DNA of 64,000 bases from Moorella sp. Hama-1 (lineage in GTDB: Bacteria > Bacillota > DSM-521 > Neomoorellales > Neomoorellaceae): contig NZ_AP024620.1 in NCBI RefSeq assembly GCF_023734095.1, forward strand, positions 2,662,501-2,726,500, read 5' to 3'. The translations under genes and the position numbers were made by a program. Shown here one piece after another: positions 1-64,000 of this stretch (within the stretch, counting starts at the first letter, position 1; each line of letters opens with the position of its first letter). Below the pieces are notes generated by a model, which saw nothing but the letters and a program-made list of their open reading frames with translations, was not told the DNA's origin and did not search any database.

Positions 1-102
1 TTCGCCAAGGGCTTCGATGCCCAGGGCTACGAGGTGGGCCGGGTCTCCCTGCCCGTCACCGGGGTCACCGACTTGAACAAAGCCCTGGGAACGAGGGATT
101 AG
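1..102 (+). CDS. C-terminal end of an unidentified protein (partial)
   Basis: The reading frame enters from the left edge and ends at TAG. The 33 visible residues end in DLNKALGTRD. A decayed relative with the same ending (ELNKALGTTD) lies at 8450-8714, and both are followed by convergent VapB/VapC-type sequence. The family is not recognised. Two stem-loops, at 138-170 and 200-236, follow and probably terminate it. Confidence 0.55.
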   Translation, partial: FAKGFDAQGYEVGRVSLPVTGVTDLNKALGTRD

Positions 103-137
103 CCAAGTTTACGAAGAAAAATTAAACCATAGTAGTA

Positions 138-170
138 GGGGTGGCAACTTTTCATGCGTGCTGCCACCCC
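138..170 (+). terminator. Stem-loop after the left-edge gene
   Basis: Nine-base perfect arms GGGGTGGCA (138-146) and TGCCACCCC (162-170) enclose a 15-nt loop. There is no clear T-tract, so this may be a pause or processing hairpin ahead of the stronger terminator at 200-236. Confidence 0.45.
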
Positions 171-199
171 AAGCGTACCCTTTATATAGTTGGTTATAT

Positions 200-236
200 G
201 TGGTAGCCTTAACCTGAGGCTACCACCATTTTTTCC
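200..236 (+). terminator. Rho-independent terminator
   Basis: Ten-base perfect arms GTGGTAGCCT (200-209) and AGGCTACCAC (217-226) with a 7-nt loop are followed by CATTTTTT. This is the canonical form of an intrinsic terminator on the + strand and probably ends the gene entering from the left edge. Confidence 0.75.
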
Positions 237-296
237 CTTTTTAACAACCGGACTCCTGGAGGACTTGACCATTATACCCTTGCCCCGGATACTGTT

Positions 297-410
297 GATG
301 TTTTCCTCCAACCGGCGTTCCTCCTGTTTATAGGACGCATACGTATTACATACCTCTGGCCCCAATTACGGGGTCAAAGGGGACAGGGGTAATAATGATT
401 TGCCCTTCAT
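297..410 (-). pseudogene. VapB/AbrB antitoxin remnant
   Basis: The minus strand encodes TYASYKQEERRLEE, the same C-terminal segment as the intact VapB at 9182-9439. Nucleotide similarity to roughly 9196-9338 continues over about 110 bases, with about 30 bases missing. The DNA-binding N terminus and any partner PIN toxin are absent, so this is a dead scrap of a second VapBC locus. Confidence 0.6.
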
Positions 411-544
411 ACCATGTTAATAATCGGTCAATAACAAGTTAGTTCAAGGCCGATTGGTGTCGGAGGTTATCTACCCGGCGACGATTTTTGGCATACTCAG
501 GTAACATTAATAAGACTCCTCAGGCCCGGACGGGAAATAAAGCC

Positions 545-587
545 TTGACAGCCAGGTATTATTGTACTAATATTTTAATACAATAAT
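545..587 (+). promoter_or_regulatory. Promoter and operator of the GntR-ABC operon
   Basis: A -35 TTGACA (545-550), a 17-base spacer and a -10 TAATAT (568-573) form a strong sigma-A promoter. A perfect 9-base inverted repeat, ATTATTGTA (558-566) and TACAATAAT (579-587), straddles the -10. The repeat resembles operators of YtrA-type GntR repressors, so autorepression by the adjacent regulator is likely. Confidence 0.7.
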
Positions 588-649
588 CAAAAGGGGGTGA
601 TCCCTATTTTCCCTTAAAAATCAAACCGGATACAGGCATCCCCATTTAT

Positions 650-1006
650 GTGCAGTTAAAAGACCAGATTAAGTGCGCTATTGCCACCGGCCGGCTCCGG
701 CCGGGAGAGCAGTTGCCGACTGTCCGGCAGCTAGCCGTCGAGTTGCGGATCAACCCCAATACCGTCAGCCGGGTTTATTCCGAACTGGAGCGGGAAGGCC
801 TGCTGGCCACCCGCCAGGGTAAAGGGAGCTTTGTCCAGGAAAAAAACGTCGTCAGCCCGGCGTTGCCGGTACTGGAAAAGCTGATTGATGATCTTCTGGT
901 AAGGGCTTTAGAACTGGGGTTTTCAATAGATCAAGTTATGGACATACTGCAGAAAAAGGTTAAGGAGGCTGAGCCAATTGGCCCGGAAAAAGGAAAACGG
1001 GAATAG
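650..1006 (+). CDS. GntR-family regulator, YtrA subfamily
   Basis: A winged-helix DNA-binding domain (QLPTVRQLAVELRINPNTVS, then a turn and LLATRQGKGSF) is followed by a short helical tail; the 118-residue size suits the YtrA subfamily, which usually represses an adjacent ABC transporter operon. The GTG at 650 is the first usable start, but family-like residues (IKPDTGIPIYVQ) continue in frame upstream to about 605 without any standard start codon. The best Shine-Dalgarno, AAGGGGGTGA (591-600), also lies upstream. The start codon is therefore either lost by a small indel or non-canonical. The stop overlaps the SPFH gene by 29 bases. The ligand is unknown. Confidence 0.82.
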   Translation: MQLKDQIKCAIATGRLRPGEQLPTVRQLAVELRINPNTVSRVYSELEREGLLATRQGKGSFVQEKNVVSPALPVLEKLIDDLLVRALELGFSIDQVMDILQKKVKEAEPIGPEKGKRE

Positions 1007-1931
1007 TGAGGAAAAAAGGAAAATAAAGGTTGCCGGTGACCATTCCCTGCATGTAAATAGCGTGGCTATATTCCTTTTTCTGGTAATCGCCGGGCTAGGG
1101 ATCTGGTGGGGTTTATCCACCAGCAGTCCTGCTATAGCTATAATAACGACGCTGATAGCCCTGGTGCTGGCGGCAGCTATTAGAATCGCCCGCCAGTGGG
1201 AAAAGGCCGTGGTCCTACGCCTGGGGAGATTCCACCGCCTCGCCGGACCCGGGTTCTTCTTGATTATCCCCATTATCGACAGCGTGACTACCTGGATCGA
1301 TCAGCGGGTAATGGCCACCCCTTTTAACGCCGAGCAAACCCTGACCAAGGATACCGTGCCCGTCGACGTGGACGCTGTCCTATTCTGGGTGGTCTGGGAT
1401 GCCCAGAAGGCCGCTCTGGAAGTGGCCAATTACCAGGACGCTGTGGCCTGGGCGGCCCAAACCGCATTGCGGGACATTATCGGTAAGACCCTGCTCTCGG
1501 AAATGCTGGCCGGGCGGGATAAAATCGACGAAGAACTGCGGAAGGTGATCGATCAGCGTACTGAGCCCTGGGGGGTCGCCGTGCAATCGGTGGAGATCCG
1601 CGATGTAATCATTCCGGCCAACCTGCAGGATGCCATGTCCCGGGAGGCTCAGGCCGAAAGGGAACGCAAGGCACGAATTATCCTGGGTACGGCTGAAACA
1701 GAGATTGCTCAGAAGTTTGCTGAAGCAGCCGGGGCTTATCAAAACAACCCGGTGGCCATGCATCTACGGGCTATGAACATGCTCTACGAAGGTCTGAAAG
1801 AGAAAGGTGCTCTAATCGTAGTACCCAGCACGGCGGTGGAAACTATGGGGCTGGGAACCATCAGTGGCCTGGCTTCTTTGCGCCATGGCAGCCTGGAGCA
1901 GGTAACCGGTGACGATGGGAATAAATCGTAA
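978..1931 (+). CDS. SPFH/slipin (stomatin-like) membrane protein
   Basis: A cytoplasmic N-terminal tail is followed by two hydrophobic segments (about residues 29-46 and 51-68) and an SPFH/band-7 domain (about 72-250) with typical slipin sequence: EKAVVLRLGRFHRLAGPGFF, later the alanine-rich SREAQAERERKARI helix. Slipins scaffold membrane microdomains and often pair with NfeD-type partners; none is visible here. The TTG start follows TAAGGAGG at a good distance and overlaps the GntR gene, which implies coupled translation. Its place between a YtrA regulator and ABC exporters suggests a role in envelope-stress response or export; this is inference. Confidence 0.85.
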   Translation: MARKKENGNSEEKRKIKVAGDHSLHVNSVAIFLFLVIAGLGIWWGLSTSSPAIAIITTLIALVLAAAIRIARQWEKAVVLRLGRFHRLAGPGFFLIIPIIDSVTTWIDQRVMATPFNAEQTLTKDTVPVDVDAVLFWVVWDAQKAALEVANYQDAVAWAAQTALRDIIGKTLLSEMLAGRDKIDEELRKVIDQRTEPWGVAVQSVEIRDVIIPANLQDAMSREAQAERERKARIILGTAETEIAQKFAEAAGAYQNNPVAMHLRAMNMLYEGLKEKGALIVVPSTAVETMGLGTISGLASLRHGSLEQVTGDDGNKS

Positions 1932-1943
1932 ACATTTTAAAAA

Positions 1944-2041
1944 ATGAAGCCCCGGAAAGTCTGGGAGGGGCAAGGGGCATGATTGCTCTAGTAAGACTGG
2001 CCCTTGCCCGGTACCGGGTAAAAGGGATAAACCTAAGGTAG
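1944..2041 (+). other. Two tiny overlapping ORFs with an inverted repeat
   Basis: ATG at 1944 encodes 12 codons and ATG at 1979 encodes 20 codons (MIALVRLALARYRVKGINLR), overlapping as ATGA. The region also contains a perfect 9-base inverted repeat, GGGCAAGGG (1968-1976) and CCCTTGCCC (2001-2009). It may be a remnant of a permease start, a leader peptide or an mRNA structure. Coding is not established. Confidence 0.25.
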
Positions 2042-2062
2042 TTCTAGTTAGGAGGCCACATT

Positions 2063-2827
2063 GTGATTGAACTCAACCACTTAACCAAAGTCTATAACCA
2101 GGGCCGCGTCAAAGCTGTCGATGACCTCAACCTGGAGGTCCCCCCGGGCGAAATCTTCGGTTTCCTGGGACCCAACGGTGCCGGTAAGACGACGACCATC
2201 AAGATGATGGCCGGGCTATTAACCCCCACCTCGGGGGAGGTCATAATCAACGGCCACAATATGGCCAGGGACCCCCTGGCCGCCAAAGGCTCCCTGGGGT
2301 TTGTCCCGGATAACCCCGACATCTGGGAGAAACTGACGGGACTGGAGTACCTGCAATTCCTGGCCGATGTCTACCGGGTGCCGGTTGCCGCCAGGCAGGT
2401 GCGGGTGGAGGAACTGGCAGCCACCTTTGAACTCCAGGACGCCCTGGGGGATAGCATCCAGAGCTATTCTCACGGTATGCGCCAGAAACTGGTCCTGATA
2501 GGCGCCCTGATCCACCAGCCACCGGTGCTTATCCTGGATGAGCCCATGGTGGGCCTGGATCCCCGTTCCGCCTACCTGCTGAAGGATATCCTCCGCCGCT
2601 ACTGCGATGCCGGCCATACCGTCTTTTTTTCCACCCACATTCTGGAGGTGGCCGAGCGCCTCTGCGACCGGGTGGGCATTATCAACCGCGGCAGTTTAAT
2701 TGCCCTGGGGACCATGGCTGAAATAAAAACGCGCCGTGCCGGCGGGGAAGAGACCCTGGAGCAGATTTTCCTAGAGATCACCGGTGCCGACCTTCCGCCT
2801 GAAGGAATGGATTTTAAGGAACAATAG
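2063..2827 (+). CDS. ABC transporter ATP-binding protein
   Basis: Complete nucleotide-binding domain: Walker A GPNGAGKT (36-43), signature SHGMRQ (136-141), Walker B VLILDEP (155-161) and H-loop His at about 192. The 254-residue length and DrrA/YtrB-like sequence fit the ATPase of an ABC-2 exporter. GTG start is chosen because AGGAGG lies just upstream. Its permease partner is probably the 557-residue protein at 3043-4716, 215 bases downstream. Substrate is unknown. Confidence 0.9.
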   Translation: MIELNHLTKVYNQGRVKAVDDLNLEVPPGEIFGFLGPNGAGKTTTIKMMAGLLTPTSGEVIINGHNMARDPLAAKGSLGFVPDNPDIWEKLTGLEYLQFLADVYRVPVAARQVRVEELAATFELQDALGDSIQSYSHGMRQKLVLIGALIHQPPVLILDEPMVGLDPRSAYLLKDILRRYCDAGHTVFFSTHILEVAERLCDRVGIINRGSLIALGTMAEIKTRRAGGEETLEQIFLEITGADLPPEGMDFKEQ

Positions 2828-3042
2828 CCCGCGGCTTCGCCCTTGGCTACTTTTCATGCCTGCATGAAACCCTGGACTCCCCCTTAAGTACAATCGTTTA
2901 TACCCCTTAATACTGGCACGGCCTGGGAGCTATCCGGGGCAACATGTTATACCCAGGTGATACAGGTAAATACAGTGCCGCCCAAATATTTCCGTTTATA
3001 TAACAGAACTCTGTAAAAGGTCCTGTTTTGGAGGTAGAAGTT

Positions 3043-4716
3043 ATGGTTACCTGGCGCCAGCGCAGTCCCTGGCAGGCCCTGCTAATCACCATTTTAAAAA
3101 TAAACCTGCGCAACACGACCGGGAAAAGGCGGTTACCGGGTAAAGGTCTGGTCCGGCTCCTGCTGGGAGTCCTGGTTTTACTGAGCTTTATCCCCCTGGA
3201 GTTCCTTTTCTTCACCTTCTTCTTCTCCCTTTCCCGGGCCAGCCTAGTCGCCGGCCAGCCGGCCCTGGTGCCGGTCCTCATAGTCGTGGCCGGGCAGATG
3301 GTCGTACTGATCTTCGGTATGTTCTACCTGATGTCGGCCTTTTATTTCTCCCAGGATATCGGCCGCATGCTCCACCTGCCTTTGCGGCCCCGCCAGCTCC
3401 TGGGAGCCAAATTCCTGGTGGTCATGCTGGGGGAACTCCTGACTACCACCGTCATTGTTGTTCCCGGCTTCCTCGGTTACGGCCTGGCCCGGGGCGGGGG
3501 CCCAGCCTACTGGCTGATGGCGCTGCTGGTCTGGCTATTGCTACCCCTTTTACCTCTGGCCCTGGATACCATCTTTACCCTGGCCCTGGCCCGGGTGGTC
3601 AACCTCTCCCGGCAGCGGGATGTGCTGCGGGTCCTGGGGGGCCTTTTGGGACTGGTCCTGGCTACCGGCATCCAGTTCTTCAGCCAGCGGTTCGCCCCGG
3701 GCGGGCCGGCTTACATGCCTGGAAACCTGGAGGTTTTCCAGGGCCTGGCCGGCCGCATCGGCAGCATTTTTCCCCCGGCCCTCTGGGCCGCCGGCGCCCT
3801 GGCAATGCCAGATAGGGTGACCGGATGGGTGAATCTATCTTTGCTGGTGGCCCTTTCCCTGGCGGTAGTAGGCTTGACGGCCCTGTTTGCGGAAAGGGTT
3901 TACTTCCGGGACCTCCTGGCCGGCCAGGAGGTCCCGGCTAGGCGCCGTCGTCAGCGCCCGGCCCCGGCGACCCTGGCCACCGCCGGTGTTACGGCCGCCC
4001 TCTGGCGCCGGGAACTGAAACTCTTCCTGCGGACACCGACCTATGTCATGAACGGCCTGGTCACTACCATAATCTTCCCCTTAATGATGGTCATCCCGGC
4101 CCTGTCCCGGGGGGATACTGCTAGCTGGACCTTACTCAGCCAGCAGTCCCACCTGGCCGGCTGGGTAGCCCTGGGTGGCGCCGGAATGGTTATGTTTTTG
4201 AATACTATCAACCACGTAGCCCCTACGGCCATCTCCCGGGAAGGCAAATTTATCTGGCTGCTCCGCTCCCTGCCGGTGGAACCCCGGCTCCTGGTCCGGG
4301 TTAAACTCCTCTTCAGCCTGGCCTTCGCGGTCCTGGGGGCCGTCCTGGTAAGCGGTGTCCTTTACCTGGTCCTGCATCTGCCCCCGGCATACCTGGCCAT
4401 CATATTCCTCCTAGGCCTCTTGAGCAGCTGGCCAGTGGCCGCCCTGGGGTTGGTGGTCGATCTCTCCTACCCCCGCCTGGACTGGGTGGACCCCCAGCAG
4501 GCCATGAAGGGCAATTTCAACGGCCTGATCGCCATGGTCCTGGCCCTGCCCCTGGTTCTCCTCCTGGTCCTATCTGCTTTCCTCCTGTCCCGCTTAGGCC
4601 AGGGGTATAACCGCATCGTGATCCTGCTGGCCCTGGAACTGGTGCTTGCCGGCCTGGCGGCAACTCGCATCCTGGAGGGCATGGCCGAAAAACGCTTCCG
4701 CGGGATGGAGCAATGA
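3043..4716 (+). CDS. ABC-2 type exporter permease
   Basis: A 557-residue, highly hydrophobic protein with about 12 predicted membrane segments, resembling large putative ABC exporter permeases of Gram-positive bacteria. The ATG at 3043 is preferred over an in-frame TTG at 3028 because GGAGGT sits seven bases before it. It pairs with the ATPase at 2063-2827. The intervening DNA carries only a small palindrome (TTTCATGC and GCATGAAA, 2852-2869). Substrate is unknown. Confidence 0.85.
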   Translation: MVTWRQRSPWQALLITILKINLRNTTGKRRLPGKGLVRLLLGVLVLLSFIPLEFLFFTFFFSLSRASLVAGQPALVPVLIVVAGQMVVLIFGMFYLMSAFYFSQDIGRMLHLPLRPRQLLGAKFLVVMLGELLTTTVIVVPGFLGYGLARGGGPAYWLMALLVWLLLPLLPLALDTIFTLALARVVNLSRQRDVLRVLGGLLGLVLATGIQFFSQRFAPGGPAYMPGNLEVFQGLAGRIGSIFPPALWAAGALAMPDRVTGWVNLSLLVALSLAVVGLTALFAERVYFRDLLAGQEVPARRRRQRPAPATLATAGVTAALWRRELKLFLRTPTYVMNGLVTTIIFPLMMVIPALSRGDTASWTLLSQQSHLAGWVALGGAGMVMFLNTINHVAPTAISREGKFIWLLRSLPVEPRLLVRVKLLFSLAFAVLGAVLVSGVLYLVLHLPPAYLAIIFLLGLLSSWPVAALGLVVDLSYPRLDWVDPQQAMKGNFNGLIAMVLALPLVLLLVLSAFLLSRLGQGYNRIVILLALELVLAGLAATRILEGMAEKRFRGMEQ

Positions 4717-5087
4717 AGGTTATACCCCAGCAGCTGGGAGCCACAGTAAAAAGCTATAACCTGAATCCGTGATAACAGCAAATTACTTTCCTGAGCAATG
4801 GCCAGCCAGGCCTCCGGCGTTTCCTTACAGTGAAGGAACCTGACCGCTTCCTCCAGGATAATCTCCTGGTAGGGTACACTACGAGCCATCATATCCAGGC
4901 GCTGGCGTAGGGTGGGGCTTGAAGGCACATCCTGAATATAAAGCGCCGGAGCGAAGGAAGGATCATCCCGATAAAGAAATATGGTTAGTCTGAACTTCAG
5001 AGCAGTATGGTTGACAATCTCCCCCACTAGAGCCAGTCCGGCAACGGGGGTCAGGTGCTCATCAGACTGTTCAATGATGAACTTCAT
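4717..5087 (-). mobile_element. Truncated IS1380-family transposase remnant
   Basis: The minus strand encodes a start typical of IS1380-type DDE transposases (MKFIIEQSDEHLTPVAGLAL), then a shortened middle and SSPTLRQRLD. Only about 120 of some 430 expected residues remain, with an internal deletion after residue 30, and the catalytic core is missing. It lies between the first permease and the second ABC pair, so an insertion probably split one operon. No terminal inverted repeats were recognised. Confidence 0.6.
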
Positions 5088-5155
5088 GGCCGCACGAGAG
5101 TCAACCCGGGATACGTATGCGCAAATAAAGAATAATTTCACCTGGAGGATAAAGT

Positions 5156-5908
5156 ATGTCTGCTAACGTTACACCAGCCCTTAAAGTAGAAGGCTTGACC
5201 AAAAAATATGGGAATAAGACTGTTCTCACGGCGATATCATTTACCATCCAAGCCGGCGAATGTGTGGCCTTGCTTGGTCCTAACGGAGCCGGTAAAACCA
5301 CCCTCCTCCGTTGCTTGGGCGGTATCCTGCGCCCTGATACCGGTAAAATAAGTGTTTTTGGCTATGACATGTATCATGATGAGCTGGTTGCCAGGACGAT
5401 GATTACCTATGTTCCCGACACACCTCATTTTTTTCCGGAGCTTACTGTCTGGGAGCATCTCAAATTCGTGGCCCTGGCCCACGGGTACGGGGACGGCTTT
5501 GATAACCGCGCTGAGGCCCTCCTCCAGACTTATGGTTTACCGGAGCGAACAGCCCTCCCCTTTGAGCTATCACGGGGGATGGCCCAGAAACTATCTCTTT
5601 GCTGCGCCCTGATCCGTCCCTGGCAGCTGATGCTCCTGGACGAACCCACGGCCAACCTGGATCACCAGGCCTTTGATGTTCTCAAGGAAACTATCCTGGC
5701 GGGTAAAGAAGCCGGCAAAGCCTTTCTTTTATCCACCCACCAGTTACCCCTGGCAGCCGAGGTTTGCGACCGTTATCTACTGGTGATTCAGGGGCGCCTT
5801 CTATTTGCCGGCGATCTGGCCGCTCTGAAGGAAGCATCTGGGCTCGTTGGAGTTACTGATCTGGCGGCTGTTTACGAGGCCCTGCTGGCCAAGGTGGCGA
5901 CAAGATGA
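5156..5908 (+). CDS. ABC transporter ATP-binding protein (second pair)
   Basis: Walker A GPNGAGKT (41-48), signature LSRGMAQKLS, Walker B LMLLDEPTANLD and an H-loop STHQ are all present. At 250 residues it is a full ABC ATPase of the exporter type. ATG follows CTGGAGG by seven bases. Its stop overlaps the next permease start by four bases (ATGA), so the two are certainly co-translated. It resembles EcsA/YtrB-like ATPases; the substrate is unknown. Confidence 0.9.
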   Translation: MSANVTPALKVEGLTKKYGNKTVLTAISFTIQAGECVALLGPNGAGKTTLLRCLGGILRPDTGKISVFGYDMYHDELVARTMITYVPDTPHFFPELTVWEHLKFVALAHGYGDGFDNRAEALLQTYGLPERTALPFELSRGMAQKLSLCCALIRPWQLMLLDEPTANLDHQAFDVLKETILAGKEAGKAFLLSTHQLPLAAEVCDRYLLVIQGRLLFAGDLAALKEASGLVGVTDLAAVYEALLAKVATR

Positions 5909-7503
5909 AAGGTCTATTATTCCTAGGTAATAAAAAAATCCAACATGCCTGGCGCTGGTTCCAAACCCTGCTGGCCTATGATCCGGCAGCGGGAGGATCG
6001 ATGGACAAGATCTACTTATTATATGTCCTGCTGCTGGTTCTGGGGGCTGCAGCGGCTATAGCGGTGTTATGGTTGAGCACAATCGCCCGCTCGGCGGCAG
6101 CTTTTACCTTTCCGCTAATTGTCTTAACCAGACCCCTGACCATAGCCGGGGCTTTCTGGCTTTCCCACCAGTTATACCAGGCAAGCAGCGGCCTACCTCT
6201 GGCTTTATCACTGCCGGAACTCTACTACCTGGCGACTTCCCCCCTGAAGAGTCCCCATTATGTATTTTATTGCGTACTACGCCAGTGGTTGCGCCAGGCC
6301 GGAGGTGTTCTGGCCATGGCCGCAACCTTGATAGTAGGACTGCTGGCCGGGGGCGGGAGTCCGGTTCCTCCAGGCCGGGCTGGTGCCGGCGTCCTGGCCA
6401 TCCTTTTGTTACACTTTACCTTTGTTTCCCTGGCTCTTCTCTATGGTTTGGGGCGCTATACCACCAGCCGGCCGCCCCGGTGGCCCGGTTTCCTGGCTTG
6501 GGCGCCCGGGTTGCTAGTGCTCGCCGGGGAAATCTTGCGGCCGGAACTAAGCTGGCAATGGGTCCTGCCACCCCTGGCTGCCGTGGTGCAGGTCATCTTG
6601 AACCTGAAATCCGCCCCGGGAGTTTACCTGGTAGTATGGCTGGCCGTGACCCTGCTGCTTTTTTTCCTGGTGGCCATTGCTTTATGGCTGCAGGCCCGGC
6701 GTTTCCCCTTGGCCTTTTTAATCGGGGGCAGCTGGGAACTGGCTGTGTTAAACGAAGCCAGGGCTGCCGGGAATACCCAGTACCTTCGGGCCATGCAGGC
6801 AGCTAACCGCCGGCGCCCTGCCAGTGACGCCAGTCCGTTCCTTCACAGTAAAGGGGTTAGAACCCTACTGGAACTCTTCTTCTTGATGCGCTGGCGCAGT
6901 GGCTTGTGGAGCCTGATTAAGGGTTACCTGTTCAACCTCAGCCTCTTCCTGGGCACCATCACTACCCTAACTGTTACTCCCGGAAATCTGCCGCTGCTTT
7001 TTTTAATCATTTTTCTCACTTTTAACAAACTGACCTGGCGTCAATTGCAGGATGACTTATATCATGAAGAGTTTCTTTATACCTTACCCTTGACCGGGAG
7101 GCAAATTGTAGCTGCAGAGATGGCAGCTATCGCCCTGCCACCCATTATAGCCAGTATGCTGGCCGGCGGTCTTTACCTGGCCACCGCCCCTTCAAATGCG
7201 ATCAGGTCGGCCCTGCTTATCCCTGTGATTCTGGCCGGGCCGGGCTTGCTGCTGGTGCTTATTATGGCTCAAGCTTACGAACAGTTCTTGATTATAACCG
7301 GGAATTCCCTGCGGTTTATTCCCCAAGGAGCCGTTGCCCTGCTGCTCACCGGCATGGTCTGGGGCAATGCTCCGGTGCTAATTTCCTTGCTCCAGCACTG
7401 GGGGTTCGGTCCCTTTGTCGGTGGTGGGGTACTATTGGGCGCATGCCTGGTAATTAGTTGGTTGCTTCTCACCTCCGCCGGCCGCTTATTCAAGCTCAGG
7501 TAA
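5905..7503 (+). CDS. Putative ABC exporter permease (second pair)
   Basis: A 532-residue multi-membrane protein with clusters of hydrophobic segments in both halves and a charged cytoplasmic loop around residues 260-320. ATGA overlap with the upstream ATPase makes it the cognate permease. It is the last gene of the GntR-SPFH-ABC-ABC unit; the DNA beyond it is pseudogene debris. Substrate is unknown. Confidence 0.83.
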   Translation: MKGLLFLGNKKIQHAWRWFQTLLAYDPAAGGSMDKIYLLYVLLLVLGAAAAIAVLWLSTIARSAAAFTFPLIVLTRPLTIAGAFWLSHQLYQASSGLPLALSLPELYYLATSPLKSPHYVFYCVLRQWLRQAGGVLAMAATLIVGLLAGGGSPVPPGRAGAGVLAILLLHFTFVSLALLYGLGRYTTSRPPRWPGFLAWAPGLLVLAGEILRPELSWQWVLPPLAAVVQVILNLKSAPGVYLVVWLAVTLLLFFLVAIALWLQARRFPLAFLIGGSWELAVLNEARAAGNTQYLRAMQAANRRRPASDASPFLHSKGVRTLLELFFLMRWRSGLWSLIKGYLFNLSLFLGTITTLTVTPGNLPLLFLIIFLTFNKLTWRQLQDDLYHEEFLYTLPLTGRQIVAAEMAAIALPPIIASMLAGGLYLATAPSNAIRSALLIPVILAGPGLLLVLIMAQAYEQFLIITGNSLRFIPQGAVALLLTGMVWGNAPVLISLLQHWGFGPFVGGGVLLGACLVISWLLLTSAGRLFKLR

Positions 7504-7644
7504 AACCAGTGATGGGAAAACCATTTAGTTCCTATGTATACATAGAAATTTATGGGATTATGACTGCATCAGCTCGAATGGTAGCAAAGAATAACGTAAT
7601 TTCCTCATCACCCATTATAGCACCTGGGTATTGTAAACCTATTA

Positions 7645-8120
7645 AAAAGATTTCCGAACAGACTTGCCCCGGCATTGATAAACTTAAGGCAGGTCCTGTA
7701 GTGGACAGGGAAAAGCGCCAAAAAGGTGGTAAGGAATCCTCCGGCGCTGCGCGGAGGATATTATCAGCAGCGACCTGGACCTGGAAACTAGAAAACCGTG
7801 CTGCCTCGGGCGGAGATATTCACCGGCCTGGTTTTCGACCAAAAAGCAATTGGTGGAACAAATGCTGAGCATCGAGGAATCCGCCGGCTACCAGCGGATA
7901 TTTGAAAAGGCATTGAAAAGACATAGAAAAGGGTATGGAAAAGGGCCAGCAGGAATCCTTGCTGGACGTGACCATCAGGCTCTTAAGCAAGAAGTTCCGC
8001 AAAATACCACGGGAGTACATGGCCAGAATAAAGAAGCAGGACGTCTATGTCCTGCAGCAGATTCTCGACAATATCTTTGATATCAACGAACTGAAGGAAC
8101 GGGAGAATTACCTGCAATAA
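7645..8120 (+). pseudogene. Rpn-type nuclease/transposase pseudogene
   Basis: Closely similar in DNA sequence to the intact gene at 32096-33040. The upstream segment (7645-7690 matches about 32045-32095) joins directly to the 3' part (7690 onward matches about 32567 onward), so about 470 bases of the 5' coding region are gone. Several small indels break the remaining frame. The EKG-type repeat near the C terminus is shorter than in the intact copy. The terminator downstream is conserved. Confidence 0.8.
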
Positions 8121-8175
8121 AGATCAAGCGGATCAAGTACACAGCAAGCCCGGTGTCTGATCCGGGAAGGAACAA

Positions 8176-8213
8176 AGCCGCCACAGGGGATTATTCCCCG
8201 GTGGCCTTTTTTG
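8176..8213 (+). terminator. Terminator after the Rpn pseudogene
   Basis: A GC-rich stem (GCC-CCAC-GGGG against CCCC-GGTGGC) with a short ATTATT loop is followed by TTTTTT. The same hairpin occurs after the intact Rpn gene at 33095-33132, so this block was duplicated as a unit. Confidence 0.7.
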
Positions 8214-8270
8214 CTTAACACTTTAGGCCGTCTGCACAGGAATAGCTTCCAGCTTCCGTCAAGCTAGCGT

Positions 8271-8416
8271 TCAATTCTGGAGCTCCCCCGGTGAAAGGCG
8301 TCGCAAGCGAATTTTAAGGGCATCCTGGATAAGCTAATACATCCGCTCTATCTGTTGAATGGTGTCGAGCAAGTTAAAAGCTTGGGCCATACGGCGGATG
8401 ACGGGCCGGTTTACAG
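8271..8416 (-). pseudogene. C-terminal scrap of a MerR/TipAL-like regulator
   Basis: The minus strand reads VNRPVIRRMAQAFNLLDT then LIQDALKIRLRRLSPGELQN and a stop, matching the C-terminal piece preserved at 33191-33400. It is cut off from its N-terminal half. A further 20-base scrap of the MerR 5' end lies at about 8425-8445. The intact N-terminal half stands at 9466-9999, beyond an inserted toxin-antitoxin block. Confidence 0.6.
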
Positions 8417-8449
8417 ATACTCCGTTTTTACGGGCTAACGTCCCAAGTG

Positions 8450-8714
8450 GTCCAGGGGCAAAGCCTGGGCCGGGTGGAGATCTGGGCCGTACCTACCGGG
8501 ACAGAGATTACGGAAAAGGATTATACCTTGTTGGGCCAGGCCAGCAAACAATTCGGAAGATAAGGGCCAACAGATCTGGACCTCCCCTACTCCCCAAAAA
8601 ACCATCCTGGCCACCGAGATCTTCGCCAATGATTCTGATGACCAGGGCCGGGAGGGTATCCCTAATCTTTACGGGGTTACCGAACTGAACAAAGCCCTGG
8701 GTACAACTGATTAG
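8450..8714 (+). pseudogene. Frameshifted remnant related to the left-edge gene
   Basis: Two frames join to give protein-like sequence: first SLGRVEIWAVPTGTEITEKD up to a TAA near 8565, then TPQKTILATEIFAND ending ELNKALGTTD at TAG 8712-8714. The last part aligns with the gene ending at position 102. The N terminus is missing, because the fragment starts abruptly at the MerR scrap junction (about 8446). Family unknown. Confidence 0.5.
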
Positions 8715-8719
8715 CCAAT

Positions 8720-8760
8720 AAAAAAGGTGGCGGCCTTTAACCCCGGGCCGTCACCTTTTT
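8720..8760. terminator. Bidirectional terminator
   Basis: AAAAAGGTGGCGGCC and GGGCCGTCACCTTTTT form a long stem with A and T tracts on both sides. It can end transcription from the + strand remnant and from vapC on the - strand. Confidence 0.75.
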
Positions 8761-8769
8761 CCCGATTGG

Positions 8770-9201
8770 TTATTTCAACCATAACAAAGGGAAGCCCAAT
8801 TTATTGCTGGCTTCCTTTATTTCCGGATCACCGGTGACAACTGTGGCTTTATATTGTAAGGCAGCACCTATGGCAAAGGCATCAGCATAGGAAAGGAGAT
8901 GTAAAGCCTTTACTTTCGCAGCAGCAAGGGTCAATTCTTCATCACCCACGAGGAATTCCACAGGCCATTTTTTTACGGTCTCTAACACTTTTTTAGCTTC
9001 TATTTCTCCATTTCTACGATATACGCGATAATATACTTCGCCTAAATTTACCCAGGTCAGCAAAAGCTTGATCATTTTTCCCCGAGCTTTTTGTAATAGT
9101 TCGGCCACCTTTTCGGCACCAGTCTCATCTTCCAGGTAGCAAATAACGGCATAGGCATCCAGGATATAATCCCCGGCGCTTTCAGGGTAGTCGCTGCTCA
9201 T
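8770..9201 (-). CDS. vapC: PIN-domain toxin, VapC family
   Basis: A 143-residue PIN-fold ribonuclease. Asp in ILDAYAVICYLEDE near the N terminus, a mid-protein Glu in WVNLGEVYYRV, and the acidic pair SYADAFAIG and GDPE supply the usual metal-binding quartet. ATG at 9201 is chosen because GGAGG precedes it; it overlaps the vapB 3' end by 20 bases. VapC toxins cleave RNA (often initiator tRNA) and are held by VapB. The target here is unknown. Confidence 0.85.
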   Translation of the reverse strand: MSSDYPESAGDYILDAYAVICYLEDETGAEKVAELLQKARGKMIKLLLTWVNLGEVYYRVYRRNGEIEAKKVLETVKKWPVEFLVGDEELTLAAAKVKALHLLSYADAFAIGAALQYKATVVTGDPEIKEASNKLGFPLLWLK

Positions 9202-9439
9202 GTTTTTCCTCCAACCGGCGTTCCTCCTGCTTATAGGACGCATAAGTACTGGTAAGTGATAGTTTCCCTTTCAACATACCTCTGGCCTCAATTACCGGGT
9301 CAGAGGGAGCAGGAGTAATAATGATTTGCCCTTCCTTTTCGATAATTAAAGCGCGCCCCGGAGCCTGGAGGCCGTACTTGCGGCGCAACAGGGCCGGAAT
9401 TACCAATTGCCCTTTTGCAGAAATCTTTACCATAGGCAT
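9182..9439 (-). CDS. vapB: AbrB/MazE-type antitoxin, VapB
   Basis: An 85-residue protein with an N-terminal swapped-hairpin AbrB domain (VKISAKGQLVIPALLRRKYG) and a charged C-terminal tail that would wrap the toxin. ATG at 9439 is preferred to the upstream in-frame ATG (9505) because AGGAGG lies at the right distance. It overlaps vapC. A decayed relative lies at 297-410. Confidence 0.85.
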   Translation of the reverse strand: MPMVKISAKGQLVIPALLRRKYGLQAPGRALIIEKEGQIIITPAPSDPVIEARGMLKGKLSLTSTYASYKQEERRLEEKHEQRLP

Positions 9440-9465
9440 TGCGATATCCCTCCTTTGTTTTACCG

Positions 9466-9999
9466 TTATAATAATTGTAAAACATCCGCTGAAAAGATAC
9501 AACATCTCCTTAAAGGGAAAAAATAGCGCTGCCGGCTGCCAGCCAGGTCAGTTGCTTCCGGAACGGCCAGGTGTTTACGCCACCACTCACCCCACCATTG
9601 CGCTCTTTCTTCCTGGGTCATTTTAATCACCTCCATTAAATTACGGAGGTAGTGCCATGGTTGCTCCTGGTGAAGGAGCCCTTCACTGGCCCGGATGATG
9701 ATACTGCGTAACCTGTGCCAGCGTTCAATCTCAGCATCGACCGCCGCGACCTGAGCGGTCAAAAGGTCGGGCAAAGCTAACTCCCGGACCAATACCGCCT
9801 TAACCTGCTTCAGGGAAGCGCCGAGAAAACGCATGATGACGATTTGCTGTAAGCGCAGCAATTCCTGGTCGCTGTACAGGCGATAGCCTGCCTCGCTAAC
9901 ATCGGCGGGTGGGAGCAGTCCCATATTGCTGTAGTAACGGATAGTTTTTAAAGATACGCCGCTTTTACGGGCCAACGTCCCGATAGGATACTTTTCCAT
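9466..9999 (-). CDS. MerR-family regulator, truncated effector domain
   Basis: N-terminal MerR winged helix (IGTLARKSGVSLKTIRYYSN, then GYRLYSDQEL) and a coiled-coil dimer helix are intact; the effector part reaches TQEERAQWWGEWWRKHL and then runs into unrelated tail sequence. The expected C-terminal TipAS-like domain survives only as scraps at 8271-8416 and 33191-33400. It was probably separated when the vapBC block inserted, so this 177-residue protein may bind DNA without normal effector sensing. Its promoter is at 10017-10050. Confidence 0.8.
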   Translation of the reverse strand: MEKYPIGTLARKSGVSLKTIRYYSNMGLLPPADVSEAGYRLYSDQELLRLQQIVIMRFLGASLKQVKAVLVRELALPDLLTAQVAAVDAEIERWHRLRSIIIRASEGLLHQEQPWHYLRNLMEVIKMTQEERAQWWGEWWRKHLAVPEATDLAGSRQRYFFPLRRCCIFSADVLQLL

Positions 10000-10016
10000 G
10001 GCTGGCCTCCAGCTTT

Positions 10017-10050
10017 ATTCTACAAGATTCCCCTTGGGGGGGAGAGTCAA
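10017..10050 (-). promoter_or_regulatory. MerR-type promoter with a 22-bp spacer
   Basis: -35 TTGACT (complement of 10045-10050) and -10 TAGAAT (complement of 10017-10022) flank a C7/AAGGGG dyad of the Mta/TipA type. The spacer is 22 bases because the G-run on the + strand is seven long (10036-10042). The duplicate at 33497-33528 has five and a 20-base spacer, the usual MerR length. Confidence 0.6.
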
Positions 10051-10218
10051 GGGCCCCGGGCTTATTTAGACGTTTTTTTGGGCGGAAAGCTTTAAATGGA
10101 CATTTTTGGCAAGGACAAAGTTCCCATAATCTATCGCTAAGCCAGGGGTATAACGGCATCGTGGCTCTACTGGCCCGGGCTCACTATGAACCGGTGGGTA
10201 CCGAGTCGATTACAATAC

Positions 10219-10908
10219 TCAGATCTCTGATTTGAATTTGGAGTAAAAGTAATGCCAGGCGCCAGCCATGAGCTCAATCTCCAGCAGTGAACGTGCTGGC
10301 CAGCGATGGGTTACCAGAATATCAAAGAGGCTCCCGGCAACCAGAATGAAAAAAATCGTGAATTTCAAAGCAGCATTCCCGGCCTGCATCCGCGCCAACC
10401 GGTCCCGTTCATCCGCTAACCGTGTAAAGTTGCCTGTCTCCAGAGCTTCAATTTCCTCATCGTCTGGTTTTTGTAACCAGGCCATCGGGGTACTAACGAT
10501 GAAGGGTATAGCCAGGGCCAGGAGCAACAGATAGCTGTCCCAATCATCCGAGCCGAAGCCCTTCTGCCAGAGTTTCGCTAGCTGATATCCCACGGCAAGC
10601 AATACGCCCAGGCTGATAACCGTAAAACGCCACCTCATGCGATGGAAGTTTGGCCGACGCAAAAGAAACGGCTTTTGCTCGCCCTCGCGTAGTCTAACTA
10701 GCATAAAGATGTTAACCGATAGCATAGCAACCGCCAGCGGTAGGACCTGAGATACCCAGTAGTATTGATTGTTAAACAAATCTAATATGGCCCTGGACGG
10801 TCCGATCCCACGCCGAATGGAGGGTACCATACTGACCAGAATAAAGATGGCGATTGTATAAAAACAGCTACATAGTGATCGCCAGATCTTGCTTCTAAAG
10901 GACACCAT
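10219..10908 (-). CDS. Membrane protein paired with an XRE regulator
   Basis: A 229-residue protein with six or so hydrophobic segments: [74 protein letters not shown] at 10908 follows AGGAGGG. It overlaps the XRE gene by 14 bases; such small HTH/membrane protein pairs are common in Firmicutes. The function is not known. Confidence 0.7.
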
Positions 10909-11128
10909 TTTTCCCTCCTGCAAGCTCGTTCAGCTCCTTTTCGCAATCGAAGACTTCTTCAATAGACATGGAAAAAATCTTGGCAATGCGGTACGCCAGC
11001 ATTAACGAAGGATTGTATCTGCCATTTTCAATAGAGATAATAGTCTGCCGGGAGACCCCCACCAGCCGTGCCAATTCCTCCTGGGTCAACTGGCGCTGAA
11101 GTCGCAGATCCTTCACGCGGTTTTCCAA
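10895..11128 (-). CDS. XRE/Cro-type helix-turn-helix regulator
   Basis: At 77 residues it is essentially a single HTH domain ([20 protein letters not shown]) followed by [18 protein letters not shown] and SMSIEEVF, typical of the YozG/PpsR-like small regulators. It is the first gene of a two-gene operon and is preceded by a strong promoter flanked by inverted repeats (11151-11219), so it probably represses itself. Confidence 0.85.
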
Positions 11129-11150
11129 TTACGTTCCCTCTTTCGCAATC

Positions 11151-11219
11151 CGTGTAAAGCCGGCTTTACGTTTCTCAGTATATTATAAGGTTGAACTAAT
11201 GTCAAGGTAGCTTTACACG
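11151..11219 (-). promoter_or_regulatory. Promoter and operators of the XRE operon
   Basis: On the minus strand, TTGACA (complement of 11200-11205), a 17-base spacer and TATACT (complement of 11177-11182). A perfect 16-base palindrome GTAAAGCCGGCTTTAC (11154-11169) covers the start region. The element CGTGTAAAGC (11151-11160) is repeated inverted as GCTTTACACG (11210-11219) just upstream of the -35. Two sites flanking one promoter suggest cooperative or looping repression. Confidence 0.75.
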
Positions 11220-11312
11220 TTTTGCTATCGGACAGTATCATCCTGGAAGCTACTGGGAAAATGCCACCGGCTCAAAATGCCAACGCCAAACTATCCCTGG
11301 CGTCAACCAATT

Positions 11313-11356
11313 AATAAGCCCCCAGGGTCGTTACTAACGGAGCCCGAGGGCTTATT
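11313..11356. terminator. Stem-loop between the GH26-like gene and the XRE operon
   Basis: AATAAGCCC (11313-11321) pairs with GGGCTTATT (11348-11356), with extra pairing inside. T-tracts are weak on both sides. It lies just beyond the 3' end of the minus-strand glycosidase gene and probably terminates it. Confidence 0.5.
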
Positions 11357-11409
11357 TGCCTCAGCCGGCAATTACAACCTTTATGCCAGGAATTATAAAC
11401 CAGCGTTTA

Positions 11410-13368
11410 TTATTCCCGGGTTACCAGCACCTGCTGCCGGGCCGGGGACCAGGTGACCCGGTACCCCAGGGCTTCGGCGACATAGCGGGCCGGCAGGAAA
11501 ACCCGATTGTAACGGTTCAGGAGAGCTGCATCCAGGTCTTCCCGACGGCCGTCGCGTTCCATTTCCGCCCGGCCGGGATAAAAGCGTAAGATATGGCCGG
11601 CTCCCTGAAGGGTTACCGTCTCAGTGGCGGGGTCCCAGCCAATGCCTTCCTCGGGAACACCCAGGGCCAGGGCCAGGTAACGCAGGGGGACGTAGGTGCG
11701 GCCGTTTTCGATAAAGGGAGCGACATCCATCGCCTGCACCTGGCCATTACTGGTGTAGCCCTTCTGCCCGGGGGTAAAAGTGGCCACCGGAATGGCGCTA
11801 CCGAATACGGTAAAGGTGCGGCTCGCAGCTTCCCGGCCCTGGCTGTCATAGGCCTTAACTACCAGGCTGCCTTCCCCGGGCAGACGGTTGAAGTCAATGC
11901 TTAACTGGTAGGGCGGGCTGGTGGGGCTACCCAGAAGCTCGCCGTTTAAATAATACTCCACCCTGCCGATGAAGGGGTCGTAGAGCTTGACGGCGGCTCC
12001 CAGGGTAACTTCCCCCTGGATGGCCATATCGTCCTCAAGTTCCCGGTAAGTCCCTGGGGCCTCCTGGCCGACCTGCTCCAGGTAATGGGGGCCGGCGATA
12101 GCCTCCCGGTAGGCGGCCAGGACCTCCCGGTTGTCATCCAGGCGATAATCGCTCACTTTGGCCTGGGTGTAGAGGGGATCGCTTTCGTCGACATCAAAAT
12201 AAACTACCGCTTTAACCCGCGGGTAGAGCAGGGGCAGGGTGCTGTAGAACTTGCGGATATTGGCGGCGGCCCAGCGGCTGACATCGGCCCGGCCGGGGCT
12301 CAATACAGTATGAGCGATGCCGAACTCGCCCACCATCAGGGGCTTGCGGCCGGCGAAGATCCGGTACCAGTAGTCCAGGCGCTGCAGGGGATCCAGGCCC
12401 GCTCCCAGCTGGTCGGCGCGGCCGCTCAGGTAGTAGTCGCTGTAGAAGTTGACGCCCACCCAGTCGACATAGTCATCGCCTGGGTAATACTCCAGGGCCG
12501 CGGCTTTGACCCCCTCCGGCTGGACGATATCAAAGGGGTTCCAGACCATGGCCACGTTGGGTGCTTCCCGGCGCATGATGGTCGCCGCCCGGCGAAACCA
12601 GTCAACATAAGTACCGGGGTCCCCATGCCAGGCGTTAGTGCCCTCCATATTCATTTCCGAGGCGAAACGGAGAAAAATAGGGATTTTTAAGGCGGCGAAC
12701 TCCCGGGCAATGCTTACCAGGTCCTCCTCCCGCAGGCCCCCCAGGCCGCCGTTGGGCTCCAGGGCCAGGACCAGGCCCGCGCCAGGCACCTGCCGGGCCT
12801 TCTCCATGGCCTCCCGGGGCAAAACAAAGTTACCCGGCCCGTAGATGTGGCCGTAGCCTAAAAAGAGGGCGTGCTGCCGGCCATAAAGGTCTTTGACCCG
12901 GTTGTAGTCGTTCCCGCCAGGCCCCCGCTCTTCGTAAAGGCCCAGGTAGGTACCGGCGGCCGGCTCAAATTTAGCCGGGGTTATCCGCCCGGCATCCGAC
13001 ACCGGGAAAAAGAGGCGCAGGACCGATTTCAGGCTCTCACCCCGGGCTGTATCCCCCCAGGCCCAGTCAGGTACCCCTGCCTGCAGGAAGAGGGCGGCCT
13101 CCTTCACGTAGGCGGCCCCGGCTTCGGCCAGTTTCCCCTGGCGGTCGCAGAGGCGGAAGATCTTCTGCCAGGCCAGGCCGGCGTTCTTCAGGTCGCCGCC
13201 GGCCTCAAAAGCAGCGGCGGCGCTGCGGTAGAGACCCTCGGCCGTGGCCGGGTCGCCGGCCTCCAGTTCCCCGGCGCGCCGGTAGTCCTGCCAGGGGTCA
13301 GCCCAGGCGGCTGCGGACGGGAGCAGCAACAAAAATAAAAGGATGGCGATAATACGCGATACCTTCAT
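11410..13368 (-). CDS. Secreted GH26-like glycoside hydrolase with C-terminal stalk domain
   Basis: Signal peptide (about 1-23, ending AAAWA) is followed by a helical, TPR-like segment (about 25-120) and a TIM-barrel-like domain (about 135-430). Glu238 in FLRFASEMN and Glu348 in LMVGEFG match the acid/base and nucleophile positions of GH26 mannanases and relatives. An Ig-like segment (about 440-520) and a copper-amine-oxidase-type stalk domain (about 530-652) complete it. Total length is 652 residues. It probably acts outside the cell on a beta-linked polysaccharide. Substrate is inferred only from fold. Confidence 0.78.
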   Translation of the reverse strand: MKVSRIIAILLFLLLLPSAAAWADPWQDYRRAGELEAGDPATAEGLYRSAAAAFEAGGDLKNAGLAWQKIFRLCDRQGKLAEAGAAYVKEAALFLQAGVPDWAWGDTARGESLKSVLRLFFPVSDAGRITPAKFEPAAGTYLGLYEERGPGGNDYNRVKDLYGRQHALFLGYGHIYGPGNFVLPREAMEKARQVPGAGLVLALEPNGGLGGLREEDLVSIAREFAALKIPIFLRFASEMNMEGTNAWHGDPGTYVDWFRRAATIMRREAPNVAMVWNPFDIVQPEGVKAAALEYYPGDDYVDWVGVNFYSDYYLSGRADQLGAGLDPLQRLDYWYRIFAGRKPLMVGEFGIAHTVLSPGRADVSRWAAANIRKFYSTLPLLYPRVKAVVYFDVDESDPLYTQAKVSDYRLDDNREVLAAYREAIAGPHYLEQVGQEAPGTYRELEDDMAIQGEVTLGAAVKLYDPFIGRVEYYLNGELLGSPTSPPYQLSIDFNRLPGEGSLVVKAYDSQGREAASRTFTVFGSAIPVATFTPGQKGYTSNGQVQAMDVAPFIENGRTYVPLRYLALALGVPEEGIGWDPATETVTLQGAGHILRFYPGRAEMERDGRREDLDAALLNRYNRVFLPARYVAEALGYRVTWSPARQQVLVTRE

Positions 13369-13820
13369 ACCTGATCATCACCTGCTCCTGATTTTAGTGG
13401 TAATTCGTTCCTAATTTTAACACAGGAGCAGGGGGCAGGAAAGGTACTTAATGGAAGAGAAAGTTAATTCTCTGTAAAGGTTTGCCACTTCACCTGTCTT
13501 CCAGTCTGCGCCTGCGCTTGTCCCCGGGTTTGCCGGCAGATTCAATGGATATAGCCGGGAGCATCAAGGCTGTAGGCCGAGTTACATCATTGCTTTAATA
13601 TCCTGGCACTTTGGGACTAAACTGGTGCAGGCAGCCGGCTGCATTACCAAACTGGCCTTGAGGGAAGCCGGGGGAAATTTAACCAAAAATTAATCCGCCT
13701 TCTTTATCCTGGCAGCCGACCAGACTCCCCAGGGCCGGTAAAAATAATGGCACAGCCCAAACTTATCCGCCATTTTCTACTCAACTAACATCAGCTCCTT
13801 GAGATCCAGTAATGTAATGT
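13369..13820. other. Intergenic region without a recognised gene
   Basis: No ORF with protein-like composition and no conserved structure was recognised in these 450 bases. It probably contains the promoter of the GH26-like gene. No GGAACC/CGTC-type promoter is present. Confidence 0.4.
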
Positions 13821-13827
13821 TACAAGG

Positions 13828-13861
13828 GGAAGCTCCTCCCCTAAGAGAAGCCTCCCCTTTT
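13828..13861 (-). terminator. Terminator after a solute-binding-protein scrap
   Basis: AAGGGGA and TCCCCTT arms with internal pairing form a stem-loop directly after the stop of the minus-strand fragment at 13867. T-richness is modest. Confidence 0.45.
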
Positions 13862-13866
13862 GCTTA

Positions 13867-13966
13867 CTTCTCTACCAACTGGCGCATTTCTTCATAGCCC
13901 TGCTTCTCCAGCTCCGCCGCGCTCTTGAACTGGTCCCACTGTTCCTTTATGAAGTCGTAGGTAGAA
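13867..13966 (-). pseudogene. C-terminal scrap resembling an extracellular solute-binding protein
   Basis: The minus strand reads STYDFIKEQWDQFKSAAELE then KQGYEEMRQLVEK and stop. This resembles the end of LplA-type ABC solute-binding lipoproteins. It stops abruptly upstream, with no N-terminal part in the window. Confidence 0.4.
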
Positions 13967-14081
13967 CTTCAATTATTGAGCGGGCAGGTGATTACATTGT
14001 ATTTGGCCGGTTCAACTTATATACATGTATGCCCACCTGTCTTTCTGCCGGCACTGTGTTTGTCGCCCGATAATTCAAGCG

Positions 14082-15818
14082 TTACTTGTTTTCCGGCTGC
14101 ACTGTTTTCCCGGTAAAGGCATCCACATAAAAGTCGGGCCCGGGAACCGGGATATAGACCAGGTAGGTGGAGGGGGCTTTCTGGTCAAAATACTCGGGCC
14201 AGATGTAAACCAGCTTCAGGGGATGCTGTTTTAAAAACTCGGCTTCTGCCGTTGCGGCCGGCACCACGTTGCGGTTGTCCGGCAGGGAAACGGGCGCACC
14301 GCTTATGCCGTTGTAAAAGGCGATGATCTTCCCGCTCAGGGCGTCTACCTGCACCGAGCAGGCCCGGTCCATAACCGGCACGCCCTGGTGGACCTGGTTA
14401 AAGGTAAACGAGATTACCGGTAGGGGGCGTGCCTGCTCTTTCAGCTTGCTCTTGTCTACCCAGGCGGGAATCCTTTCTTCTACCTCCGGGTACACCGGCA
14501 TCTCCAGCTCTACCGGCCCTGCTGGCAGGTATTTTTGCAGGAACTGCACCGCTGTGTCCTGGGCGGCTTCCCGGGAGACAGTGGCTTTCTGGCCGCGCCC
14601 GGATTCGTCCTGGAGGTTATAGCTTATAACCTCTCCGGTGCCGGCATTGGTGGTCAGGTGCACATAGCGCGCCTGGCGGTAATCTGGTTTGCCGTCCGCC
14701 CCTTTTTGCGGTAGGGTGCTCCAGGTATAACTTTTCTGTTTGGTCTCCCCATCATGAAAAGATTCCACATCGCTGGCTCCGTGAAATTGCAGACCCGTCA
14801 TATCAATGTCAAATGCCTCGGTCAGCAGCCTGGCGGCTTCTTCCGGCGTCCTGGCGATCAATTGTCGGCCCTCGCCCTGCAGGGTGAGGCGCTGGGATTC
14901 GGAAAATGGGGGCATAAATTCGGCCAGGGGTTTCCCCGTCAGAGCATCGATGGGGGCCAGGGATGCAGGCGCATACACCAGTGCCGGCCTGGTTTCGCCC
15001 TTTTCCGGTTTAAACAGCCCATAAAAAGGATGTTCAAGATAAAAAAGTTTCATTTCCAGCATCCCGGCAAAGGCCTTTTCCGCTTCTTCCCGGGTTACGG
15101 CCCGGGAGGGATCGGGGAAGTTGGCCGGGTCAATCCCGTTTTCCTTATCCCGGTAAAAGCTGGTGATGTGACCGAAAACATCCACCCCCACCCGGAAGCC
15201 GCTGTTCATGAGGGGAACTCCATTGACCAACCGGTAGTAGGGTACGTTGGCTTCCGCCCAGTAGATTTTATTGCCTTTTTCATCGGCGCTGCCTCCACCG
15301 CCAAAGCCCATATCGTCACCCTGTACATAGTCCTTTATCTTGTCCCCCAGGATCTGCCGGGCAAAGGCCGCCGCCTTTTCCCTGGCCAGGGCGGGGGAGG
15401 GGACCTTTTCCGAGGCCCAGGCCGGGTTCCGGAAGTTGTAACTGAGCAGTTCTCCCGTGGCGGTGTCGAAGGTGAGGTAAGCGTAGGCGCCCTGGATACC
15501 ACCGTCCGTGCCCGGGGTACGGTTACCCAGCATTACGAACCAGGCTTTGTCCCCCTCGTTAGTTACATCCTGCACGGACAGTTCTTTCAGTTCCGGTATG
15601 GCCTGGTAAACCTTTTCCAGGGCCTGTTTCTGGGCTGCAGTGAGCACCGGTTTTGGTGCTTCCGTTATCCCCTGGGGCGCTACCGTCCGTACTCCGCCAC
15701 CGCCGCCCGTTGCTTGCACAACGGACGCCGGGTTTTCCGCCGCCCAAACCGGGGAAGCCAGCAGCATGCCGGCAACCAGCACGGCGGCGGCCACACCTTT
15801 CACTTTTTTCACCTGCAT
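14082..15818 (-). CDS. YcdB/YcdC (PepSY-like) repeat exported protein
   Basis: Signal peptide (about 1-26, ending SPVWA) is followed by 550 residues of repeated alpha-beta modules with the signature DTATGELLSYNF, DVFGHITSFYRD, NAGTGEVISYNL, DALSGKIIAFYN and DAFTGKTVQPEN, which mark PepSY/YcdB-type repeats. Such proteins sit at the Gram-positive cell surface; their role is unclear, with peptidase inhibition or sporulation links proposed. It lies 109 bases downstream of the ABC permease of the sigma operon and may share its transcript. Confidence 0.8.
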   Translation of the reverse strand: MQVKKVKGVAAAVLVAGMLLASPVWAAENPASVVQATGGGGGVRTVAPQGITEAPKPVLTAAQKQALEKVYQAIPELKELSVQDVTNEGDKAWFVMLGNRTPGTDGGIQGAYAYLTFDTATGELLSYNFRNPAWASEKVPSPALAREKAAAFARQILGDKIKDYVQGDDMGFGGGGSADEKGNKIYWAEANVPYYRLVNGVPLMNSGFRVGVDVFGHITSFYRDKENGIDPANFPDPSRAVTREEAEKAFAGMLEMKLFYLEHPFYGLFKPEKGETRPALVYAPASLAPIDALTGKPLAEFMPPFSESQRLTLQGEGRQLIARTPEEAARLLTEAFDIDMTGLQFHGASDVESFHDGETKQKSYTWSTLPQKGADGKPDYRQARYVHLTTNAGTGEVISYNLQDESGRGQKATVSREAAQDTAVQFLQKYLPAGPVELEMPVYPEVEERIPAWVDKSKLKEQARPLPVISFTFNQVHQGVPVMDRACSVQVDALSGKIIAFYNGISGAPVSLPDNRNVVPAATAEAEFLKQHPLKLVYIWPEYFDQKAPSTYLVYIPVPGPDFYVDAFTGKTVQPENK

Positions 15819-15926
15819 CTCCTCCTTTAAGGGGAAAAATTTCTTTCAGTTATATGGACTGTTTGGAACGGGGAATGTAACGGGTAAATTTATGAGCCGG
15901 CCGGATTTTTCTTTGGCCGCTGATGC

Positions 15927-16779
15927 TTAAACATCCATGGTGATTCGCCTCCTTTTCCCCCCGGGCAAAAGCAGGCGGGCGCTCCAGTGCAGGAGCAGCA
16001 GGCCGGCGGCCAGGTGGACCAGGGTGTAAACGGCCCAGCCGGGCAGGCCGAAATTTACCCCCGTGGGAATCCCATTTTCCCCCAGGATCTGCATTAAAAC
16101 AAAAACGGGGTTGATATCCTGTAAAAATTCCACCACCCAGGCCAGAAAGGCCGGGTGCCAGGTTTCCGGGCTTATGCCTCCCCGGGCCTGCAGCCGGTTC
16201 ATTTCATACAGAAACACCGCCAGAAAACCGGTGCCCGCCGCCAGGGCGAAGGCCAGGCCGTAGGCCGTGACGGTGCTCACGCCCGTTCTTTTAAAGAAAG
16301 AAGAGCAGGCCACGCCCAGGCAGCCAAAGAGAAAGATGGTCACCAGGTAGAAGCCGAAAACCCCCAGCACCTGTCCCGGGGCGATGCCGCCGTACATAAA
16401 AACGATGCTGTAAAGGGGCAGGGTGGCCACCACCAGCAGCACCACAAAGGCGCAGGCAGAAACCAGCTTGCTCCAGACGATCTGCCGTGGAGTGAGCCGG
16501 GTGGTCAGCAGTACATTCAAGGTCTGCCGCTCCCGTTCCCCGCTGATGACGCCGGCGGTGAGGCCCGGCACCACGAAGCCCAGCAGGACTAGCTGGGTGA
16601 CGCTGAGCATAATGAACAGCGTGCGGCTGCGGTCGGGTTGGAAAATGCCCGGAGAGCCCCACCAGTTCAGATACATGAACCCCAGGACGAAGGCGCCGAT
16701 GACCAGCAGGTAAAGGGCCAGCAGCCACGCCGTTTTCCCGGTGCGGAACCGCTGGCGCAGCTCTTTGAGCAAGACCGGG

Positions 16780-16793
<14 letters not shown>
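15927..16793 (-). CDS. ABC-2 permease of the sigma-factor operon
   Basis: A 288-residue protein with six hydrophobic segments and the ABC-2 motif GERERQTLNVLLTTRLTPRQ. This is a NosY/CcmB-like layout used in exporters or in gliding/secretion accessory ABC systems. ATG at 16793 overlaps the ATPase 3' end by 14 bases. It is the last of the overlapping series beginning with the ECF sigma gene. Confidence 0.85.
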
Positions 16794-17720
<927 letters not shown>

Positions 17721-17721
<1 letters not shown>

Positions 17722-20066
17722 CAGGAAGCCACCCCTTCCACCGCCAGGCCGGGCCATACCGGGTAAGGCCCCCGGGGTTCTCCGGACGTTTTAAGCCAGA
17801 CCTGGTTATGGAATAGATACCGGGACAAATCCGCCGCTCCGATCCTTTTGCCGCCGTCGGGCAGCTCTTCCCACCGCCCCTCCCGGTGGTTGTATATTTC
17901 CACCGGCAGGTTGAACTGCCCTTTAGCATATTGAATATCCAGGGCTGCGATCTGAAAATTCCTGCTGATCCCCGCGTCGTCTAGATCATAAACCAGGTGG
18001 ACCTTTTGATTGTTTATTGCAATGTTTTCGGGTGAAGGGCTCCGGCCAGGCATAAGGAATCCACCGGTGCGCGGTTTGATCAACCCTGCCGGAAGATAAA
18101 ACCGGCCGGCCGCCTCCAGCGGGATGGTTTGTTTCACCAGCACCAGGCCGTAGTCCGCACGCCGGCCGCTTTTTCCCGCCACCGCAAAAATACCCGGCGA
18201 CCCGTCGTGCCAGCCGATAAACTGGATGCCAGCCGGGCGCCCGGAATCACTGTAAATAATTTCATTCAACATCGTCCGTTCCCGGAAATAAGGATCCCCC
18301 GGCCGGCCCGGCCTGCCCACACCCAGCGCGGCCAGAAGCATTTCCGGGTCGGCGGGCGGATTAACCCCCTCCAGTTTTTCCTCAATGTGTACCGTACCCC
18401 CCGCCGGCAGGTGGCCGGCCGGGATCACCCGGCCGCCCAGGATCAGCCTGCAGTCCCGCAGGTCCAGGCCGGTCCTGTTCACCAGATCCCCTTTGATGCT
18501 GTTCCCCTCCAGGGAGAGCCGTCCTGCGATGCTGCCCAGGTCATGCCGCAGCCCCAGGGCGTAAACCTGCCGCAGGGAATTGTACTGAACGTTACCGAAG
18601 TTGACCGTGGTGGTATCTTTATTCTGCTGTACCAGGACCGCTGTCCGGTTGGTGCTGTCCGAGCCAGGACTGGCCAGCATGCCCGGGGCGGCCTGGACGG
18701 TGAGATCCCCGCCCCGGGTGGTTACCACGGAAGCCCCCGCCCGCACCTCGGCCATTTCCGGTGCAAGAATTTCCACCGCGGCTAGGGTCTGGGTCAGGTA
18801 ACCCTGGATGCGGCCGGCGGGGGCCAGCAGGTAAAAACAGCCGGCGGCCACCAGCGCCCCCACCGGCACCAGCGCCCAGGCGAGATCCCGGCGGTCGGCC
18901 CGGCGCAGCAGGAAGTAAAGCAGCGGCCCCACGGCGGTTGCGTATACCAGCCACAACAGGGCCAGCACCGGCACCGGCGGCCCCGCCAGCCGGGGTATAT
19001 AGGCGCTGGCAGCCACCAGGGAGGCCACCCCCATGGAAAATACCGGGAGGGCCACCGCCGGGTCCCCGGTCGGGTAAAGGCCCTGTGGGAGGCGGACCTT
19101 TATACCCGGTCCCGGGATGGTGCTGTTCAGCAGGGCGGACCACACATCCCGGGCTTCGCCGCCCAGGTCCCCCGGAGCAGCGCCGCAGTAAAGCACTTCC
19201 CCCCGGCCCAGGGGCCGCCGGGCCAGCACAGGGACGCCGTTTTCCACGGCCAGGGCCTTGCCGGCCACCAGCCGGCCGGCAGCCACCGGCAGGGGCCCGC
19301 CAGAGCGCAGGCCCTCCAGCTTGCCGGCCACCACCTGCCTGCCGCTGACCTGCACCGGGCTGACATCGGCAAAACTGCCCCCTTCACCGGCTCCCGCGCC
19401 GCCCAGCAGCACCAGCGAGCCGCCCAGGTATACCCATTCCTTCAGGGCTTTGACCTGTTCCGGGCTTAAACGGGACACGCCGGCCGGGCCGATCATGATA
19501 ATGTCCGCCGCGCCCAGGAGCAGGCTGTCCCCGGGCAGTTCGCCGGGGGAGAGGTATTTCAATGTGGCCTGGGAGCCGGCTCCCCGGGAAAGCCAGTCCT
19601 GCAGGCCGCCCCCGGTCACATCTTCACCCAGGGCCAGGAGCACCATACGGCCGTCGTCCACCGCCACCCCTTCCACCCGGGATGCGGCCAGTACCTGTCC
19701 GCCGGAAACCAGCCGCACCACCGGCTTCACGGAGGCCAGTTCCCCCGGGATCACCAGGCGATACTGCCCGCTGGCACCCGCCGGCACGTCCACATCTGTG
19801 GCCACCCGTGCCAGATCGGGACGGCGCCTTTCCGGCCGTTCCTCGTCCTGCTCCACCGTAATGGTTCCCGCAAATCCCGGCCCGGGGTTGTCCACGGTTA
19901 TTACCAGTTCCAGGTGCTGGTTTACCTTATACAGGCCGCCCAGGCCGGGGCGCACCTTCATTTCCACCGGGGCCGCGGCAAGGGAAGGCAACGCCCCCGC
20001 CAGCAGGGCCGTGGCCAGGACGGCCAGAATAAAGACGTTGCTGAAAAACCGCATTTTCCCTCTCAC
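17721..20066 (-). CDS. Large exported membrane protein with GATase-like segment
   Basis: Signal peptide or anchor (about 1-31), then a beta-rich extracellular region, a flavodoxin/glutaminase-like stretch (ADIIMIGPAGVSRLSPEQVK then LKEWVYLGGSLVLLGGAG) and a cluster of membrane helices around residues 330-420 (VLALLWLVYATAVGPLLYFL). A further beta-rich region follows. The architecture resembles proteins found beside MoxR- or gliding-type ABC transporters. It starts at GTG overlapping the propeller stop by four bases (GTGA); ATG at 20054 is an alternative. Function unknown. Confidence 0.72.
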
Positions 20067-21544
20067 TGCTTTTCACCCCGCCCGGTTGTTTTTTCCCGCA
20101 GTTCCACCTGCACCAGCGCCACTGTTCCTCCATCCCGGCGGGCCACCAGCAGGGTTTTACCGTCGGGGCTGAAGTGCATGCTTTGATAATTGTTCAACTG
20201 GTCCAGGAGGAGCGTCCTGGGTTCCCGCACCCCTTCCATTTCCAGCTGCCGCAGCCAGTTCAATTCGGTTCCCCCCGGTGTGGTATCCGGGGCCAGGAGC
20301 AGCCGGTCGGTGGGCAGGGTCTGGTTTTCTTCCTGTTTGGGGGGCCTTTCCCCCAGGAGTTCCGGGTTGATGGTCCTGATTTCCTCCTGGCGCTGGCGCA
20401 CCGTGAACAGGGGCGAGCCGTCCCGGCTGTAGGTCAGCACCCGTTCGGTGGTTTTCGCCCGGATAAAGGCCAGGTACCCCCGGGGACTCCAGGCAGGCTG
20501 CCGCCCTCCGGTCAGCCGGCGGGCATCCCCGCCGCCGGGAGTAACCAACCACAGTTCCGGTTCACCGGCAGGACCGGCCCGCTCCACCGCCAGCCGGCAC
20601 CCGTCCGGAGACCAGGCCGGATTCCTGCCGGGGCCCAGGGATACCGGCTCCTTACCCCCGGGCCAGAGGAAGATCTCTTCTTTCCCGCCGGGTTCCTCCA
20701 GGGAATAGGCCAGGGTTTTGCCGTCGGGCGACCAGACCAGGCCGGCCGGGTTTTTCCCCTTATCCACCTTTAAAAGTACATTGGCACCGGCCAGGGCCCT
20801 TTCCACCTGCGGGGCGGCCTCCGGCGCCAGGGGAACCGCCGGCATGGCCGCCCTGATAATCTCCGCCTCCCCGGTTTCATAACGCCGCACCAGCGCCAGC
20901 TGATCGCCGGAGGGGGTGAGGGCGGGCCAGGCATAGGACTGGCCTCCGGGGGGCTTTATTATGCCGGTCTGGTTGCCGTACTGGTCCAGCAGTAACAGGG
21001 CGCCGCCCCTGACGGCCAGAAAGCCCCGCCCCCGGGGTGCGCAGACAAATTCCAGGGGGCTGTCCTCCAGCCAGAAACGGCTGATTTCCCTGGTGGTTCC
21101 TGCCTCCAGGATTTTGGGTGTCAGGGCGGACCACCACAGCCAGTACCCGGCTACCAGGAGCAGTACCGCCGGGAACAGCCAGAAATATTTCGGCCACCGG
21201 CCCTTTCCGGCGGGTTGGGCCGGAGATGGCGGCATCCCTTCCCCGGCGGGGGCGGCCCCGGGCTGCGGTGCTCCCTCCGGGGTGGAGGCGGCTCCAGGCC
21301 GCTGTGTCCCGCCGGCCCCTTCCGCCGCCTGCATCTGAAGCAGCCGCGCCCGCAACTCTTCCCGCAGCCGCGTATTCACCGGTACGGTTTGGCGCACCCT
21401 GCGCATGTGGATTAAAAGTTCGCCCAGGGAGCCTTCATCCGGGATCAGGTCCGTTTCTTCCCGGCCCGTTCCTTTATGGCGCCGGGGGTCCAGCGGGGTA
21501 ACCTTGTCCGGATTATTGCCGTTATGCGTTCTATTGCCGCCCAA
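20063..21544 (-). CDS. Membrane-anchored beta-propeller, candidate anti-sigma factor
   Basis: A cytoplasmic N-terminal helical segment (about 35-75, IHMRRVRQTVPVNTRLREEL) is followed by a proline-rich linker, one membrane helix (about 119-138) and a TolB/WD40-type propeller with repeated motifs such as LVWSPDGKTLAY, PAWSPDGCRLAV and MHFSPDGKTLLV. Adjacency and 14-base overlap with the ECF sigma gene make it the likely anti-sigma factor, with the N-terminal helix holding the sigma and the propeller sensing outside. No zinc-binding HxxxCxxC motif is seen. Confidence 0.72.
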   Translation of the reverse strand: MGGNRTHNGNNPDKVTPLDPRRHKGTGREETDLIPDEGSLGELLIHMRRVRQTVPVNTRLREELRARLLQMQAAEGAGGTQRPGAASTPEGAPQPGAAPAGEGMPPSPAQPAGKGRWPKYFWLFPAVLLLVAGYWLWWSALTPKILEAGTTREISRFWLEDSPLEFVCAPRGRGFLAVRGGALLLLDQYGNQTGIIKPPGGQSYAWPALTPSGDQLALVRRYETGEAEIIRAAMPAVPLAPEAAPQVERALAGANVLLKVDKGKNPAGLVWSPDGKTLAYSLEEPGGKEEIFLWPGGKEPVSLGPGRNPAWSPDGCRLAVERAGPAGEPELWLVTPGGGDARRLTGGRQPAWSPRGYLAFIRAKTTERVLTYSRDGSPLFTVRQRQEEIRTINPELLGERPPKQEENQTLPTDRLLLAPDTTPGGTELNWLRQLEMEGVREPRTLLLDQLNNYQSMHFSPDGKTLLVARRDGGTVALVQVELREKTTGRGEKQ

Positions 21545-22082
21545 CCCCCTCTACCTCCTCCCTGTCTTTGGCATAATGGGCCCGCAGCGCCTTCAGCGCC
21601 CGGTGATGAATCATCCGCACCGCCGCGGTGCTTTTCCCCAGCACCTGGGCAATCTGGCTGAACTTTAGCTCCCCGGCGTACCTTAAGGAAACCACGTCCC
21701 TTTGTTCCGGAGGCAGCCGCCGCAGCATGTCTTTGAGCTGCCGCACCTCTTCGGAACGCAAAAGCTCCTCCTCGGGGCCGGACGGCGCCGCCTCCAGATA
21801 AGACATTTCCTCTTCCGTAAATACCCTTTCCCGGCGCCCCCGCAGGTAGTCCACATAGGCGTTGTGGGCGATGCGAAAGAGCCAAACCGCAAAGGGAGCA
21901 TCGCCCCGGTATTTAGGAAAATTTTCCATAGCCTTCAAAAAGACCGCCGCGGTAAGGTCGTCGGCGTCCCAGGGATTATCCATGCGGTAGCGTAAATAGC
22001 GATTTACGGCGTCAAAGTACCGGTCGTATAGCTCCGCAAAAGAAGCCCGGGTGCCCCGTTCATTTTCATCTCTTTTGTGCAA
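21531..22082 (-). CDS. ECF-type RNA polymerase sigma factor
   Basis: Region 2 (FAELYDRYFDAVNRYLRYRM then DADDLTAAVFLKAMENFPKY and FAVWLFRIAHNAYVDYLR) and region 4 (LPPEQRDVVSLRYAGELKFS then VLGKSTAAVRMIHHRALKAL) are intact in 183 residues. It heads a five-gene overlapping operon with a propeller protein and an ABC system. A weak GGAACC/CGTCTA-type promoter lies upstream at 22254-22281, so autoregulation is possible. It is a candidate for the factor reading the ECF-type promoters elsewhere in this window. Confidence 0.92.
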   Translation of the reverse strand: MHKRDENERGTRASFAELYDRYFDAVNRYLRYRMDNPWDADDLTAAVFLKAMENFPKYRGDAPFAVWLFRIAHNAYVDYLRGRRERVFTEEEMSYLEAAPSGPEEELLRSEEVRQLKDMLRRLPPEQRDVVSLRYAGELKFSQIAQVLGKSTAAVRMIHHRALKALRAHYAKDREEVEGVGRQ

Positions 22083-22253
22083 TGGATAAGCACTCCCCCG
22101 GGATTTTCCGCGCCACCCCAGGCCGTTTTCGGACCGGAGAAAGGGGGCTGACGGATGTTCCCTCTACTTTCTTTATCCAGGTGCCTGCGGCACACATTCC
22201 GGATGGGATCAAGGGTATTTTACGGATGTTATCCATCGCCTTTCCCTAACTAG

Positions 22254-22281
22254 TAGACGAACAAACCATGGAAAAGGTAAC
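22254..22281 (-). promoter_or_regulatory. Possible ECF-type promoter of the sigma operon
   Basis: On the minus strand GTTACC (complement of 22276-22281), 16 bases, then CGTCTA (complement of 22254-22259). The -10 half and spacing match the other ECF-type promoters here exactly; the -35 half differs at two of six positions. It lies about 170 bases upstream of the sigma start. Confidence 0.45.
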
Positions 22282-22669
22282 AGCAAAGGGAATGGTAGAC
22301 AAAAAAATGTGTGCCATTTCAGGAAACGGCAACCCCAGCGATACTTGGAGCACAACAGAAGGGAAAGGGCCTAGTGAGACCCAACGTTACCCAACTTCGG
22401 GCACAAGTAATCTTTCCTGCAAAAGCGCAATCGCCGCCTTATCGGCTCCGGCAGCGCCGTCACCGCTCAAGTGCGTCCTCAAAAACCAGCCTCAAGCCTC
22501 TTTTACCGCCCTGGGCACCAGGGCCTCAAATTCCCGCACCACAGTTCCAACACCAAAGCCCATATCCCACCCTCTCGACCAGCAGCAAGTAGTATCCGCT
22601 TCTCCTGCCCTCCTTCGTTTTCCCTTTGTTCTGATTTGCGCCGTCACTTTCCCGCTGAACCTAAACCTT
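22282..22669. other. Degenerate region without an intact gene
   Basis: The minus strand carries short protein-like stretches (GFGVGTVVREFEALVPRAVK, KAAIALLQERLLVPE) separated by stops, probably a decayed gene of unknown family. Nothing intact is present. Confidence 0.35.
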
Positions 22670-23161
22670 TTACCGCCCCGCCAGCTTTTCCTGCAGCAAA
22701 CGCTGAATTGTTTCCAGTTCCTCCAAGGAGCGATACGTAAACAGGTGTGCCTCCCAGTGCTGGCCGTAGAGGACTCCACAGCGCGTCTGGAGGTCCTCCT
22801 TCATCCGTTCAACCAGGTAGCCCCAAAGGCGGCGGTGGGCTATGTAATCCCCCTCACTGGCTACCTGGAACAGGTGCAGAAGGATCAGCCGCTTCTCCAC
22901 GGCTGCGGAAGCCAAAAACGGCCAGTACTTGACCAGGTTGGTCACTCCACCGGCGCTCTCGGTTTCTACGATGATAGTTTCGCCGGACGTTTCCAGCCGG
23001 AGATCGCCAAACTGGAACCGCTGCAGAACCGGCAGGTTCCAGCCGGGTACGTCGAAGCGGTTGGCGGCGCCCTGGCCGCGATAGACCTTCGCTTGGGGGA
23101 ATCCCTTGGCGACGGCGGCAAGGTAATCTATTGCTTCACGCTCATAGGAAAAAATGGCCAC
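22670..23161 (-). CDS. Hypothetical protein, possible PD-(D/E)XK-like fold
   Basis: A 163-residue soluble protein that I do not recognise. The stretch ETIIVETESAGGVTNLVKYW, beta-strand followed by a helix with acidic residues, faintly recalls restriction-like nucleases, but no clear lysine motif is seen. Protein-like composition is much better than that of the antisense ORF. It is the last gene of the minus-strand block beginning at 24220. Confidence 0.55.
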   Translation of the reverse strand: MAIFSYEREAIDYLAAVAKGFPQAKVYRGQGAANRFDVPGWNLPVLQRFQFGDLRLETSGETIIVETESAGGVTNLVKYWPFLASAAVEKRLILLHLFQVASEGDYIAHRRLWGYLVERMKEDLQTRCGVLYGQHWEAHLFTYRSLEELETIQRLLQEKLAGR

Positions 23162-23239
23162 TTAGCCCACCTCTTCAACTATTGGACTATCGGAAATTCC
23201 CTAAAGGACGCGCGCAAGCCTTCAGCCGGCCTATCCTTC

Positions 23240-24220
23240 CTAGCGGCTTTGCAGCACGCGAAAGTAATTGTCCAGGGTAGCCCGGGCCTCTGAGCCACCT
23301 GAAGCGGTGGCGGCAGGAGAGGATGCGTCGAGTTCCGGCAAAAGGATCATGAATCCCGCCATCTTCACTATCGCCTCCGGCGCGGCCCGGCCGCTCAGGG
23401 TGTACCACGTCTTTCCGTCGTAGGTCCAACTAGCGCTGGTGTATGTGGCGTTGCCTAACTCGGCGGTGCGGATCTTGCCCTGGCTTGCATCTGGCACCGG
23501 GTCGCCATTACTCGGCAGGGCTTGGAGGATTTCCCTGGCCACCCGGACGCCTTCCCCCGGGGCGTGGCCCAGGGCCGTGTACTCCCAGTTGTCGGCGCTC
23601 CAGGTCAGCATCATGCCGTCACCATAGGAGCGGGCCGTTAGGCCGTCGAGGTCCACGCCTCCCGCCGGTTGGGCCAGGAGTTGTGCCTCGGTGGGATAAG
23701 GCGGGTAGGGTTGGTTCGCGGCCGACACCTCGACCACCAGGTCCGCCTCGCTGGAGGGCACGTTTTCCACAATAGACGGGTACTCCTCCTTCCCCCGGAT
23801 TACCTTTAACCGGTAGCCGTCCTTATGGGCCTGGAATTCGGCCAGCCGGAAGGGGCCGTCCCCCGGCAGCCAGGTGGGCACGTACACCGGCACCTCCACC
23901 CCGGCAAATTTTTCTGCCACGGCCCGGAATAGTTCCGGAAGCGTTTGCTGCTGCCCTGTTGCCGGTTGCCCAGGTTTGGGGACGCCGGTGGCGATCCGCA
24001 CGGTTTGCGTGGACGCCTCCCAGTCCACCTGCGCGCCCAGGGCCTCGGCCAGCCAGCGCACCGGCACCATGGTGCGGCCGTTAACCAGTTGCGGCGCCAC
24101 ATCAGGCTTGATTTCCCGGCCGTTGACAATGAGCTTGATAGGACTGGCGGCCAGGGCCGCCGTGGTGATGGTAACGGCTAAAATACATGTACCCACAATG
24201 ACTAACCACTTGATCCTCAC
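23240..24220 (-). CDS. Secreted stalk-domain (copper amine oxidase N-like) protein
   Basis: Signal peptide (1-24) is followed by a stalk domain (about 28-78: KLIVNGREIKPDVAPQLVNG then GRTMVPVRWLAEALGAQVDW) of the CuAO_N1 type that is frequent in Moorella-like and Thermoanaerobacter-like envelopes. The rest (about 95-310) is of unknown fold with a beta-rich pattern. It is probably displayed at the cell surface. Domain name refers to the stalk only and implies no oxidase activity. Confidence 0.8.
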   Translation of the reverse strand: MRIKWLVIVGTCILAVTITTAALAASPIKLIVNGREIKPDVAPQLVNGRTMVPVRWLAEALGAQVDWEASTQTVRIATGVPKPGQPATGQQQTLPELFRAVAEKFAGVEVPVYVPTWLPGDGPFRLAEFQAHKDGYRLKVIRGKEEYPSIVENVPSSEADLVVEVSAANQPYPPYPTEAQLLAQPAGGVDLDGLTARSYGDGMMLTWSADNWEYTALGHAPGEGVRVAREILQALPSNGDPVPDASQGKIRTAELGNATYTSASWTYDGKTWYTLSGRAAPEAIVKMAGFMILLPELDASSPAATASGGSEARATLDNYFRVLQSR

Positions 24221-24268
24221 CGGGAAAAACCTCCTTGGCAGTAAAAAACCTTGGACTTCGGTATTAAT

Positions 24269-24733
24269 CTAATGGGTTAGGGAGAAAAACCCGTACAGGA
24301 ACGGCACAGCGGCCAGGCGGCCCAGGGTTTGCAAACTCATGACGAAGTAATTAACGATTGCCAACAAGCTCGGATGGTGATCCAGGTAAGCCTGCCCCTT
24401 GATGTGGGGTTCAAGCGCGAGCTTTCCGTACTTCAGGACAAAGTTGAATTTTCCCGGTAAAAGCCTGGGGGTGCAGGGCCGTCCAGGTAAGCCCGCCGTT
24501 GGTCGTTTGCAGCAGGAAGGGGCTAGATCCAAGGCTCATGGAGCGACCCACTTTCCCGCTTCCCCGACCCTGGTTGCCCCTCAAGGCCAGCCACAGGGCA
24601 AGCATACCGTTAAGCAGTACCAGCCAGCCCCATAGTAACGTGGCCCCTGTGCGTCACTGGTTAGCCCGGGCAAGCTGGCAATATAGACCAGAGCCACAAT
24701 CATGGCCAGAGCCCCGGTAAACGTGATCATGTT
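24269..24733 (-). pseudogene. Decayed membrane/YCF48-like remnants
   Basis: ATG at 24733 opens a membrane-type peptide (MITFTGALAMIVALVYIASL) that is frameshifted near 24620 into LLNGMLALWLALRG. This is followed by QTTNGGLTWTALHPQAF, a YCF48/BNR-type repeat like those at 28620-30425, and then another frame with hydrophobic sequence (SLQTLGRLAAVPFLYGFFSL). At least two broken genes appear to be fused. Confidence 0.45.
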
Positions 24734-25650
24734 GGTTCCGGGGCTTGCAGCAAATCCCGCAGGGCCGCCTCCAAGCCGGGGTAGTGGAAGGAATAGCCGG
24801 CCCGGAGGGCGCGCTCTGGCAGCACCCGCTGACCGGTGAGCAGCATGTCGGCCATCTCCCCCAGGGCCAGCCGCAGCACACCAGCCGGTAGGCGCAAGGA
24901 GCAAGGCCGCCCCAGCACCCGCCCCAGAATACGGGCCAGTTCCTCCATGCGCACGGGCTGGGGCGCGGTGACGTTGAGCGGGCCGGCCAGCCCCTCTTCC
25001 TCCAGGGCCAGGCGGATGATGCCCAGGGCGTCCGCCAGGTGCACCCAGGAAACCCACTGCCGCCCGGAGCCCAGCGGCCCGCCCAGGAAAAACCGGAAGG
25101 GCCGGACCAGGCGGGGCAGGCTGCCCCCCTCCCGGGCCAGGACGATGCCGAAGCGCACGATCACCACCCGCAGGCCCAGGTCTTCCGCCCGGCGGGCCTC
25201 CTCTTCCCAAGCCCGGCAGACCCGGGCCAGGAAGTCGTCGCCAGGGCCGTCCTCTTCCGTCACTTCCTCGTCGCCGCGGGGGCCGTAATAGCCCACGGCG
25301 GAGGCGTTCACCAGCACCCGGGGCCGCTCCCCGGACCCGGCTATGCTCAGAACCAGGTTCCGGGTGACCTCCCGGCGGCTTTCCATGATCCGCTCTTTCC
25401 GGGCCGCGGTCCAACGCCCGGCGCCGATGTTCTCCCCGGCCAGGTTGACCACCGCCTGCACGTCCTTGAGGGCGGCCGCAGGCAGTTGCTCGCCCCCAGA
25501 CCACCGGACCACCTCTACGCCGTCGTCCCGCCTGGCCTGCGCCGCATCGGGCCAGCGGGACAGGATTATTACCCGGTGGCCATCCCGCAGGAGTGAAGCG
25601 CCAAGAGCACTCCCGATCAAGCCCGTGCCGCCGGTAACCACTACCCGCAT
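24727..25650 (-). CDS. TIGR01777-family NAD(P)-dependent epimerase-like protein
   Basis: Rossmann motif VTGGTGLIGSALG (5-17) at the N terminus, NLAGENIGAGRWT and the YYGPRGDEEVTE segment mark the TIGR01777/YfcH subgroup of extended short-chain dehydrogenases. The protein is 307 residues, full length for the family. The C-terminal DUF1731 part (LPAGVLRLALGEMADMLLTG) is present. The substrate is not established for the family. Confidence 0.9.
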   Translation of the reverse strand: MRVVVTGGTGLIGSALGASLLRDGHRVIILSRWPDAAQARRDDGVEVVRWSGGEQLPAAALKDVQAVVNLAGENIGAGRWTAARKERIMESRREVTRNLVLSIAGSGERPRVLVNASAVGYYGPRGDEEVTEEDGPGDDFLARVCRAWEEEARRAEDLGLRVVIVRFGIVLAREGGSLPRLVRPFRFFLGGPLGSGRQWVSWVHLADALGIIRLALEEEGLAGPLNVTAPQPVRMEELARILGRVLGRPCSLRLPAGVLRLALGEMADMLLTGQRVLPERALRAGYSFHYPGLEAALRDLLQAPEPT

Positions 25651-25678
25651 CCCTCGTCCTCCTTCCCCGTTCTGATTC

Positions 25679-27328
25679 CTACTTCTCCGGCCGCAGGTGC
25701 GCCGCGGCCCGCGGGCCGTCCCAGGAAAGGTCGAAGCCCAGGGCCGTGGCCAGTTCCCGTAAGGGGACCATGGCCGGCCCGCCCTCAGTTGGGGTCAGGT
25801 AGAGCCGCCAGGTGTTACGGCCTGCAGTTACGTCAACCCAGGCATTCACGTCCTCGCCGTAAGGCACCAGGCCGTCATTGGCTTCGGCGTCGTTTTCCCG
25901 GTAGCCCGGCAAGATAGGGAACCAGTCCACCCTGCCGCCCAAGGCGGCTACGGTGGCCCGGAGGGGCACCATTACCCGGCCGCGGCCGGCGTCCAGGTAA
26001 GCCTGCTGGTTGCCGAGGTCCAGCTTTTTCCCTTCCAGGGTGACAGTCACCGCCCGGCCCCTGCGGGCGGTGGTGACCTGCCCCGGCGCCAGGGCTTTTT
26101 GCAGCTCCGAGGGAACCTGCTTCAGGCCGTGCAGGAAGGCCACCGTTTCCGGTCCCAGCCACTGCACGCGGTAGCCGAAGAAGCGTCCCAGGTCAGTCCA
26201 GGGCAGCCGCAACGCCCCGCCTACCTCCCGCAGGGTACCCCCGAGGGAGAGCATGGTCCCGTTGACCACGCCCTTGTCGTCGCCCACCGCTATTGTTAAG
26301 TTCAACTCCGGGTCGCCCACGCGGTAGCGGCCGGGCTCCACCTCAGTCACCGGCACACCCAGCCAGTCCCGCAAAAAGTCCAGGCTGACGTGGGTTACCG
26401 GGCTCCCCCACCTGGCATCACCGAGGAGCAGGGGCTGGTCGGCGGGGTCGGACAGGCTACCCTGCCGCATCCCTTCGCCGGCGCTCCAGGTAAAGACCTG
26501 CCCCCGCTGGTAGAGTACCGCCCGGGGCGGCGCCTCCGCCGGCAGGATGAAAACAGATAGCACGCTCATACCCCCGCCGGTGTTCACTACCAGTTGCCAG
26601 GCTCCGGGACCGACCCGGCCCGAGGAACCGTCCAGCTTGCGGCCTATTTCTTCCACCAGGGTAAAGGTATAGCTGAAACGGTCGTATTCCACCGGGATTG
26701 TGGCCAGGAGGATGGCCTCAGGCACCGGGTAGGGGTAGGGAGCCGAGGGTACAGTCATGGGCCAGTAAGAGGGCAGGATGAGGATGTGGGCCTCTTTGCC
26801 CCTGGCGGCGTCGGAACTTACCGTTACTTCCTGGCCCAGGCGGAAGTTCTGAGAACTCACCTTTACCCCCTTTGCAGGGACAAAGTAATTCAAGGCCAGT
26901 TCTTCCAGTTCCCTGCTCACCTCCGGATCGCTCACCCGCCGGGACCAGGCGAGGTTCTCCGTGTAGATGCTGGCACCCTTGTAAAAGACCAGGGTAACAC
27001 TGCGCCCGTTGGTCAGGGAAAAACTGACCCTGGTCAGGAACATGGGCATCATGGTACCAAGTTCCTCATAAAGCGAGCTTTCCGGTACCAGGCTGACCAG
27101 GGCCTGGTTGTAAAGCTCCAGCAGCCGGTCGATCTTATCCCGGTCCTCTGGGAGATCCGGGAAAAGCGCCCGGTAAACGGTATCGGCGCGGGTGAAATCC
27201 ACCCTTTCGAGGTCGCTCACCTCCAGTTGCGGTGGGAGATCCGCCGCCAGGGCCACGGCAGCGGCGGACAGGGTGAAGATGAGCACCGCGGTAATGGATA
27301 ACCATCGCCTGCTCCTTATGTTTATCAT
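25679..27328 (-). CDS. Secreted protein with C-terminal stalk domain
   Basis: Signal peptide (1-29) is followed by about 300 residues of unknown fold and two stalk-type segments toward the C terminus (GTMLSLGGTLREVGGALRLP; GRVMVPLRATVAALGGRVDW; GPAMVPLRELATALGFDLSW). It belongs to the same CuAO_N1 stalk class as the proteins at 23240 and 11410. The following epimerase gene lies 28 bases downstream and is probably co-transcribed. Confidence 0.78.
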   Translation of the reverse strand: MINIRSRRWLSITAVLIFTLSAAAVALAADLPPQLEVSDLERVDFTRADTVYRALFPDLPEDRDKIDRLLELYNQALVSLVPESSLYEELGTMMPMFLTRVSFSLTNGRSVTLVFYKGASIYTENLAWSRRVSDPEVSRELEELALNYFVPAKGVKVSSQNFRLGQEVTVSSDAARGKEAHILILPSYWPMTVPSAPYPYPVPEAILLATIPVEYDRFSYTFTLVEEIGRKLDGSSGRVGPGAWQLVVNTGGGMSVLSVFILPAEAPPRAVLYQRGQVFTWSAGEGMRQGSLSDPADQPLLLGDARWGSPVTHVSLDFLRDWLGVPVTEVEPGRYRVGDPELNLTIAVGDDKGVVNGTMLSLGGTLREVGGALRLPWTDLGRFFGYRVQWLGPETVAFLHGLKQVPSELQKALAPGQVTTARRGRAVTVTLEGKKLDLGNQQAYLDAGRGRVMVPLRATVAALGGRVDWFPILPGYRENDAEANDGLVPYGEDVNAWVDVTAGRNTWRLYLTPTEGGPAMVPLRELATALGFDLSWDGPRAAAHLRPEK

Positions 27329-27346
27329 TCTTTACACCTCCCTATT

Positions 27347-27989
27347 CTACTGCAGCCATCGGTCCCGGGGCAGGCGGAGGTTATAGGCCTGTACCAGCAG
27401 GTCGTAGACCGCCGGTTCGGCCGCCTGCAAGTCCTGGATGGTGTTGTAGCCCCAGGCCGGTGAATCACCACGTATCTCCTTCCTTCTCCAGTTCCACCTC
27501 CAGGAGCGCCGGTACGAAGCCGAAGCCGGAGAAGAAGTTGGCGGCAATCGTGACCTGGATCTGTTTTTCGCTGGCGGCCGCGTCCAGGACGTTGAAGACC
27601 GGGTCGCGCCTGGGCTCCAGGGTCAAAAAATCCGCCCAACCGGGACTTTTTTGCACCTCTCCGGAGAAACTGTACAGGTAATGCTGGTACTCTTCCTGAA
27701 GGTGGAGGTTTTCTTCCGCGTCGTTGCTCCTGAGCAGTCCATACCTGCTCACCAGGTAAACGTTCCACAGGGCCACGTCCAGGAAGTCCCGGTTAAGGCC
27801 GGCCATTTCGCCGTAGGTATAGAAGTTCTTTTCCGTCCACCGCCGCACCAGTTCCGCCGCTTCAGTCTCGCTCAGCTCCCTTTCCGGCATCTGGCTGGCC
27901 AGCAGGGCGGCAGTTGCGGCCGGCGGGGTAGCCGGGGACGGGTTCTCTCCCGGGATTGCCGGCAGCTTCTTCTCTTTGGAGTACGTCAT
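27347..27989 (-). pseudogene. Frameshifted hypothetical gene
   Basis: The first frame (27989 to 27465) gives 174 residues ending LLEVELEKEGDTW. The second frame continues RGDSPAWGYNTIQDLQAAEP to NLRLPRDRWLQ and stops 18 bases before the next gene. A one-base shift near 27475 joins them into a 215-residue protein. Family unknown. A sequencing error cannot be excluded. Confidence 0.6.
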
Positions 27990-28055
27990 ATTCCCCAGCC
28001 CCTCCTGGCTGCCGTCCGGGCTAATCCGGCCGTACCGAAAGAGAGCCGTCGGCGG

Positions 28056-28566
28056 TTAGTATTGAATGCTAAAAAGCGGCATCCAGCCGTACTCCCGGAG
28101 AAAGGCCTCGTCTTCCGGTGCCACTTCCCCGGAGTGGTCGGCGTAAAGGGAAAGTGTTTTTAGGAGGCTGTTGACCCGCCCGGGCACTCGTGCCAGCCCT
28201 TGGGAAACTCGATGTATCCTGCCTCCCAGGTAAAAGAAGCGTCGAAGAGGTAGCTGTAGGGCCCGGCCACCCCCGAGGGTGAAGGTCAGGTTGTGCTTGT
28301 CCAGGCGCCGGCCCGCCGGGGATGGGAGGGGCTTGCCTTCCCGCAGGTACTTCTGAAAGGTGACCAGTAAACGCCGGTCTTTTGTTGCCGCCACCTGGCG
28401 GTATTCCTTCCTGTTTTCCAGGTACGTATCCAGGCGATTTCCGTTAAATCGTCTTTGGGGACGATGAGCCGTAACCGGCCAGGAAGAGGACCCACCCCAG
28501 GTGGAAAAGGCCCCGGACCAGGCGGCCCGCCCGCGCCAGCAGAACACTGTAAGGCAGCACACGCAT
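28056..28566 (-). pseudogene. Multiply frameshifted membrane or exported protein gene
   Basis: The start MRVLPYSVLLARAGRLVRGL and a membrane-like segment are in one frame, RLRLIVPKDDLTEIAWIR in another, YLENRKEYRQVAATKDRRLL in a third, YSYLFDASFTWEAGYIEF in yet another, and HSGEVAPEDEAFLREYGWMP at the end. Four or more shifts over 500 bases show a dead gene. Family unknown. Confidence 0.55.
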
Positions 28567-28619
28567 CCCCTTTCCGTCAGGTTGGTTTTTTAACCACTGG
28601 TGTTGCTAGCGTTCCATGT

Positions 28620-30425
28620 TCACCGGGTGTTGGTTTTCGGGACAGGGTCGATTGTTACCTGAACAAGTGTCCAGGTGGAACCCCCGTCCGTGGTCTGCAG
28701 CAGTTCGGTACCCTGGCCGTCCGCCGTTGCCAGCAGCAGCCAGCCCGCCTTCCCTGTCACAAAGTCCAGTTGCTGCACCCTTTCTCCCTTTTCCAATGCC
28801 CCGCTCAGGTCGCCGGCGGGTTCGAGAACGGTCCAGTTTACACCCCCGTCAGTGGTGTGGTAAAGCTTTCCCCGGGCCGGGGCCGCCAGGCCGGAGGCAT
28901 CGGACTCTTCCCGCCAGACCCACCAGTTCACAGCTGTGATGGGCGAGAAAGGCCCCGTTCCCGGGAGCGAGGCTTGACACTGCCAGGTCCGCCCGCCGTC
29001 AGCGGTGGTGTAGAAGAGGGTGGCGTAGTCACTGACTTTGTAGCTATCGGGGACGAAGACTACCGGGAGCACGCCGTCCTGACCGCCGGCCGGGAAAAAT
29101 TCCGGCGGAGTGTTAACGTTGAGTTTCCCGCCCGGTAGGCCGGAGGGCAAGGGAAGATCCTGCGGCCGCCAGGTGCAGCCGCCGTCCTCGGTCATATAGA
29201 GGGGATGATCGGGATCAAAGGCGGCCCCCTGCCGCCCGCCAAGCCAGCCGGTAAGGACATTACGGAAGGAGAAGGGGCCGGAAAAGGGCAGGCCGTTTTC
29301 CGGGGCCGAGCCAGTAGTAGCACCCTTGGCCACCTCGGACCAGTGCTCACCGCCGTCGGCGGTCTGGTAAAGCTCGCCTGGCCGGGAGCTCATACCGTGT
29401 TCCGGCTCGATCATCAACCAGCCCCGGTCGGGGTCGACAAAGTCCAGCTTGCCGCCGTAGACCAGGCCGTTGCTCCCTCTATGTACGGCACTCTCCCCCC
29501 AGGTCCGGCCGCCGTCCGCGGTGTGAAACACCACCACGCTTTTTTCGTTGTCATTCCGGACCGCCAGCCAGGCGTGGTCGGCGTCGTAGAATTTGCTTTC
29601 TATTCCCCAGGGATTGGAGGGTAGTCCCGGCGGGGTGACCGCCTCCCAGTGTTCCCCGCCGTCCTCCGTGCGCAGGACCGTACCCTTGGCCAGGGCCCAG
29701 CCCTGGGTTTCGCTGATCATGACAATAGAAACAAGTTCTCCCGGCGTGCCGAGGGCCGCCAGGGAAGTATCCGGCGCCCGCCACCGCCAGCCGGAGAGTA
29801 TATCCTGGAAATAGACGGGCAGTGTCTCTTGATCCTCCGGTACTTCGGTAGCAATGTCAAAGGTGAAGCCGTTCTTTGCGGCCACAAAGTGGTACTCGGT
29901 CCTGGTCCCTGCGGCGGTGGTTTTGACGTGCCGGTAAAGCATGCCCTCGCCGCCCAGGGTGGTAAACTGCTCCTTGGTGGCGCGGAGGATCCGGGAGTTG
30001 GGATCATGGCCAACAATGCCCCCGTGTTCACCCGCGGCTACCCGGACTTCCACGTGGTGTTCGCCCCCGTAGGTCAAGAAGAGGTCCGCTGTGGCGGAAG
30101 CCTCCCGGCCGTCCCGGGTTTTCACCTGCCACCCGGCGGGAACAGCCAGCTGAAAGCCATATTTCTCGTTAACCACCGCCGTCTTCTCGCCGGAACCTGC
30201 CGGCGCGGTTGCTTCCTGTCCCGCCGGGGCAACGGGCTCGGTTTTTGCCGCGCCCGGGCTGCCGCAACCCGCCTGGAACAACAAGCCCAGAAGCACCGCG
30301 GTCAAAACGGCAAACCCGGCCGGGAAAAATTCTTTCAGTGGCCTTGCACCCCTTGCTTTGGCAGCGTCTGCCCCGGAAACGCTCCCCGCAGCGCGGTAAG
30401 AGGGAGGGACTTGCCACTGCTCCAT
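28620..30425 (-). CDS. YCF48/BNR-repeat lipoprotein
   Basis: A lipobox (LLFQAGCG, Cys at about residue 54) after a hydrophobic segment predicts a lipoprotein. The true start may therefore lie nearer, for example at a CTG or GTG around residue 30. After a beta-rich domain (about 80-215), repeats of the type TEDGGEHWEAV, TADGGRTWGES, TADGGEHWSEV, TEDGGCTWRPQ and TTDGGSTWTLV form a YCF48-like propeller. A strong ECF-type promoter sits at 30562-30589. Function unknown; probably envelope-related. Confidence 0.78.
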   Translation of the reverse strand: MEQWQVPPSYRAAGSVSGADAAKARGARPLKEFFPAGFAVLTAVLLGLLFQAGCGSPGAAKTEPVAPAGQEATAPAGSGEKTAVVNEKYGFQLAVPAGWQVKTRDGREASATADLFLTYGGEHHVEVRVAAGEHGGIVGHDPNSRILRATKEQFTTLGGEGMLYRHVKTTAAGTRTEYHFVAAKNGFTFDIATEVPEDQETLPVYFQDILSGWRWRAPDTSLAALGTPGELVSIVMISETQGWALAKGTVLRTEDGGEHWEAVTPPGLPSNPWGIESKFYDADHAWLAVRNDNEKSVVVFHTADGGRTWGESAVHRGSNGLVYGGKLDFVDPDRGWLMIEPEHGMSSRPGELYQTADGGEHWSEVAKGATTGSAPENGLPFSGPFSFRNVLTGWLGGRQGAAFDPDHPLYMTEDGGCTWRPQDLPLPSGLPGGKLNVNTPPEFFPAGGQDGVLPVVFVPDSYKVSDYATLFYTTADGGRTWQCQASLPGTGPFSPITAVNWWVWREESDASGLAAPARGKLYHTTDGGVNWTVLEPAGDLSGALEKGERVQQLDFVTGKAGWLLLATADGQGTELLQTTDGGSTWTLVQVTIDPVPKTNTR

Positions 30426-30561
30426 TTATTCCACCTGAGAGACAGGGGAAAACTGCAGGTTATACCCCGGCTTTCTATCACCGTGGTTTACTAAAGGCCC
30501 TACTTCACTATTTCCCTCACCTGCAGCCCCGGAGACACTATATTAACTGTTCTCTTACTTA

Positions 30562-30589
30562 TAGACGAAAGGAACCACTACTTGGTTCC
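30562..30589 (-). promoter_or_regulatory. ECF-type promoter of the YCF48-like lipoprotein gene
   Basis: On the minus strand GGAACC (complement of 30584-30589), 16 bases, CGTCTATAA (-10 half complement of 30562-30567). The -35 half overlaps the last codons of the preceding gene. The pattern is identical in form to those at 40750-40777, 43943-43970 and 61398-61425. Confidence 0.7.
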
Positions 30590-31309
30590 CTCCGCTAAAA
30601 TCTTCTCCGTTTCCGTTACCCCATAAGGTGAGGGGTCAGTTCCCGAACAGATACTTTCCAAGTCGTGGAAGATGTTATGAGCGGTTACCAGCGGCTTACG
30701 ATTTATTATCGATGATTTTCTTACTTCTACAAACGCCTTGTTACCATCCTCGATAAACGCTTCGACAGCAGGTATGTCCTTGAATTCTTCTATTCCCGCC
30801 ACCGCGCTTTCCCACCCTTTTTCCAGTTCAGAAATCTCCTGCTTTAGCTGGTTGAGGGAAATAGTCTTACTTTCATCTTCCGGCCAGAAATAAAGGTTAA
30901 GCCACTTGTGAGCAGACGTGATTACGTTTAACACAGGAGAAAAGGTATCACCAACGAGTTTTTTAACGTCCTCTGGAGATTTATCCTCAATTTTATCAGG
31001 AGAAATACCTAATCTTTCCTCAAGCTCGTTGATGATTAGCGAAACCAGAGAGATAGTGAGAGGGCCTCTGGCTTTCCCATTGGCGTCAACTTTAACCGTA
31101 CTACCATCAGGTAACGTTCTTTGTACCGGATGCTCTGATTTATTACCGAACAGTAATTTGATACGTTCGCTGAACGAAGATTTTGGAACACCCGGAGGAT
31201 AAGGTATTCCCAATACCTCCGGAGCAACCACCCGGATAGCTGCCACAGTAACACCGAGAACCGCTATTACGGTAATGGTTATTTTCTGCCAGCCTTTCAC
31301 AGAAGTCAC
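30578..31309 (-). CDS. Hypothetical membrane-anchored protein
   Basis: 243 residues with one N-terminal membrane segment (ITITVIAVLGVTVAAIRVVA) and a mostly helical exported or cytoplasmic remainder. No family recognised. It overlaps the GH18-like fragment by four bases. AT content is higher than in neighbouring genes, which may indicate transfer. Confidence 0.55.
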   Translation of the reverse strand: MTSVKGWQKITITVIAVLGVTVAAIRVVAPEVLGIPYPPGVPKSSFSERIKLLFGNKSEHPVQRTLPDGSTVKVDANGKARGPLTISLVSLIINELEERLGISPDKIEDKSPEDVKKLVGDTFSPVLNVITSAHKWLNLYFWPEDESKTISLNQLKQEISELEKGWESAVAGIEEFKDIPAVEAFIEDGNKAFVEVRKSSIINRKPLVTAHNIFHDLESICSGTDPSPYGVTETEKILAEGTK

Positions 31310-31884
31310 CTCCTTGGTATTACGCTAGTTCTCAAGGCGTCCCACATCTCACCGGTCACCAGACCTAAGCGCCAGATGGCAATATCGTCAAGGCCGTACC
31401 GCTTAGCGATGCCCACCTTGATTAGAATGCTTTCCGCCGTTTCTGTGGGAGCTGAAACACCAAGTACCAGTTTTTCCGGCGGGACAGAAGCCCTGGCCAT
31501 CTCCACAGCTTCCGTGACCAGACTTACCGGCTCTGGCTTAGAACCGTAGTCGTAGGCCATAATGATAATCTGGTCAGCAAGCTCTCCCAGCGCCTTGAAA
31601 TCGTAACCTTTATAGGCGCTGTTGGGAGCGTGAAGAGTGCGGGTCAGGGTGAGGTTAGCAGCCTTCACCTGTTCCGCTAAGAGTCGAACGAACTTGGTAA
31701 AACCGTCCTGTACCGCCTCTAACTGCTCGCCGTCATCTCGGTAACCCAAACCCTCAGAGTCGAGGTTTACTCCTTGGTACAGCCTCGCTTCTCCCATTAT
31801 ACCATTAACCGCCCTGGTCATGGCAGCCTCATTCATTAACAGGTAAGAAATGGTGCCGTCACCATCGGTCAGGTGGACCACCAT
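31306..31884 (-). pseudogene. C-terminal part of a GH18 (chitinase/YaaH-like) protein
   Basis: The 192 residues contain YQGVNLDSEGLG, where the usual DxxDxDxE motif of family 18 is reduced to D-S-E. They also contain DQIIIMAYDYG, the conserved beta-6 substrate-site motif, and KLVLGVSAP. About half the TIM barrel is missing at the N terminus. An in-frame TGA precedes the ATG, and unrelated sequence (KWLNVWNDPGQVFLFLAVEL) lies beyond it at 31930-32045. Probably a truncated, inactive gene. Confidence 0.65.
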
Positions 31885-32095
31885 CTCTCTTCCGCCGCTT
31901 TCATTGCAGCTATCTGTTCATGGTTCCCCGATGTATACCGGGTATTTTTCCCCCAGTTCCACGGCCAGGAATAGGAAAACCTGTCCTGGATCATTCCAGA
32001 CGTTAAGCCATTTTGTCTCAGGTTCCCGGTAAACCAACATAAAGATTTCAGAACAGACTTGCCCCTGCGATAATTCACTGGTAGAATTAAGGCAG

Positions 32096-33040
32096 GTGGT
32101 GGTTTATTTGCAGCCGCAAAGTGGTAACAGGTATGATATCACCATCAAGGACCTTTTCGCCGACGAAACCCAGGAACTCATTAACTACTTTGGCCACCTT
32201 GAGGCCAGGGTAACCGGCGACTTAAAAATCGAGTTTCCCCAGGTAGAAACCAGGGTTTCCGACCTGGTAATGAAGGCTGAAAGCCAGCAGGGGCCTGTGG
32301 CCATCCACCTGGAATTCCAGAGCCGTAATGATGATGAGATGCCCTACCGCATGTTGCGCTACGCCCTGGAAATCCATAGGACCTATCACTTACCGGTCTA
32401 CCAGCTAGTCATCTACTTTGGCCAGTGGCAAATGAACATGACCAGTCAACTCGCATATTATCTGGGCGACCGAAACTTGTTGGATTATCGTTACCACCTT
32501 ATCGATGTGGGTAATATAACCTATGAAGAATTAAAAAACAGCCCCCACCAGCGGTTGCTTTCCTTACTACCTGTAGCGGACAGGGAAAAGCGCCAAAAAG
32601 GTGGTAAGGAATTCCTCCGGCGCTGCGCGGAGGACATTATCAGCAGCGACCTGGACCTGGAAACTAAAAAAACCGTGCTGTTGCGAGCGGAGATATTCGC
32701 CGGCCTGGTTTTCGACCAGAAGGCAATCGACCTGACTTTTAGGGAGGTGGAACAAATGTTGAGCCTCGAGGAATCCGCCGGCTACCAGCGGATATATGAA
32801 AAAGGCCTGGAAAAAGGCCTGGAAAAGGGTATGGAAAAGGGTATGGAAAAGGGTATGGAAAAGGGCCAGCAGGAATCCTTACTGGACGTGACCATCAGGC
32901 TCTTAAGAAAGAAGTTCCACAAAATACCGAGGGAATACCTGGACAGAATAAAGAAGCAGGACGTTTATGTCCTGCAGCAGATTATCGACAATATATTTGA
33001 TATCAACGACCTGAAGGAACTGGAAGATTACCTGCAGTAA
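32096..33040 (+). CDS. Rpn/YhgA-type PD-(D/E)XK nuclease, recombination-promoting family
   Basis: 314 residues. The N-terminal half carries the nuclease motif: Asp in ETRVSDLVMKAE and Glu-x-Gln in VAIHLEFQSRND, the pattern of Rpn/PDDEXK transposase-like proteins. The C-terminal half is helical with six EKG(L/M)-type repeats (codon period 12 bases) and ends in a YVLQQIIDNIFDINDL helix. GTG start is uncertain by one or two codons. Family members are linked to recombination or phage defence. A decayed second copy lies at 7645-8120. Confidence 0.82.
   Translation: MVVYLQPQSGNRYDITIKDLFADETQELINYFGHLEARVTGDLKIEFPQVETRVSDLVMKAESQQGPVAIHLEFQSRNDDEMPYRMLRYALEIHRTYHLPVYQLVIYFGQWQMNMTSQLAYYLGDRNLLDYRYHLIDVGNITYEELKNSPHQRLLSLLPVADREKRQKGGKEFLRRCAEDIISSDLDLETKKTVLLRAEIFAGLVFDQKAIDLTFREVEQMLSLEESAGYQRIYEKGLEKGLEKGMEKGMEKGMEKGQQESLLDVTIRLLRKKFHKIPREYLDRIKKQDVYVLQQIIDNIFDINDLKELEDYLQ
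32798..32869 (+). repeat. Six 12-bp tandem repeats in the Rpn gene
   Basis: Units GAAAAAGGCCTG (twice), GAAAAGGGTATG (three times) and GAAAAGGGCCAG (once) encode EKGL, EKGM and EKGQ. The pseudogene copy has only about two such units, so the number varies by slippage or recombination. The repeat lengthens a charged helix. Confidence 0.9.
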
Positions 33041-33094
33041 AGATCAATCGGATCGGGTGCATAGTAAGCCGGTGCCTGATCCGGGAAGGAACAA

Positions 33095-33132
33095 AGCCGC
33101 CACAGGGGGTTATTCCCCAGTGGCCTTTTTTT
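33095..33132 (+). terminator. Terminator after the Rpn gene
   Basis: GCC-CCAC-GGGG pairs with CCCC-GTGGC around a TTATT loop, then TTTTTTT. It is nearly identical to 8176-8213 and lies between the convergent Rpn and MerR genes. Confidence 0.75.
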
Positions 33133-33190
33133 GCTCAACACTTTAGGCCTTCTGCACAGGAACAGCTTCCAGCTTCCTTCAAGCTACTGG

Positions 33191-33528
33191 TCAATTCTGG
33201 ATCTCCCCCGGTGAAAGGCGTCGTAAGCGAATTTTAAGGGCATCCTGGATTAGCTGATACACCCGCTCTGTCTGTTGGGTGGTGTCGAGCAAGTCCGCAG
33301 CTTGGGCCATGCGGCGGATGACGGGCCGGTTTATACTGTCCAGCAGCCGTTTAACTGTATTTGCGGTTAAAGGGCCGCTTAACTGAATATATTCCCCCAC
33401 CGCTGCTTGTACCAGCGGATCATCCGGGGCTGCGTTGACCGCTTTTACGGGCTAACGTCCCGATAGGATACTTTTCCATGGCTGGCCTCCAGCTTTATTC
33501 TACAAGATTCCCCTTGGGGGAGAGTCAA
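33191..33528 (-). pseudogene. MerR/TipAL-like regulator with internal deletion
   Basis: The promoter (TTGACT, complement of 33523-33528; 20-base spacer; TAGAAT, complement of 33497-33502) and the first 14 codons (MEKYPIGTLARKSG from ATG 33479) match 9999 onward. They then jump, out of frame, to the C-terminal effector domain (APDDPLVQAAVGEYIQLSGP to RRLSPGEIQN). About 400 bases of coding sequence are missing. The 69-codon ORF at 33191-33400 is this C-terminal remnant, not a gene of its own. Confidence 0.7.
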
Positions 33529-33717
33529 GGGGTCCGGGCTTATTCAAACGTTTTTTGGGCGGAAAGCTTTAAATGGTAAGGCCAACGAAAGAAAGACCCA
33601 GAAGTTAAGGGGTATCATTTGTTTCTGCTCCTTTTCTGCTTTACCTGCCCGGCGAGATTGCCCACGTTTTTAAAGCACTGGTGCAGGCAGATAATTTGTC
33701 AGATTGGCGGCTGCCCG

Positions 33718-34950
33718 TCAGATCGGGTCGTTCCCCCCGCCGTCCGGGATAAGTACCCGGCCGGGCTGCCTGGCGGTGATGTTCAAGGCCAGGGCCACCA
33801 AGCAGAAATCCAGGGCCAGGAAGGAAGGGCCATAGCTGACAAAAGGCAGGCCGATACCGGCCAGCGGTAAAAGGCCGAAGATCATGGCCGTATTCCAGGC
33901 AAAGCGGATTCCTAGAAAAGCGGTAATACCGTACCCCAGGACGCGGCCATAGAGGTCGTCGGTCCGGTTGAAGGCCCGGAATAGAAAGAGAAGCAGAGCC
34001 AGTAGGAAGGTCATCAGAATTAGGCCGCCGGGCCAGCCCGTTTGTTGCATCACGGGAGCCAGGATGAGTTCCCGGGAGGCTTCCGGCAACGGCGGGAGCA
34101 AGGCGGCCTGGTCGTTGCCTATCCCGGCGCCGAAGGTCCCCCCGGCAGCGAGATGCTGGCGAATGGTAAGTAGTAGATACCCCGCACTCGTGGGATCGGC
34201 CAGGGGTTTTAGCCAGCCGTATAACAGGCGGGTCGTAATATAGGGGGGAGCCAGGGTCGCCAGGTAGAGAAAGGCGGCCAGGAGGCCAGCTACGAGGCCG
34301 GCTATTATTTTTATCCGGGAAAAACCGGCTCCCCGGAACATGGCCAGCAGAGTTCCGCCCAGTACCACAGCCCAGACAACGGTATGGCCCATAATAAGGA
34401 GCACTACCGGCAGGAGACATAAGCCCCAAGTTTTAGCCCGCAACGCCCAGGATGGCTCTTTTTCCAGTAACACCACCAAGGAGGCCAGGGAAACCACTAA
34501 AAAGCAGAGGGCCGCGGCCAATCCCACAGAGGCGGGGAAGTAAGCCCCTCCAGGCAACCGGAAATCTAAAACTACCAGGGCGAGCCCGGCTATATAGAGC
34601 GGCGTTTTATAGCGGACCAGCAACCGGTAATCGAAATAGGGTGCCAGCAAGGTCAGCACCAGCCCTGCCAGGGCAACTCCGCCCTGGAACCAGATGTCCC
34701 CCGGCCTTTTCCCGGGAGCAATGGCCAGGGCGAAAAGTCCCCCGGCAGCCGCCAGCATCACGGTGAGAAAGAGCCCCCAATTTAACCGGGGCCGGTGAAT
34801 GCGATCCAGTTCCCGCCCCAGCAGGCCGGGCTCCCCCAGCCTGTGGCAGGCTTCCTCTTCCGCCCTGTCCCGGTTAATCCCTTCCTCCTGTAGCTGGGCT
34901 ACCAGGTCCTCCAGGTGTCCCTGCAGCTCTGCTGCTACTTCCCGGTGCAT
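33718..34950 (-). CDS. HAAS domain fused to FtsW/RodA/SpoVE-like membrane protein
   Basis: An N-terminal HAAS (DUF1700-like) sensor segment (MHREVAAELQGHLEDLVAQL to GRELDRIHRP, about 1-53) is followed by ten or so membrane helices of SEDS type, ending FGLLPLAGIGLPFVSYGPSF. That ending matches the C-terminal signature of FtsW/RodA. At the usual catalytic-Asp loop it reads LPPLPEASRELILAP, without the usual Asp. Upstream codons (ITVLQLIRRKE) continue HAAS similarity without a start, so the N terminus may be frameshifted. These genes normally follow a PadR regulator, which is absent. Confidence 0.8.
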   Translation of the reverse strand: MHREVAAELQGHLEDLVAQLQEEGINRDRAEEEACHRLGEPGLLGRELDRIHRPRLNWGLFLTVMLAAAGGLFALAIAPGKRPGDIWFQGGVALAGLVLTLLAPYFDYRLLVRYKTPLYIAGLALVVLDFRLPGGAYFPASVGLAAALCFLVVSLASLVVLLEKEPSWALRAKTWGLCLLPVVLLIMGHTVVWAVVLGGTLLAMFRGAGFSRIKIIAGLVAGLLAAFLYLATLAPPYITTRLLYGWLKPLADPTSAGYLLLTIRQHLAAGGTFGAGIGNDQAALLPPLPEASRELILAPVMQQTGWPGGLILMTFLLALLLFLFRAFNRTDDLYGRVLGYGITAFLGIRFAWNTAMIFGLLPLAGIGLPFVSYGPSFLALDFCLVALALNITARQPGRVLIPDGGGNDPI

Positions 34951-35061
34951 TTCTTTCCTACGGATGAGCTGCAGGACAGTTATGCCTGCAAACCTGGACC
35001 AAATTAACAGGCCGGGGCATCTACCGTATTCCGGCGACGTACCCCCCGGCTACCTGGCTGG

Positions 35062-35340
35062 CTAAGACCATTTCTTCAGCAAAGGGGTAAATTCGGCCAG
35101 GGCTTTTTTTACCTTTTCTTCCTCTATATCTGCTTCCAGACAGGAGGCCAGATAGGTGCTTAAAACACTGGCGCCCACCTGACTGATGGCTGCCTTAATA
35201 GCTGACAGTTGCATGATAATATCACTGCAGCTCCGGTTTTCCTCGATCATTCTGGTAATCCCTCGTACCTGGCCTTCAATCCTTTTCAAGCGGGAGAGAA
35301 TTTCCCCCTGGCAATTTCCTGGCGCTAAATCGTTGGCCAT
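35062..35340 (-). CDS. CsoR/CstR-family metal- or persulfide-sensing repressor
   Basis: 92-residue DUF156 helical repressor (RLKRIEGQVRGITRMIEE). Cys38 and Cys67 are conserved, but the His of copper-sensing CsoR, four residues before the second Cys, is Tyr63. That pattern fits CstR-like sulfur (persulfide) sensors. It is divergent from YeeE/YedE and rhodanese genes, which supports this. Two GGGTAT-type palindromes lie in the shared intergenic region. Confidence 0.85.
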   Translation of the reverse strand: MANDLAPGNCQGEILSRLKRIEGQVRGITRMIEENRSCSDIIMQLSAIKAAISQVGASVLSTYLASCLEADIEEEKVKKALAEFTPLLKKWS

Positions 35341-35429
35341 TGCAGACGCCTCCCTGGTATATGAGATGTGAGCGCCGTCACTATGGGTAGCTCCCTAATA
35401 AATGAGATGCGTGTGGGCAAATCATGCTT

Positions 35430-35553
35430 ATACCCATAGGGGTATCTTGTACACATTCTAGAATATAAACCAATGCCCTGTCAAATCAATCCTTGACAAA
35501 GACGTCGTGGCGTGATAATTTTAATTATAGGAATTACCTATACCGGTATGGGT
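35430..35553 (+). promoter_or_regulatory. Promoter and two operators of the sulfur operon
   Basis: Operator 1 is ATACCC-ATAG-GGGTAT (35430-35445). The promoter is TTGACA (35493-35498), 17 bases, TAATTT (35516-35521). Operator 2 is the near-palindrome ACCTATACCGGTATGGGT (35536-35553), just after the -10. G-tract palindromes of this type are bound by CsoR/CstR repressors. Operator 1 probably controls the repressor gene and operator 2 the transporter operon. Confidence 0.72.
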
Positions 35554-35607
35554 ACCAATGTAGGAAATGCATCCTAAAACCTCATCTCAAACTCTAATCC
35601 CGGGGAG

Positions 35608-36138
35608 ATGGTAACTTTGTCTACCAAGTGGTCCTGGGTTCAAGGTGGTATTATCCTGGGGCTGTGGAACCTGCTCATTTTCCTGAGCGGTAACCACCTG
35701 GGGACCACCACCGCCTATGCCCAGACGGCAGGTTATATTACCCAGTTCTTCTCACCCCAACTGATACCTGTTAGTACCTGGACGGCGGGGACCTGCGGCA
35801 CCAGCGGCGGCCTTATGGTCAGCTGGCAGTGGATGCTGGTTCTGGGAGCCTTCATTGGCGGCCTGGCCGGGAGGTTGCTACACCGTGAGGGTCCGGCACC
35901 AGAGGTCCCGGAGCTCTGGCAGCGGAGGTTTGGCGACCGGCCCCGCTTGCGCTTCGGCCACGCTTTCCTGGGCGGTTTCTTGCTGCTCTTTGGCGCCCGG
36001 ATTGCCGGTGGCTGCACCAGTTCCCATATCATCAGCGGTATGAGCCAGATGGCCATTAGCGGTGTTCTTTTCGCCCTGGCCGTCTTCGCCGCGGGCATAC
36101 CGATGGCCACGTTCCTTTATAGGAGGGCTGACCTGTGA
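35608..36138 (+). CDS. YeeE/YedE sulfur transporter, N-terminal half protein
   Basis: 176 residues with four or five membrane helices and the family motif GARIAGGCTSSHIISGMSQ, containing the conserved Cys of thiosulfate/sulfur-compound importers. ATG at 35608 abuts GGGGAG with no spacing. TTG at 35617 has nine-base spacing and may be the real start (STKWSWVQGG). The stop overlaps the next gene by four bases, so the two halves form one transporter. Confidence 0.82.
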   Translation: MVTLSTKWSWVQGGIILGLWNLLIFLSGNHLGTTTAYAQTAGYITQFFSPQLIPVSTWTAGTCGTSGGLMVSWQWMLVLGAFIGGLAGRLLHREGPAPEVPELWQRRFGDRPRLRFGHAFLGGFLLLFGARIAGGCTSSHIISGMSQMAISGVLFALAVFAAGIPMATFLYRRADL

Positions 36139-36734
36139 ATCTCTTCTGGGCTTTAATCTTTGGTATTGGCTTTGGCTATATTCTACAACGCGTGGGCGCC
36201 TTTGAATACCAGAACATTGTCAACGCCCTGCGCTTGAAGGACCTGACCATACCCAAGTTTATGCTCCTCAGTGTCGCCATTACTTCCGTGGGGCTTTTCA
36301 GCCTTTATTCCGGGGGGCTGGTGGTCCTGGATATGATCGTCACCAACCCGGTGGCCAATATCGTCGGGGGGCTCATCTTCGGCGTGGGTTTTGCCCTGGC
36401 TGGCTACTGCCCGGGCACCAGCATCGGCGCCATGGCCGAAGGTAAGAGGGATGCCCGTTACACCGTCGTCGGCGGGTTGTTCGGTGTCCTGACCTATACC
36501 CTGCTGCAGCAGTATGCGGGCCTTTCCTTTGCTGCCTATGATGCCGGTAAGATCAACCTGGCAGACCTCATCCCCCTGAATCCTTTCTCCCTGGCGGTAA
36601 TCTACAGCGCGGCCATCATTAGCATTATATACCTGGTAGACGTCTGGGAACTAAAAAGGAATGCTCAGGCCCCTCAAAATATCCCTACCAAAAATATCTC
36701 CGCAGGGACGGTGTTGAAACATGCCCAGGAATAA
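36135..36734 (+). CDS. YeeE/YedE sulfur transporter, C-terminal half protein
   Basis: 199 residues, about five membrane helices, with the paired family motif GYCPGTSIGAMAEGKRD (conserved Cys). GTG start overlaps the preceding stop (GTGA). Its own end overlaps the rhodanese gene by 14 bases. Two-part YeeE systems import thiosulfate or related sulfur compounds. Confidence 0.85.
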   Translation: MNLFWALIFGIGFGYILQRVGAFEYQNIVNALRLKDLTIPKFMLLSVAITSVGLFSLYSGGLVVLDMIVTNPVANIVGGLIFGVGFALAGYCPGTSIGAMAEGKRDARYTVVGGLFGVLTYTLLQQYAGLSFAAYDAGKINLADLIPLNPFSLAVIYSAAIISIIYLVDVWELKRNAQAPQNIPTKNISAGTVLKHAQE

Positions 36735-37206
36735 CCGCGACAGGGCTCTACTGGCGGTAACCGTTAGCATCCTGGTTTTCATGGTCCTAGCTGCCGCCAT
36801 GGGCGGCTGGCCCCGGTCAGGGGCGGCCGCCGGCAGCAACCAGATCCTCCAGCAGGCGGTCTTTGCCTATTACGAGCGCATGCCGGACCATATCTATAAG
36901 ATCCCGGAAGCGGAGTTGAAGAATCTCGTCGACGCCGGTGACCAGAGCATTTATATCCTGGACATCCGGGAGGCCAAAGACTTTGCTGCCGGCCATATAG
37001 CCGGCGCCCATAACATCCCCTTCAAGGAAGTGGGCCGCAACATGGATAAGCTGCCCCGTGACAAAACCATTATCGTTTACTGCTACACCGGCCAGACCGG
37101 CGGCCAGACTACTGCCGCCTTAAATATCGCCGGCTTCAAGGCCCGTTCCCTGAACGGCGGTATGAACAACGGCTGGTTGAAGGCCGGTTACCCGGTGGTC
37201 AAGTAA
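36721..37206 (+). CDS. Membrane-anchored rhodanese-like sulfurtransferase
   Basis: A hydrophobic N-terminal segment (about 9-28) exports or anchors a single rhodanese domain (about 60-160). The active-site Cys121 is in IIVYCYTGQTGGQ, and DIREAKDFAAGHIAGAHNIP is the usual CH2-like motif. It probably handles sulfane sulfur outside the membrane and passes it to the YeeE pair. A clear terminator follows. Confidence 0.88.
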   Translation: MPRNNRDRALLAVTVSILVFMVLAAAMGGWPRSGAAAGSNQILQQAVFAYYERMPDHIYKIPEAELKNLVDAGDQSIYILDIREAKDFAAGHIAGAHNIPFKEVGRNMDKLPRDKTIIVYCYTGQTGGQTTAALNIAGFKARSLNGGMNNGWLKAGYPVVK

Positions 37207-37213
37207 TAATAAT

Positions 37214-37251
37214 GAGGGACGTTTAGTCAAACGTCCCTCCTCCTTTTTTTC
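37214..37251 (+). terminator. Terminator of the sulfur operon
   Basis: Perfect 11-base arms GAGGGACGTTT (37214-37224) and AAACGTCCCTC (37229-37239), a 4-nt loop, then a T-run at 37242-37250. Confidence 0.92.
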
Positions 37252-37287
37252 TCCCATTGCCGGTGCTCCAGAGCCATCTGGCCGGGG

Positions 37288-38238
37288 TTACGCCCCGGCC
37301 AGCTTGAGCAGCGGTTCCAGATCGTTGGGTTTCGCCAGGAAGTCCTGAAAAAGGTCGCCGTAAACCTCCAGGCGTTCCCTGATGGTGTGGATGTTGAAGT
37401 CTGCGGGGTTGAGCCTTTTATCCTCCACCTCCGCCCAGGTCAGGGGCGTCGAAACCGGCGCCCCGGGCAGGGGCCGTAGGCTATAGGGAAAGGCCATGGA
37501 CCGGCCGCGGGCGTTCTGCAGGTAGTCCAGGTAGACCCGCTCCTGGCGTTTCGGGATCGACCTTTCGATGGTAGCCTTCTGCGGGTAAACCCCGGCGACC
37601 AGCCGTGCCAGGTACCCCATGGCAACCGTCACCTGGTGAAAGGTCCAGCGGGGTTTTAGGGGGATAAAGATATGCAACCCCGTAGCGCCGGAGGTTTTCG
37701 GATAGCCGCTGAGGTGAAACTCCTTTAAAGCCTGGTGGATCAGGAGGGCGATATCCAGGACATCTTTAAAAGTCACCCCCGGGGCCGGGTCCAGATCCAT
37801 GACGGCGATATCGGGGTGTTCCAGGTGGCCGGCCCGGGAGAGCCAGGCGTGGATCTCGATGCACCCCTGGTTGGCCAACCAGATCAGGGTGGCGGCGTTG
37901 TTACCCAGGATGTAATTGATGGTCTTATTGCTGTCGGCGTGGTAGATGGGCGCCGTGGCTATCCAATCCGGGGCGTAGGCCGGGCACTCTTTCTGGTAAA
38001 AGGCTTCGCCGGTAATACCGTCGGGGTAGCGCTTCAGGACCAGGGGGCGATCCTGCAGGTAGGGCAGGATCACCGGGGCCATGTCGACATAATATTGAAT
38101 CAGATCCAGCTTGGTCAGGCCTTCCGGCCAGAAAACCTTGTCCAGGTTGGTCAGTTTCAACTGTCGCTCTTTGCCGGTTTCTTGATCAAGGGGAACCTGT
38201 CCCTGCATAAGGACCGGTTCAGTTCCCATTCCCGGCAA
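37288..38238 (-). CDS. LigD polymerase/primase-domain protein
   Basis: 316 residues forming a stand-alone archaeo-eukaryotic primase-type PolDom as in bacterial LigD. Catalytic Asp148 and Asp150 are in AVMDLDPAPG, and SGATGLHIFIPL (about 184-195) carries the nucleotide-binding motif. Such proteins fill gaps during Ku-dependent end joining. Neither ligase nor Ku is encoded next to it. The start may lie at residue 4 or 11 (downstream ATGs). Confidence 0.87.
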   Translation of the reverse strand: MPGMGTEPVLMQGQVPLDQETGKERQLKLTNLDKVFWPEGLTKLDLIQYYVDMAPVILPYLQDRPLVLKRYPDGITGEAFYQKECPAYAPDWIATAPIYHADSNKTINYILGNNAATLIWLANQGCIEIHAWLSRAGHLEHPDIAVMDLDPAPGVTFKDVLDIALLIHQALKEFHLSGYPKTSGATGLHIFIPLKPRWTFHQVTVAMGYLARLVAGVYPQKATIERSIPKRQERVYLDYLQNARGRSMAFPYSLRPLPGAPVSTPLTWAEVEDKRLNPADFNIHTIRERLEVYGDLFQDFLAKPNDLEPLLKLAGA

Positions 38239-38411
38239 TGGCGAAGGTGAGGGTTGGCCACCTGCCGGCGCCGGGTTTACAGGGATCTCCTGGCTCCTAC
38301 TTATACGGCAGAACCTCCTTCACTTCTGGTTTCCTCCTGTCTATGCTTCCCCCCAAGGGCACCTGAAATCCATTCAAGCGTAAGCGGCCAACCTTCAACT
38401 GTCCCAACAAG

Positions 38412-40667
38412 TTACCAATCAGGAAAAGGGCCAGGGCCACAGCCGCTGGAAGATAAAAGGGTGTTTTGTTCCTGCAGGGTGGCCAGGTCGTGGGCCTTAA
38501 TCATGGCCCGGGACAGGGTGTACAGGGAATTGTCGATGTAGAGGATGCGGTTTACGTTTTTCGGGCTATCGTACCAGTGCTGCCCGGCCTTCATGTAGTC
38601 CTGGTCGTCCAGGTGGGTGATCCGGCCGCGCAGGGTAAAACCCTGCTCCAGGTTAATATTGTAAACGTAAGCCCCCTGGAAGGTGAACTCGCCGTAAGCC
38701 GGCAGGCCGCCGGGCCTCACAGCCGCCTTGTTTTTCACTTCCATGACGGTGACGGGGAAGGCCAGCAAGCCCTTCTCCCGGTCAAAAAGGAGGGCCTTGT
38801 GGTTACGCAGCAGTTCGGAGTCAGTACCGCGGTCGCCAATGGTCTCCTTGAATTTCTCCACCGGGTGCTGGACGTCGCTGACGTCGAAAAGGGCCATTTT
38901 CATCCCCTGGTAAAAGGCCATGGTGTTCTGTTCGTTTCCCTGGGTGTCTTTGACCGGCATCTCGAGGGTATCCTTGCCAAAACCGATTATATGGTTCTCG
39001 TCATAGGGGTGCAAGTAATCGCTATAGCCGGGGATCTTCAGGGCGCCCAAAATCTTCGGCTGCTGCGGGTGCTGGAGGTCGATGACAAAGAGGGGGTCTA
39101 CCTTCTTAAAGGTGACCATGTAGCCGCGGCCGCCCATGAAACGCACCGCATAGATGCGCTCGCCGGGGGCGATGTCCTCCAGTCGGCCTGCCACCTGCAA
39201 TCCTGCGTCGAGGATGTAAACGTTATTCTTAGCGGTAAAGGCATCGCTACGCCAGACCTCCCCCCTGGTGGTGGCCATGCGGAAGTAACCCTGGTACTCA
39301 TCCATGGAGAACTGGTTCAGCATCGTTCCCGGAACTTCACCCTGGGCCAGGTACTTTGTGCGTCCCTGAGCCAGGGCAAATTTATACAGAGTAGTTCTGG
39401 CATCTCCGGCCGGCCGGGGCCAGATAAAGGGCCGGCGCGGCGGTATCGCCCCGGAGGACCCTGGCGTATCCGGCTGCAGGCCGGGAGCCGGCTGCGGCAG
39501 GGGCTTGACCTCCGGCGCCCGGTAATGGGTCACGGCCACATACAGGTTCTCCGGGGAAGCGTAGATGTTTTCCCCGGCCCCCAGATAGGTGGCCACTTGC
39601 ATTTCCTCCTGCGGGCGGTCCAGGTTCAGGCCGGCTACCAGCAGGTAATTGGCATCGGCGAAGTCGGGGAAGTAGCGGATGTCCCGGTAATCAACGGGCA
39701 CCCAGCCGGATTCGCGGGCGGAATCGCGGTAGGATGGCCGGGCGTCTCCCTTCTCGTTCATGATGTAGTAGTAGTCCAGGGAGCGGTTGGCCACCAGGTA
39801 CAGGGCGGCGCCGATCTTGCGCGAGGAAACATAATTCCCTTCCAGCTCCACCTCCCGGACCTGCTTGAGATGCGCCCTGTCACCCAGGTCGTAAATAATC
39901 GCCTTAACTACCGTCTCCCGGCGCGGCGGCGGGGGATAGATTTCCGGCACCGGGCCGCCGGGGCGCAGCGGGGGGGCTATTTGAGCAGGACTGTCGGCCG
40001 CAGCGGGGTCCTGCGGTCCCCCGGGCGGCTGCGGGGCAGCTCCGGCTGGCCCGGTTTGCGGTTTTAAGGGCGGCCCGGGCGGCTGCCAGGGAATATCCCG
40101 GTGGGTGGAGCCGATGACTACCAGGTATTTGTCGTCGACGTAGAGCTCCTGCGGGGTGAATTCTCCTTGCGGAAATTGCAGGATGCTGGCCACCTGCATC
40201 GCCGCCGCCGGGTAGGCCCGCGCCACCACCACCCGCCGGCCGTTGACCTGGTAGATGTACTGGCCGTCGGTTTTGACCAGGTCCGCCTCGTCCACGCCGG
40301 CTACCTGGACGTTGGTGCGGGAGTAATCCGTCCCCGGCGAGGCCGCGGCCGGCGCCTGTAACGGTAAGGCCTCCTGGACTGTGTTGGCCGCCATGTCAGA
40401 TTTCATTATCCTGACACCGGCACCGTAACCGGGGTTCTCCCGCTGCGCTTTCTCCAGCAAGGCCTTCAGGTTGGCGTAAGAACCCACCACCGGCAGTTCC
40501 GGCGGCCGGCCCTGGTCATCCCCGGACCCGCCGGCAGAGCCGTTAGCGCCGAAGGCTGCTCCGGTTAAAAGCCAGGCCAGGGCCGGGACCGACCCGGAGG
40601 TAACCAGGATAACCAGGGCCAGGGCCAGGACCAGGGCCGGCAGGAGGAACAATAGCAACCTTTTCAT
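38412..40667 (-). CDS. Secreted beta-propeller-domain protein
   Basis: ATG at 40667 opens a signal peptide (KRLLLFLLPALVLALALVIL) and gives 751 residues. A proline-rich linker precedes a PF09826-type beta-propeller (about 120-740), with blades such as GVDEADLVKTDGQYIYQVNG, DDKYLVVIGST and AVRFMGGRGYMVTF. The family is exported and widespread in Firmicutes and archaea; function unknown. A strong ECF-type promoter lies at 40750-40777. Confidence 0.85.
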   Translation of the reverse strand: MKRLLLFLLPALVLALALVILVTSGSVPALAWLLTGAAFGANGSAGGSGDDQGRPPELPVVGSYANLKALLEKAQRENPGYGAGVRIMKSDMAANTVQEALPLQAPAAASPGTDYSRTNVQVAGVDEADLVKTDGQYIYQVNGRRVVVARAYPAAAMQVASILQFPQGEFTPQELYVDDKYLVVIGSTHRDIPWQPPGPPLKPQTGPAGAAPQPPGGPQDPAAADSPAQIAPPLRPGGPVPEIYPPPPRRETVVKAIIYDLGDRAHLKQVREVELEGNYVSSRKIGAALYLVANRSLDYYYIMNEKGDARPSYRDSARESGWVPVDYRDIRYFPDFADANYLLVAGLNLDRPQEEMQVATYLGAGENIYASPENLYVAVTHYRAPEVKPLPQPAPGLQPDTPGSSGAIPPRRPFIWPRPAGDARTTLYKFALAQGRTKYLAQGEVPGTMLNQFSMDEYQGYFRMATTRGEVWRSDAFTAKNNVYILDAGLQVAGRLEDIAPGERIYAVRFMGGRGYMVTFKKVDPLFVIDLQHPQQPKILGALKIPGYSDYLHPYDENHIIGFGKDTLEMPVKDTQGNEQNTMAFYQGMKMALFDVSDVQHPVEKFKETIGDRGTDSELLRNHKALLFDREKGLLAFPVTVMEVKNKAAVRPGGLPAYGEFTFQGAYVYNINLEQGFTLRGRITHLDDQDYMKAGQHWYDSPKNVNRILYIDNSLYTLSRAMIKAHDLATLQEQNTLLSSSGCGPGPFPDW

Positions 40668-40749
40668 CACCTGTTCACCTTCCTTTAGAATGAGATGGGG
40701 AGGTGGGGGGTTGGAAGTGGGAGGCTGGTGTGAACAATTCCTGCTTATA

Positions 40750-40777
40750 TAGACGCCGGCAGCACCTGCCAGGTTCC
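40750..40777 (-). promoter_or_regulatory. ECF-type promoter of the beta-propeller gene
   Basis: On the minus strand GGAACC (complement of 40772-40777), 16 bases, CGTCTATATAA (-10 half complement of 40750-40755). It lies about 85 bases before the start codon at 40667. Confidence 0.72.
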
Positions 40778-40865
40778 TGAGTCCGGGCATAAAAGTCGTT
40801 TCAAGCAGTTTTTTTCGGCCCCAAAAGTAAACGCGCCGCGCAAGGTCACAGCGGCTGGTATCTAT

Positions 40866-42065
40866 TTACGCCTTTTTCCCCGGCCCGAACAGGAGGTCCA
40901 GGAGCCAGGCGGCGGTGAGCATCAAGAACGGCATGATGGTAAAGGCATACCTGACGGTGGGGATAAACATCAACTGGATGGCTGTCAGGAGGAAAATAAA
41001 GATGGCCACCAGGCCTACTCTTCCCTCCTTGAGGGCCTTAAAAGCCCCCACCCAGCCCAGCATGGTGATAAAATGGTGCAACCAGTAAACCGACCGCAAA
41101 TACTGGTAGCGGGAAAGGTCAAGACCGTACCACATATTGCCAAAAATAACCTGCCACTTGCCGATGGTATACCACTTGAGGTATAAGACCGGGTCCCGTA
41201 AAAACCCCTGGAGAATAAATTGCAAGGCTCCCTGGGTGGACTGGATGGGAGGTACATTGTCCATATCCGTGAAGTAAGGAAAGGCGCCGTAAAGGAGGGG
41301 GTTCCAGGTCTGGGTGGCCAGGAGGATGAACTGGTGCAGGGTCACCAGGTTGCGTATCCACCAGGGCAGCATGACGGCCACGAACCCTCCCAGGGTGTAC
41401 AGGAAGCCCTTGAGGGAGGAACGCCACTCCCGGCGCCGGTAAAAATCATAAAGGAAGGGTACCGCGATGAGGGGGGCCGCCGCCGGGCGGACCAGGATGG
41501 CCAGGCCAAAGATCAGGCCCGTTAAAACGCCTCCCAGGGGGGAAGGGCGGCGTAAATACCGGAGCTGGAGGTAAAAATAAAACATAAAAAAGAAAGTATA
41601 AACTACCTCGGTTAAAGGGATAGTCGGCGCCCAGACAAAGGTGGGGTAAATAGCCGCCAGCAGGGCGGCCACCAGTCCCACCCTGATGTTTTTTACCTCC
41701 CGGCCCGCCAGGTACAACAGCACCACCGTCAGGGTGCCCAGGCAGGCCTGAACCACCCGCACCGCCTGCAGGGGGCTTCCTCCGGCATAGCCGTAGAGCT
41801 TGTAAATCAAGGCCAGGAACAGGGGATAGCCCGGGGTGATATAGGCATTGGGCCGGCTGGACATGTAGCCCAAAAATCCCTTCTCCAGGAACTGGCGCAC
41901 CATGAGGTCGTAGTTGACAGCGTCGGAGGAAAAGCCCTTGAGGGGGGGATGGTCGATGGTAAAAACGAACTTTAACCTGAGATAAAGGGCCAGGGCGACA
42001 ATCAGGACCAGGGCCAGGGCCACCGTCAGGGTGTTGATCGCTTCCCGTCTTACTTTAAACACCAT
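40866..42065 (-). CDS. GT39-like (ArnT/PMT family) glycosyltransferase
   Basis: 399 residues with about 11 membrane helices. FSSDAVNYDLMVRQFLEKG after the first helix contains the acidic residue and NAYITPGYPLFLALIY the Pro-Gly-Tyr-Pro motif typical of dolichyl/undecaprenyl-phosphate sugar-dependent GT39 enzymes. ATG at 42065 follows AGGAGG and is preferred over an earlier in-frame start that would overlap the EamA gene. It probably transfers a lipid-linked sugar outside the membrane. Confidence 0.85.
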   Translation of the reverse strand: MVFKVRREAINTLTVALALVLIVALALYLRLKFVFTIDHPPLKGFSSDAVNYDLMVRQFLEKGFLGYMSSRPNAYITPGYPLFLALIYKLYGYAGGSPLQAVRVVQACLGTLTVVLLYLAGREVKNIRVGLVAALLAAIYPTFVWAPTIPLTEVVYTFFFMFYFYLQLRYLRRPSPLGGVLTGLIFGLAILVRPAAAPLIAVPFLYDFYRRREWRSSLKGFLYTLGGFVAVMLPWWIRNLVTLHQFILLATQTWNPLLYGAFPYFTDMDNVPPIQSTQGALQFILQGFLRDPVLYLKWYTIGKWQVIFGNMWYGLDLSRYQYLRSVYWLHHFITMLGWVGAFKALKEGRVGLVAIFIFLLTAIQLMFIPTVRYAFTIMPFLMLTAAWLLDLLFGPGKKA

Positions 42066-42076
42066 CAGGAAACCTC

Positions 42077-42415
42077 CTATTTCATCGCCACCAGGGCCAC
42101 GCCGGCCATAATCACCAGTACCCCGAGCCATCGCGTCAGGGGGATGGCCTCTTTAAAGACCAGCCAGGCCACCACTACCCCCAGGGCGTAGGCCAGGCTC
42201 TGCAGGGGGTAAAGGAGGCTGAATTGTTCCCGGGCCAGGACGTAAAGCCAGATTACTGTGGCCAGGGCGTACAGGGCCAGCCCCGCCAGCACCAAGGGCG
42301 AAAAAAGGCTCGCCAGGACCGCTTTCAAGCCGGCGTCCCTGGCGACACCCAGCTTCCACAGGACCTGGCCGCCGACCAGGAGGAGGACGTTTAACCCAAC
42401 CAGCAGGTAAACCAT
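42077..42415 (-). CDS. EamA/SMR-like small membrane protein (ArnE-like)
   Basis: 112 residues, four membrane helices, with LLYPLQSLAYALGVVVAWLV and KEAIPLTRWLGVLVIMAGV, the signature of half-EamA proteins. Small partners of this kind (ArnE/ArnF) flip undecaprenyl-phosphate sugars in lipid-modification operons, which suits its place between DUF2304 and GT39. Confidence 0.8.
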   Translation of the reverse strand: MVYLLVGLNVLLLVGGQVLWKLGVARDAGLKAVLASLFSPLVLAGLALYALATVIWLYVLAREQFSLLYPLQSLAYALGVVVAWLVFKEAIPLTRWLGVLVIMAGVALVAMK

Positions 42416-42426
42416 GTTAATCCCCT

Positions 42427-42792
42427 TTACTTGGATTTGGGCGTCTTATCGGCCTGTTCCTCGATTTTATTTTTCAGGAGCGCTATTTCCTGGGCGAGCT
42501 TGAGCAGCTTTTCTGACTGCCGGGAAACGATGATCGTCAGGTGAAAACTGTAAAGGATGATCAATAAAAAACCCAGGAGAAATAAAACCGAAGGGGCATA
42601 GTAGATATGCAGCAGGCGGCTTAAAAACTCGAGGAGCCGGCTGTTGGCCGCCAGGAGCAGCATTGCCAGGGCGAAGATAAACCAGAAGAGGCTGTGCTGC
42701 TCCGACAGGATACCCCTCCTGACAAACTCTGTCACCACCAGTAAAAAAATCAGGCTAAAACCCACCGAGAAGGTATAGACATTGAAGACCAT
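42427..42792 (-). CDS. DUF2304-family membrane protein
   Basis: 121 residues, three membrane helices, then a cytoplasmic helix (SRQSEKLLKLAQEIALLKNK). DUF2304 proteins are routinely encoded beside GT2 polyprenyl-phosphate mannosyltransferase-like enzymes and may anchor or assist them, as seen here. Confidence 0.8.
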   Translation of the reverse strand: MVFNVYTFSVGFSLIFLLVVTEFVRRGILSEQHSLFWFIFALAMLLLAANSRLLEFLSRLLHIYYAPSVLFLLGFLLIILYSFHLTIIVSRQSEKLLKLAQEIALLKNKIEEQADKTPKSK

Positions 42793-43113
42793 GGCTGTTT
42801 TCCTCGCTTTAACTCGCTTTAATGGATGTTGTGGATATCAGCCTGTTTCAGTGATGAGGCAGGTTCCCTTCAGACGCCACTTATCGTCCTTATAATTAAT
42901 ATAAGGGCCTCGCTTCGCAGGCCTCGGGCGCGGCATACTTAAGCCCTGCGGGCCGAGAAACTTGGGGCCGCGCTTTTTCCTCGGCCTGCTCCGCTTTTTG
43001 AACCAGGGCGTCAAGGCGTGTTCCAGGAACCTGCCCCACCACCTCCCGGTAATCAACACTTTAGCCCGGTCGCCGACGGCGGCTTGCCACCCCGAACGAG
43101 TCCCTCTTTGATG
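42793..43113. other. Gap within the glycosyltransferase operon
   Basis: No protein-like frame stands out. A 73-codon minus-strand ORF (42838-43059) is rich in Arg, Lys and Pro (KKRSRPRKKRGPKFLGPQG) and is probably not coding as it stands. The 320-base gap is unusual within an otherwise close operon and may mark a lost gene. Confidence 0.4.
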
Positions 43114-43803
43114 TTACCTGAGATAGCTGATGACCACCGCCAGGCTCACCTTGAGCATGTAATACACAGACCTCAGCAGGGTTATGGAAGAGTGGCCGCC
43201 CTTACGGGGGTACATAGCCACGGGGATTTCCTTGAGCCTGTAACCCTGACGGAGTAGCTGCATGATGACTTCCACCTCCGGGTAATCCGGGGGGTAATGG
43301 CGGATAAAATACGCCAGTACCCTCCTGTTAACCGCCCGGAAACCGGAGGTGGTATCGTAGATAGCCTGTCCGGTGAGGAGCTTTAATAAAAAGGAAAAGA
43401 ACCGTGAACCCGCTCTCCGGGCAAGGGAGCCGCGGTAATCCCCGTCTTCCATATACCTGGAACCGATGACCATATCCGCTTTGCCGGCCAGAAGAGGCTG
43501 TACAAGGGTATCGATAAAGCGGGGGTCATGCTGGCCGTCGGCATCGACCTGGACGGCGAACTCGTAACCATACCGGCAGGCGTAACGGTACCCCGTCTGC
43601 ATGGCCCCGCCGATACCCAGATTGCAGGGCAGGTCGATAACGGTGACCTTTTCCGCCCTAGCCGTGGCAGAGGTGCCGTCTGTCGAGCCGTCGTTGACCA
43701 CCAGGATATCGGCGTCACACCAGCGCTTGATATTTTTAATAACCTGCCCGATGGTCGCCGCTTCGTTATACGCCGGGATAATCACCAGGGTTGTCGACTG
43801 CAC
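43114..43803 (-). CDS. GT2 polyprenyl-phosphate glycosyltransferase (DPM1-like)
   Basis: 229 residues. VIIPAYNEAATIGQVIKNI, VVNDGSTDGTSATA and VDADGQHDPRFI (metal-binding DAD) are the GT-A motifs of dolichol/undecaprenyl-phosphate mannosyltransferase-like enzymes. GTG at 43803 is chosen because GAGGTG lies just before it and the GT2 fold begins there; upstream codons are not family-like. It would make the lipid-linked sugar used by the GT39 enzyme. ECF-type promoter at 43943-43970. Confidence 0.87.
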   Translation of the reverse strand: MQSTTLVIIPAYNEAATIGQVIKNIKRWCDADILVVNDGSTDGTSATARAEKVTVIDLPCNLGIGGAMQTGYRYACRYGYEFAVQVDADGQHDPRFIDTLVQPLLAGKADMVIGSRYMEDGDYRGSLARRAGSRFFSFLLKLLTGQAIYDTTSGFRAVNRRVLAYFIRHYPPDYPEVEVIMQLLRQGYRLKEIPVAMYPRKGGHSSITLLRSVYYMLKVSLAVVISYLR

Positions 43804-43942
43804 AGGAACACACCTCAAAACCAGTAATTCTATCTCCGGCTGTCTATTCCTTCTGGGAATTAACACCGGGCCAGCCCGGTAACGACCGGGGTTATTGCCC
43901 CCGCCTGGCGGCACGCCGCCATGAGTGGCTCTTCTTTTTATA

Positions 43943-43970
43943 TAAACGCCAGGGGGACGTTGCGGGTTCC
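43943..43970 (-). promoter_or_regulatory. ECF-type promoter of the glycosyltransferase operon
   Basis: On the minus strand GGAACC (complement of 43965-43970), 16 bases, CGTTTATATAA (-10 half complement of 43943-43948). One base differs from the CGTCTA form at the other sites. It lies about 140 bases before the GT2 start. Confidence 0.65.
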
Positions 43971-44150
43971 CTGCCCTGTACCGGCCCATGCCTCCGTCCG
44001 GCTATACTATAATATTCGTAAGGGAAGGTACCTTTCCGTCGTCAGACCCCCGGGCTGTGATTTATTCGTACCGGAGCCACCGGGCAACAAGCTTTAGCGC
44101 CACCCTTTATTGCTAGCGTACGTGTAAGGCGCGAGGATACAGGCCCGGAT

Positions 44151-44187
44151 AAAAAAAGCCCGGGACCGGCACTTTTGCCTCCCGGGC
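44151..44187 (-). terminator. Terminator of the ECF transporter operon
   Basis: On the minus strand GCCCGGGA (complement of 44180-44187) pairs with TCCCGGGC (complement of 44158-44165), followed by TTTTTTT (44151-44157). It lies 23 bases after the EcfT stop. Confidence 0.85.
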
Positions 44188-44209
44188 GGATCGTTAACCT
44201 CGTTTAACT

Positions 44210-44965
44210 TTAGCGAAGGGCGATGACCACCAAGGCCGCAGTAAGGAACAAACAACCGGCGATTACCCCCAGGTCCAGGGTCCGAAAGGTTGAAGTCCGC
44301 AACGACGTGCGGGGGCCGGCGCCGAAGCCGCGGGTTTCCATGGAGATGGCCATGGTCCGCGCCCGCTGGACGGACATGAGGAGGAGAGGCAGGGCCAGGG
44401 GGACGATGGCCCGCAAGCGTCGGAAGATATTGCGGCTTTCCAGGTCGCAGGCCCGCGCCCGCTGGGCCTGGATGATCAGGCCCAATTCCTCCTGCAGGGT
44501 GGGAATAAAACGCAGGGAAGTAACCAGCATCAGGGCATAGACGTAGGGCACCCGCAGTTTCTCGACGAAGGCCACGATCATATCCTTGGGCGGGGTGGTG
44601 GCCAGGAGAACAGGGATGGTGGAGGTCATGGCCAGCATCCTTAAAGCCAGCATGGTGCAGGCCGTCAGCCCCACGTCGGTGACCCGGCCGAAACCGGACC
44701 CCGGGAGCAGGGTGAAGACCGTGTTGCCTTCCTGGATCAAAAAGATCTGGAAAAGGATGAAGATGGCGGCAAAGATAAGCAGCCCCCGGATGGCCGGCAG
44801 GATCTCTTTTAAGACCTTCCCGGCCAGGGCGACGGCCAGGACGGAGGCCCAGAGGCCCAGGAGGGGCAGGGGTTGCTGGAAGACAAAGGCCACGGTAATG
44901 ACGGCCAGGGACCAGGCGATCTTGGTGAGGGGATTGAGTTCATGCAGGAAGGACCTGGCGGGCAT
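44210..44965 (-). CDS. ecfT: Energy-coupling factor transmembrane protein EcfT
   Basis: 251 residues, CbiQ/EcfT family: five to six membrane helices and the coupling-helix motifs QRARACDLE and SMETRGFG (Ala-Arg-Ala/Gly type) that dock onto the two ATPases. It overlaps the ATPase gene by 26 bases and closes the S-A-A-T operon. Confidence 0.9.
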   Translation of the reverse strand: MPARSFLHELNPLTKIAWSLAVITVAFVFQQPLPLLGLWASVLAVALAGKVLKEILPAIRGLLIFAAIFILFQIFLIQEGNTVFTLLPGSGFGRVTDVGLTACTMLALRMLAMTSTIPVLLATTPPKDMIVAFVEKLRVPYVYALMLVTSLRFIPTLQEELGLIIQAQRARACDLESRNIFRRLRAIVPLALPLLLMSVQRARTMAISMETRGFGAGPRTSLRTSTFRTLDLGVIAGCLFLTAALVVIALR

Positions 44966-45785
44966 CCTTCTCCCCCCTTAAAGCAGTAATAATGGCTTCA
45001 TACAATTCTTCCACCGTCAATACTCCCGGTAAAAGCCCCGCTTCCCAGTAGGGCCGGGCCAACTGGACGGCCTGGGGCGGCAGCAAGCCGGTGGCCGCCA
45101 GGATATCCTCCCGAGCGAAAACAGTTGCCAGGGGGCCGTCCAGGAGCAACTCCCCCGCGCCCAGGACCAGGGCGCGGTCGGCGAAGCGGGCCACCATCTC
45201 CATGTCATGAGTGACGCAAAGTACAGTGTGTCCCTGGCGGTGTAACTTTTGGACAATGGTCATAATCTCCAGGGCTTCGCGGTAGTCCTGGCCAGTGGTG
45301 GGTTCGTCCAGGATCAGAACTTCCGGCTCCATGGCCAGGATGGAGGCCAGGGCCACCCGCTGGCGCTGGCCTTTGCTGAGTTGCCGGGGGTTAACCTCCA
45401 GGTAAGGGGTAAGACCGACGGCGGCGGCCGCCTCTGCCACCCTCTCTTCCAGGGCCTGGCCCTTGAGGCCCAGGTTTTTGGGGCCGAAGGCCAGCTCCTC
45501 CCGGACGGTGGGGAGGAAGAGCTGGTGGTCCGGGTTCTGGAAGAGGAAACCGACCCGGCGGGCCAGTTCTACCGCCCGCACCCGGGCGGTATCCAGGCCG
45601 CCGACCAGGAGGCGGCCGGCGGTGGGTTTAAGAAGGCCACCCAGGAGTTTCAGCAGGGTAGTCTTGCCGGCGCCGTTCTCGCCGATGAGGGCCACAAATT
45701 CACCGGCTTTGATATGAAAATCAAGACCCTGCAGGGCCCGGAACCCATTAGGGTAGGTAAACTCAATCGCTTCGGCCCGGATCAT
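44940..45785 (-). CDS. Energy-coupling factor ATPase (EcfA1-like)
   Basis: 281 residues. Walker A GENGAGKTT, Q-loop FQNPDHQLF, signature LSKGQRQRVALAS, Walker B VLILDEPTTGQD and H-loop VTHDMEM are all present. The Q-loop pattern DHQLF is typical of ECF ATPases. It drives the S component encoded at 46809-47363 with its partner ATPase. Confidence 0.92.
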   Translation of the reverse strand: MIRAEAIEFTYPNGFRALQGLDFHIKAGEFVALIGENGAGKTTLLKLLGGLLKPTAGRLLVGGLDTARVRAVELARRVGFLFQNPDHQLFLPTVREELAFGPKNLGLKGQALEERVAEAAAAVGLTPYLEVNPRQLSKGQRQRVALASILAMEPEVLILDEPTTGQDYREALEIMTIVQKLHRQGHTVLCVTHDMEMVARFADRALVLGAGELLLDGPLATVFAREDILAATGLLPPQAVQLARPYWEAGLLPGVLTVEELYEAIITALRGEKDARQVLPA

Positions 45786-45907
45786 ATCAGTTCCTCCAAA
45801 ATGAAATGGTTCGGCAGCGGTGGCTCGCCTCCATGAGGGGCTCCTGCGAACAGCGGTAGCCGGATGCGGATGTCAGAATTATGGTTAGCCGCAGGGGGCA
45901 CCAGCAC

Positions 45908-46780
45908 CTACGGGGACTCATAGCTCAGTAAACGGTCCAGTTCCCGCCGGCCCTGGTCTACCTCCAGGGGCAAGTCGCCGTGGTAGACCCCGGCCCGGCA
46001 CAGCAACCGGAAGATGGTCGTCACCGGCGGTACTTCCAGGCCCAGTTCGGCGACCAATTTTTCCTGGCCCAGGACCTGGCGTGGGGCGGCGTCGGCCACG
46101 ATGCGGCCTTGATAGAGACAGACCAGCCGGGGTACCCGGGGCGCCAGGAGGCTAATCTTCTGCTCAATCAGCAGGATGGTCATACCGTAGTCGCGGTTAA
46201 GTCGCTCCAGGAGGTTTACGATCTCCAGGCTCCCCCGGGGATCGAGTTCGGAAGTCGGTTCATCCAGGACCAGGATGCGGGGCCGCAGGGCTATGGCAGC
46301 AGCGATGGCCACCTTCTGTTTCTGGCCGCCGGAGAGCTGCCGCAGGGGGCGGTGGCGTAGATCGGTGATGCCCACCATCTCCAGGGCCGCGCTAATACGC
46401 GCCCGCATCTCTTCCCGGGGAACGGCCAGGTTTTCCAGGCCGAAGGCCAACTCATCCTCCACGGTTTCGGCTACCAGCTGCGCTTCCGGGTCCTGGAAGA
46501 CGCTGCCGATAACCCCGGCCAGCCGGGCACAGGGGGTGGCGGCCGTATCCAGGCCGGCGATGGTCACCCTGCCGGCCAGGCGGCCACCCTGGAAATGGGG
46601 AATGATGCCGTTCAACGCCAGGGCCAGGGTGGTCTTACCGGCCCCGGTGGGGCCGGTAAGACCCAGAAACTCCCCCGGACGCACCGTCAGGTTGATCCCC
46701 GCCAGGGCTGGCACCTGGCTATCGGGGTAATAAAAGGTATAGTCTTCGACTTTGATAATGGGCTCGAATGTAGGATCCAT
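45908..46780 (-). CDS. Energy-coupling factor ATPase (EcfA2-like)
   Basis: 290 residues. Walker A GPTGAGKTT, Q-loop FQDPEAQLV, signature LSGGQKQKVAIAA, Walker B ILVLDEPTSELD, H-loop LIEQ (Gln in place of His, as in some EcfA subunits) are seen. It lies 28 bases after the S component and 122 bases before the second ATPase. Confidence 0.92.
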   Translation of the reverse strand: MDPTFEPIIKVEDYTFYYPDSQVPALAGINLTVRPGEFLGLTGPTGAGKTTLALALNGIIPHFQGGRLAGRVTIAGLDTAATPCARLAGVIGSVFQDPEAQLVAETVEDELAFGLENLAVPREEMRARISAALEMVGITDLRHRPLRQLSGGQKQKVAIAAAIALRPRILVLDEPTSELDPRGSLEIVNLLERLNRDYGMTILLIEQKISLLAPRVPRLVCLYQGRIVADAAPRQVLGQEKLVAELGLEVPPVTTIFRLLCRAGVYHGDLPLEVDQGRRELDRLLSYESP

Positions 46781-46808
46781 TGTTGGTGGAGCCTCCCGAG
46801 GGGTATAC

Positions 46809-47363
46809 CTACATATTCTTGAGTAACTGTTTCAAGGGGAAGTAGAGGACCTGAGCCAGGATGGCGTTAAAGGTCCCGGTGACAATAACTACCAGCAACA
46901 GGTAGGTGTAGGCCGGGTTTTTCGGCAGAGTGGCGAAAAGGGTGACGGCTTTAAAGATAGTAATATAGGTAAAGCCGCTGGCGAAGGTGCCCAGGAAGGT
47001 AACGACGAAGGGTTTAATCGTTTTTAGCAAGCCGTTTTTATCGAAGGGCAGGTAAAGTAAAAGTGCGGTAACAATGGCTCCCACAGGTTCACTGGCAAAA
47101 TTCAGGTAGGGCAACAGGGATTTGGTGGTTAACTGGCAGACAGCGGCGGCCACCAGGCCGATGCCCAGCACCTGGGGCAGGCGGGGTTTCAGGAGCATAA
47201 TGGCCAGGACGTACATGCCGATGACCACGTTGGGGGTAATGCCGAAAAAGGGCGGGACAACCAGGCGCAACACCGCCCCTGCCGCCAGCAGGACGGCTAC
47301 CACAACTACGTCCACCGCCTGCAGGCCCTGTTTCTCCACCCGGGTCAGTTTGACTTCTTCCAT
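46809..47363 (-). CDS. ECF transporter S component, TrpP-like (probable tryptophan uptake)
   Basis: 184 residues, about six membrane helices, with GAVLRLVVPPFFGITPNVVI and AAAVCQLTTKSLLPYLN, resembling the TrpP family. ATG follows AGGAGG. The tight S-A2-A1-T order shows a dedicated ECF transporter. Specificity for tryptophan is supported independently by the TRAP-like triplet array and terminator in its leader (47430-47575). Confidence 0.75.
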   Translation of the reverse strand: MEEVKLTRVEKQGLQAVDVVVVAVLLAAGAVLRLVVPPFFGITPNVVIGMYVLAIMLLKPRLPQVLGIGLVAAAVCQLTTKSLLPYLNFASEPVGAIVTALLLYLPFDKNGLLKTIKPFVVTFLGTFASGFTYITIFKAVTLFATLPKNPAYTYLLLVVIVTGTFNAILAQVLYFPLKQLLKNM

Positions 47364-47429
47364 GACAGCTTCCTCCTTAATGATGAATTATTGCTGCCGG
47401 CAGCCAAGCCCCTCGCCGGCTATAAATAC

Positions 47430-47575
47430 AAAAACAGCCCGACGAAAACCGCCAGGCTGTTATTGCCTATACTCCGGCCAGTCTCGTCTCTCCTCAGCTA
47501 TTAACCATGCTCAACTCAACTCAACTTTATTTAATTGTTGCCACCCTGGCAACCATGTATTGCCTTTGCCGGGTT
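47430..47575 (-). promoter_or_regulatory. Candidate TRAP-type attenuator leader
   Basis: On the minus strand, in order: a 5' stem-loop (GTTGCCA/TGGCAAC, 47537-47553); nine (G/U)AG triplets in 5-nt register in three groups (starting on the + map at 47520, 47515, 47510; 47498, 47493, 47488, 47483; 47472, 47467); then a terminator whose AACAGCC/GGCTGTT arms (47433-47461) are followed by a T-run. This order, with 2-nt spacers, matches Bacillus trp leaders bound by tryptophan-activated TRAP. GCCAGG in the 5' hairpin could also pair with CCTGGC in the terminator as an antiterminator. Confidence 0.6.
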
Positions 47576-47581
47576 AACCTT

Positions 47582-47610
47582 AGCATACCAGGGGAGCCCA
47601 TACCTGTCAA
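47582..47610 (-). promoter_or_regulatory. Promoter of the TrpP-like operon
   Basis: On the minus strand TTGACA (complement of 47605-47610), 17 bases, TATGCT (complement of 47582-47587), placing the start near 47575. The -35 lies at the edge of a MerR gene fragment, so the promoter may have been completed by that insertion or deletion. Confidence 0.7.
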
Positions 47611-47611
47611 G

Positions 47612-47740
47612 GGGAAATTTTCTTTCTTCCGGCAAGGGGGAGTCGGCCAGGCGCTTACGCCACCACTCACCCCACCATTGCGCTCTATCTTCCTGTGTCA
47701 TTTTAATCACCCCCATTAAATTGCGGAGGTACTGCCATTA
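47612..47740 (-). pseudogene. Middle fragment of the MerR/TipAL-like regulator
   Basis: The minus strand reads WQYLRNLMGVIKMTQEDRAQ then WWGEWWRKRLADSPLPEERK, closely matching the effector part of the MerR protein at 9466-9999. Both ends are lost. It is the fourth scrap of this gene family in the window. Confidence 0.65.
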
Positions 47741-47780
47741 TACCAGTTTCTACGCCTGGGCCTAAATCCTTGCTTTCCAG

Positions 47781-48317
47781 CTAGTCTTTATGCGGCTGCA
47801 CCGCCCCGGCCACCAGGTTGGCGTAAAATTGGGCGCCGGCGGGGGCGAGGTGGACGCCATCCGGGCTGAAAAACGAAGCGTGGCCGGCACTGGCCGCATA
47901 CCAGTCGACCAGCGTGGTGTGGGGATAGGTCGCCGCCACTTGCGCCAGGGTGGTATTCACCACCCTCTCCCACGGGGCTGCCAGCACGTCGCCCCTCAAA
48001 GCCGCCAGTTGGGCGCGGTCGAACAGCGTGACCCAACCCCCCACCGCTACGAGCATGATGCATAGCGCCGGAAGTAAACGCCGCGCCCGCCGCAACCAGA
48101 AGTTCTTCAGATTGATTTGCCTGTTGCCCTGCCACTCGGCAACCAGCAGGTCGGTAATGAGGTAGCCGGACAACACGAAAAACACGCCGACACCGAGGAG
48201 CCCGCCCGGTGCAATGCTCAGGTTGAGATGATAGGCGATAACGGCGAGGACCGCCAGGGCCCGCAGTCCGTCCAATCCGGCCATGTAGCGACCGTTGCCC
48301 TTGACTGGTTCAGGCAT
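47781..48317 (-). pseudogene. Acyltransferase-3/SGNH gene with a large in-frame internal deletion
   Basis: The first 100 residues are the start of an OatA-type acyltransferase (GLDGLRALAVLAVIAYHLNL, FFVLSGYLITDLL, FWLRRARRLLPAL). After about residue 115 the frame continues directly into the end of the periplasmic SGNH domain (TTLVDWYAASAGH, DGVHLAPAGAQFY with the catalytic His). Normal proteins have about 600 residues; this one has 178. Peptidoglycan or polysaccharide O-acetylation is no longer likely. Confidence 0.65.
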
Positions 48318-48694
48318 GGAAACACCCCCCGCGCCACCCGGTGACGGCTGCCGGCGCTGCCCCCTCGCAGTCCTGGCTGAACCCGTCGGCCTTTTTTAGC
48401 CAATAGACATCCGAATACACTATGATTATGTGCCCCATGTTCCGTCTGCTCCCATTCCGTGATTACGAATTCAGCAGTTGCTCAGTTCCTGTTTAGCCTA
48501 CTTTAACGGCGAAGCCCTCCCTGTAAATGTGACCCCATTCGAGGTTTTTCCCGGCCACTTTAGGGACACTTTTCCCTTGGTCATCACATACTAGTTGAGC
48601 AATTACCTTGCCTATTTTAGGGCGTGCTCCTTTTAATGGAAAACAGCGGTTTTTTCGTTAAAATAGCCTCCTTTTCTTTTACTTTCTACATAGC

Positions 48695-48722
48695 TAGACG
48701 TACGAGAAGACCATTTAGTTCC
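48695..48722 (-). promoter_or_regulatory. ECF-type promoter upstream of the acyltransferase remnant
   Basis: On the minus strand GGAACT (complement of 48717-48722), 16 bases, CGTCTA (complement of 48695-48700). GGAACT is a common ECF -35 form. It is about 380 bases from the acyltransferase start, so the target gene is uncertain. Confidence 0.5.
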
Positions 48723-48754
48723 GCATTCCCTGTTATAGCACCCTGGTATTGCGA

Positions 48755-48797
48755 ACCTGTAACCGGATATTAAGAAGTTGTTACACATATCAAGATG
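48755..48797. repeat. Copy of the intergenic segment found at 51787-51846
   Basis: TCCCTGTTATAGCACCC followed by GGTATTGCGAA and GATATTAAGAAGTTGTTACA is repeated, with small changes, across the 3' end of the histidine kinase gene at 51787-51846. A shorter relative (TATAGCACCTGGGTATTG) is at about 7616. No known element was recognised. The rest of 48318-48899 holds no gene. Confidence 0.5.
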
Positions 48798-48899
48798 ATA
48801 CTAATTTGACTTTAACTATGGTTATTGTTATACTTTTCTTAGGAAAAATTACCCAAGACAGAGATGTGGTACTGCGGTTAAAGAATGGGGGAAGTGGTT

Positions 48900-49213
48900 A
48901 TGGATGATATATTAAAAACAATCGTAGCACGTATTAAAAGGACAGCCGATCCCGATAAAATAATTCTTTTTGGTTCGCGAATTGGTTCGCGAAGCCGGGG
49001 GAAAAAAACGGATAGCGATTATGACCTTCTTATTTTAAAAAAGGTGTTACTCGCAGGCGCATTATCGCTCAACAGCTTTACAGGGAGTTAGCTGATATAC
49101 CTATCGCGGTGGATATTATAGTTGAGACACCGGAAAGGGTAGAAAAATATCGGCATACACCGGGATTTATTTATACTGAAGCTCTAAAGGGGCAAACCAT
49201 ATATGAGCGATGA
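48900..49213 (+). pseudogene. MNT-type nucleotidyltransferase antitoxin, frameshifted
   Basis: ATG at 48900 encodes ILKTIVARIKRTADPDKIIL, then the nucleotidyltransferase motif FGSRIGSRSRG and DSDYDLLIL. A shift in the A-run at about 49033-49042 moves the rest (GVTRRRIIAQQLYRELADIP, AVDIIVETPERVEKY) to the next frame, ending TGA 49211-49213. Joined, this is a full MNT-domain protein, the usual AMPylating antitoxin of HEPN/MNT pairs. Confidence 0.75.
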
Positions 49214-49614
49214 ACCCTGGAAACAATGGTTGCTACGGGCCAAGAGTAATCTCACTCGGGCCAAATTGGGTAAACAGGCGGATGATATTATCTCTGCTTT
49301 GATGCCCAGCAGGCTGCCGAGAAAGCCCTGAAGGCACTATTACTGTACCTGCATCTCGACTGTCCCCGCACCCATTCTATCGGCCAACTTTTAAGTTTGC
49401 TTGAAAGTTCTCGGAAGGTCGCTGTACCGGAGGAGATTAAAGAGGCTGCGATTTTAACCGATTATGCTGTTACCACCCGGTACCCTGGAGATTGGGATGC
49501 AATCGATTTAGAGGAGTATCAACAAGCCCTGAAATATGCAGAAAAAATCTGGGAGTGGGTAGCAGGGGAAATGGTCCGAACAGCCAGTGGCGGTGTGCCG
49601 GTGCCGATCGAGTA
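49204..49614 (+). pseudogene. HEPN-domain toxin, frameshifted
   Basis: ATG at 49204 overlaps the MNT gene and encodes EPWKQWLLRAKSNLTRAKLG. A single-base shift near 49288 moves the rest (FDAQQAAEKALKALLLYLHL, PRTHSIGQLLSLL, ALKYAEKIWEWV) to the other frame. The HEPN ribonuclease motif region (PRTHS) is kept. The last few codons run into a group II intron tail, so the native C terminus is also replaced. Confidence 0.75.
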
Positions 49615-49695
49615 GGAGGGGGCGGCTAGCCCCCGTCCTCTCACACCACCGGACATGCGGGTCCGCATCCGGCGGTTCAGCGCCCCTGCCGGGCG
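49607..49695 (-). mobile_element. 3' end (domains V-VI) of a group II intron
   Basis: The minus strand shows GCCGGATGCGGACCCGCATG then TCCGGTGGTGTGAGAGG, the catalytic domain V pattern of bacterial group II introns, and a GGGGGCTAGCCGCCCCC hairpin with TCCTACTCGAT, the domain VI and 3' end. The reverse-transcriptase ORF and the 5' domains are absent. It abuts the HEPN gene at about 49607. Confidence 0.6.
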
Positions 49696-49702
49696 CACCA
49701 CG

Positions 49703-49740
49703 AAAAGCAGCAGGAACGCTAACCCGTGCCTGCTGCTTTT
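49703..49740. repeat. 12-base perfect inverted repeat
   Basis: AAAAGCAGCAGG (49703-49714) and CCTGCTGCTTTT (49729-49740) form a stem with a 14-nt loop. It may be a terminator or part of the intron's domain IV. Confidence 0.5.
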
Positions 49741-49819
49741 AAGTTATTTGAGCCCGATTTCGATCCTGGCACCCAACGCCCTGCGACCTTTTTAAGAAAC
49801 GAATTGAGCCAAGTTGCTA

Positions 49820-50032
49820 GTGATTCTCAAGCCACAGGGTGGCGTTGCGAGCTATATCTATTGCCCGGGCTATATCAGTACCGCGGTAGGTCAACTCATA
49901 TTGATAATTCCCCTGGTTCCAGACAATATAATGGTTGCCTACAACCACTTTCACCCAGCCTCCTTGCGCCCTGGATACGGGCTCAGCACCGCCAGTCACT
50001 GCCACGATTTTCTGGCGTATGATTAACATCAA
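49820..50032 (-). pseudogene. C-terminal fragment, DUF4367-like exported protein
   Basis: The minus strand reads IVAVTGGAEPVSRAQGGWVK then VVVGNHYIVWNQGNYQYELT and ARAIDIARNA, the final strands and helix of a DUF4367/anti-sigma-associated domain. Only about 70 residues remain. It follows a sigma-factor fragment, which suggests a collapsed sigma/anti-sigma pair. Confidence 0.5.
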
Positions 50033-50042
50033 GGCCTACTAA

Positions 50043-50270
50043 CTACTTAATTGGTAGCTGCAATATACTCTCTACCATGGCTCTCTTTTCCTCCTTAGCT
50101 ATAACCTGGCTAGAGGGATCGGAATGAAGGGCCTTTAACCCACCCCAGAATTCTTCACCCATAACCCGCAATTTACGCCAGGACCATGATCGTAGATAAT
50201 CTTTGCAGAGGTTTATAGCGATGCGCTGGAGCATTGAGGGCCTGTAAACCTGGGTTCTCACTGATTTGCA
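50043..50270 (-). pseudogene. ECF sigma factor fragment
   Basis: The minus strand carries LQRIAINLCKDYLRSWSWRK, end of sigma region 2, then SSQVIAKEEKRAMVESILQL PIK, the start of region 4. Both the N terminus and the rest of region 4 are missing. With the DUF4367-like scrap it marks a second dead sigma locus. Confidence 0.55.
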
Positions 50271-50282
50271 ATCGACCCATAG

Positions 50283-50311
50283 AAAAAGCCGCCATGACAT
50301 TGCGGCTTTTT
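50283..50311. terminator. Palindromic terminator
   Basis: AAAAAGCCGCCATG and CATTGCGGCTTTTT form a stem with one mismatch. It closely matches the perfect palindrome at 59125-59159, including flanking CCGGCAGGCT, so both derive from one repeated unit. Confidence 0.65.
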
Positions 50312-50367
50312 ACCGGCAGGCTACTTGCCCGATTGGTTATTCGGTAAAGTGTTGGTAAGCCGGCACC

Positions 50368-51768
50368 CTAAGATTGAAACCATGCCATCATATCTTGATA
50401 GGAGACATAGCCATAAAAACCGAAGGGTTCTTGCCGGTCTGGGAATGGACCCACTACTTTTTCCGGTTTCCCGCCGTCAGCGCCGATTAGCCAGAGGGCG
50501 TTGTCGCGGATATACAGGATATGGCTACCATCCCTGGACCAGGCTGGCTGGTAGATGCCCGTCCCGGCGGTGGTCAGGGGATGGGCGCCGGAGCCGTCAC
50601 TGTTGGCGATCCACAGAGTCCGCGAGTTAATCCAGGCCGTGAGCTCTTCCGGTTTACTAAATCCCCACACCTTGTTGCCCAGATCCCGGGCGGCGACAAA
50701 GGCGATACGCCGGCCATCCTGGGCAAGGGAGGGATCGATGGCGACAGTGCCGGCGGGATTATCTAAAGCCCTGACACTACCAGCCCCGGGGTCGCTAATG
50801 GCCAGTTGCTTGTTGTTCCATACTATACGGCCGCTGCCTGTAACCATCAACAATTTACCCTGGGGGGATAGGGAGAGCCAGTCCCTGTGGGGCAAGCCGG
50901 TGGCCAGCCGGGTGGGTTTGGTGTCCCCAATCCGCAGGCTCAGCAGGCCCAGGCCATCAGCGGCTAAAGAAGCCGAGTGCAGGGGATCGAGCCAGTACAG
51001 CACCCCCCGGCCATCAGCCCACCAGCCGGCCACCTCTATTCCTGCTTGAGGAGCCTCTATCTGTTTAACCGGCGCGCCGCCATCCACGGCCACGGTATAC
51101 AGGGCGTCACTGCGGCTCTCCGGGTCTTTACTATCATAGGGCAGGGTTTCGCTGTAGGCTAGATACTTCCCGTCCGGCGACCAGGCGAAACCCACAGTGC
51201 CGGAAGTCACCACCAGCCGCCGCGGCGCACCTGCTACCGGCACCAGCCAGAGTCCGTCATTCCCGCTTACCGCCAGGACATTGGCCGTGGGCGACCAGGA
51301 AAAAAGTTGCGGCCCGGCCAGGGAAGGCAATCCTTGCACTTGATGGGCCTGACTGCCGTCCCGGCGCACCAGCCAGAGGGGCCCGGTTGTAGCCTGGGGA
51401 TCGGTGGCGCGCATGAAGGCCAGCCACTCACCGTCGGGGGACCAAAGGGGTTGCCGGGCCTGGCCAGATTCGGTTAATTGTTTGACCTCACCCGTATTGC
51501 CGTCCAGGGTGTAGAGCAGGCCCTGCCAGACAAAAGCCAGGTCACCCTGATCCTTAAAGGCAGTTGGGTTTACTTCCGGGGAGCTGGCTCGGGTATTGGA
51601 AGCCGGCGATGAGCCACCAGGTTCTGCCTGGGCTGCCGGGGCCGGTGGCAGCGGGGCGGCGTAAGGGAGTTGCAGGGGACGGTTCAGCCAGAGTACTGCG
51701 CCAAGGATAATCGCCAAGCCTGTACCGGCGATGATAGGGCGGTACCAGCGACGCATCTTTAGTTTCAA
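50368..51768 (-). CDS. TolB-like beta-propeller, membrane-anchored
   Basis: 466 residues. N-terminal membrane anchor (about 9-30), a Pro/Ser-rich linker, then a TolB/WD40 propeller with LWSPDGEWLAF, FAWSPDGKYLAY, LSLSPQGKLLMV and PAWSRDGSHILY blades. It follows the histidine kinase by 62 bases and is probably the third gene of the response regulator/kinase operon, perhaps a sensory partner outside the membrane. Confidence 0.78.
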   Translation of the reverse strand: MKLKMRRWYRPIIAGTGLAIILGAVLWLNRPLQLPYAAPLPPAPAAQAEPGGSSPASNTRASSPEVNPTAFKDQGDLAFVWQGLLYTLDGNTGEVKQLTESGQARQPLWSPDGEWLAFMRATDPQATTGPLWLVRRDGSQAHQVQGLPSLAGPQLFSWSPTANVLAVSGNDGLWLVPVAGAPRRLVVTSGTVGFAWSPDGKYLAYSETLPYDSKDPESRSDALYTVAVDGGAPVKQIEAPQAGIEVAGWWADGRGVLYWLDPLHSASLAADGLGLLSLRIGDTKPTRLATGLPHRDWLSLSPQGKLLMVTGSGRIVWNNKQLAISDPGAGSVRALDNPAGTVAIDPSLAQDGRRIAFVAARDLGNKVWGFSKPEELTAWINSRTLWIANSDGSGAHPLTTAGTGIYQPAWSRDGSHILYIRDNALWLIGADGGKPEKVVGPFPDRQEPFGFYGYVSYQDMMAWFQS

Positions 51769-51830
51769 GGCTAATCAACCTCCTCACTCCCTGTTATAGC
51801 ACCCGGGTGTTGCGAAGCCATGACGAGATA

Positions 51831-53282
51831 TTAAGAAGTTGTTACAGAATCAGGGGGTACCGGTTCTGGCGACGCCTCCGGCAGGGTCATGGTGACGCAA
51901 AGCCCATGCCCGGGGGGGCAGGTAAAGCTAAGGTTGCCGCCATGGCGGCGGAGTACTTCCCGGACGATAGCCAGGCCCAGGCCGGAGCCGCCGCTGCTGC
52001 GCTCCCGGGCGGCTGCCGGGCGATAGAAACGTGTCCCCAGGCGGTCCAGGGCTTCCGCCGGTACCCCGGGGCCTGCATCCTCGATGGTAATCAGCACCAG
52101 GCCGCCCTCGACCCGTACCCAGGAACGCACCCATCCACCCGATGGCGCATAGCGGATGGCGTTGTCGAAAACATTAACCAGGGCCTGGTGTAACCAGTCG
52201 GGGTCGCCATTTACCCAGGCCTCGCCAGGAGAATCCGCGGTTTGTAGTTCAATGCGGCGGGCAGCGGCCAGGGGTTTGATGGTCCAGCAGGCCTCCTGGA
52301 TGAGGTTACTCACCCGGATGGGGACCAGGTTCAGATGCAACTCGGGGTTGTCGAGGCGGGCCAGGGTGAGGAGACTGTCTACCAGGCGGCTCAGACGTTC
52401 CGTCTGGCGTATAAACCCGTCAAGGCCTTCCGGTCCGGTTTCGGGTCCGGCATTCATCCCCTCGGCCAGGGCGCGCAGGGCCGCCAGGGGGGTGCGCAGT
52501 TCGTGGGCGGCATCGGCTACAAAGGCACGGCGTTGCTCATCCAGGGCAGCAACGCGAATGGCCATGTCGTTAAAGGCCGTCGCCAGGCTGACCATTTCCC
52601 CGCTACCCTCCACCGGGACCGATTGGTGCAGCTCCCCGGCCTGCATGCGCCTGGCGGCCAGGGTTAGACGTTCCAGGGGCCGGGCCAGGGAATTGGCAAA
52701 GATAAACCCTCCCCCGATAAAAGCCAGGGTTAATATTCCGCCCAGTAGCCAGAGACGCCGCCGGAGTTCGGTAAACTCGCGCCGCAGGGCGGCCAGGTCG
52801 CGGACCAGCAACAACCGTCCAGCCGGCTTACCGGCGATTACCAGGGGTGTACTGGCATAGGCAACCCAACTGGTGCCGGTGTTATAAATTTCCGCCCGCG
52901 GCGTGCTGGCATCAGCCAGTTCTGCCGGCAACGGTAGGGTTTGCCCACCCAGGCGGGCATCGCCGGCGCTATCAACCCGGACCCGGTCGTCGGGGCCGAG
53001 CCAGAAAACGCGCCCGCCGGCTGCCAGCCCTTGCTGCCGGGCGATCTGGGCAGGGTCGGCAGTCGTGGTCCCCAGGGCGCCGGCAAAGGCGGCAGCCACG
53101 CCGGTTACGGCGACCCTGGCTCGCTCCCGCTGGGCGGCCAGGGAGATGGTTGCTGCTGTGTGTACCGCCAGGCCCGTCAACAGCGCCGTGACCAGCAGGA
53201 CCAGGGCGGCATAGCTCGCACTGAGGCGCCAGCGCAGGCTGCTGAAGCCCCCTGGCCATGGCCTATAATTTTGCCAGGACAT
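51831..53282 (-). CDS. Sensor histidine kinase
   Basis: 483 residues. Two membrane helices (about 23-45 and 177-198) enclose an extracytoplasmic sensor. A HAMP segment (about 196-250), the H-box with His260 in DAAHELRTPLAALR, and ATPase motifs (NVFDNAIRYAP, DAGPGVP, GLGLAIVREVLRRHGG) follow. The start overlaps the response regulator by 20 bases. The stimulus is unknown. Confidence 0.92.
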   Translation of the reverse strand: MSWQNYRPWPGGFSSLRWRLSASYAALVLLVTALLTGLAVHTAATISLAAQRERARVAVTGVAAAFAGALGTTTADPAQIARQQGLAAGGRVFWLGPDDRVRVDSAGDARLGGQTLPLPAELADASTPRAEIYNTGTSWVAYASTPLVIAGKPAGRLLLVRDLAALRREFTELRRRLWLLGGILTLAFIGGGFIFANSLARPLERLTLAARRMQAGELHQSVPVEGSGEMVSLATAFNDMAIRVAALDEQRRAFVADAAHELRTPLAALRALAEGMNAGPETGPEGLDGFIRQTERLSRLVDSLLTLARLDNPELHLNLVPIRVSNLIQEACWTIKPLAAARRIELQTADSPGEAWVNGDPDWLHQALVNVFDNAIRYAPSGGWVRSWVRVEGGLVLITIEDAGPGVPAEALDRLGTRFYRPAAARERSSGGSGLGLAIVREVLRRHGGNLSFTCPPGHGLCVTMTLPEASPEPVPPDSVTTS

Positions 53283-54018
53283 AGCCTATACCAAACCTGG
53301 TGACGATCAAGGCCGGGCTGGCTGGATCGGCCTCGATCTTCTGGCGCAGCCGGCGGATGTGCACATCCACCGTCCGCAGGTCCCCCGGAAAGTCATAGCC
53401 CCAGACTTGCTCCAGCAGTTCTTCCCGGGAGAATACCTGGCCGGGATGCCGGGCCAGGTGCACCAGCAGGGCAAATTCCGTCGGGGTGAGGGCGACCGGC
53501 TGCCCCGCCACCGTCACCGTCTGGGCCGCCAGGTTGATCTGCACCCGCCCGCCATCCAGGATCAACCTGGAGCCGGGATACTGGCGGTTAACCCGCCGCA
53601 AGATTGACCGGATGCGGGCTACCAGTTCCCGGCTGTCAAAGGGTTTAGTCACATAATCGTCGGCGCCGAGCTCGAGGCCCAGGATCTTATCAATACTATC
53701 GTCCCGCGCCGTTAACATGAGAATGGGCACGTCGGAAATCCGGCGCAGCTCCCGGCAGACCTCCAACCCATCCTTTACGGGCAGCATCAGATCTAGTACC
53801 ACCAGAGCCGGCAGTAACGCCTGGAAAACCGCCAGGGCCTCACCGCCGTCCCTGGCGGTTGCCACCCGGAAGCCCGCCCTGATCAGGGTGGTGCTGAGAC
53901 CATGCACCAGGTCGGGTTCGTCGTCCACCAGGAGCACCAGGGGACCTTGGCCCGCCGGTGAGGCTGGCTTGGGGTGAGCCAAAACGCATCGCCTTCCCTC
54001 TATCTTTTCATTGTACAT
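53263..54018 (-). CDS. OmpR/PhoB-family response regulator
   Basis: 251 residues. Receiver domain with VDDEPD (31-36), phospho-acceptor Asp76 in VLDLMLP and Lys125 in YVTKPFD; winged-helix DNA-binding domain (about 150-250) with LLEQVWGYDFPGDLRTVDVH. The ATG at 54018 lies inside a 16-base palindrome (54012-54027). A TTG at about 53982 after GAGGGAAGG is an alternative start. It pairs with the kinase immediately downstream. Confidence 0.92.
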   Translation of the reverse strand: MYNEKIEGRRCVLAHPKPASPAGQGPLVLLVDDEPDLVHGLSTTLIRAGFRVATARDGGEALAVFQALLPALVVLDLMLPVKDGLEVCRELRRISDVPILMLTARDDSIDKILGLELGADDYVTKPFDSRELVARIRSILRRVNRQYPGSRLILDGGRVQINLAAQTVTVAGQPVALTPTEFALLVHLARHPGQVFSREELLEQVWGYDFPGDLRTVDVHIRRLRQKIEADPASPALIVTRFGIGYVLAKL

Positions 54019-54042
54019 TAATGTACATTAATTGTAATTATA
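54012..54042 (-). promoter_or_regulatory. Promoter and operator of the two-component operon
   Basis: An extended -10 TGATATAAT (TATAAT is the complement of 54037-54042) has a weak -35. Just downstream, TGTACATTAATGTACA (54012-54027) is a perfect palindrome made of two tandem TGTACATTAA units (54012-54031). OmpR-type regulators bind such direct repeats, so autoregulation is likely. Confidence 0.6.
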
Positions 54043-54430
54043 TCATGGGATGCTAATCTTAGCAGGGGGCCACCTTTGCCCACAGTAGCTTTAGCTAATA
54101 TCCCTGTTTCCGTACTACGGGATGGGGGCACAGGTAATTCCCTATTGGATTGAGGTGTTGCGGCCGTTTTCTCTGTGGCTTGAAAATCTCCACCCTGTAT
54201 TTCCCAGTTGATATTCCCCTGGAACATGTCGGCAGCCCGGGAATAAGCTTCAATTTGGGCGTTCAGCCCCCGGTTTAGACCACTACCGGCCACCAGTTGA
54301 GTATTAATTGGGGAACATAGCCCGGCTCTTTCCGGAACACCAGGGTGGCCACTCCAAACAAAATCAGCGCTAAGGCCATGGAGAATGAGCCTACCCGCCA
54401 TTGCCTCATGGTTTTTCCTTCGCGTTGCAT
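54018..54430 (-). pseudogene. LiaF/DUF5668-like membrane protein, frameshifted
   Basis: From ATG 54430 (or 54409) one frame gives a membrane segment (MRQWRVGSFSMALALILFGV, then LILNWWPVVVV) and stops at TAA 54275-54277. Another frame continues with NAQIEAYSRAADMFQGNINW and QGGDFQATEKTAATPQ. This resembles LiaI/LiaF-type envelope-stress proteins. It was probably the last gene of the sigma/anti-sigma operon at 57-59 kb before the IS607-type insertion. Confidence 0.5.
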
Positions 54431-54479
54431 CTTTCACCCTGGTTCAAATAACTTAACAATTCCTGATACACTGTACCAT

Positions 54480-54740
54480 TTCTTGTTAAGCGGCCTCCCC
54501 ATGACCAGGCTTTACACCTCCATGGAAATATTTCCTGGGGTGACAGGGGGGCCTCGGCCCCGGGAGTCCCACCCGGACGGGAAAACGGCGCTTGACGGGC
54601 GCAGGACGCGGACTTTCGGGAAACTACGAGGGTTTCCGTCCTACGTTGACCGTCAAGGGAAAGCGCTTTTAGGCCCTGCCTCCCGCGATCTGTTGGATGC
54701 GGCCTACCGGTTTGTCCGATACCGGCTAACGGGGTCACCT
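54480..54740 (-). ncRNA. Putative right-end guide RNA (omega/reRNA) of the IS607-type TnpB
   Basis: The minus strand folds into nested stems just after tnpB: CTTGACGG (54591-54598) with CCGTCAAG (54650-54657); AGGAC with GTCCT; GGAAAC (54619-54624) with GTTTCC (54632-54637); and GGGGCC/GGCCCC (54548-54561) near the end. TnpB proteins use a right-end RNA of this kind whose 3' part guides them. Exact ends are not visible from one copy. Confidence 0.5.
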
Positions 54741-56435
54741 ATTCGCTAAAGCGAGCTGCTTCAAGTCGTGCCACGCAGAGTAAAAGGATTCCTGTTTGAA
54801 ACGGGTCAGCCCGTTGTGAACGGGAATCTTGCCGTCCAGCTGTGTGACAAGCCGCTTTACCTTTCGGGTCATCCCTTTTCCTTCCCCAGGTAAGGAATTC
54901 GCCTTTGGGATCAGCTTTTCTTTAATGGCTTGGACTTGTCTCTTTAACTCTTTGGTGATCTTCTCCTTGAAACCAATCGCCCGGCGGGCGATGACTAAGG
55001 CTGCGGCATGGTGGATAGTTATCCCGTACCGCTGCCTGTACTTCCAGTAACCGATGGTGGAGGTGTGCGCCGGCCAAACCGGTCTTACTTCCACGCCTTC
55101 TTTGAAAGCTTTGCGCATGACGGCTACAATCATCTTTTTAAACGGGAAATTTGCTGCCATGCGGTTGAATCTTTTGTTCGTGTCCAATCGGTCTTTACCG
55201 AAGTCCAGTTTTTCCACCGCCAGGGGTTTGCCCAGGGCTCTGGTTATGCTTACCACTACCTGGGCCAGCACGCCGATCAGGTAGGTGCGCCGGTATCCCC
55301 GGCTGTAAGCCAGCTCGGGTACCTTGATGTAGAGAAAACCGTTCGGGTGTATGGTTACCTGGAATTCCCCGGCGAATTTATGCAGTGTTTTCGGATAGGG
55401 TACACTGAAGCCTTCCGGCCAGGGTTCCGGCTGGCCAGTGTAACCTACGTTGGCTAACGCTACGCCGTCCGGGTTGGTGTCCATTCCCAGGTAGCCCCGG
55501 TTGGGATTGGTCACTGTTGCGGGTGCGGCAATGGTAAAGGTAATGTGGGCCCGGTAACGACCGTCATTGTCTCTGATTAGCTCCACGGTGTAGGGTGCAC
55601 CGGAAAGTAACAGTTCCCACATTTTTAGCCGGTGCTTTTCCGGCAGCCACAATTTACCTTCTACCCGGGGCGCTTTGGTCATAATTGGTCGCCCTTTGCT
55701 ATCGGTACCTATCTGTTCCGACAAGTGGGAGATGGTTACCGCCAGGGTGAAGCCGCCATTCTGGTAACTTAGCTTCATATTCGGGTTGCCGCCTTTGGTT
55801 TCGTCTCCCCGGGCGTAGAGCCGGTTTTGTCTAGCGTTCCGCCACTCTTCCCGGGTGGCTCTGCCTTGGCAGACCCGCTTCCACAGGGAACAGCCGCCGA
55901 AGACTACTTTGGGTATGGTGCCGTTGTTCTGGTGGTCTTGCAATCCCACCAGTTTTTCGGCCAGTTTTTTGACCCGCATTTTACGACCATGGACGGTACG
56001 TTTGGCTTTTTCACTTTTAACGGTGTCGCCGGCTTTAATCGCCTTAGCCAGGTCTTTTTCGGCCCAACCGAGCTTCTTTTTGGCACGAGCCAGTTTAGTT
56101 TCTGTTTCCTTGATTTCCATGACCAGCAGTTCTCTTTGGGAACCGATGATTTCTCTTGCCTTTAGTATGGCGTCGTCGCAAAAACGGGAGTTTAAGCCGA
56201 ACACTTCCTGTCCCTGTTTTTTAAGTTCTTCCCGCGAATCGCCTTCCAGCAGCCGGTTGAAAGCCCAGCGGGTACAGGCGCAGAAAAGACGCATCTCTGT
56301 GGTCAGGGGATCTTCCACACCCTTCGCCCACTTCTCGTTGCGCCGGGCCGGATAGATTGCCGGGAAAAATTCGCCGCAGACGGTGTATTTGATGCCTTCA
56401 ACCGGGTTAATCGGTCTCTTTTTCGGCTTCTTCAT
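54735..56435 (-). CDS. tnpB: TnpB-like RNA-guided nuclease of the IS607-type element
   Basis: 566 residues. RuvC-I Asp319 (GYLGMDTNPDGVALANV) and RuvC-II Glu408 (LAVEKLDFGKD) are present. At the RuvC-III position, usually an Asp before AAA, it reads GITIHHAAALVIARRAIG with His475/His476. No CxxC zinc-ribbon pair is visible. A coiled, Lys-rich N-terminal part (about 90-170) precedes the core. It overlaps tnpA by 29 bases. Full-length and intact, but its nuclease activity is uncertain. Confidence 0.85.
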   Translation of the reverse strand: MKKPKKRPINPVEGIKYTVCGEFFPAIYPARRNEKWAKGVEDPLTTEMRLFCACTRWAFNRLLEGDSREELKKQGQEVFGLNSRFCDDAILKAREIIGSQRELLVMEIKETETKLARAKKKLGWAEKDLAKAIKAGDTVKSEKAKRTVHGRKMRVKKLAEKLVGLQDHQNNGTIPKVVFGGCSLWKRVCQGRATREEWRNARQNRLYARGDETKGGNPNMKLSYQNGGFTLAVTISHLSEQIGTDSKGRPIMTKAPRVEGKLWLPEKHRLKMWELLLSGAPYTVELIRDNDGRYRAHITFTIAAPATVTNPNRGYLGMDTNPDGVALANVGYTGQPEPWPEGFSVPYPKTLHKFAGEFQVTIHPNGFLYIKVPELAYSRGYRRTYLIGVLAQVVVSITRALGKPLAVEKLDFGKDRLDTNKRFNRMAANFPFKKMIVAVMRKAFKEGVEVRPVWPAHTSTIGYWKYRQRYGITIHHAAALVIARRAIGFKEKITKELKRQVQAIKEKLIPKANSLPGEGKGMTRKVKRLVTQLDGKIPVHNGLTRFKQESFYSAWHDLKQLALANR

Positions 56436-57063
56436 CCCGCTCCACCCCCGCCATCAGTTCCCGAAAACCCTGCCTGACTTTCTTGCCGTCCCTGGCTCCA
56501 TACAGCCGGGCTGAAAAGGAGGTGACGATGGACAGCAGGTCCCGCACCAGTTCCGATTGGGCGTCCTCCGGTTCCTTTTCCGCGATGGCGATTATTTCTA
56601 CGCCGCAGTATTTTAGGTGCCGCTCAATATACGAGTAACCAAAACGGGCCAGCCGATCAGGGTATTCGATGAGCAGTTTTTTGTACTCCCCTTGTTCGGC
56701 CAGTTTGAGGACATTAGCCAATCCCCGGCGCTTCTGGTTCAAGCCGCTGGCTACATCTGCTAATTCCGCTTTGATGGTAAAGTTGTGTTCCTGGGCATAT
56801 TGGCGCAGCCGGTCCATCTGCCGGTCCAGGTTGCCGGCGTCGGCCTGCTTTTTTGTGGATACCCGGGCGTAAAGCACAACCGCTTCCGGTTCACGGAATA
56901 ACTGACCGGAAGACAACAGCCGGTTCAATTCGTCCATGGAGTACCGGCGTTGTCCGCCAGGCAAACGAACGGGTTTGATCAAACCCTGCTTCTCCCAATT
57001 ACGCAGGCTGTTCGGGTGAACGCCCAATTTTTTTGCTGCTTTGCTGATGGTTAACAGTTCCAT
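56407..57063 (-). CDS. tnpA: IS607-type serine recombinase (TnpA)
   Basis: 218 residues. An N-terminal MerR-like HTH (TISKAAKKLGVHPNSLRNWE, GGQRRYSMDEL) is followed by a serine resolvase catalytic domain with Ser69 in LYARVSTKKQ and the conserved YPDRLARFGY motif. It moves the element by serine recombination without inverted repeats. It is nearly identical to copy 2 (62867-63523). Confidence 0.93.
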   Translation of the reverse strand: MELLTISKAAKKLGVHPNSLRNWEKQGLIKPVRLPGGQRRYSMDELNRLLSSGQLFREPEAVVLYARVSTKKQADAGNLDRQMDRLRQYAQEHNFTIKAELADVASGLNQKRRGLANVLKLAEQGEYKKLLIEYPDRLARFGYSYIERHLKYCGVEIIAIAEKEPEDAQSELVRDLLSIVTSFSARLYGARDGKKVRQGFRELMAGVERDEEAEKETD

Positions 57064-57094
57064 GATTCTATGGTAGCATTTTTGTTATGTTTTG

Positions 57095-57943
57095 TCAATA
57101 TTTATTGACCTGTCGGTAGCTGCTACAAACCTCCATTATATCGTTTATGTCGTTTATATCATTATCCAAACATGATTCCGTCTTTACTTTCTCCGTAGCT
57201 GGCAGGTTGAGCCTGCTTCCCATAACCAGCCGTACACCACCACCAATAAATATCGCTGCTATAAACCCCGTTTTGATTATGTTTATCAAGTTATAGCTAA
57301 GGTAGGGGACAACCACGCGTTCAAAGATAATCAGGACACCTAAGGCAATTAAACTAAGACCCACCCATCGTTGCTTTTCCACCAGCCAGGATAACAATGT
57401 ATCCTCACTTTCGGGTACAGTCCTATCATTGGCTGACACCAGTTGCAAAGCGTCAAAGAAACTATAAAGCCAGATGACCGGCAGCATGAAAAAGAAAAGG
57501 CTCAGGTGCAGCCAGTCCATAAGAAACAGGGCCAGGAAAAAGATGGTCATAAGGCCAAGTCCCCGCTGCTGCCATCCAAGGTACATGTGGCCCGCCCCGG
57601 GGATGATGCTGAACAGTAACGCCCAGAACCTGCTCTTGTAGCCGTCGGCTAGACTGTTGCCGAGCTCCGCCAGGGGGGAACTGTCGGGAACTGTTTCGCC
57701 GGATTGAATCCGGCCGCAGAGTTGGAGGGCATCAAATAAACTATAGAGCCAGACAAGCGGTAGCAATACCAATAACACGAGAAAATCATGAGACCCGGTA
57801 ACCGCGCTGGCTAATAGCACCAGCCCCAGCCACCCGAAAAACGCGGCCATGATGACCATGCCCCGGTTCATCAAGCCCAGGTAAAAATGACCCAGGCCGG
57901 GAAAAACGGACAATATAGAAGTAGTAAATTTGCTTTTGCCCAT
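57095..57943 (-). CDS. Duplicated TM2-like membrane protein, tail replaced by IS607-type element
   Basis: 282 residues. Two similar halves each begin with a TM2-like signature (FPGLGHFYLGLMNRG and IPGAGHMYLGWQQRG) and VWLYSLFDALQL/IWLYSFFDALQL. A further helix pair follows. The last 12 residues (EVCSSYRQVNKY) are encoded by the IS607-type left end, so the native C terminus is lost. Third gene of the decayed sigma operon. Confidence 0.75.
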   Translation of the reverse strand: MGKSKFTTSILSVFPGLGHFYLGLMNRGMVIMAAFFGWLGLVLLASAVTGSHDFLVLLVLLPLVWLYSLFDALQLCGRIQSGETVPDSSPLAELGNSLADGYKSRFWALLFSIIPGAGHMYLGWQQRGLGLMTIFFLALFLMDWLHLSLFFFMLPVIWLYSFFDALQLVSANDRTVPESEDTLLSWLVEKQRWVGLSLIALGVLIIFERVVVPYLSYNLINIIKTGFIAAIFIGGGVRLVMGSRLNLPATEKVKTESCLDNDINDINDIMEVCSSYRQVNKY

Positions 57944-58426
57944 TTACTTGGTACCCTCCTTAATTTTTATAATCATCGCCAGCCTGCCACTGGCGTTTGC
58001 CACCAGGCGGTCGGACCAACCGAAGGGAATTTTCTGCTCGACACTTTCCGCTAGTGTAGCTACCCGCACCTGGCTGTGGATAGCTCCTGAAGCGAGGAAA
58101 TCAAACCATCCTCCTGCCAGGAGAAGAAGGGTAATGGCGGCTGCTATGGTATAATACTGGATTGTCTTGGCGACCCAGTTGCAGTCCAGGCGCGACCAAT
58201 TTTTTCGCCGGCTGCATACCTCGGTAACCCTACGGGTAACCCTTACGGCGAAATCAGGAGAAAGGAACCCGGAAGCTGCTGCTTCATCCCGGGACCCGAA
58301 GGTCGCAAGGTAGTTATCCAGGCAAGCTTCACAGATCCGCAAATGGTCCTCCATCGCCCGCCGCGTCCTTTCCGGCAAAAAACCATCCTTGTATAAAAGC
58401 CATTCCCGGCGACTATAGTGCAGCAC
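57944..58426 (-). CDS. Anti-sigma factor with zinc-finger-like motif
   Basis: 160 residues. The N-terminal HLRICEACLDNYLATFGS contains the HxxxCxxC motif of zf-HC2 anti-sigma factors. One membrane helix (IQYYTIAAAITLLLLAGG) and an exported tail follow. GTG at 58426 is chosen for the close GGAGGGG. The sigma gene just upstream is broken, so the target may be gone. Confidence 0.8.
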   Translation of the reverse strand: MLHYSRREWLLYKDGFLPERTRRAMEDHLRICEACLDNYLATFGSRDEAAASGFLSPDFAVRVTRRVTEVCSRRKNWSRLDCNWVAKTIQYYTIAAAITLLLLAGGWFDFLASGAIHSQVRVATLAESVEQKIPFGWSDRLVANASGRLAMIIKIKEGTK

Positions 58427-58429
58427 CTT

Positions 58430-58975
58430 CTACCCCTCCTTCAACTTTTCCCGTAACATTTTGCGGGCACGGTACAAACGCGATTCCACCGTTTTAACCG
58501 TTACACCGCCTTCAGCTGCCAGCGCCCGGTAATCTTTACCTTCAAGGTAAAAACCGGTAAACGTATGGCGGTAATCCTCAGGTAATTCCTAGCACAACGA
58601 TAGCAGGTTTGCTAGCGTTTCCTTATGAATCACTTCATCTTCTACCGAAGATCCTGGGTTTAATCCCGGCCCCCCCACCTGCTCAGGGTATTCTACCATG
58701 GTCTCTAAACTTTGCCTGCGCTTGCGTTTCCAGTCAATCGCTTTATTGGTAGCAATACGGGCCAGCCAGTGTTTGAAACTACCGCCACGATAGCGGGGCA
58801 GGGAGCGGTAAACCTGAATAAACGTTTCCTGTAAGATATCTTCCGCCGTTACTGGATTACATACAATCGGCATAATTATTGCCAGGAGAAAAGGGCTAAA
58901 AAGCTCCACAATCCGGGTAAAGGCAAGGTCATCCCCCGCTATAGCCCGCTTGATTAAATCCTCTTCCAGGTTTAT
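58430..58975 (-). pseudogene. ECF sigma factor with in-frame stop and no standard start
   Basis: The frame reads NLEEDLIKRAIAGDDLAFTR, region 2 (VTAEDILQETFIQVYRSLPR, KHWLARIATNKAIDWKRK), then a TAG at 58591-58589 immediately before ELPEDYRHTFTGFYLEGKDY and TVKTVESRLYRARKMLREKL, a normal region 4 in the same frame. At the expected start, after GGGGAGGG, the codon is ATA (58975-58973). Two separate lesions suggest real loss, though readthrough cannot be excluded. Confidence 0.7.
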
Positions 58976-59124
58976 ACCCTCCCCTCCCTGCCTGTTTGCC
59001 CTTCCTTTAATTAAGACGTTAAAATTTAAAAAGCCCCTGCAAAAAATAAAATGTTAAACAGTCTTCGGTGGGTGAGGATCGACAACGGAAGGTTTCATTC
59101 TCCAGATTAAGAAAGTTGATTAAT

Positions 59125-59159
59125 GGTAAAAAGCCGCAATGACATTGCGGCTTTTTACC
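59125..59159. terminator. Perfect palindrome, bidirectional terminator
   Basis: GGTAAAAAGCCGCAATG (59125-59141) and CATTGCGGCTTTTTACC (59143-59159) form a 17-base perfect stem around a single base, with A and T tracts on both arms. A copy with one mismatch is at 50283-50311. The remaining DNA from 58976 to 59346 shows no gene. Confidence 0.75.
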
Positions 59160-59346
59160 GGCAGGCTTATTCACGCCCGGGGTGTCCATGAGGTTTTGCT
59201 GTACCCCAGATTGCCAGCCAGGGTGTTACCGGGGTGACAAACGCCAAACAACGAGGTTTGATCATTACCCCAGGTCTCCAGCAGGCGTTGTGGTCAGATC
59301 GTGGCAAAATTGCTGTCCACCGGTGTAACCCGCGTTCCCGGGCCTC

Positions 59347-61308
59347 CTACGCTAGATTGACATAAAGCCCATACACAAAGCCTTCCCGCCCGTCGTCCAG
59401 GCGTACCCGGAGCCAACCGTTAGCCAATCTTTCAAGTATGGTCACCAGGGTGCCTCGGGGCAGGAGGGCCACATGCTGGTAACTGGTACCAGGGCCTGTC
59501 CGCACATAGAGGGCCGAAGCTGTTACCCGCCCCGTGGCGACCCCTGGCCCGGCCAGCTTGATGGTGGCTACTGCCTCCTGGTTTCCCAGGCTGACCTTGA
59601 CCACACCCTCCATCACCCCGCCGGTGCAGACCAGCCGGCCCGTCCCGGGGTCAAACCGGCCCAGGCCCGGGCTCACGCTCCAGCGGTACAGGGATTTATC
59701 CACCAGGACCTCTTCCCCGCCGGCGTCATAGGCGGTGACCGTGAATTGCTGGCTGGCACCCGGTACCAGAGAGGCCGCGGCCGGGGTCAGGACCAGGCGG
59801 GCAATTCTATCAACCACCGTCACTTTAGCTGTAGCCTGCACCTCCCCGGTCCGGGCCGTTACCACGCCCTGGCCGGGATGGGTAGCCTCGAAGATCCCCC
59901 GGTAGACAAAACGGCCCACGCTGCCTCCCACCTGCCAGGTCAGGTCGGTTGGAACCGGCGTCGGGTTGTAGTAATTGTCCTGGGCTTTAAGTTTAAACTC
60001 TACCCGGCTGCCCTGGTAAACCTTGAGGCTGCCGGGGGAAAGGTACAGGTGGCTCAGTTTACCCCGGGGGGCGCTGCTGAAGAGCACCAGGCCGTTGGTG
60101 ACGGGCCGTTCCTGGCCGTCGGAGGGTTTGTTCGTTATAACCAGGCCGTTCTCCCCGGCAGGCCTGACGGCGAGCACGGCGGAGCCGCCCCCGTCCAGGT
60201 TAATGGCCGTGACTATGCCCCGGGCCTGCATAAATTCCGCCAGTTCGTAGAGGGTCATGCCGTTGCTGTAGCCGGGCTGGCGGCCGTCGGCAACGATAAT
60301 CTCTAGGCGACCGTCCCTGGTGACCCCGGCCGCCGTGCGGGGATGGCGGGTCGCCACCAGGGGGTCCCGGCTGGCCGGCGGCAGGGCGACCCGGCCGTTT
60401 TGCAGGATGAACTCATGACCGCCCACGGCCTGGATGACCTCATTCCACCGGGTATCGGTAAACTTCAGGGTGAAGCTGACCCGGTCGCCGGGGTTGACCT
60501 GCTTCAAGAACTCCTGGGCCCGGCCGTGGCCGGAGAGGACGACCCCATCCCGAGGTATGGGGGTGTTACCCCGGCCGTCCAACCGGGTGACCACGGTGCC
60601 GCTGTATGTACGCCCGGCCCGCAGGGGCAGGTCGACGCCCTTAATTATAAGCTCGCTGCCGTATTCATTGGTCTCCGTACCGGCGGCATAGGCCGGGGTA
60701 TAGAGGATGAGGCTGTCGGTCAAGCGGGGCCGGTTGATGGCGGTAAGGGGGTAATTATAAACAGTTCGGGCAACGCTACGGCCTTTGGTGGCTACCTCCC
60801 GGGTCACTGTGAGTTCGGCGGCCAGGACCGGCGTGCCTATGAGGACCTTTTTATCCCGGGTCAGCCCCAGGGCCGGGAAACCTTCCGGGTTGGTGAGCAG
60901 TTCGCCGTTCCTTATTTGCAGGCCGATGGGCAGGTAAGGCGGTTGGGTGCTGTAGAAATCGCCGTTGGCAGCCGCCACCGGGGCCTTCCCCGGCCCGGCC
61001 AGCCGCCCCGCCATGGCCGTAGGGCGCTCCAGGTCCCTGGCCAGGTTGTCCCGGGACAGGGCCGTCTCCAGGACAGTGTACCTGTCATTGGGATCAATGG
61101 TTAAAACCTTGATGGCTTCGTTGTATTCAGGAGCGTCAAGCCTGTAGGCCGAGTAACGTACCCCCGTGGCCAGGGGTACCTGCTCCGTTTCAGCGGTTAC
61201 CTGCCAGGATGGAGCCGCCAGGGCTGCCAGGGGACCGGCCAGCAGGCTGCAAACTAAAACGAGGGCCGTAAAGACTGGCCAACACCGCTTCCTGGGTACT
61301 GGTGACAT
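59347..61308 (-). CDS. Secreted phosphodiester-glycosidase (NAGPA)-like protein with Ig-like and SH3 domains
   Basis: ATG at 61308 gives 653 residues. The signal peptide ends LAALA. The NAGPA-type domain (about 90-400) carries AANGDFYSTQP, GVTRDGRLEIIVADGRQPGY and INLDGGGSAVLAV, the family signature. Two bacterial Ig-like domains (about 415-580) and a C-terminal SH3 domain (TASALYVRTGPGTSYQHVAL) follow. It probably acts on cell-wall or exopolysaccharide phosphodiester-linked sugars. ECF-type promoter at 61398-61425. Confidence 0.87.
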   Translation of the reverse strand: MSPVPRKRCWPVFTALVLVCSLLAGPLAALAAPSWQVTAETEQVPLATGVRYSAYRLDAPEYNEAIKVLTIDPNDRYTVLETALSRDNLARDLERPTAMAGRLAGPGKAPVAAANGDFYSTQPPYLPIGLQIRNGELLTNPEGFPALGLTRDKKVLIGTPVLAAELTVTREVATKGRSVARTVYNYPLTAINRPRLTDSLILYTPAYAAGTETNEYGSELIIKGVDLPLRAGRTYSGTVVTRLDGRGNTPIPRDGVVLSGHGRAQEFLKQVNPGDRVSFTLKFTDTRWNEVIQAVGGHEFILQNGRVALPPASRDPLVATRHPRTAAGVTRDGRLEIIVADGRQPGYSNGMTLYELAEFMQARGIVTAINLDGGGSAVLAVRPAGENGLVITNKPSDGQERPVTNGLVLFSSAPRGKLSHLYLSPGSLKVYQGSRVEFKLKAQDNYYNPTPVPTDLTWQVGGSVGRFVYRGIFEATHPGQGVVTARTGEVQATAKVTVVDRIARLVLTPAAASLVPGASQQFTVTAYDAGGEEVLVDKSLYRWSVSPGLGRFDPGTGRLVCTGGVMEGVVKVSLGNQEAVATIKLAGPGVATGRVTASALYVRTGPGTSYQHVALLPRGTLVTILERLANGWLRVRLDDGREGFVYGLYVNLA

Positions 61309-61397
61309 AATGAATGAATACCTCCCGCGCGTTTCCGCTTTTAGTATGTCATGTTTTAGTAAATGGCTTTCCTGCTGTTTTTCAGCTCCATCCTTTA

Positions 61398-61425
61398 TAG
61401 ACGTTGTTGAAGGTCGCCAGGTTCC
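61398..61425 (-). promoter_or_regulatory. ECF-type promoter of the NAGPA-like gene
   Basis: On the minus strand GGAACC (complement of 61420-61425), 16 bases, CGTCTATAAA (-10 half complement of 61398-61403). It lies 90 bases upstream of the start codon. Confidence 0.72.
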
Positions 61426-61458
61426 TGAAATGTCATCCATCTAAATAATCGCCGCTAC

Positions 61459-61516
61459 TTGACAAAGTATCAGGCCGGGGTTATATTGTGGTTAATTAGA
61501 TATTTATCTAAATAAT
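61459..61516 (+). promoter_or_regulatory. Promoter and operator of the ArsR-SdpI unit
   Basis: TTGACA (61459-61464), 17 bases, TATATT (61482-61487). The palindrome TTAGATA-TT-TATCTAA (61496-61511) covers the start region. The sequence ATCTAAATAAT at 61506-61516 also occurs as a direct copy at 61439-61449, upstream of the -35. Binding by the ArsR-like repressor is expected. Confidence 0.72.
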
Positions 61517-61529
61517 GGGGTGAAGGGCA

Positions 61530-61826
61530 ATGGGGCTCAATACCCTCTTCAAGGCCCTGGGGGATGAGACCCGCCGGGAGATCCTGCGGCGGCTGGCCCG
61601 GGGGGATATGGCCGCCGGGGAGATTGCCGCGGCCTTCGAACTCTCCTGGCCGACCATCTCCCACCACTTGAATGTCCTCAAGGAGGCGGGGCTGGTGCAG
61701 GATGAGAAAAGGGGCCAGTACGTCATCTATTCCCTCAATACCACCGTGTTGCAGGATATCACCGGCTGGCTCTTCGACATGCTGGGGATAATAACGGCAA
61801 GCAAACCAGGTAAGAAACAGGCCTGA
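61530..61826 (+). CDS. ArsR-family repressor (SdpR-like)
   Basis: 98 residues with a winged helix: FKALGDETRREILRRLARGD then FELSWPTISHHLNVLKEAGL and DEKRGQYVIYSLN. No metal-binding Cys pair (ELCVC) is present, as in SdpR-type members. It precedes an SdpI-like gene, the usual SdpR/SdpI pairing, and has a palindromic operator at its promoter. Confidence 0.88.
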   Translation: MGLNTLFKALGDETRREILRRLARGDMAAGEIAAAFELSWPTISHHLNVLKEAGLVQDEKRGQYVIYSLNTTVLQDITGWLFDMLGIITASKPGKKQA

Positions 61827-62069
61827 AGGGGGCCCTTACAGGGTAAACCCTCATGCCCTACCTGTAGGATGAAAACGGCCGCGCAGCAGGCTCTTTATTC
61901 AGTGTCTTCATATGAAAACCGCCGCATTAATGTTCATTACCGCTTCCAACCCTGGTAATCGGTCCTTGATTGAAAAGAGCGTACGCTAACAAAGGGCGAA
62001 CAAAGCGCTGTAACTATCGGCAGCATATTATTACAGCCGGAACTACCACCGGAAAAGGAGGCATTGTCT

Positions 62070-62741
62070 ATGAAAACCGGGTATCACGTCGATAAAGAAA
62101 CCCTGGCCCGCGACTGGCCGGCCCTGGTGGTCCTGGCGGCCATGTTCGTCGCCGGCATTATCCTCTACCCCCACCTGCCGGAACTGGTACCGGCCCACTG
62201 GAACTTCCGCGGCGAAGTGGATAACTACTTTAGCCGCTTCTGGGGCGCCTTCGCCCCGCCCTTAATGGGTAGTGGCATCTACCTGCTCATGCTCTTTGCC
62301 CCTTACCTGGACCCCAAGCGGGAGAATTACCCCCGCTTTAGCAAGGCCTATTGGGTGGTGCGCCTGGGACTGGTCCTCTTTATGGGGGTGATTTATGCCA
62401 CCACCCTGGTCGCGGCCCTGGGCGGCCCGGCCAACCTGGTCAGCCGGGTGGTACCCCTGGCGGTAGGATTGCTCTTAATCCTGATTGGCAACTACCTGCC
62501 CCAGGCGCGTTTCAACTACTTCTTCGGCGTCCGCACGCCCTGGACCCTGGCCAACGAAGAAGTCTGGCGGCGCACCCACCGCTTCTCCGGCTACGCCTTT
62601 ATCCTGGCCGGGCTGATGTTTATAGCTGCCGCCTTCTTACCCCCGCCGGCCAACTTTATCCTGTGCCTGGCCGGCCCGGGCATAGCCGTGGCGGGTACGA
62701 TAGTATATTCCTACCTGGCTTTTCGTCAGGTGGCGCACTGA
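62070..62741 (+). CDS. SdpI-like immunity/membrane protein
   Basis: 223 residues, about six membrane helices. LPELVPAHWNFRGEVDNYFS is the DUF1648 motif and GNYLPQARFNYFFGVRTPWTLANEEVW then THRFSGY the SdpI motif. SdpI protects against the SdpC toxin and signals to SdpR in Bacillus; no toxin gene is seen here. ATG at 62070 has eight-base spacing from AGGAGG, better than TTG 62064. Confidence 0.87.
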   Translation: MKTGYHVDKETLARDWPALVVLAAMFVAGIILYPHLPELVPAHWNFRGEVDNYFSRFWGAFAPPLMGSGIYLLMLFAPYLDPKRENYPRFSKAYWVVRLGLVLFMGVIYATTLVAALGGPANLVSRVVPLAVGLLLILIGNYLPQARFNYFFGVRTPWTLANEEVWRRTHRFSGYAFILAGLMFIAAAFLPPPANFILCLAGPGIAVAGTIVYSYLAFRQVAH

Positions 62742-62820
62742 CTTTATGAACTGGCGGCCGGCAGCGTGGACGCGGGTAGTTATTGCTTAAATCCGGGAGG
62801 TTTGTAGCAGCTACCGACAG

Positions 62821-62860
62821 GTCAATAAATATTGACAAAACATAACAAAAATGCTACCAT
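62821..62860 (+). promoter_or_regulatory. tnpA promoter overlapped by a palindrome; leaderless start
   Basis: TTGACA (62832-62837), 17 bases, TACCAT (62855-62860), then ATG at 62867, so the transcript should begin at or next to the start codon. The palindrome GTCAATA-AA-TATTGAC (62821-62836) overlaps the -35. It is also present at the left end of copy 1. It may be the binding site of the recombinase HTH. Confidence 0.65.
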
Positions 62861-62866
62861 AGAATC

Positions 62867-63523
62867 ATGGAACTGTTAACCATCAGCAAAGCAGCAAAAA
62901 AATTGGGCGTTCACCCGAACAGCCTGCGTAATTGGGAGAAGCAGGGTTTGATCAAACCCGTTCGTTTGCCTGGCGGACAACGCCGGTACTCCATGGACGA
63001 ATTGAACCGGCTGTTGTCTTCCGGTCAGTTATTCAGTGAACCGGAAGCGGTTGTGCTTTACGCCCGGGTATCCACAAAAAAGCAGGCCGACGCCGGCAAC
63101 CTGGACCGGCAGATGGACCGGCTGCGCCAATATGCCCAGGAACACAACTTTACCATCAAAGCGGAATTAGCAGATGTAGCCAGCGGCTTGAACCAGAAGC
63201 GCCGGGGATTGGCTAATGTCCTCAAACTGGCCGAACAGGGCGAGTATAAGAAGCTAATAATCGCATATCCCGACCGGCTGGCCCGGTTTGGTTATGCATA
63301 CATTGAACGGCACCTGAAATATTGCGGCGTAGAAATAATCGCCGTCGCGGAAAAGGAACCGGAGGACGCCCAATCGGAACTGGTGCGGGACCTGCTGTCC
63401 ATCGTCACCTCCTTTTCAGCCCGGCTGTATGGAGCCAGGGGCGGCAAGAAAGTCAGGCAGGGGTTTCGGGAACTGATGGCGGGGGTAGAGAGGGATGGGG
63501 AAGCCGAAAAAGAGACCGATTAA
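62867..63523 (+). CDS. tnpA: IS607-type serine recombinase (TnpA), copy 2
   Basis: 218 residues, differing from copy 1 at under ten positions, for example IIAYPDRLARFGYAY in place of LIEYPDRLARFGYSY. HTH and catalytic Ser69 are intact. No Shine-Dalgarno is visible, in line with a leaderless message. Confidence 0.93.
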   Translation: MELLTISKAAKKLGVHPNSLRNWEKQGLIKPVRLPGGQRRYSMDELNRLLSSGQLFSEPEAVVLYARVSTKKQADAGNLDRQMDRLRQYAQEHNFTIKAELADVASGLNQKRRGLANVLKLAEQGEYKKLIIAYPDRLARFGYAYIERHLKYCGVEIIAVAEKEPEDAQSELVRDLLSIVTSFSARLYGARGGKKVRQGFRELMAGVERDGEAEKETD

Positions 63524-64000
63524 CCCGGTTGAAGGCATCAAATACACCGTCTGCGGCGAATTTTTCCCGGCAATCTATCCGGCCCGGCGCAACGAGAAGT
63601 GGGCGAAGGGTGTGGAAGATCCCCTGACCACCGAGATGCGTCTTTTCTGCGCCTGTACCCGCTGGGCTTTCAACCGGCTGCTGGAAGGCGATTCGCGGGA
63701 AGAACTTAAAAAGCAGGGCCAGGAAGTGTTCGGCTTAAACTCCCGTTTTTGCGACGACGCCATACTAAAGGCAAGAGAAATCATCGGTTCCCAAAGAGAA
63801 CTGCTGGTCATGGAAATCAAGGAAACAGAAACTAAACTGGCTCGGGCCAAAAAGAAGCTCGGTTGGGCCGAAAAAGACCTGGCCAAGGCGATTAAAGCCG
63901 GCGATACCGTTAAAAGTGAAAAAGCCAAACGCACCGTCCATGGTCGTAAAATGCGGGTCAAAAAGCTGGCCGAAAAACTGGTGGGATTGCAAGACCACCA
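63495..64000 (+). CDS. tnpB: TnpB-like protein, copy 2 (partial at right edge)
   Basis: ATG at 63495 overlaps tnpA by 29 bases. The first 168 codons (start MGKPKKRPINPVEGIKYTVC) match copy 1 almost fully; the RuvC core lies beyond the window. Confidence 0.88.
   Translation, partial: MGKPKKRPINPVEGIKYTVCGEFFPAIYPARRNEKWAKGVEDPLTTEMRLFCACTRWAFNRLLEGDSREELKKQGQEVFGLNSRFCDDAILKAREIIGSQRELLVMEIKETETKLARAKKKLGWAEKDLAKAIKAGDTVKSEKAKRTVHGRKMRVKKLAEKLVGLQDH

Follow-up and report, generated by a model that had tools for sequence, protein, structure and literature searches.

Which substrate does an uncharacterised ECF transporter of Moorella sp. Hama-1 import, and how does the leader in front of its genes set that import? 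In the window (the whole 64,000-nucleotide stretch analysed here, to which all coordinates refer unless a contig is named), every leader element lies on the minus strand, 5′ of a trpP-family S component gene and of EcfA-EcfA'-EcfT, and we read this leader, with a probability of roughly 0.9, as a TRAP-controlled transcription attenuator of a trpP-ecfA-ecfA'-ecfT tryptophan-import operon. The computed basis for this reading comprises the promoter, the triplets, the terminator, the contact residues of the mtrB product, the conservation of the triplets, their association with mtrB, and the conservation of both hairpins.

Transporter operon

The following genes make up the operon:

46809 to 47363, minus strand: trpP, encoding the 184-aa S component (PF17099 at 35.1 bits, cut-off 27.2)
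45908 to 46780, minus strand: EcfA-type ATPase 1 (PF00005; best NCBIfam TIGR04520, below its equivalog cut-off)
44940 to 45785, minus strand: EcfA-type ATPase 2 (PF00005; best NCBIfam TIGR04521, below its equivalog cut-off)
44210 to 44965, minus strand: EcfT, CbiQ family (PF02361)

The ECF set is thus complete, as the preliminary description of this DNA had proposed, with a TrpP-family S component, two EcfA-type ATPases and EcfT. The same gene order (trpP-ecfA-ecfA'-ecfT) is found in L161-L165 and L160, and TrpP itself is 90–99% identical to the TrpP of named Moorella species. M. thermoacetica DSM 21394 (L152, L154; also L026, L014) encodes two trpP-ecfAA'T operons, both with TRAP-type leaders, in one of which a distal GAG is GAA. 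A trpP-ecfAA'T operon with a TrpP of 64% identity also occurs in L158, a MAG labelled uncultured Geobacter, where we found neither a TRAP array at the operon nor mtrB in the genome; horizontal transfer or a binning error possibly accounts for it.

Leader anatomy

Upstream of trpP, the leader contains, from its promoter to the ribosome-binding site:

47605 to 47610, minus strand: −35 hexamer TTGACA (from sequence), its position kept in genus orthologues
47582 to 47587, minus strand: −10 hexamer TATGCT (from sequence), with a 17-bp spacer and a TG ahead of it
47537 to 47553, minus strand: 5′ stem-loop GTTGCCA-GGG-TGGCAAC (from folding, −9.5 kcal/mol)
47467 to 47522, minus strand: predicted TRAP site of nine (G/U)AG triplets, grouped 3+4+2, in 5-nt steps inside the groups
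47433 to 47461, minus strand: intrinsic terminator hairpin and U-run, 12–13 bp, −19.2 kcal/mol (from folding and sequence)
47371 to 47378, minus strand: Shine-Dalgarno AAGGAGGA of trpP (from sequence), free of TRAP triplets

Transcription is expected to start near 47575 on the minus strand. The promoter had been put forward as a consensus one, which holds for the −35 hexamer and the 17-bp spacing but not for the imperfect −10 hexamer, giving 10/12 matches overall. Similarly, the 5′ stem-loop is present here and is shared with copy C13 of M. thermoacetica DSM 21394 (L026/L152), but most orthologues in the genus lack it or have a different one, and it was rejected as a conserved part of the leader. 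In B. subtilis-type trp leaders this stem-loop is an accessory, and it does not define TRAP attenuators; of the Bacillus trp-leader arrangement first ascribed to the locus, the trp-operon layout stands, without the stem-loop as a conserved part.

The triplets start, on the minus strand, at 47522, 47517, 47512, 47500, 47495, 47490, 47485, 47474 and 47469, and therefore begin 159 to 106 nt upstream of the trpP start codon. Their array scores 10.85, a value that 20,000 dinucleotide shuffles never attained; among the 89 ORF upstream regions in the window, the second-best reaches 3.75, about a third of the score of the trpP leader. Seven or more repeats are described as giving stable binding of RNA by TRAP (PMC4027176), a threshold to be set against nine triplets here and a range of 6 to 15 among relatives. 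Several orthologues have AAG at the position of the ninth triplet. The terminator is located between the array and trpP, the first gene. Compared with its own shuffles the leader folds more stably (z −4.06), and the terminator cells are 97.7% paired across the leader alignment, well above slid controls. Both the three-group array and the terminator behind it, reading from 47461 to 47433, are as originally described. An Rfam search of the trpP leader gave no match, including to the T-box (RF00230). Elsewhere in the window, a group II intron domain (RF00029, 45.1 bits) was detected at 49607-49677 on the minus strand.

TRAP protein

A search for mtrB had been proposed as a check on the leader, and the closed 3.32 Mb genome encodes one such gene (137.1 bits). 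Within the genus, 10 of 11 genomes contain mtrB, the single miss being a genome that is 58% complete. The product aligns without gaps to Bacillus TRAP of known structure, and the two proteins do not differ at the residues expected to contact tryptophan and RNA; we take the former to be those of the TRGxDT and AQFTEHTS region, and the latter to be Lys37, Lys56 and Arg58 (B. subtilis numbering). A search of the genome for anti-TRAP (PF15777) returned just a sub-cut-off match within a 384-aa frame, and hence no evidence of anti-TRAP.

Conservation of the leader and association with mtrB

Evolutionarily, the layout recurs in Moorella orthologues, in another genus of the same family (G016) and in another family (G055), where the leader carries ten triplets with eight 5-nt steps. 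In an alignment of eleven leaders, the early triplet groups are almost invariant and the spacer letters between them variable; in the distal array nearly every letter is invariant, including the non-triplet letters ACTGGCCGG. Conservation of the triplets in relatives had also been proposed as a check, and they are kept together with the terminator in the orthologues. Since mtrB is present and the triplets are conserved along with the terminator, neither of the two outcomes that the preliminary description had named as speaking against it (a genome without mtrB, or a terminator conserved without its triplets) was observed.

On a broader scale, we searched 398 genomes of the phylum with an alignment of ECF-type TrpP, which yielded 33 carriers at E ≤ 1e-20, scored their leaders for triplets and looked up mtrB in the non-Moorella carriers; five more leaders were added later, and in the genome counts Moorella is counted once and two extra loci from further contigs are included. 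Each of the 20 genomes that have both mtrB and an ECF-type TrpP, from 11 families, carries triplets ahead of the latter, in most cases with an intrinsic terminator after the array; the exceptions are G065, whose triplets are confined to the Shine-Dalgarno and the start, and G322, which has no clear terminator. Among the genomes without detected mtrB, 8 of 9 have no triplet array, and in three of these eight its place is taken by a T-box, which in two cases scores under the Rfam gathering threshold. The ninth, a MAG (L160), has a clear array with no mtrB found in its genome, perhaps through incompleteness of the MAG. The association between triplets and mtrB is significant by genome (Fisher p = 2e-6) and by family (p = 1e-3), the latter being the fairer number because genomes within one family are not independent.

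These comparisons bear on the possibility that the triplets arose by chance in a purine-rich stretch and that control is by a T-box, a riboswitch, a leader peptide, or by none of these. T-boxes do stand ahead of some TrpP homologues where the genome lacks mtrB, but the leader studied here matches nothing in Rfam, no shuffle attained its array score, and the triplets are kept across families and co-occur with mtrB, which together make this alternative highly improbable. The T-boxes are also informative about the substrate: in five aligned TrpP T-boxes the specifier, its position read by eye, is UGG, the tryptophan codon, in 5/5. Because such T-boxes precede homologues in TRAP-less genomes, tryptophan is the predicted substrate of the transporter, an assignment supported indirectly by these specifiers and by the predicted TRAP control.

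TRAP might, on the other hand, act on this gene chiefly at translation, by blocking ribosome access, with the terminator being incidental. This is how B. subtilis TRAP represses trpP (yhaG), by blocking ribosome binding, according to Sarsero 2000 and Yakhnin 2004 as cited in PMC4347634, and it would suit the position of the triplets in G065 and in some relatives (L188, L189, L190 and L195) in which, besides the attenuator array, additional (G/U)AG triplets lie close to the Shine-Dalgarno immediately upstream of trpP. In the Moorella leader, however, the triplets are distant from the start codon, the Shine-Dalgarno has none, and the terminator, which separates the array from the gene, is conserved along with the array. 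We therefore consider control chiefly at translation improbable and retain transcription attenuation for Moorella; for the genera of L188, L189, L190 and L195, the extra triplets suggest dual control of transcription and translation.

Predicted antiterminator and proposed mechanism

Attenuation of the trp type calls for a second hairpin, the predicted arms of which are:

47474 to 47488, minus strand: predicted antiterminator 5′ arm GACGAGACTGGCCGG, which coincides in part with the distal triplets and has nearly invariant letters
47441 to 47455, minus strand: predicted antiterminator 3′ arm CTGGCGGTTTTCGTC, holding most of the terminator 5′ arm and its loop

This antiterminator, overlapping both the distal triplets and the terminator, is pairable in 99.2% of cells, well above slid controls, and the invariance of the distal array, ACTGGCCGG included, is what would be expected if that part doubles as an antiterminator arm. 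As a statistically proven element of a single sequence it is not supported, the duplex in the trpP leader taken alone having p = 0.225, and over 21 leaders, several of them from one genus, the mean z is a modest −1.03. No two-sided covariation was seen among the aligned leaders, so that the support for the antiterminator is one of conservation, not compensation. Thermodynamically, the terminator (−19.2 kcal/mol) is more stable than the antiterminator (−14.2 kcal/mol as drawn, −16.7 kcal/mol for the best fold of the segment), and antitermination must therefore be kinetic, with the antiterminator forming first.

From these elements we infer that TRAP binds the leader and does so in a tryptophan-dependent way, in which order the hairpins fold during transcription, and what the transporter carries. 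With tryptophan scarce, the nascent leader would fold into the antiterminator, GACGAGACUGGCCGG pairing with CUGGCGGUUUUCGUC, which would occupy the distal triplets and most of the terminator 5′ arm and let RNA polymerase read through into the operon, allowing import. With tryptophan plentiful, Trp-loaded TRAP would wrap eight or nine triplets and block the antiterminator, whereupon the terminator would fold and transcription would end before trpP, without import.

A TRAP-bound leader could also bring about termination directly, with no competing antiterminator involved, given that B. subtilis TRAP is able to cause termination in a way that does not depend on the trp attenuator RNA (PMC3913778), and that the antiterminator is statistically weak in the single sequence. 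An antiterminator arm, however, explains why ACTGGCCGG is nearly invariant in Moorella when the proximal spacers vary; we thus regard direct termination as unlikely, and favor competition between antiterminator and terminator.

Comparison with known systems

The closest parallel is the B. subtilis trpEDCFBA leader, for which the antiterminator/terminator layout of the trp attenuator has been described (PMC4027176). Like the Moorella trpP leader, it has a promoter, repeats overlapping an antiterminator, which in Moorella is a predicted one, an overlapping terminator and TRAP in the genome; the Moorella leader differs in having nine triplets in three groups, not eleven, in the lack of a 5′ stem-loop conserved in the genus, and in controlling a transporter operon. 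With the B. subtilis trpP (yhaG) site the Moorella locus has the gene family in common and very likely the regulator too, but in Moorella the array is placed well ahead of the gene and is followed by a terminator, and trpP is the first gene of an operon that includes an EcfA-EcfA'-EcfT set of its own. Because B. subtilis TRAP controls trpP at translation, the mode of control differs, and Moorella very likely applies the trp-operon mode of TRAP control to a transporter. The Trp-specifier T-box leaders serve the same transporter family and are likewise governed by tryptophan supply; they sense uncharged tRNA-Trp, require no protein and are found in genomes without detected mtrB. In the open-access literature, we found no report of TRAP in Moorella, of transporter attenuation by TRAP or of TRAP control of iorA, and an earlier published description of a TRAP-attenuated trpP may exist.

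A candidate TRAP regulon in Moorella

Scanning the genome for four triplets in 5-nt steps gave six hits, and candidate leaders were then read. A second leader of the same kind is located between the chorismate mutase gene and trpE (L059/L139, G000:C1, about 1611700, minus strand); it has a promoter of its own, nine triplets and a terminator. An array is likewise combined with a terminator in the pabB leader (L148/L168, G000:C1, upstream of 2767537; shuffle p at most 0.023), ahead of a trpE paralogue that resembles pabB and has a pabC-like gene behind it, and in the iorA leader (L094/L166, G000:C1, upstream of 1088961-1090718, minus strand; shuffle p at most 0.009), ahead of iorA-iorB-paaK, which encode an indolepyruvate:ferredoxin oxidoreductase and a phenylacetate-CoA ligase-like protein. 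Array and terminator precede trpE, the pabB-like gene and iorA in most Moorella genomes, and the iorA version is also found in another family (G023), so that these similar leaders suggest a wider TRAP regulon in the genus. In one Moorella genome, an insertion of about 5 kb seemingly splits iorA (G009:C1:2412723-2417684).

A further site (L058, G000:C1:1609488-1609505, minus strand), internal to the trp operon, consists of four triplets in 5-nt steps that overlap the start region of trpD; it is kept in 9 of 11 genus genomes, and is doubtful as a site because four triplets fall below the seven for stable binding. Two of the six hits were set aside as chance occurrences, one within a CRISPR spacer (L056) and the other within a terminator-like hairpin before an unrelated regulator (L060).

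Taken at face value, the Moorella TRAP regulon would span at least four attenuators (trpE, trpP-ecfAA'T, pabB-pabC and iorA-iorB-paaK), with repression of iorA marking an oxidoreductase that works in the biosynthetic direction, a reading toward which we lean. Repression of the oxidoreductase by tryptophan, provided that the iorA leader does what its layout suggests, fits a biosynthetic role; if so, the oxidoreductase and the arylacetate-CoA ligase would rebuild tryptophan from indoleacetate instead of serving amino-acid breakdown. Together, the iorA and pabB leaders open to direct test the question of the direction in which the indolepyruvate oxidoreductase works.

Biological significance

For Moorella, the attenuator reading would give an uncharacterised ECF transporter both a predicted substrate and a mode of control. 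More broadly, transcription attenuation by TRAP, familiar from the trp operons of Bacillus, would extend to transporter operons in many families of anaerobes, and a single transporter family appears to alternate between TRAP and T-box control, depending on whether the genome encodes mtrB.
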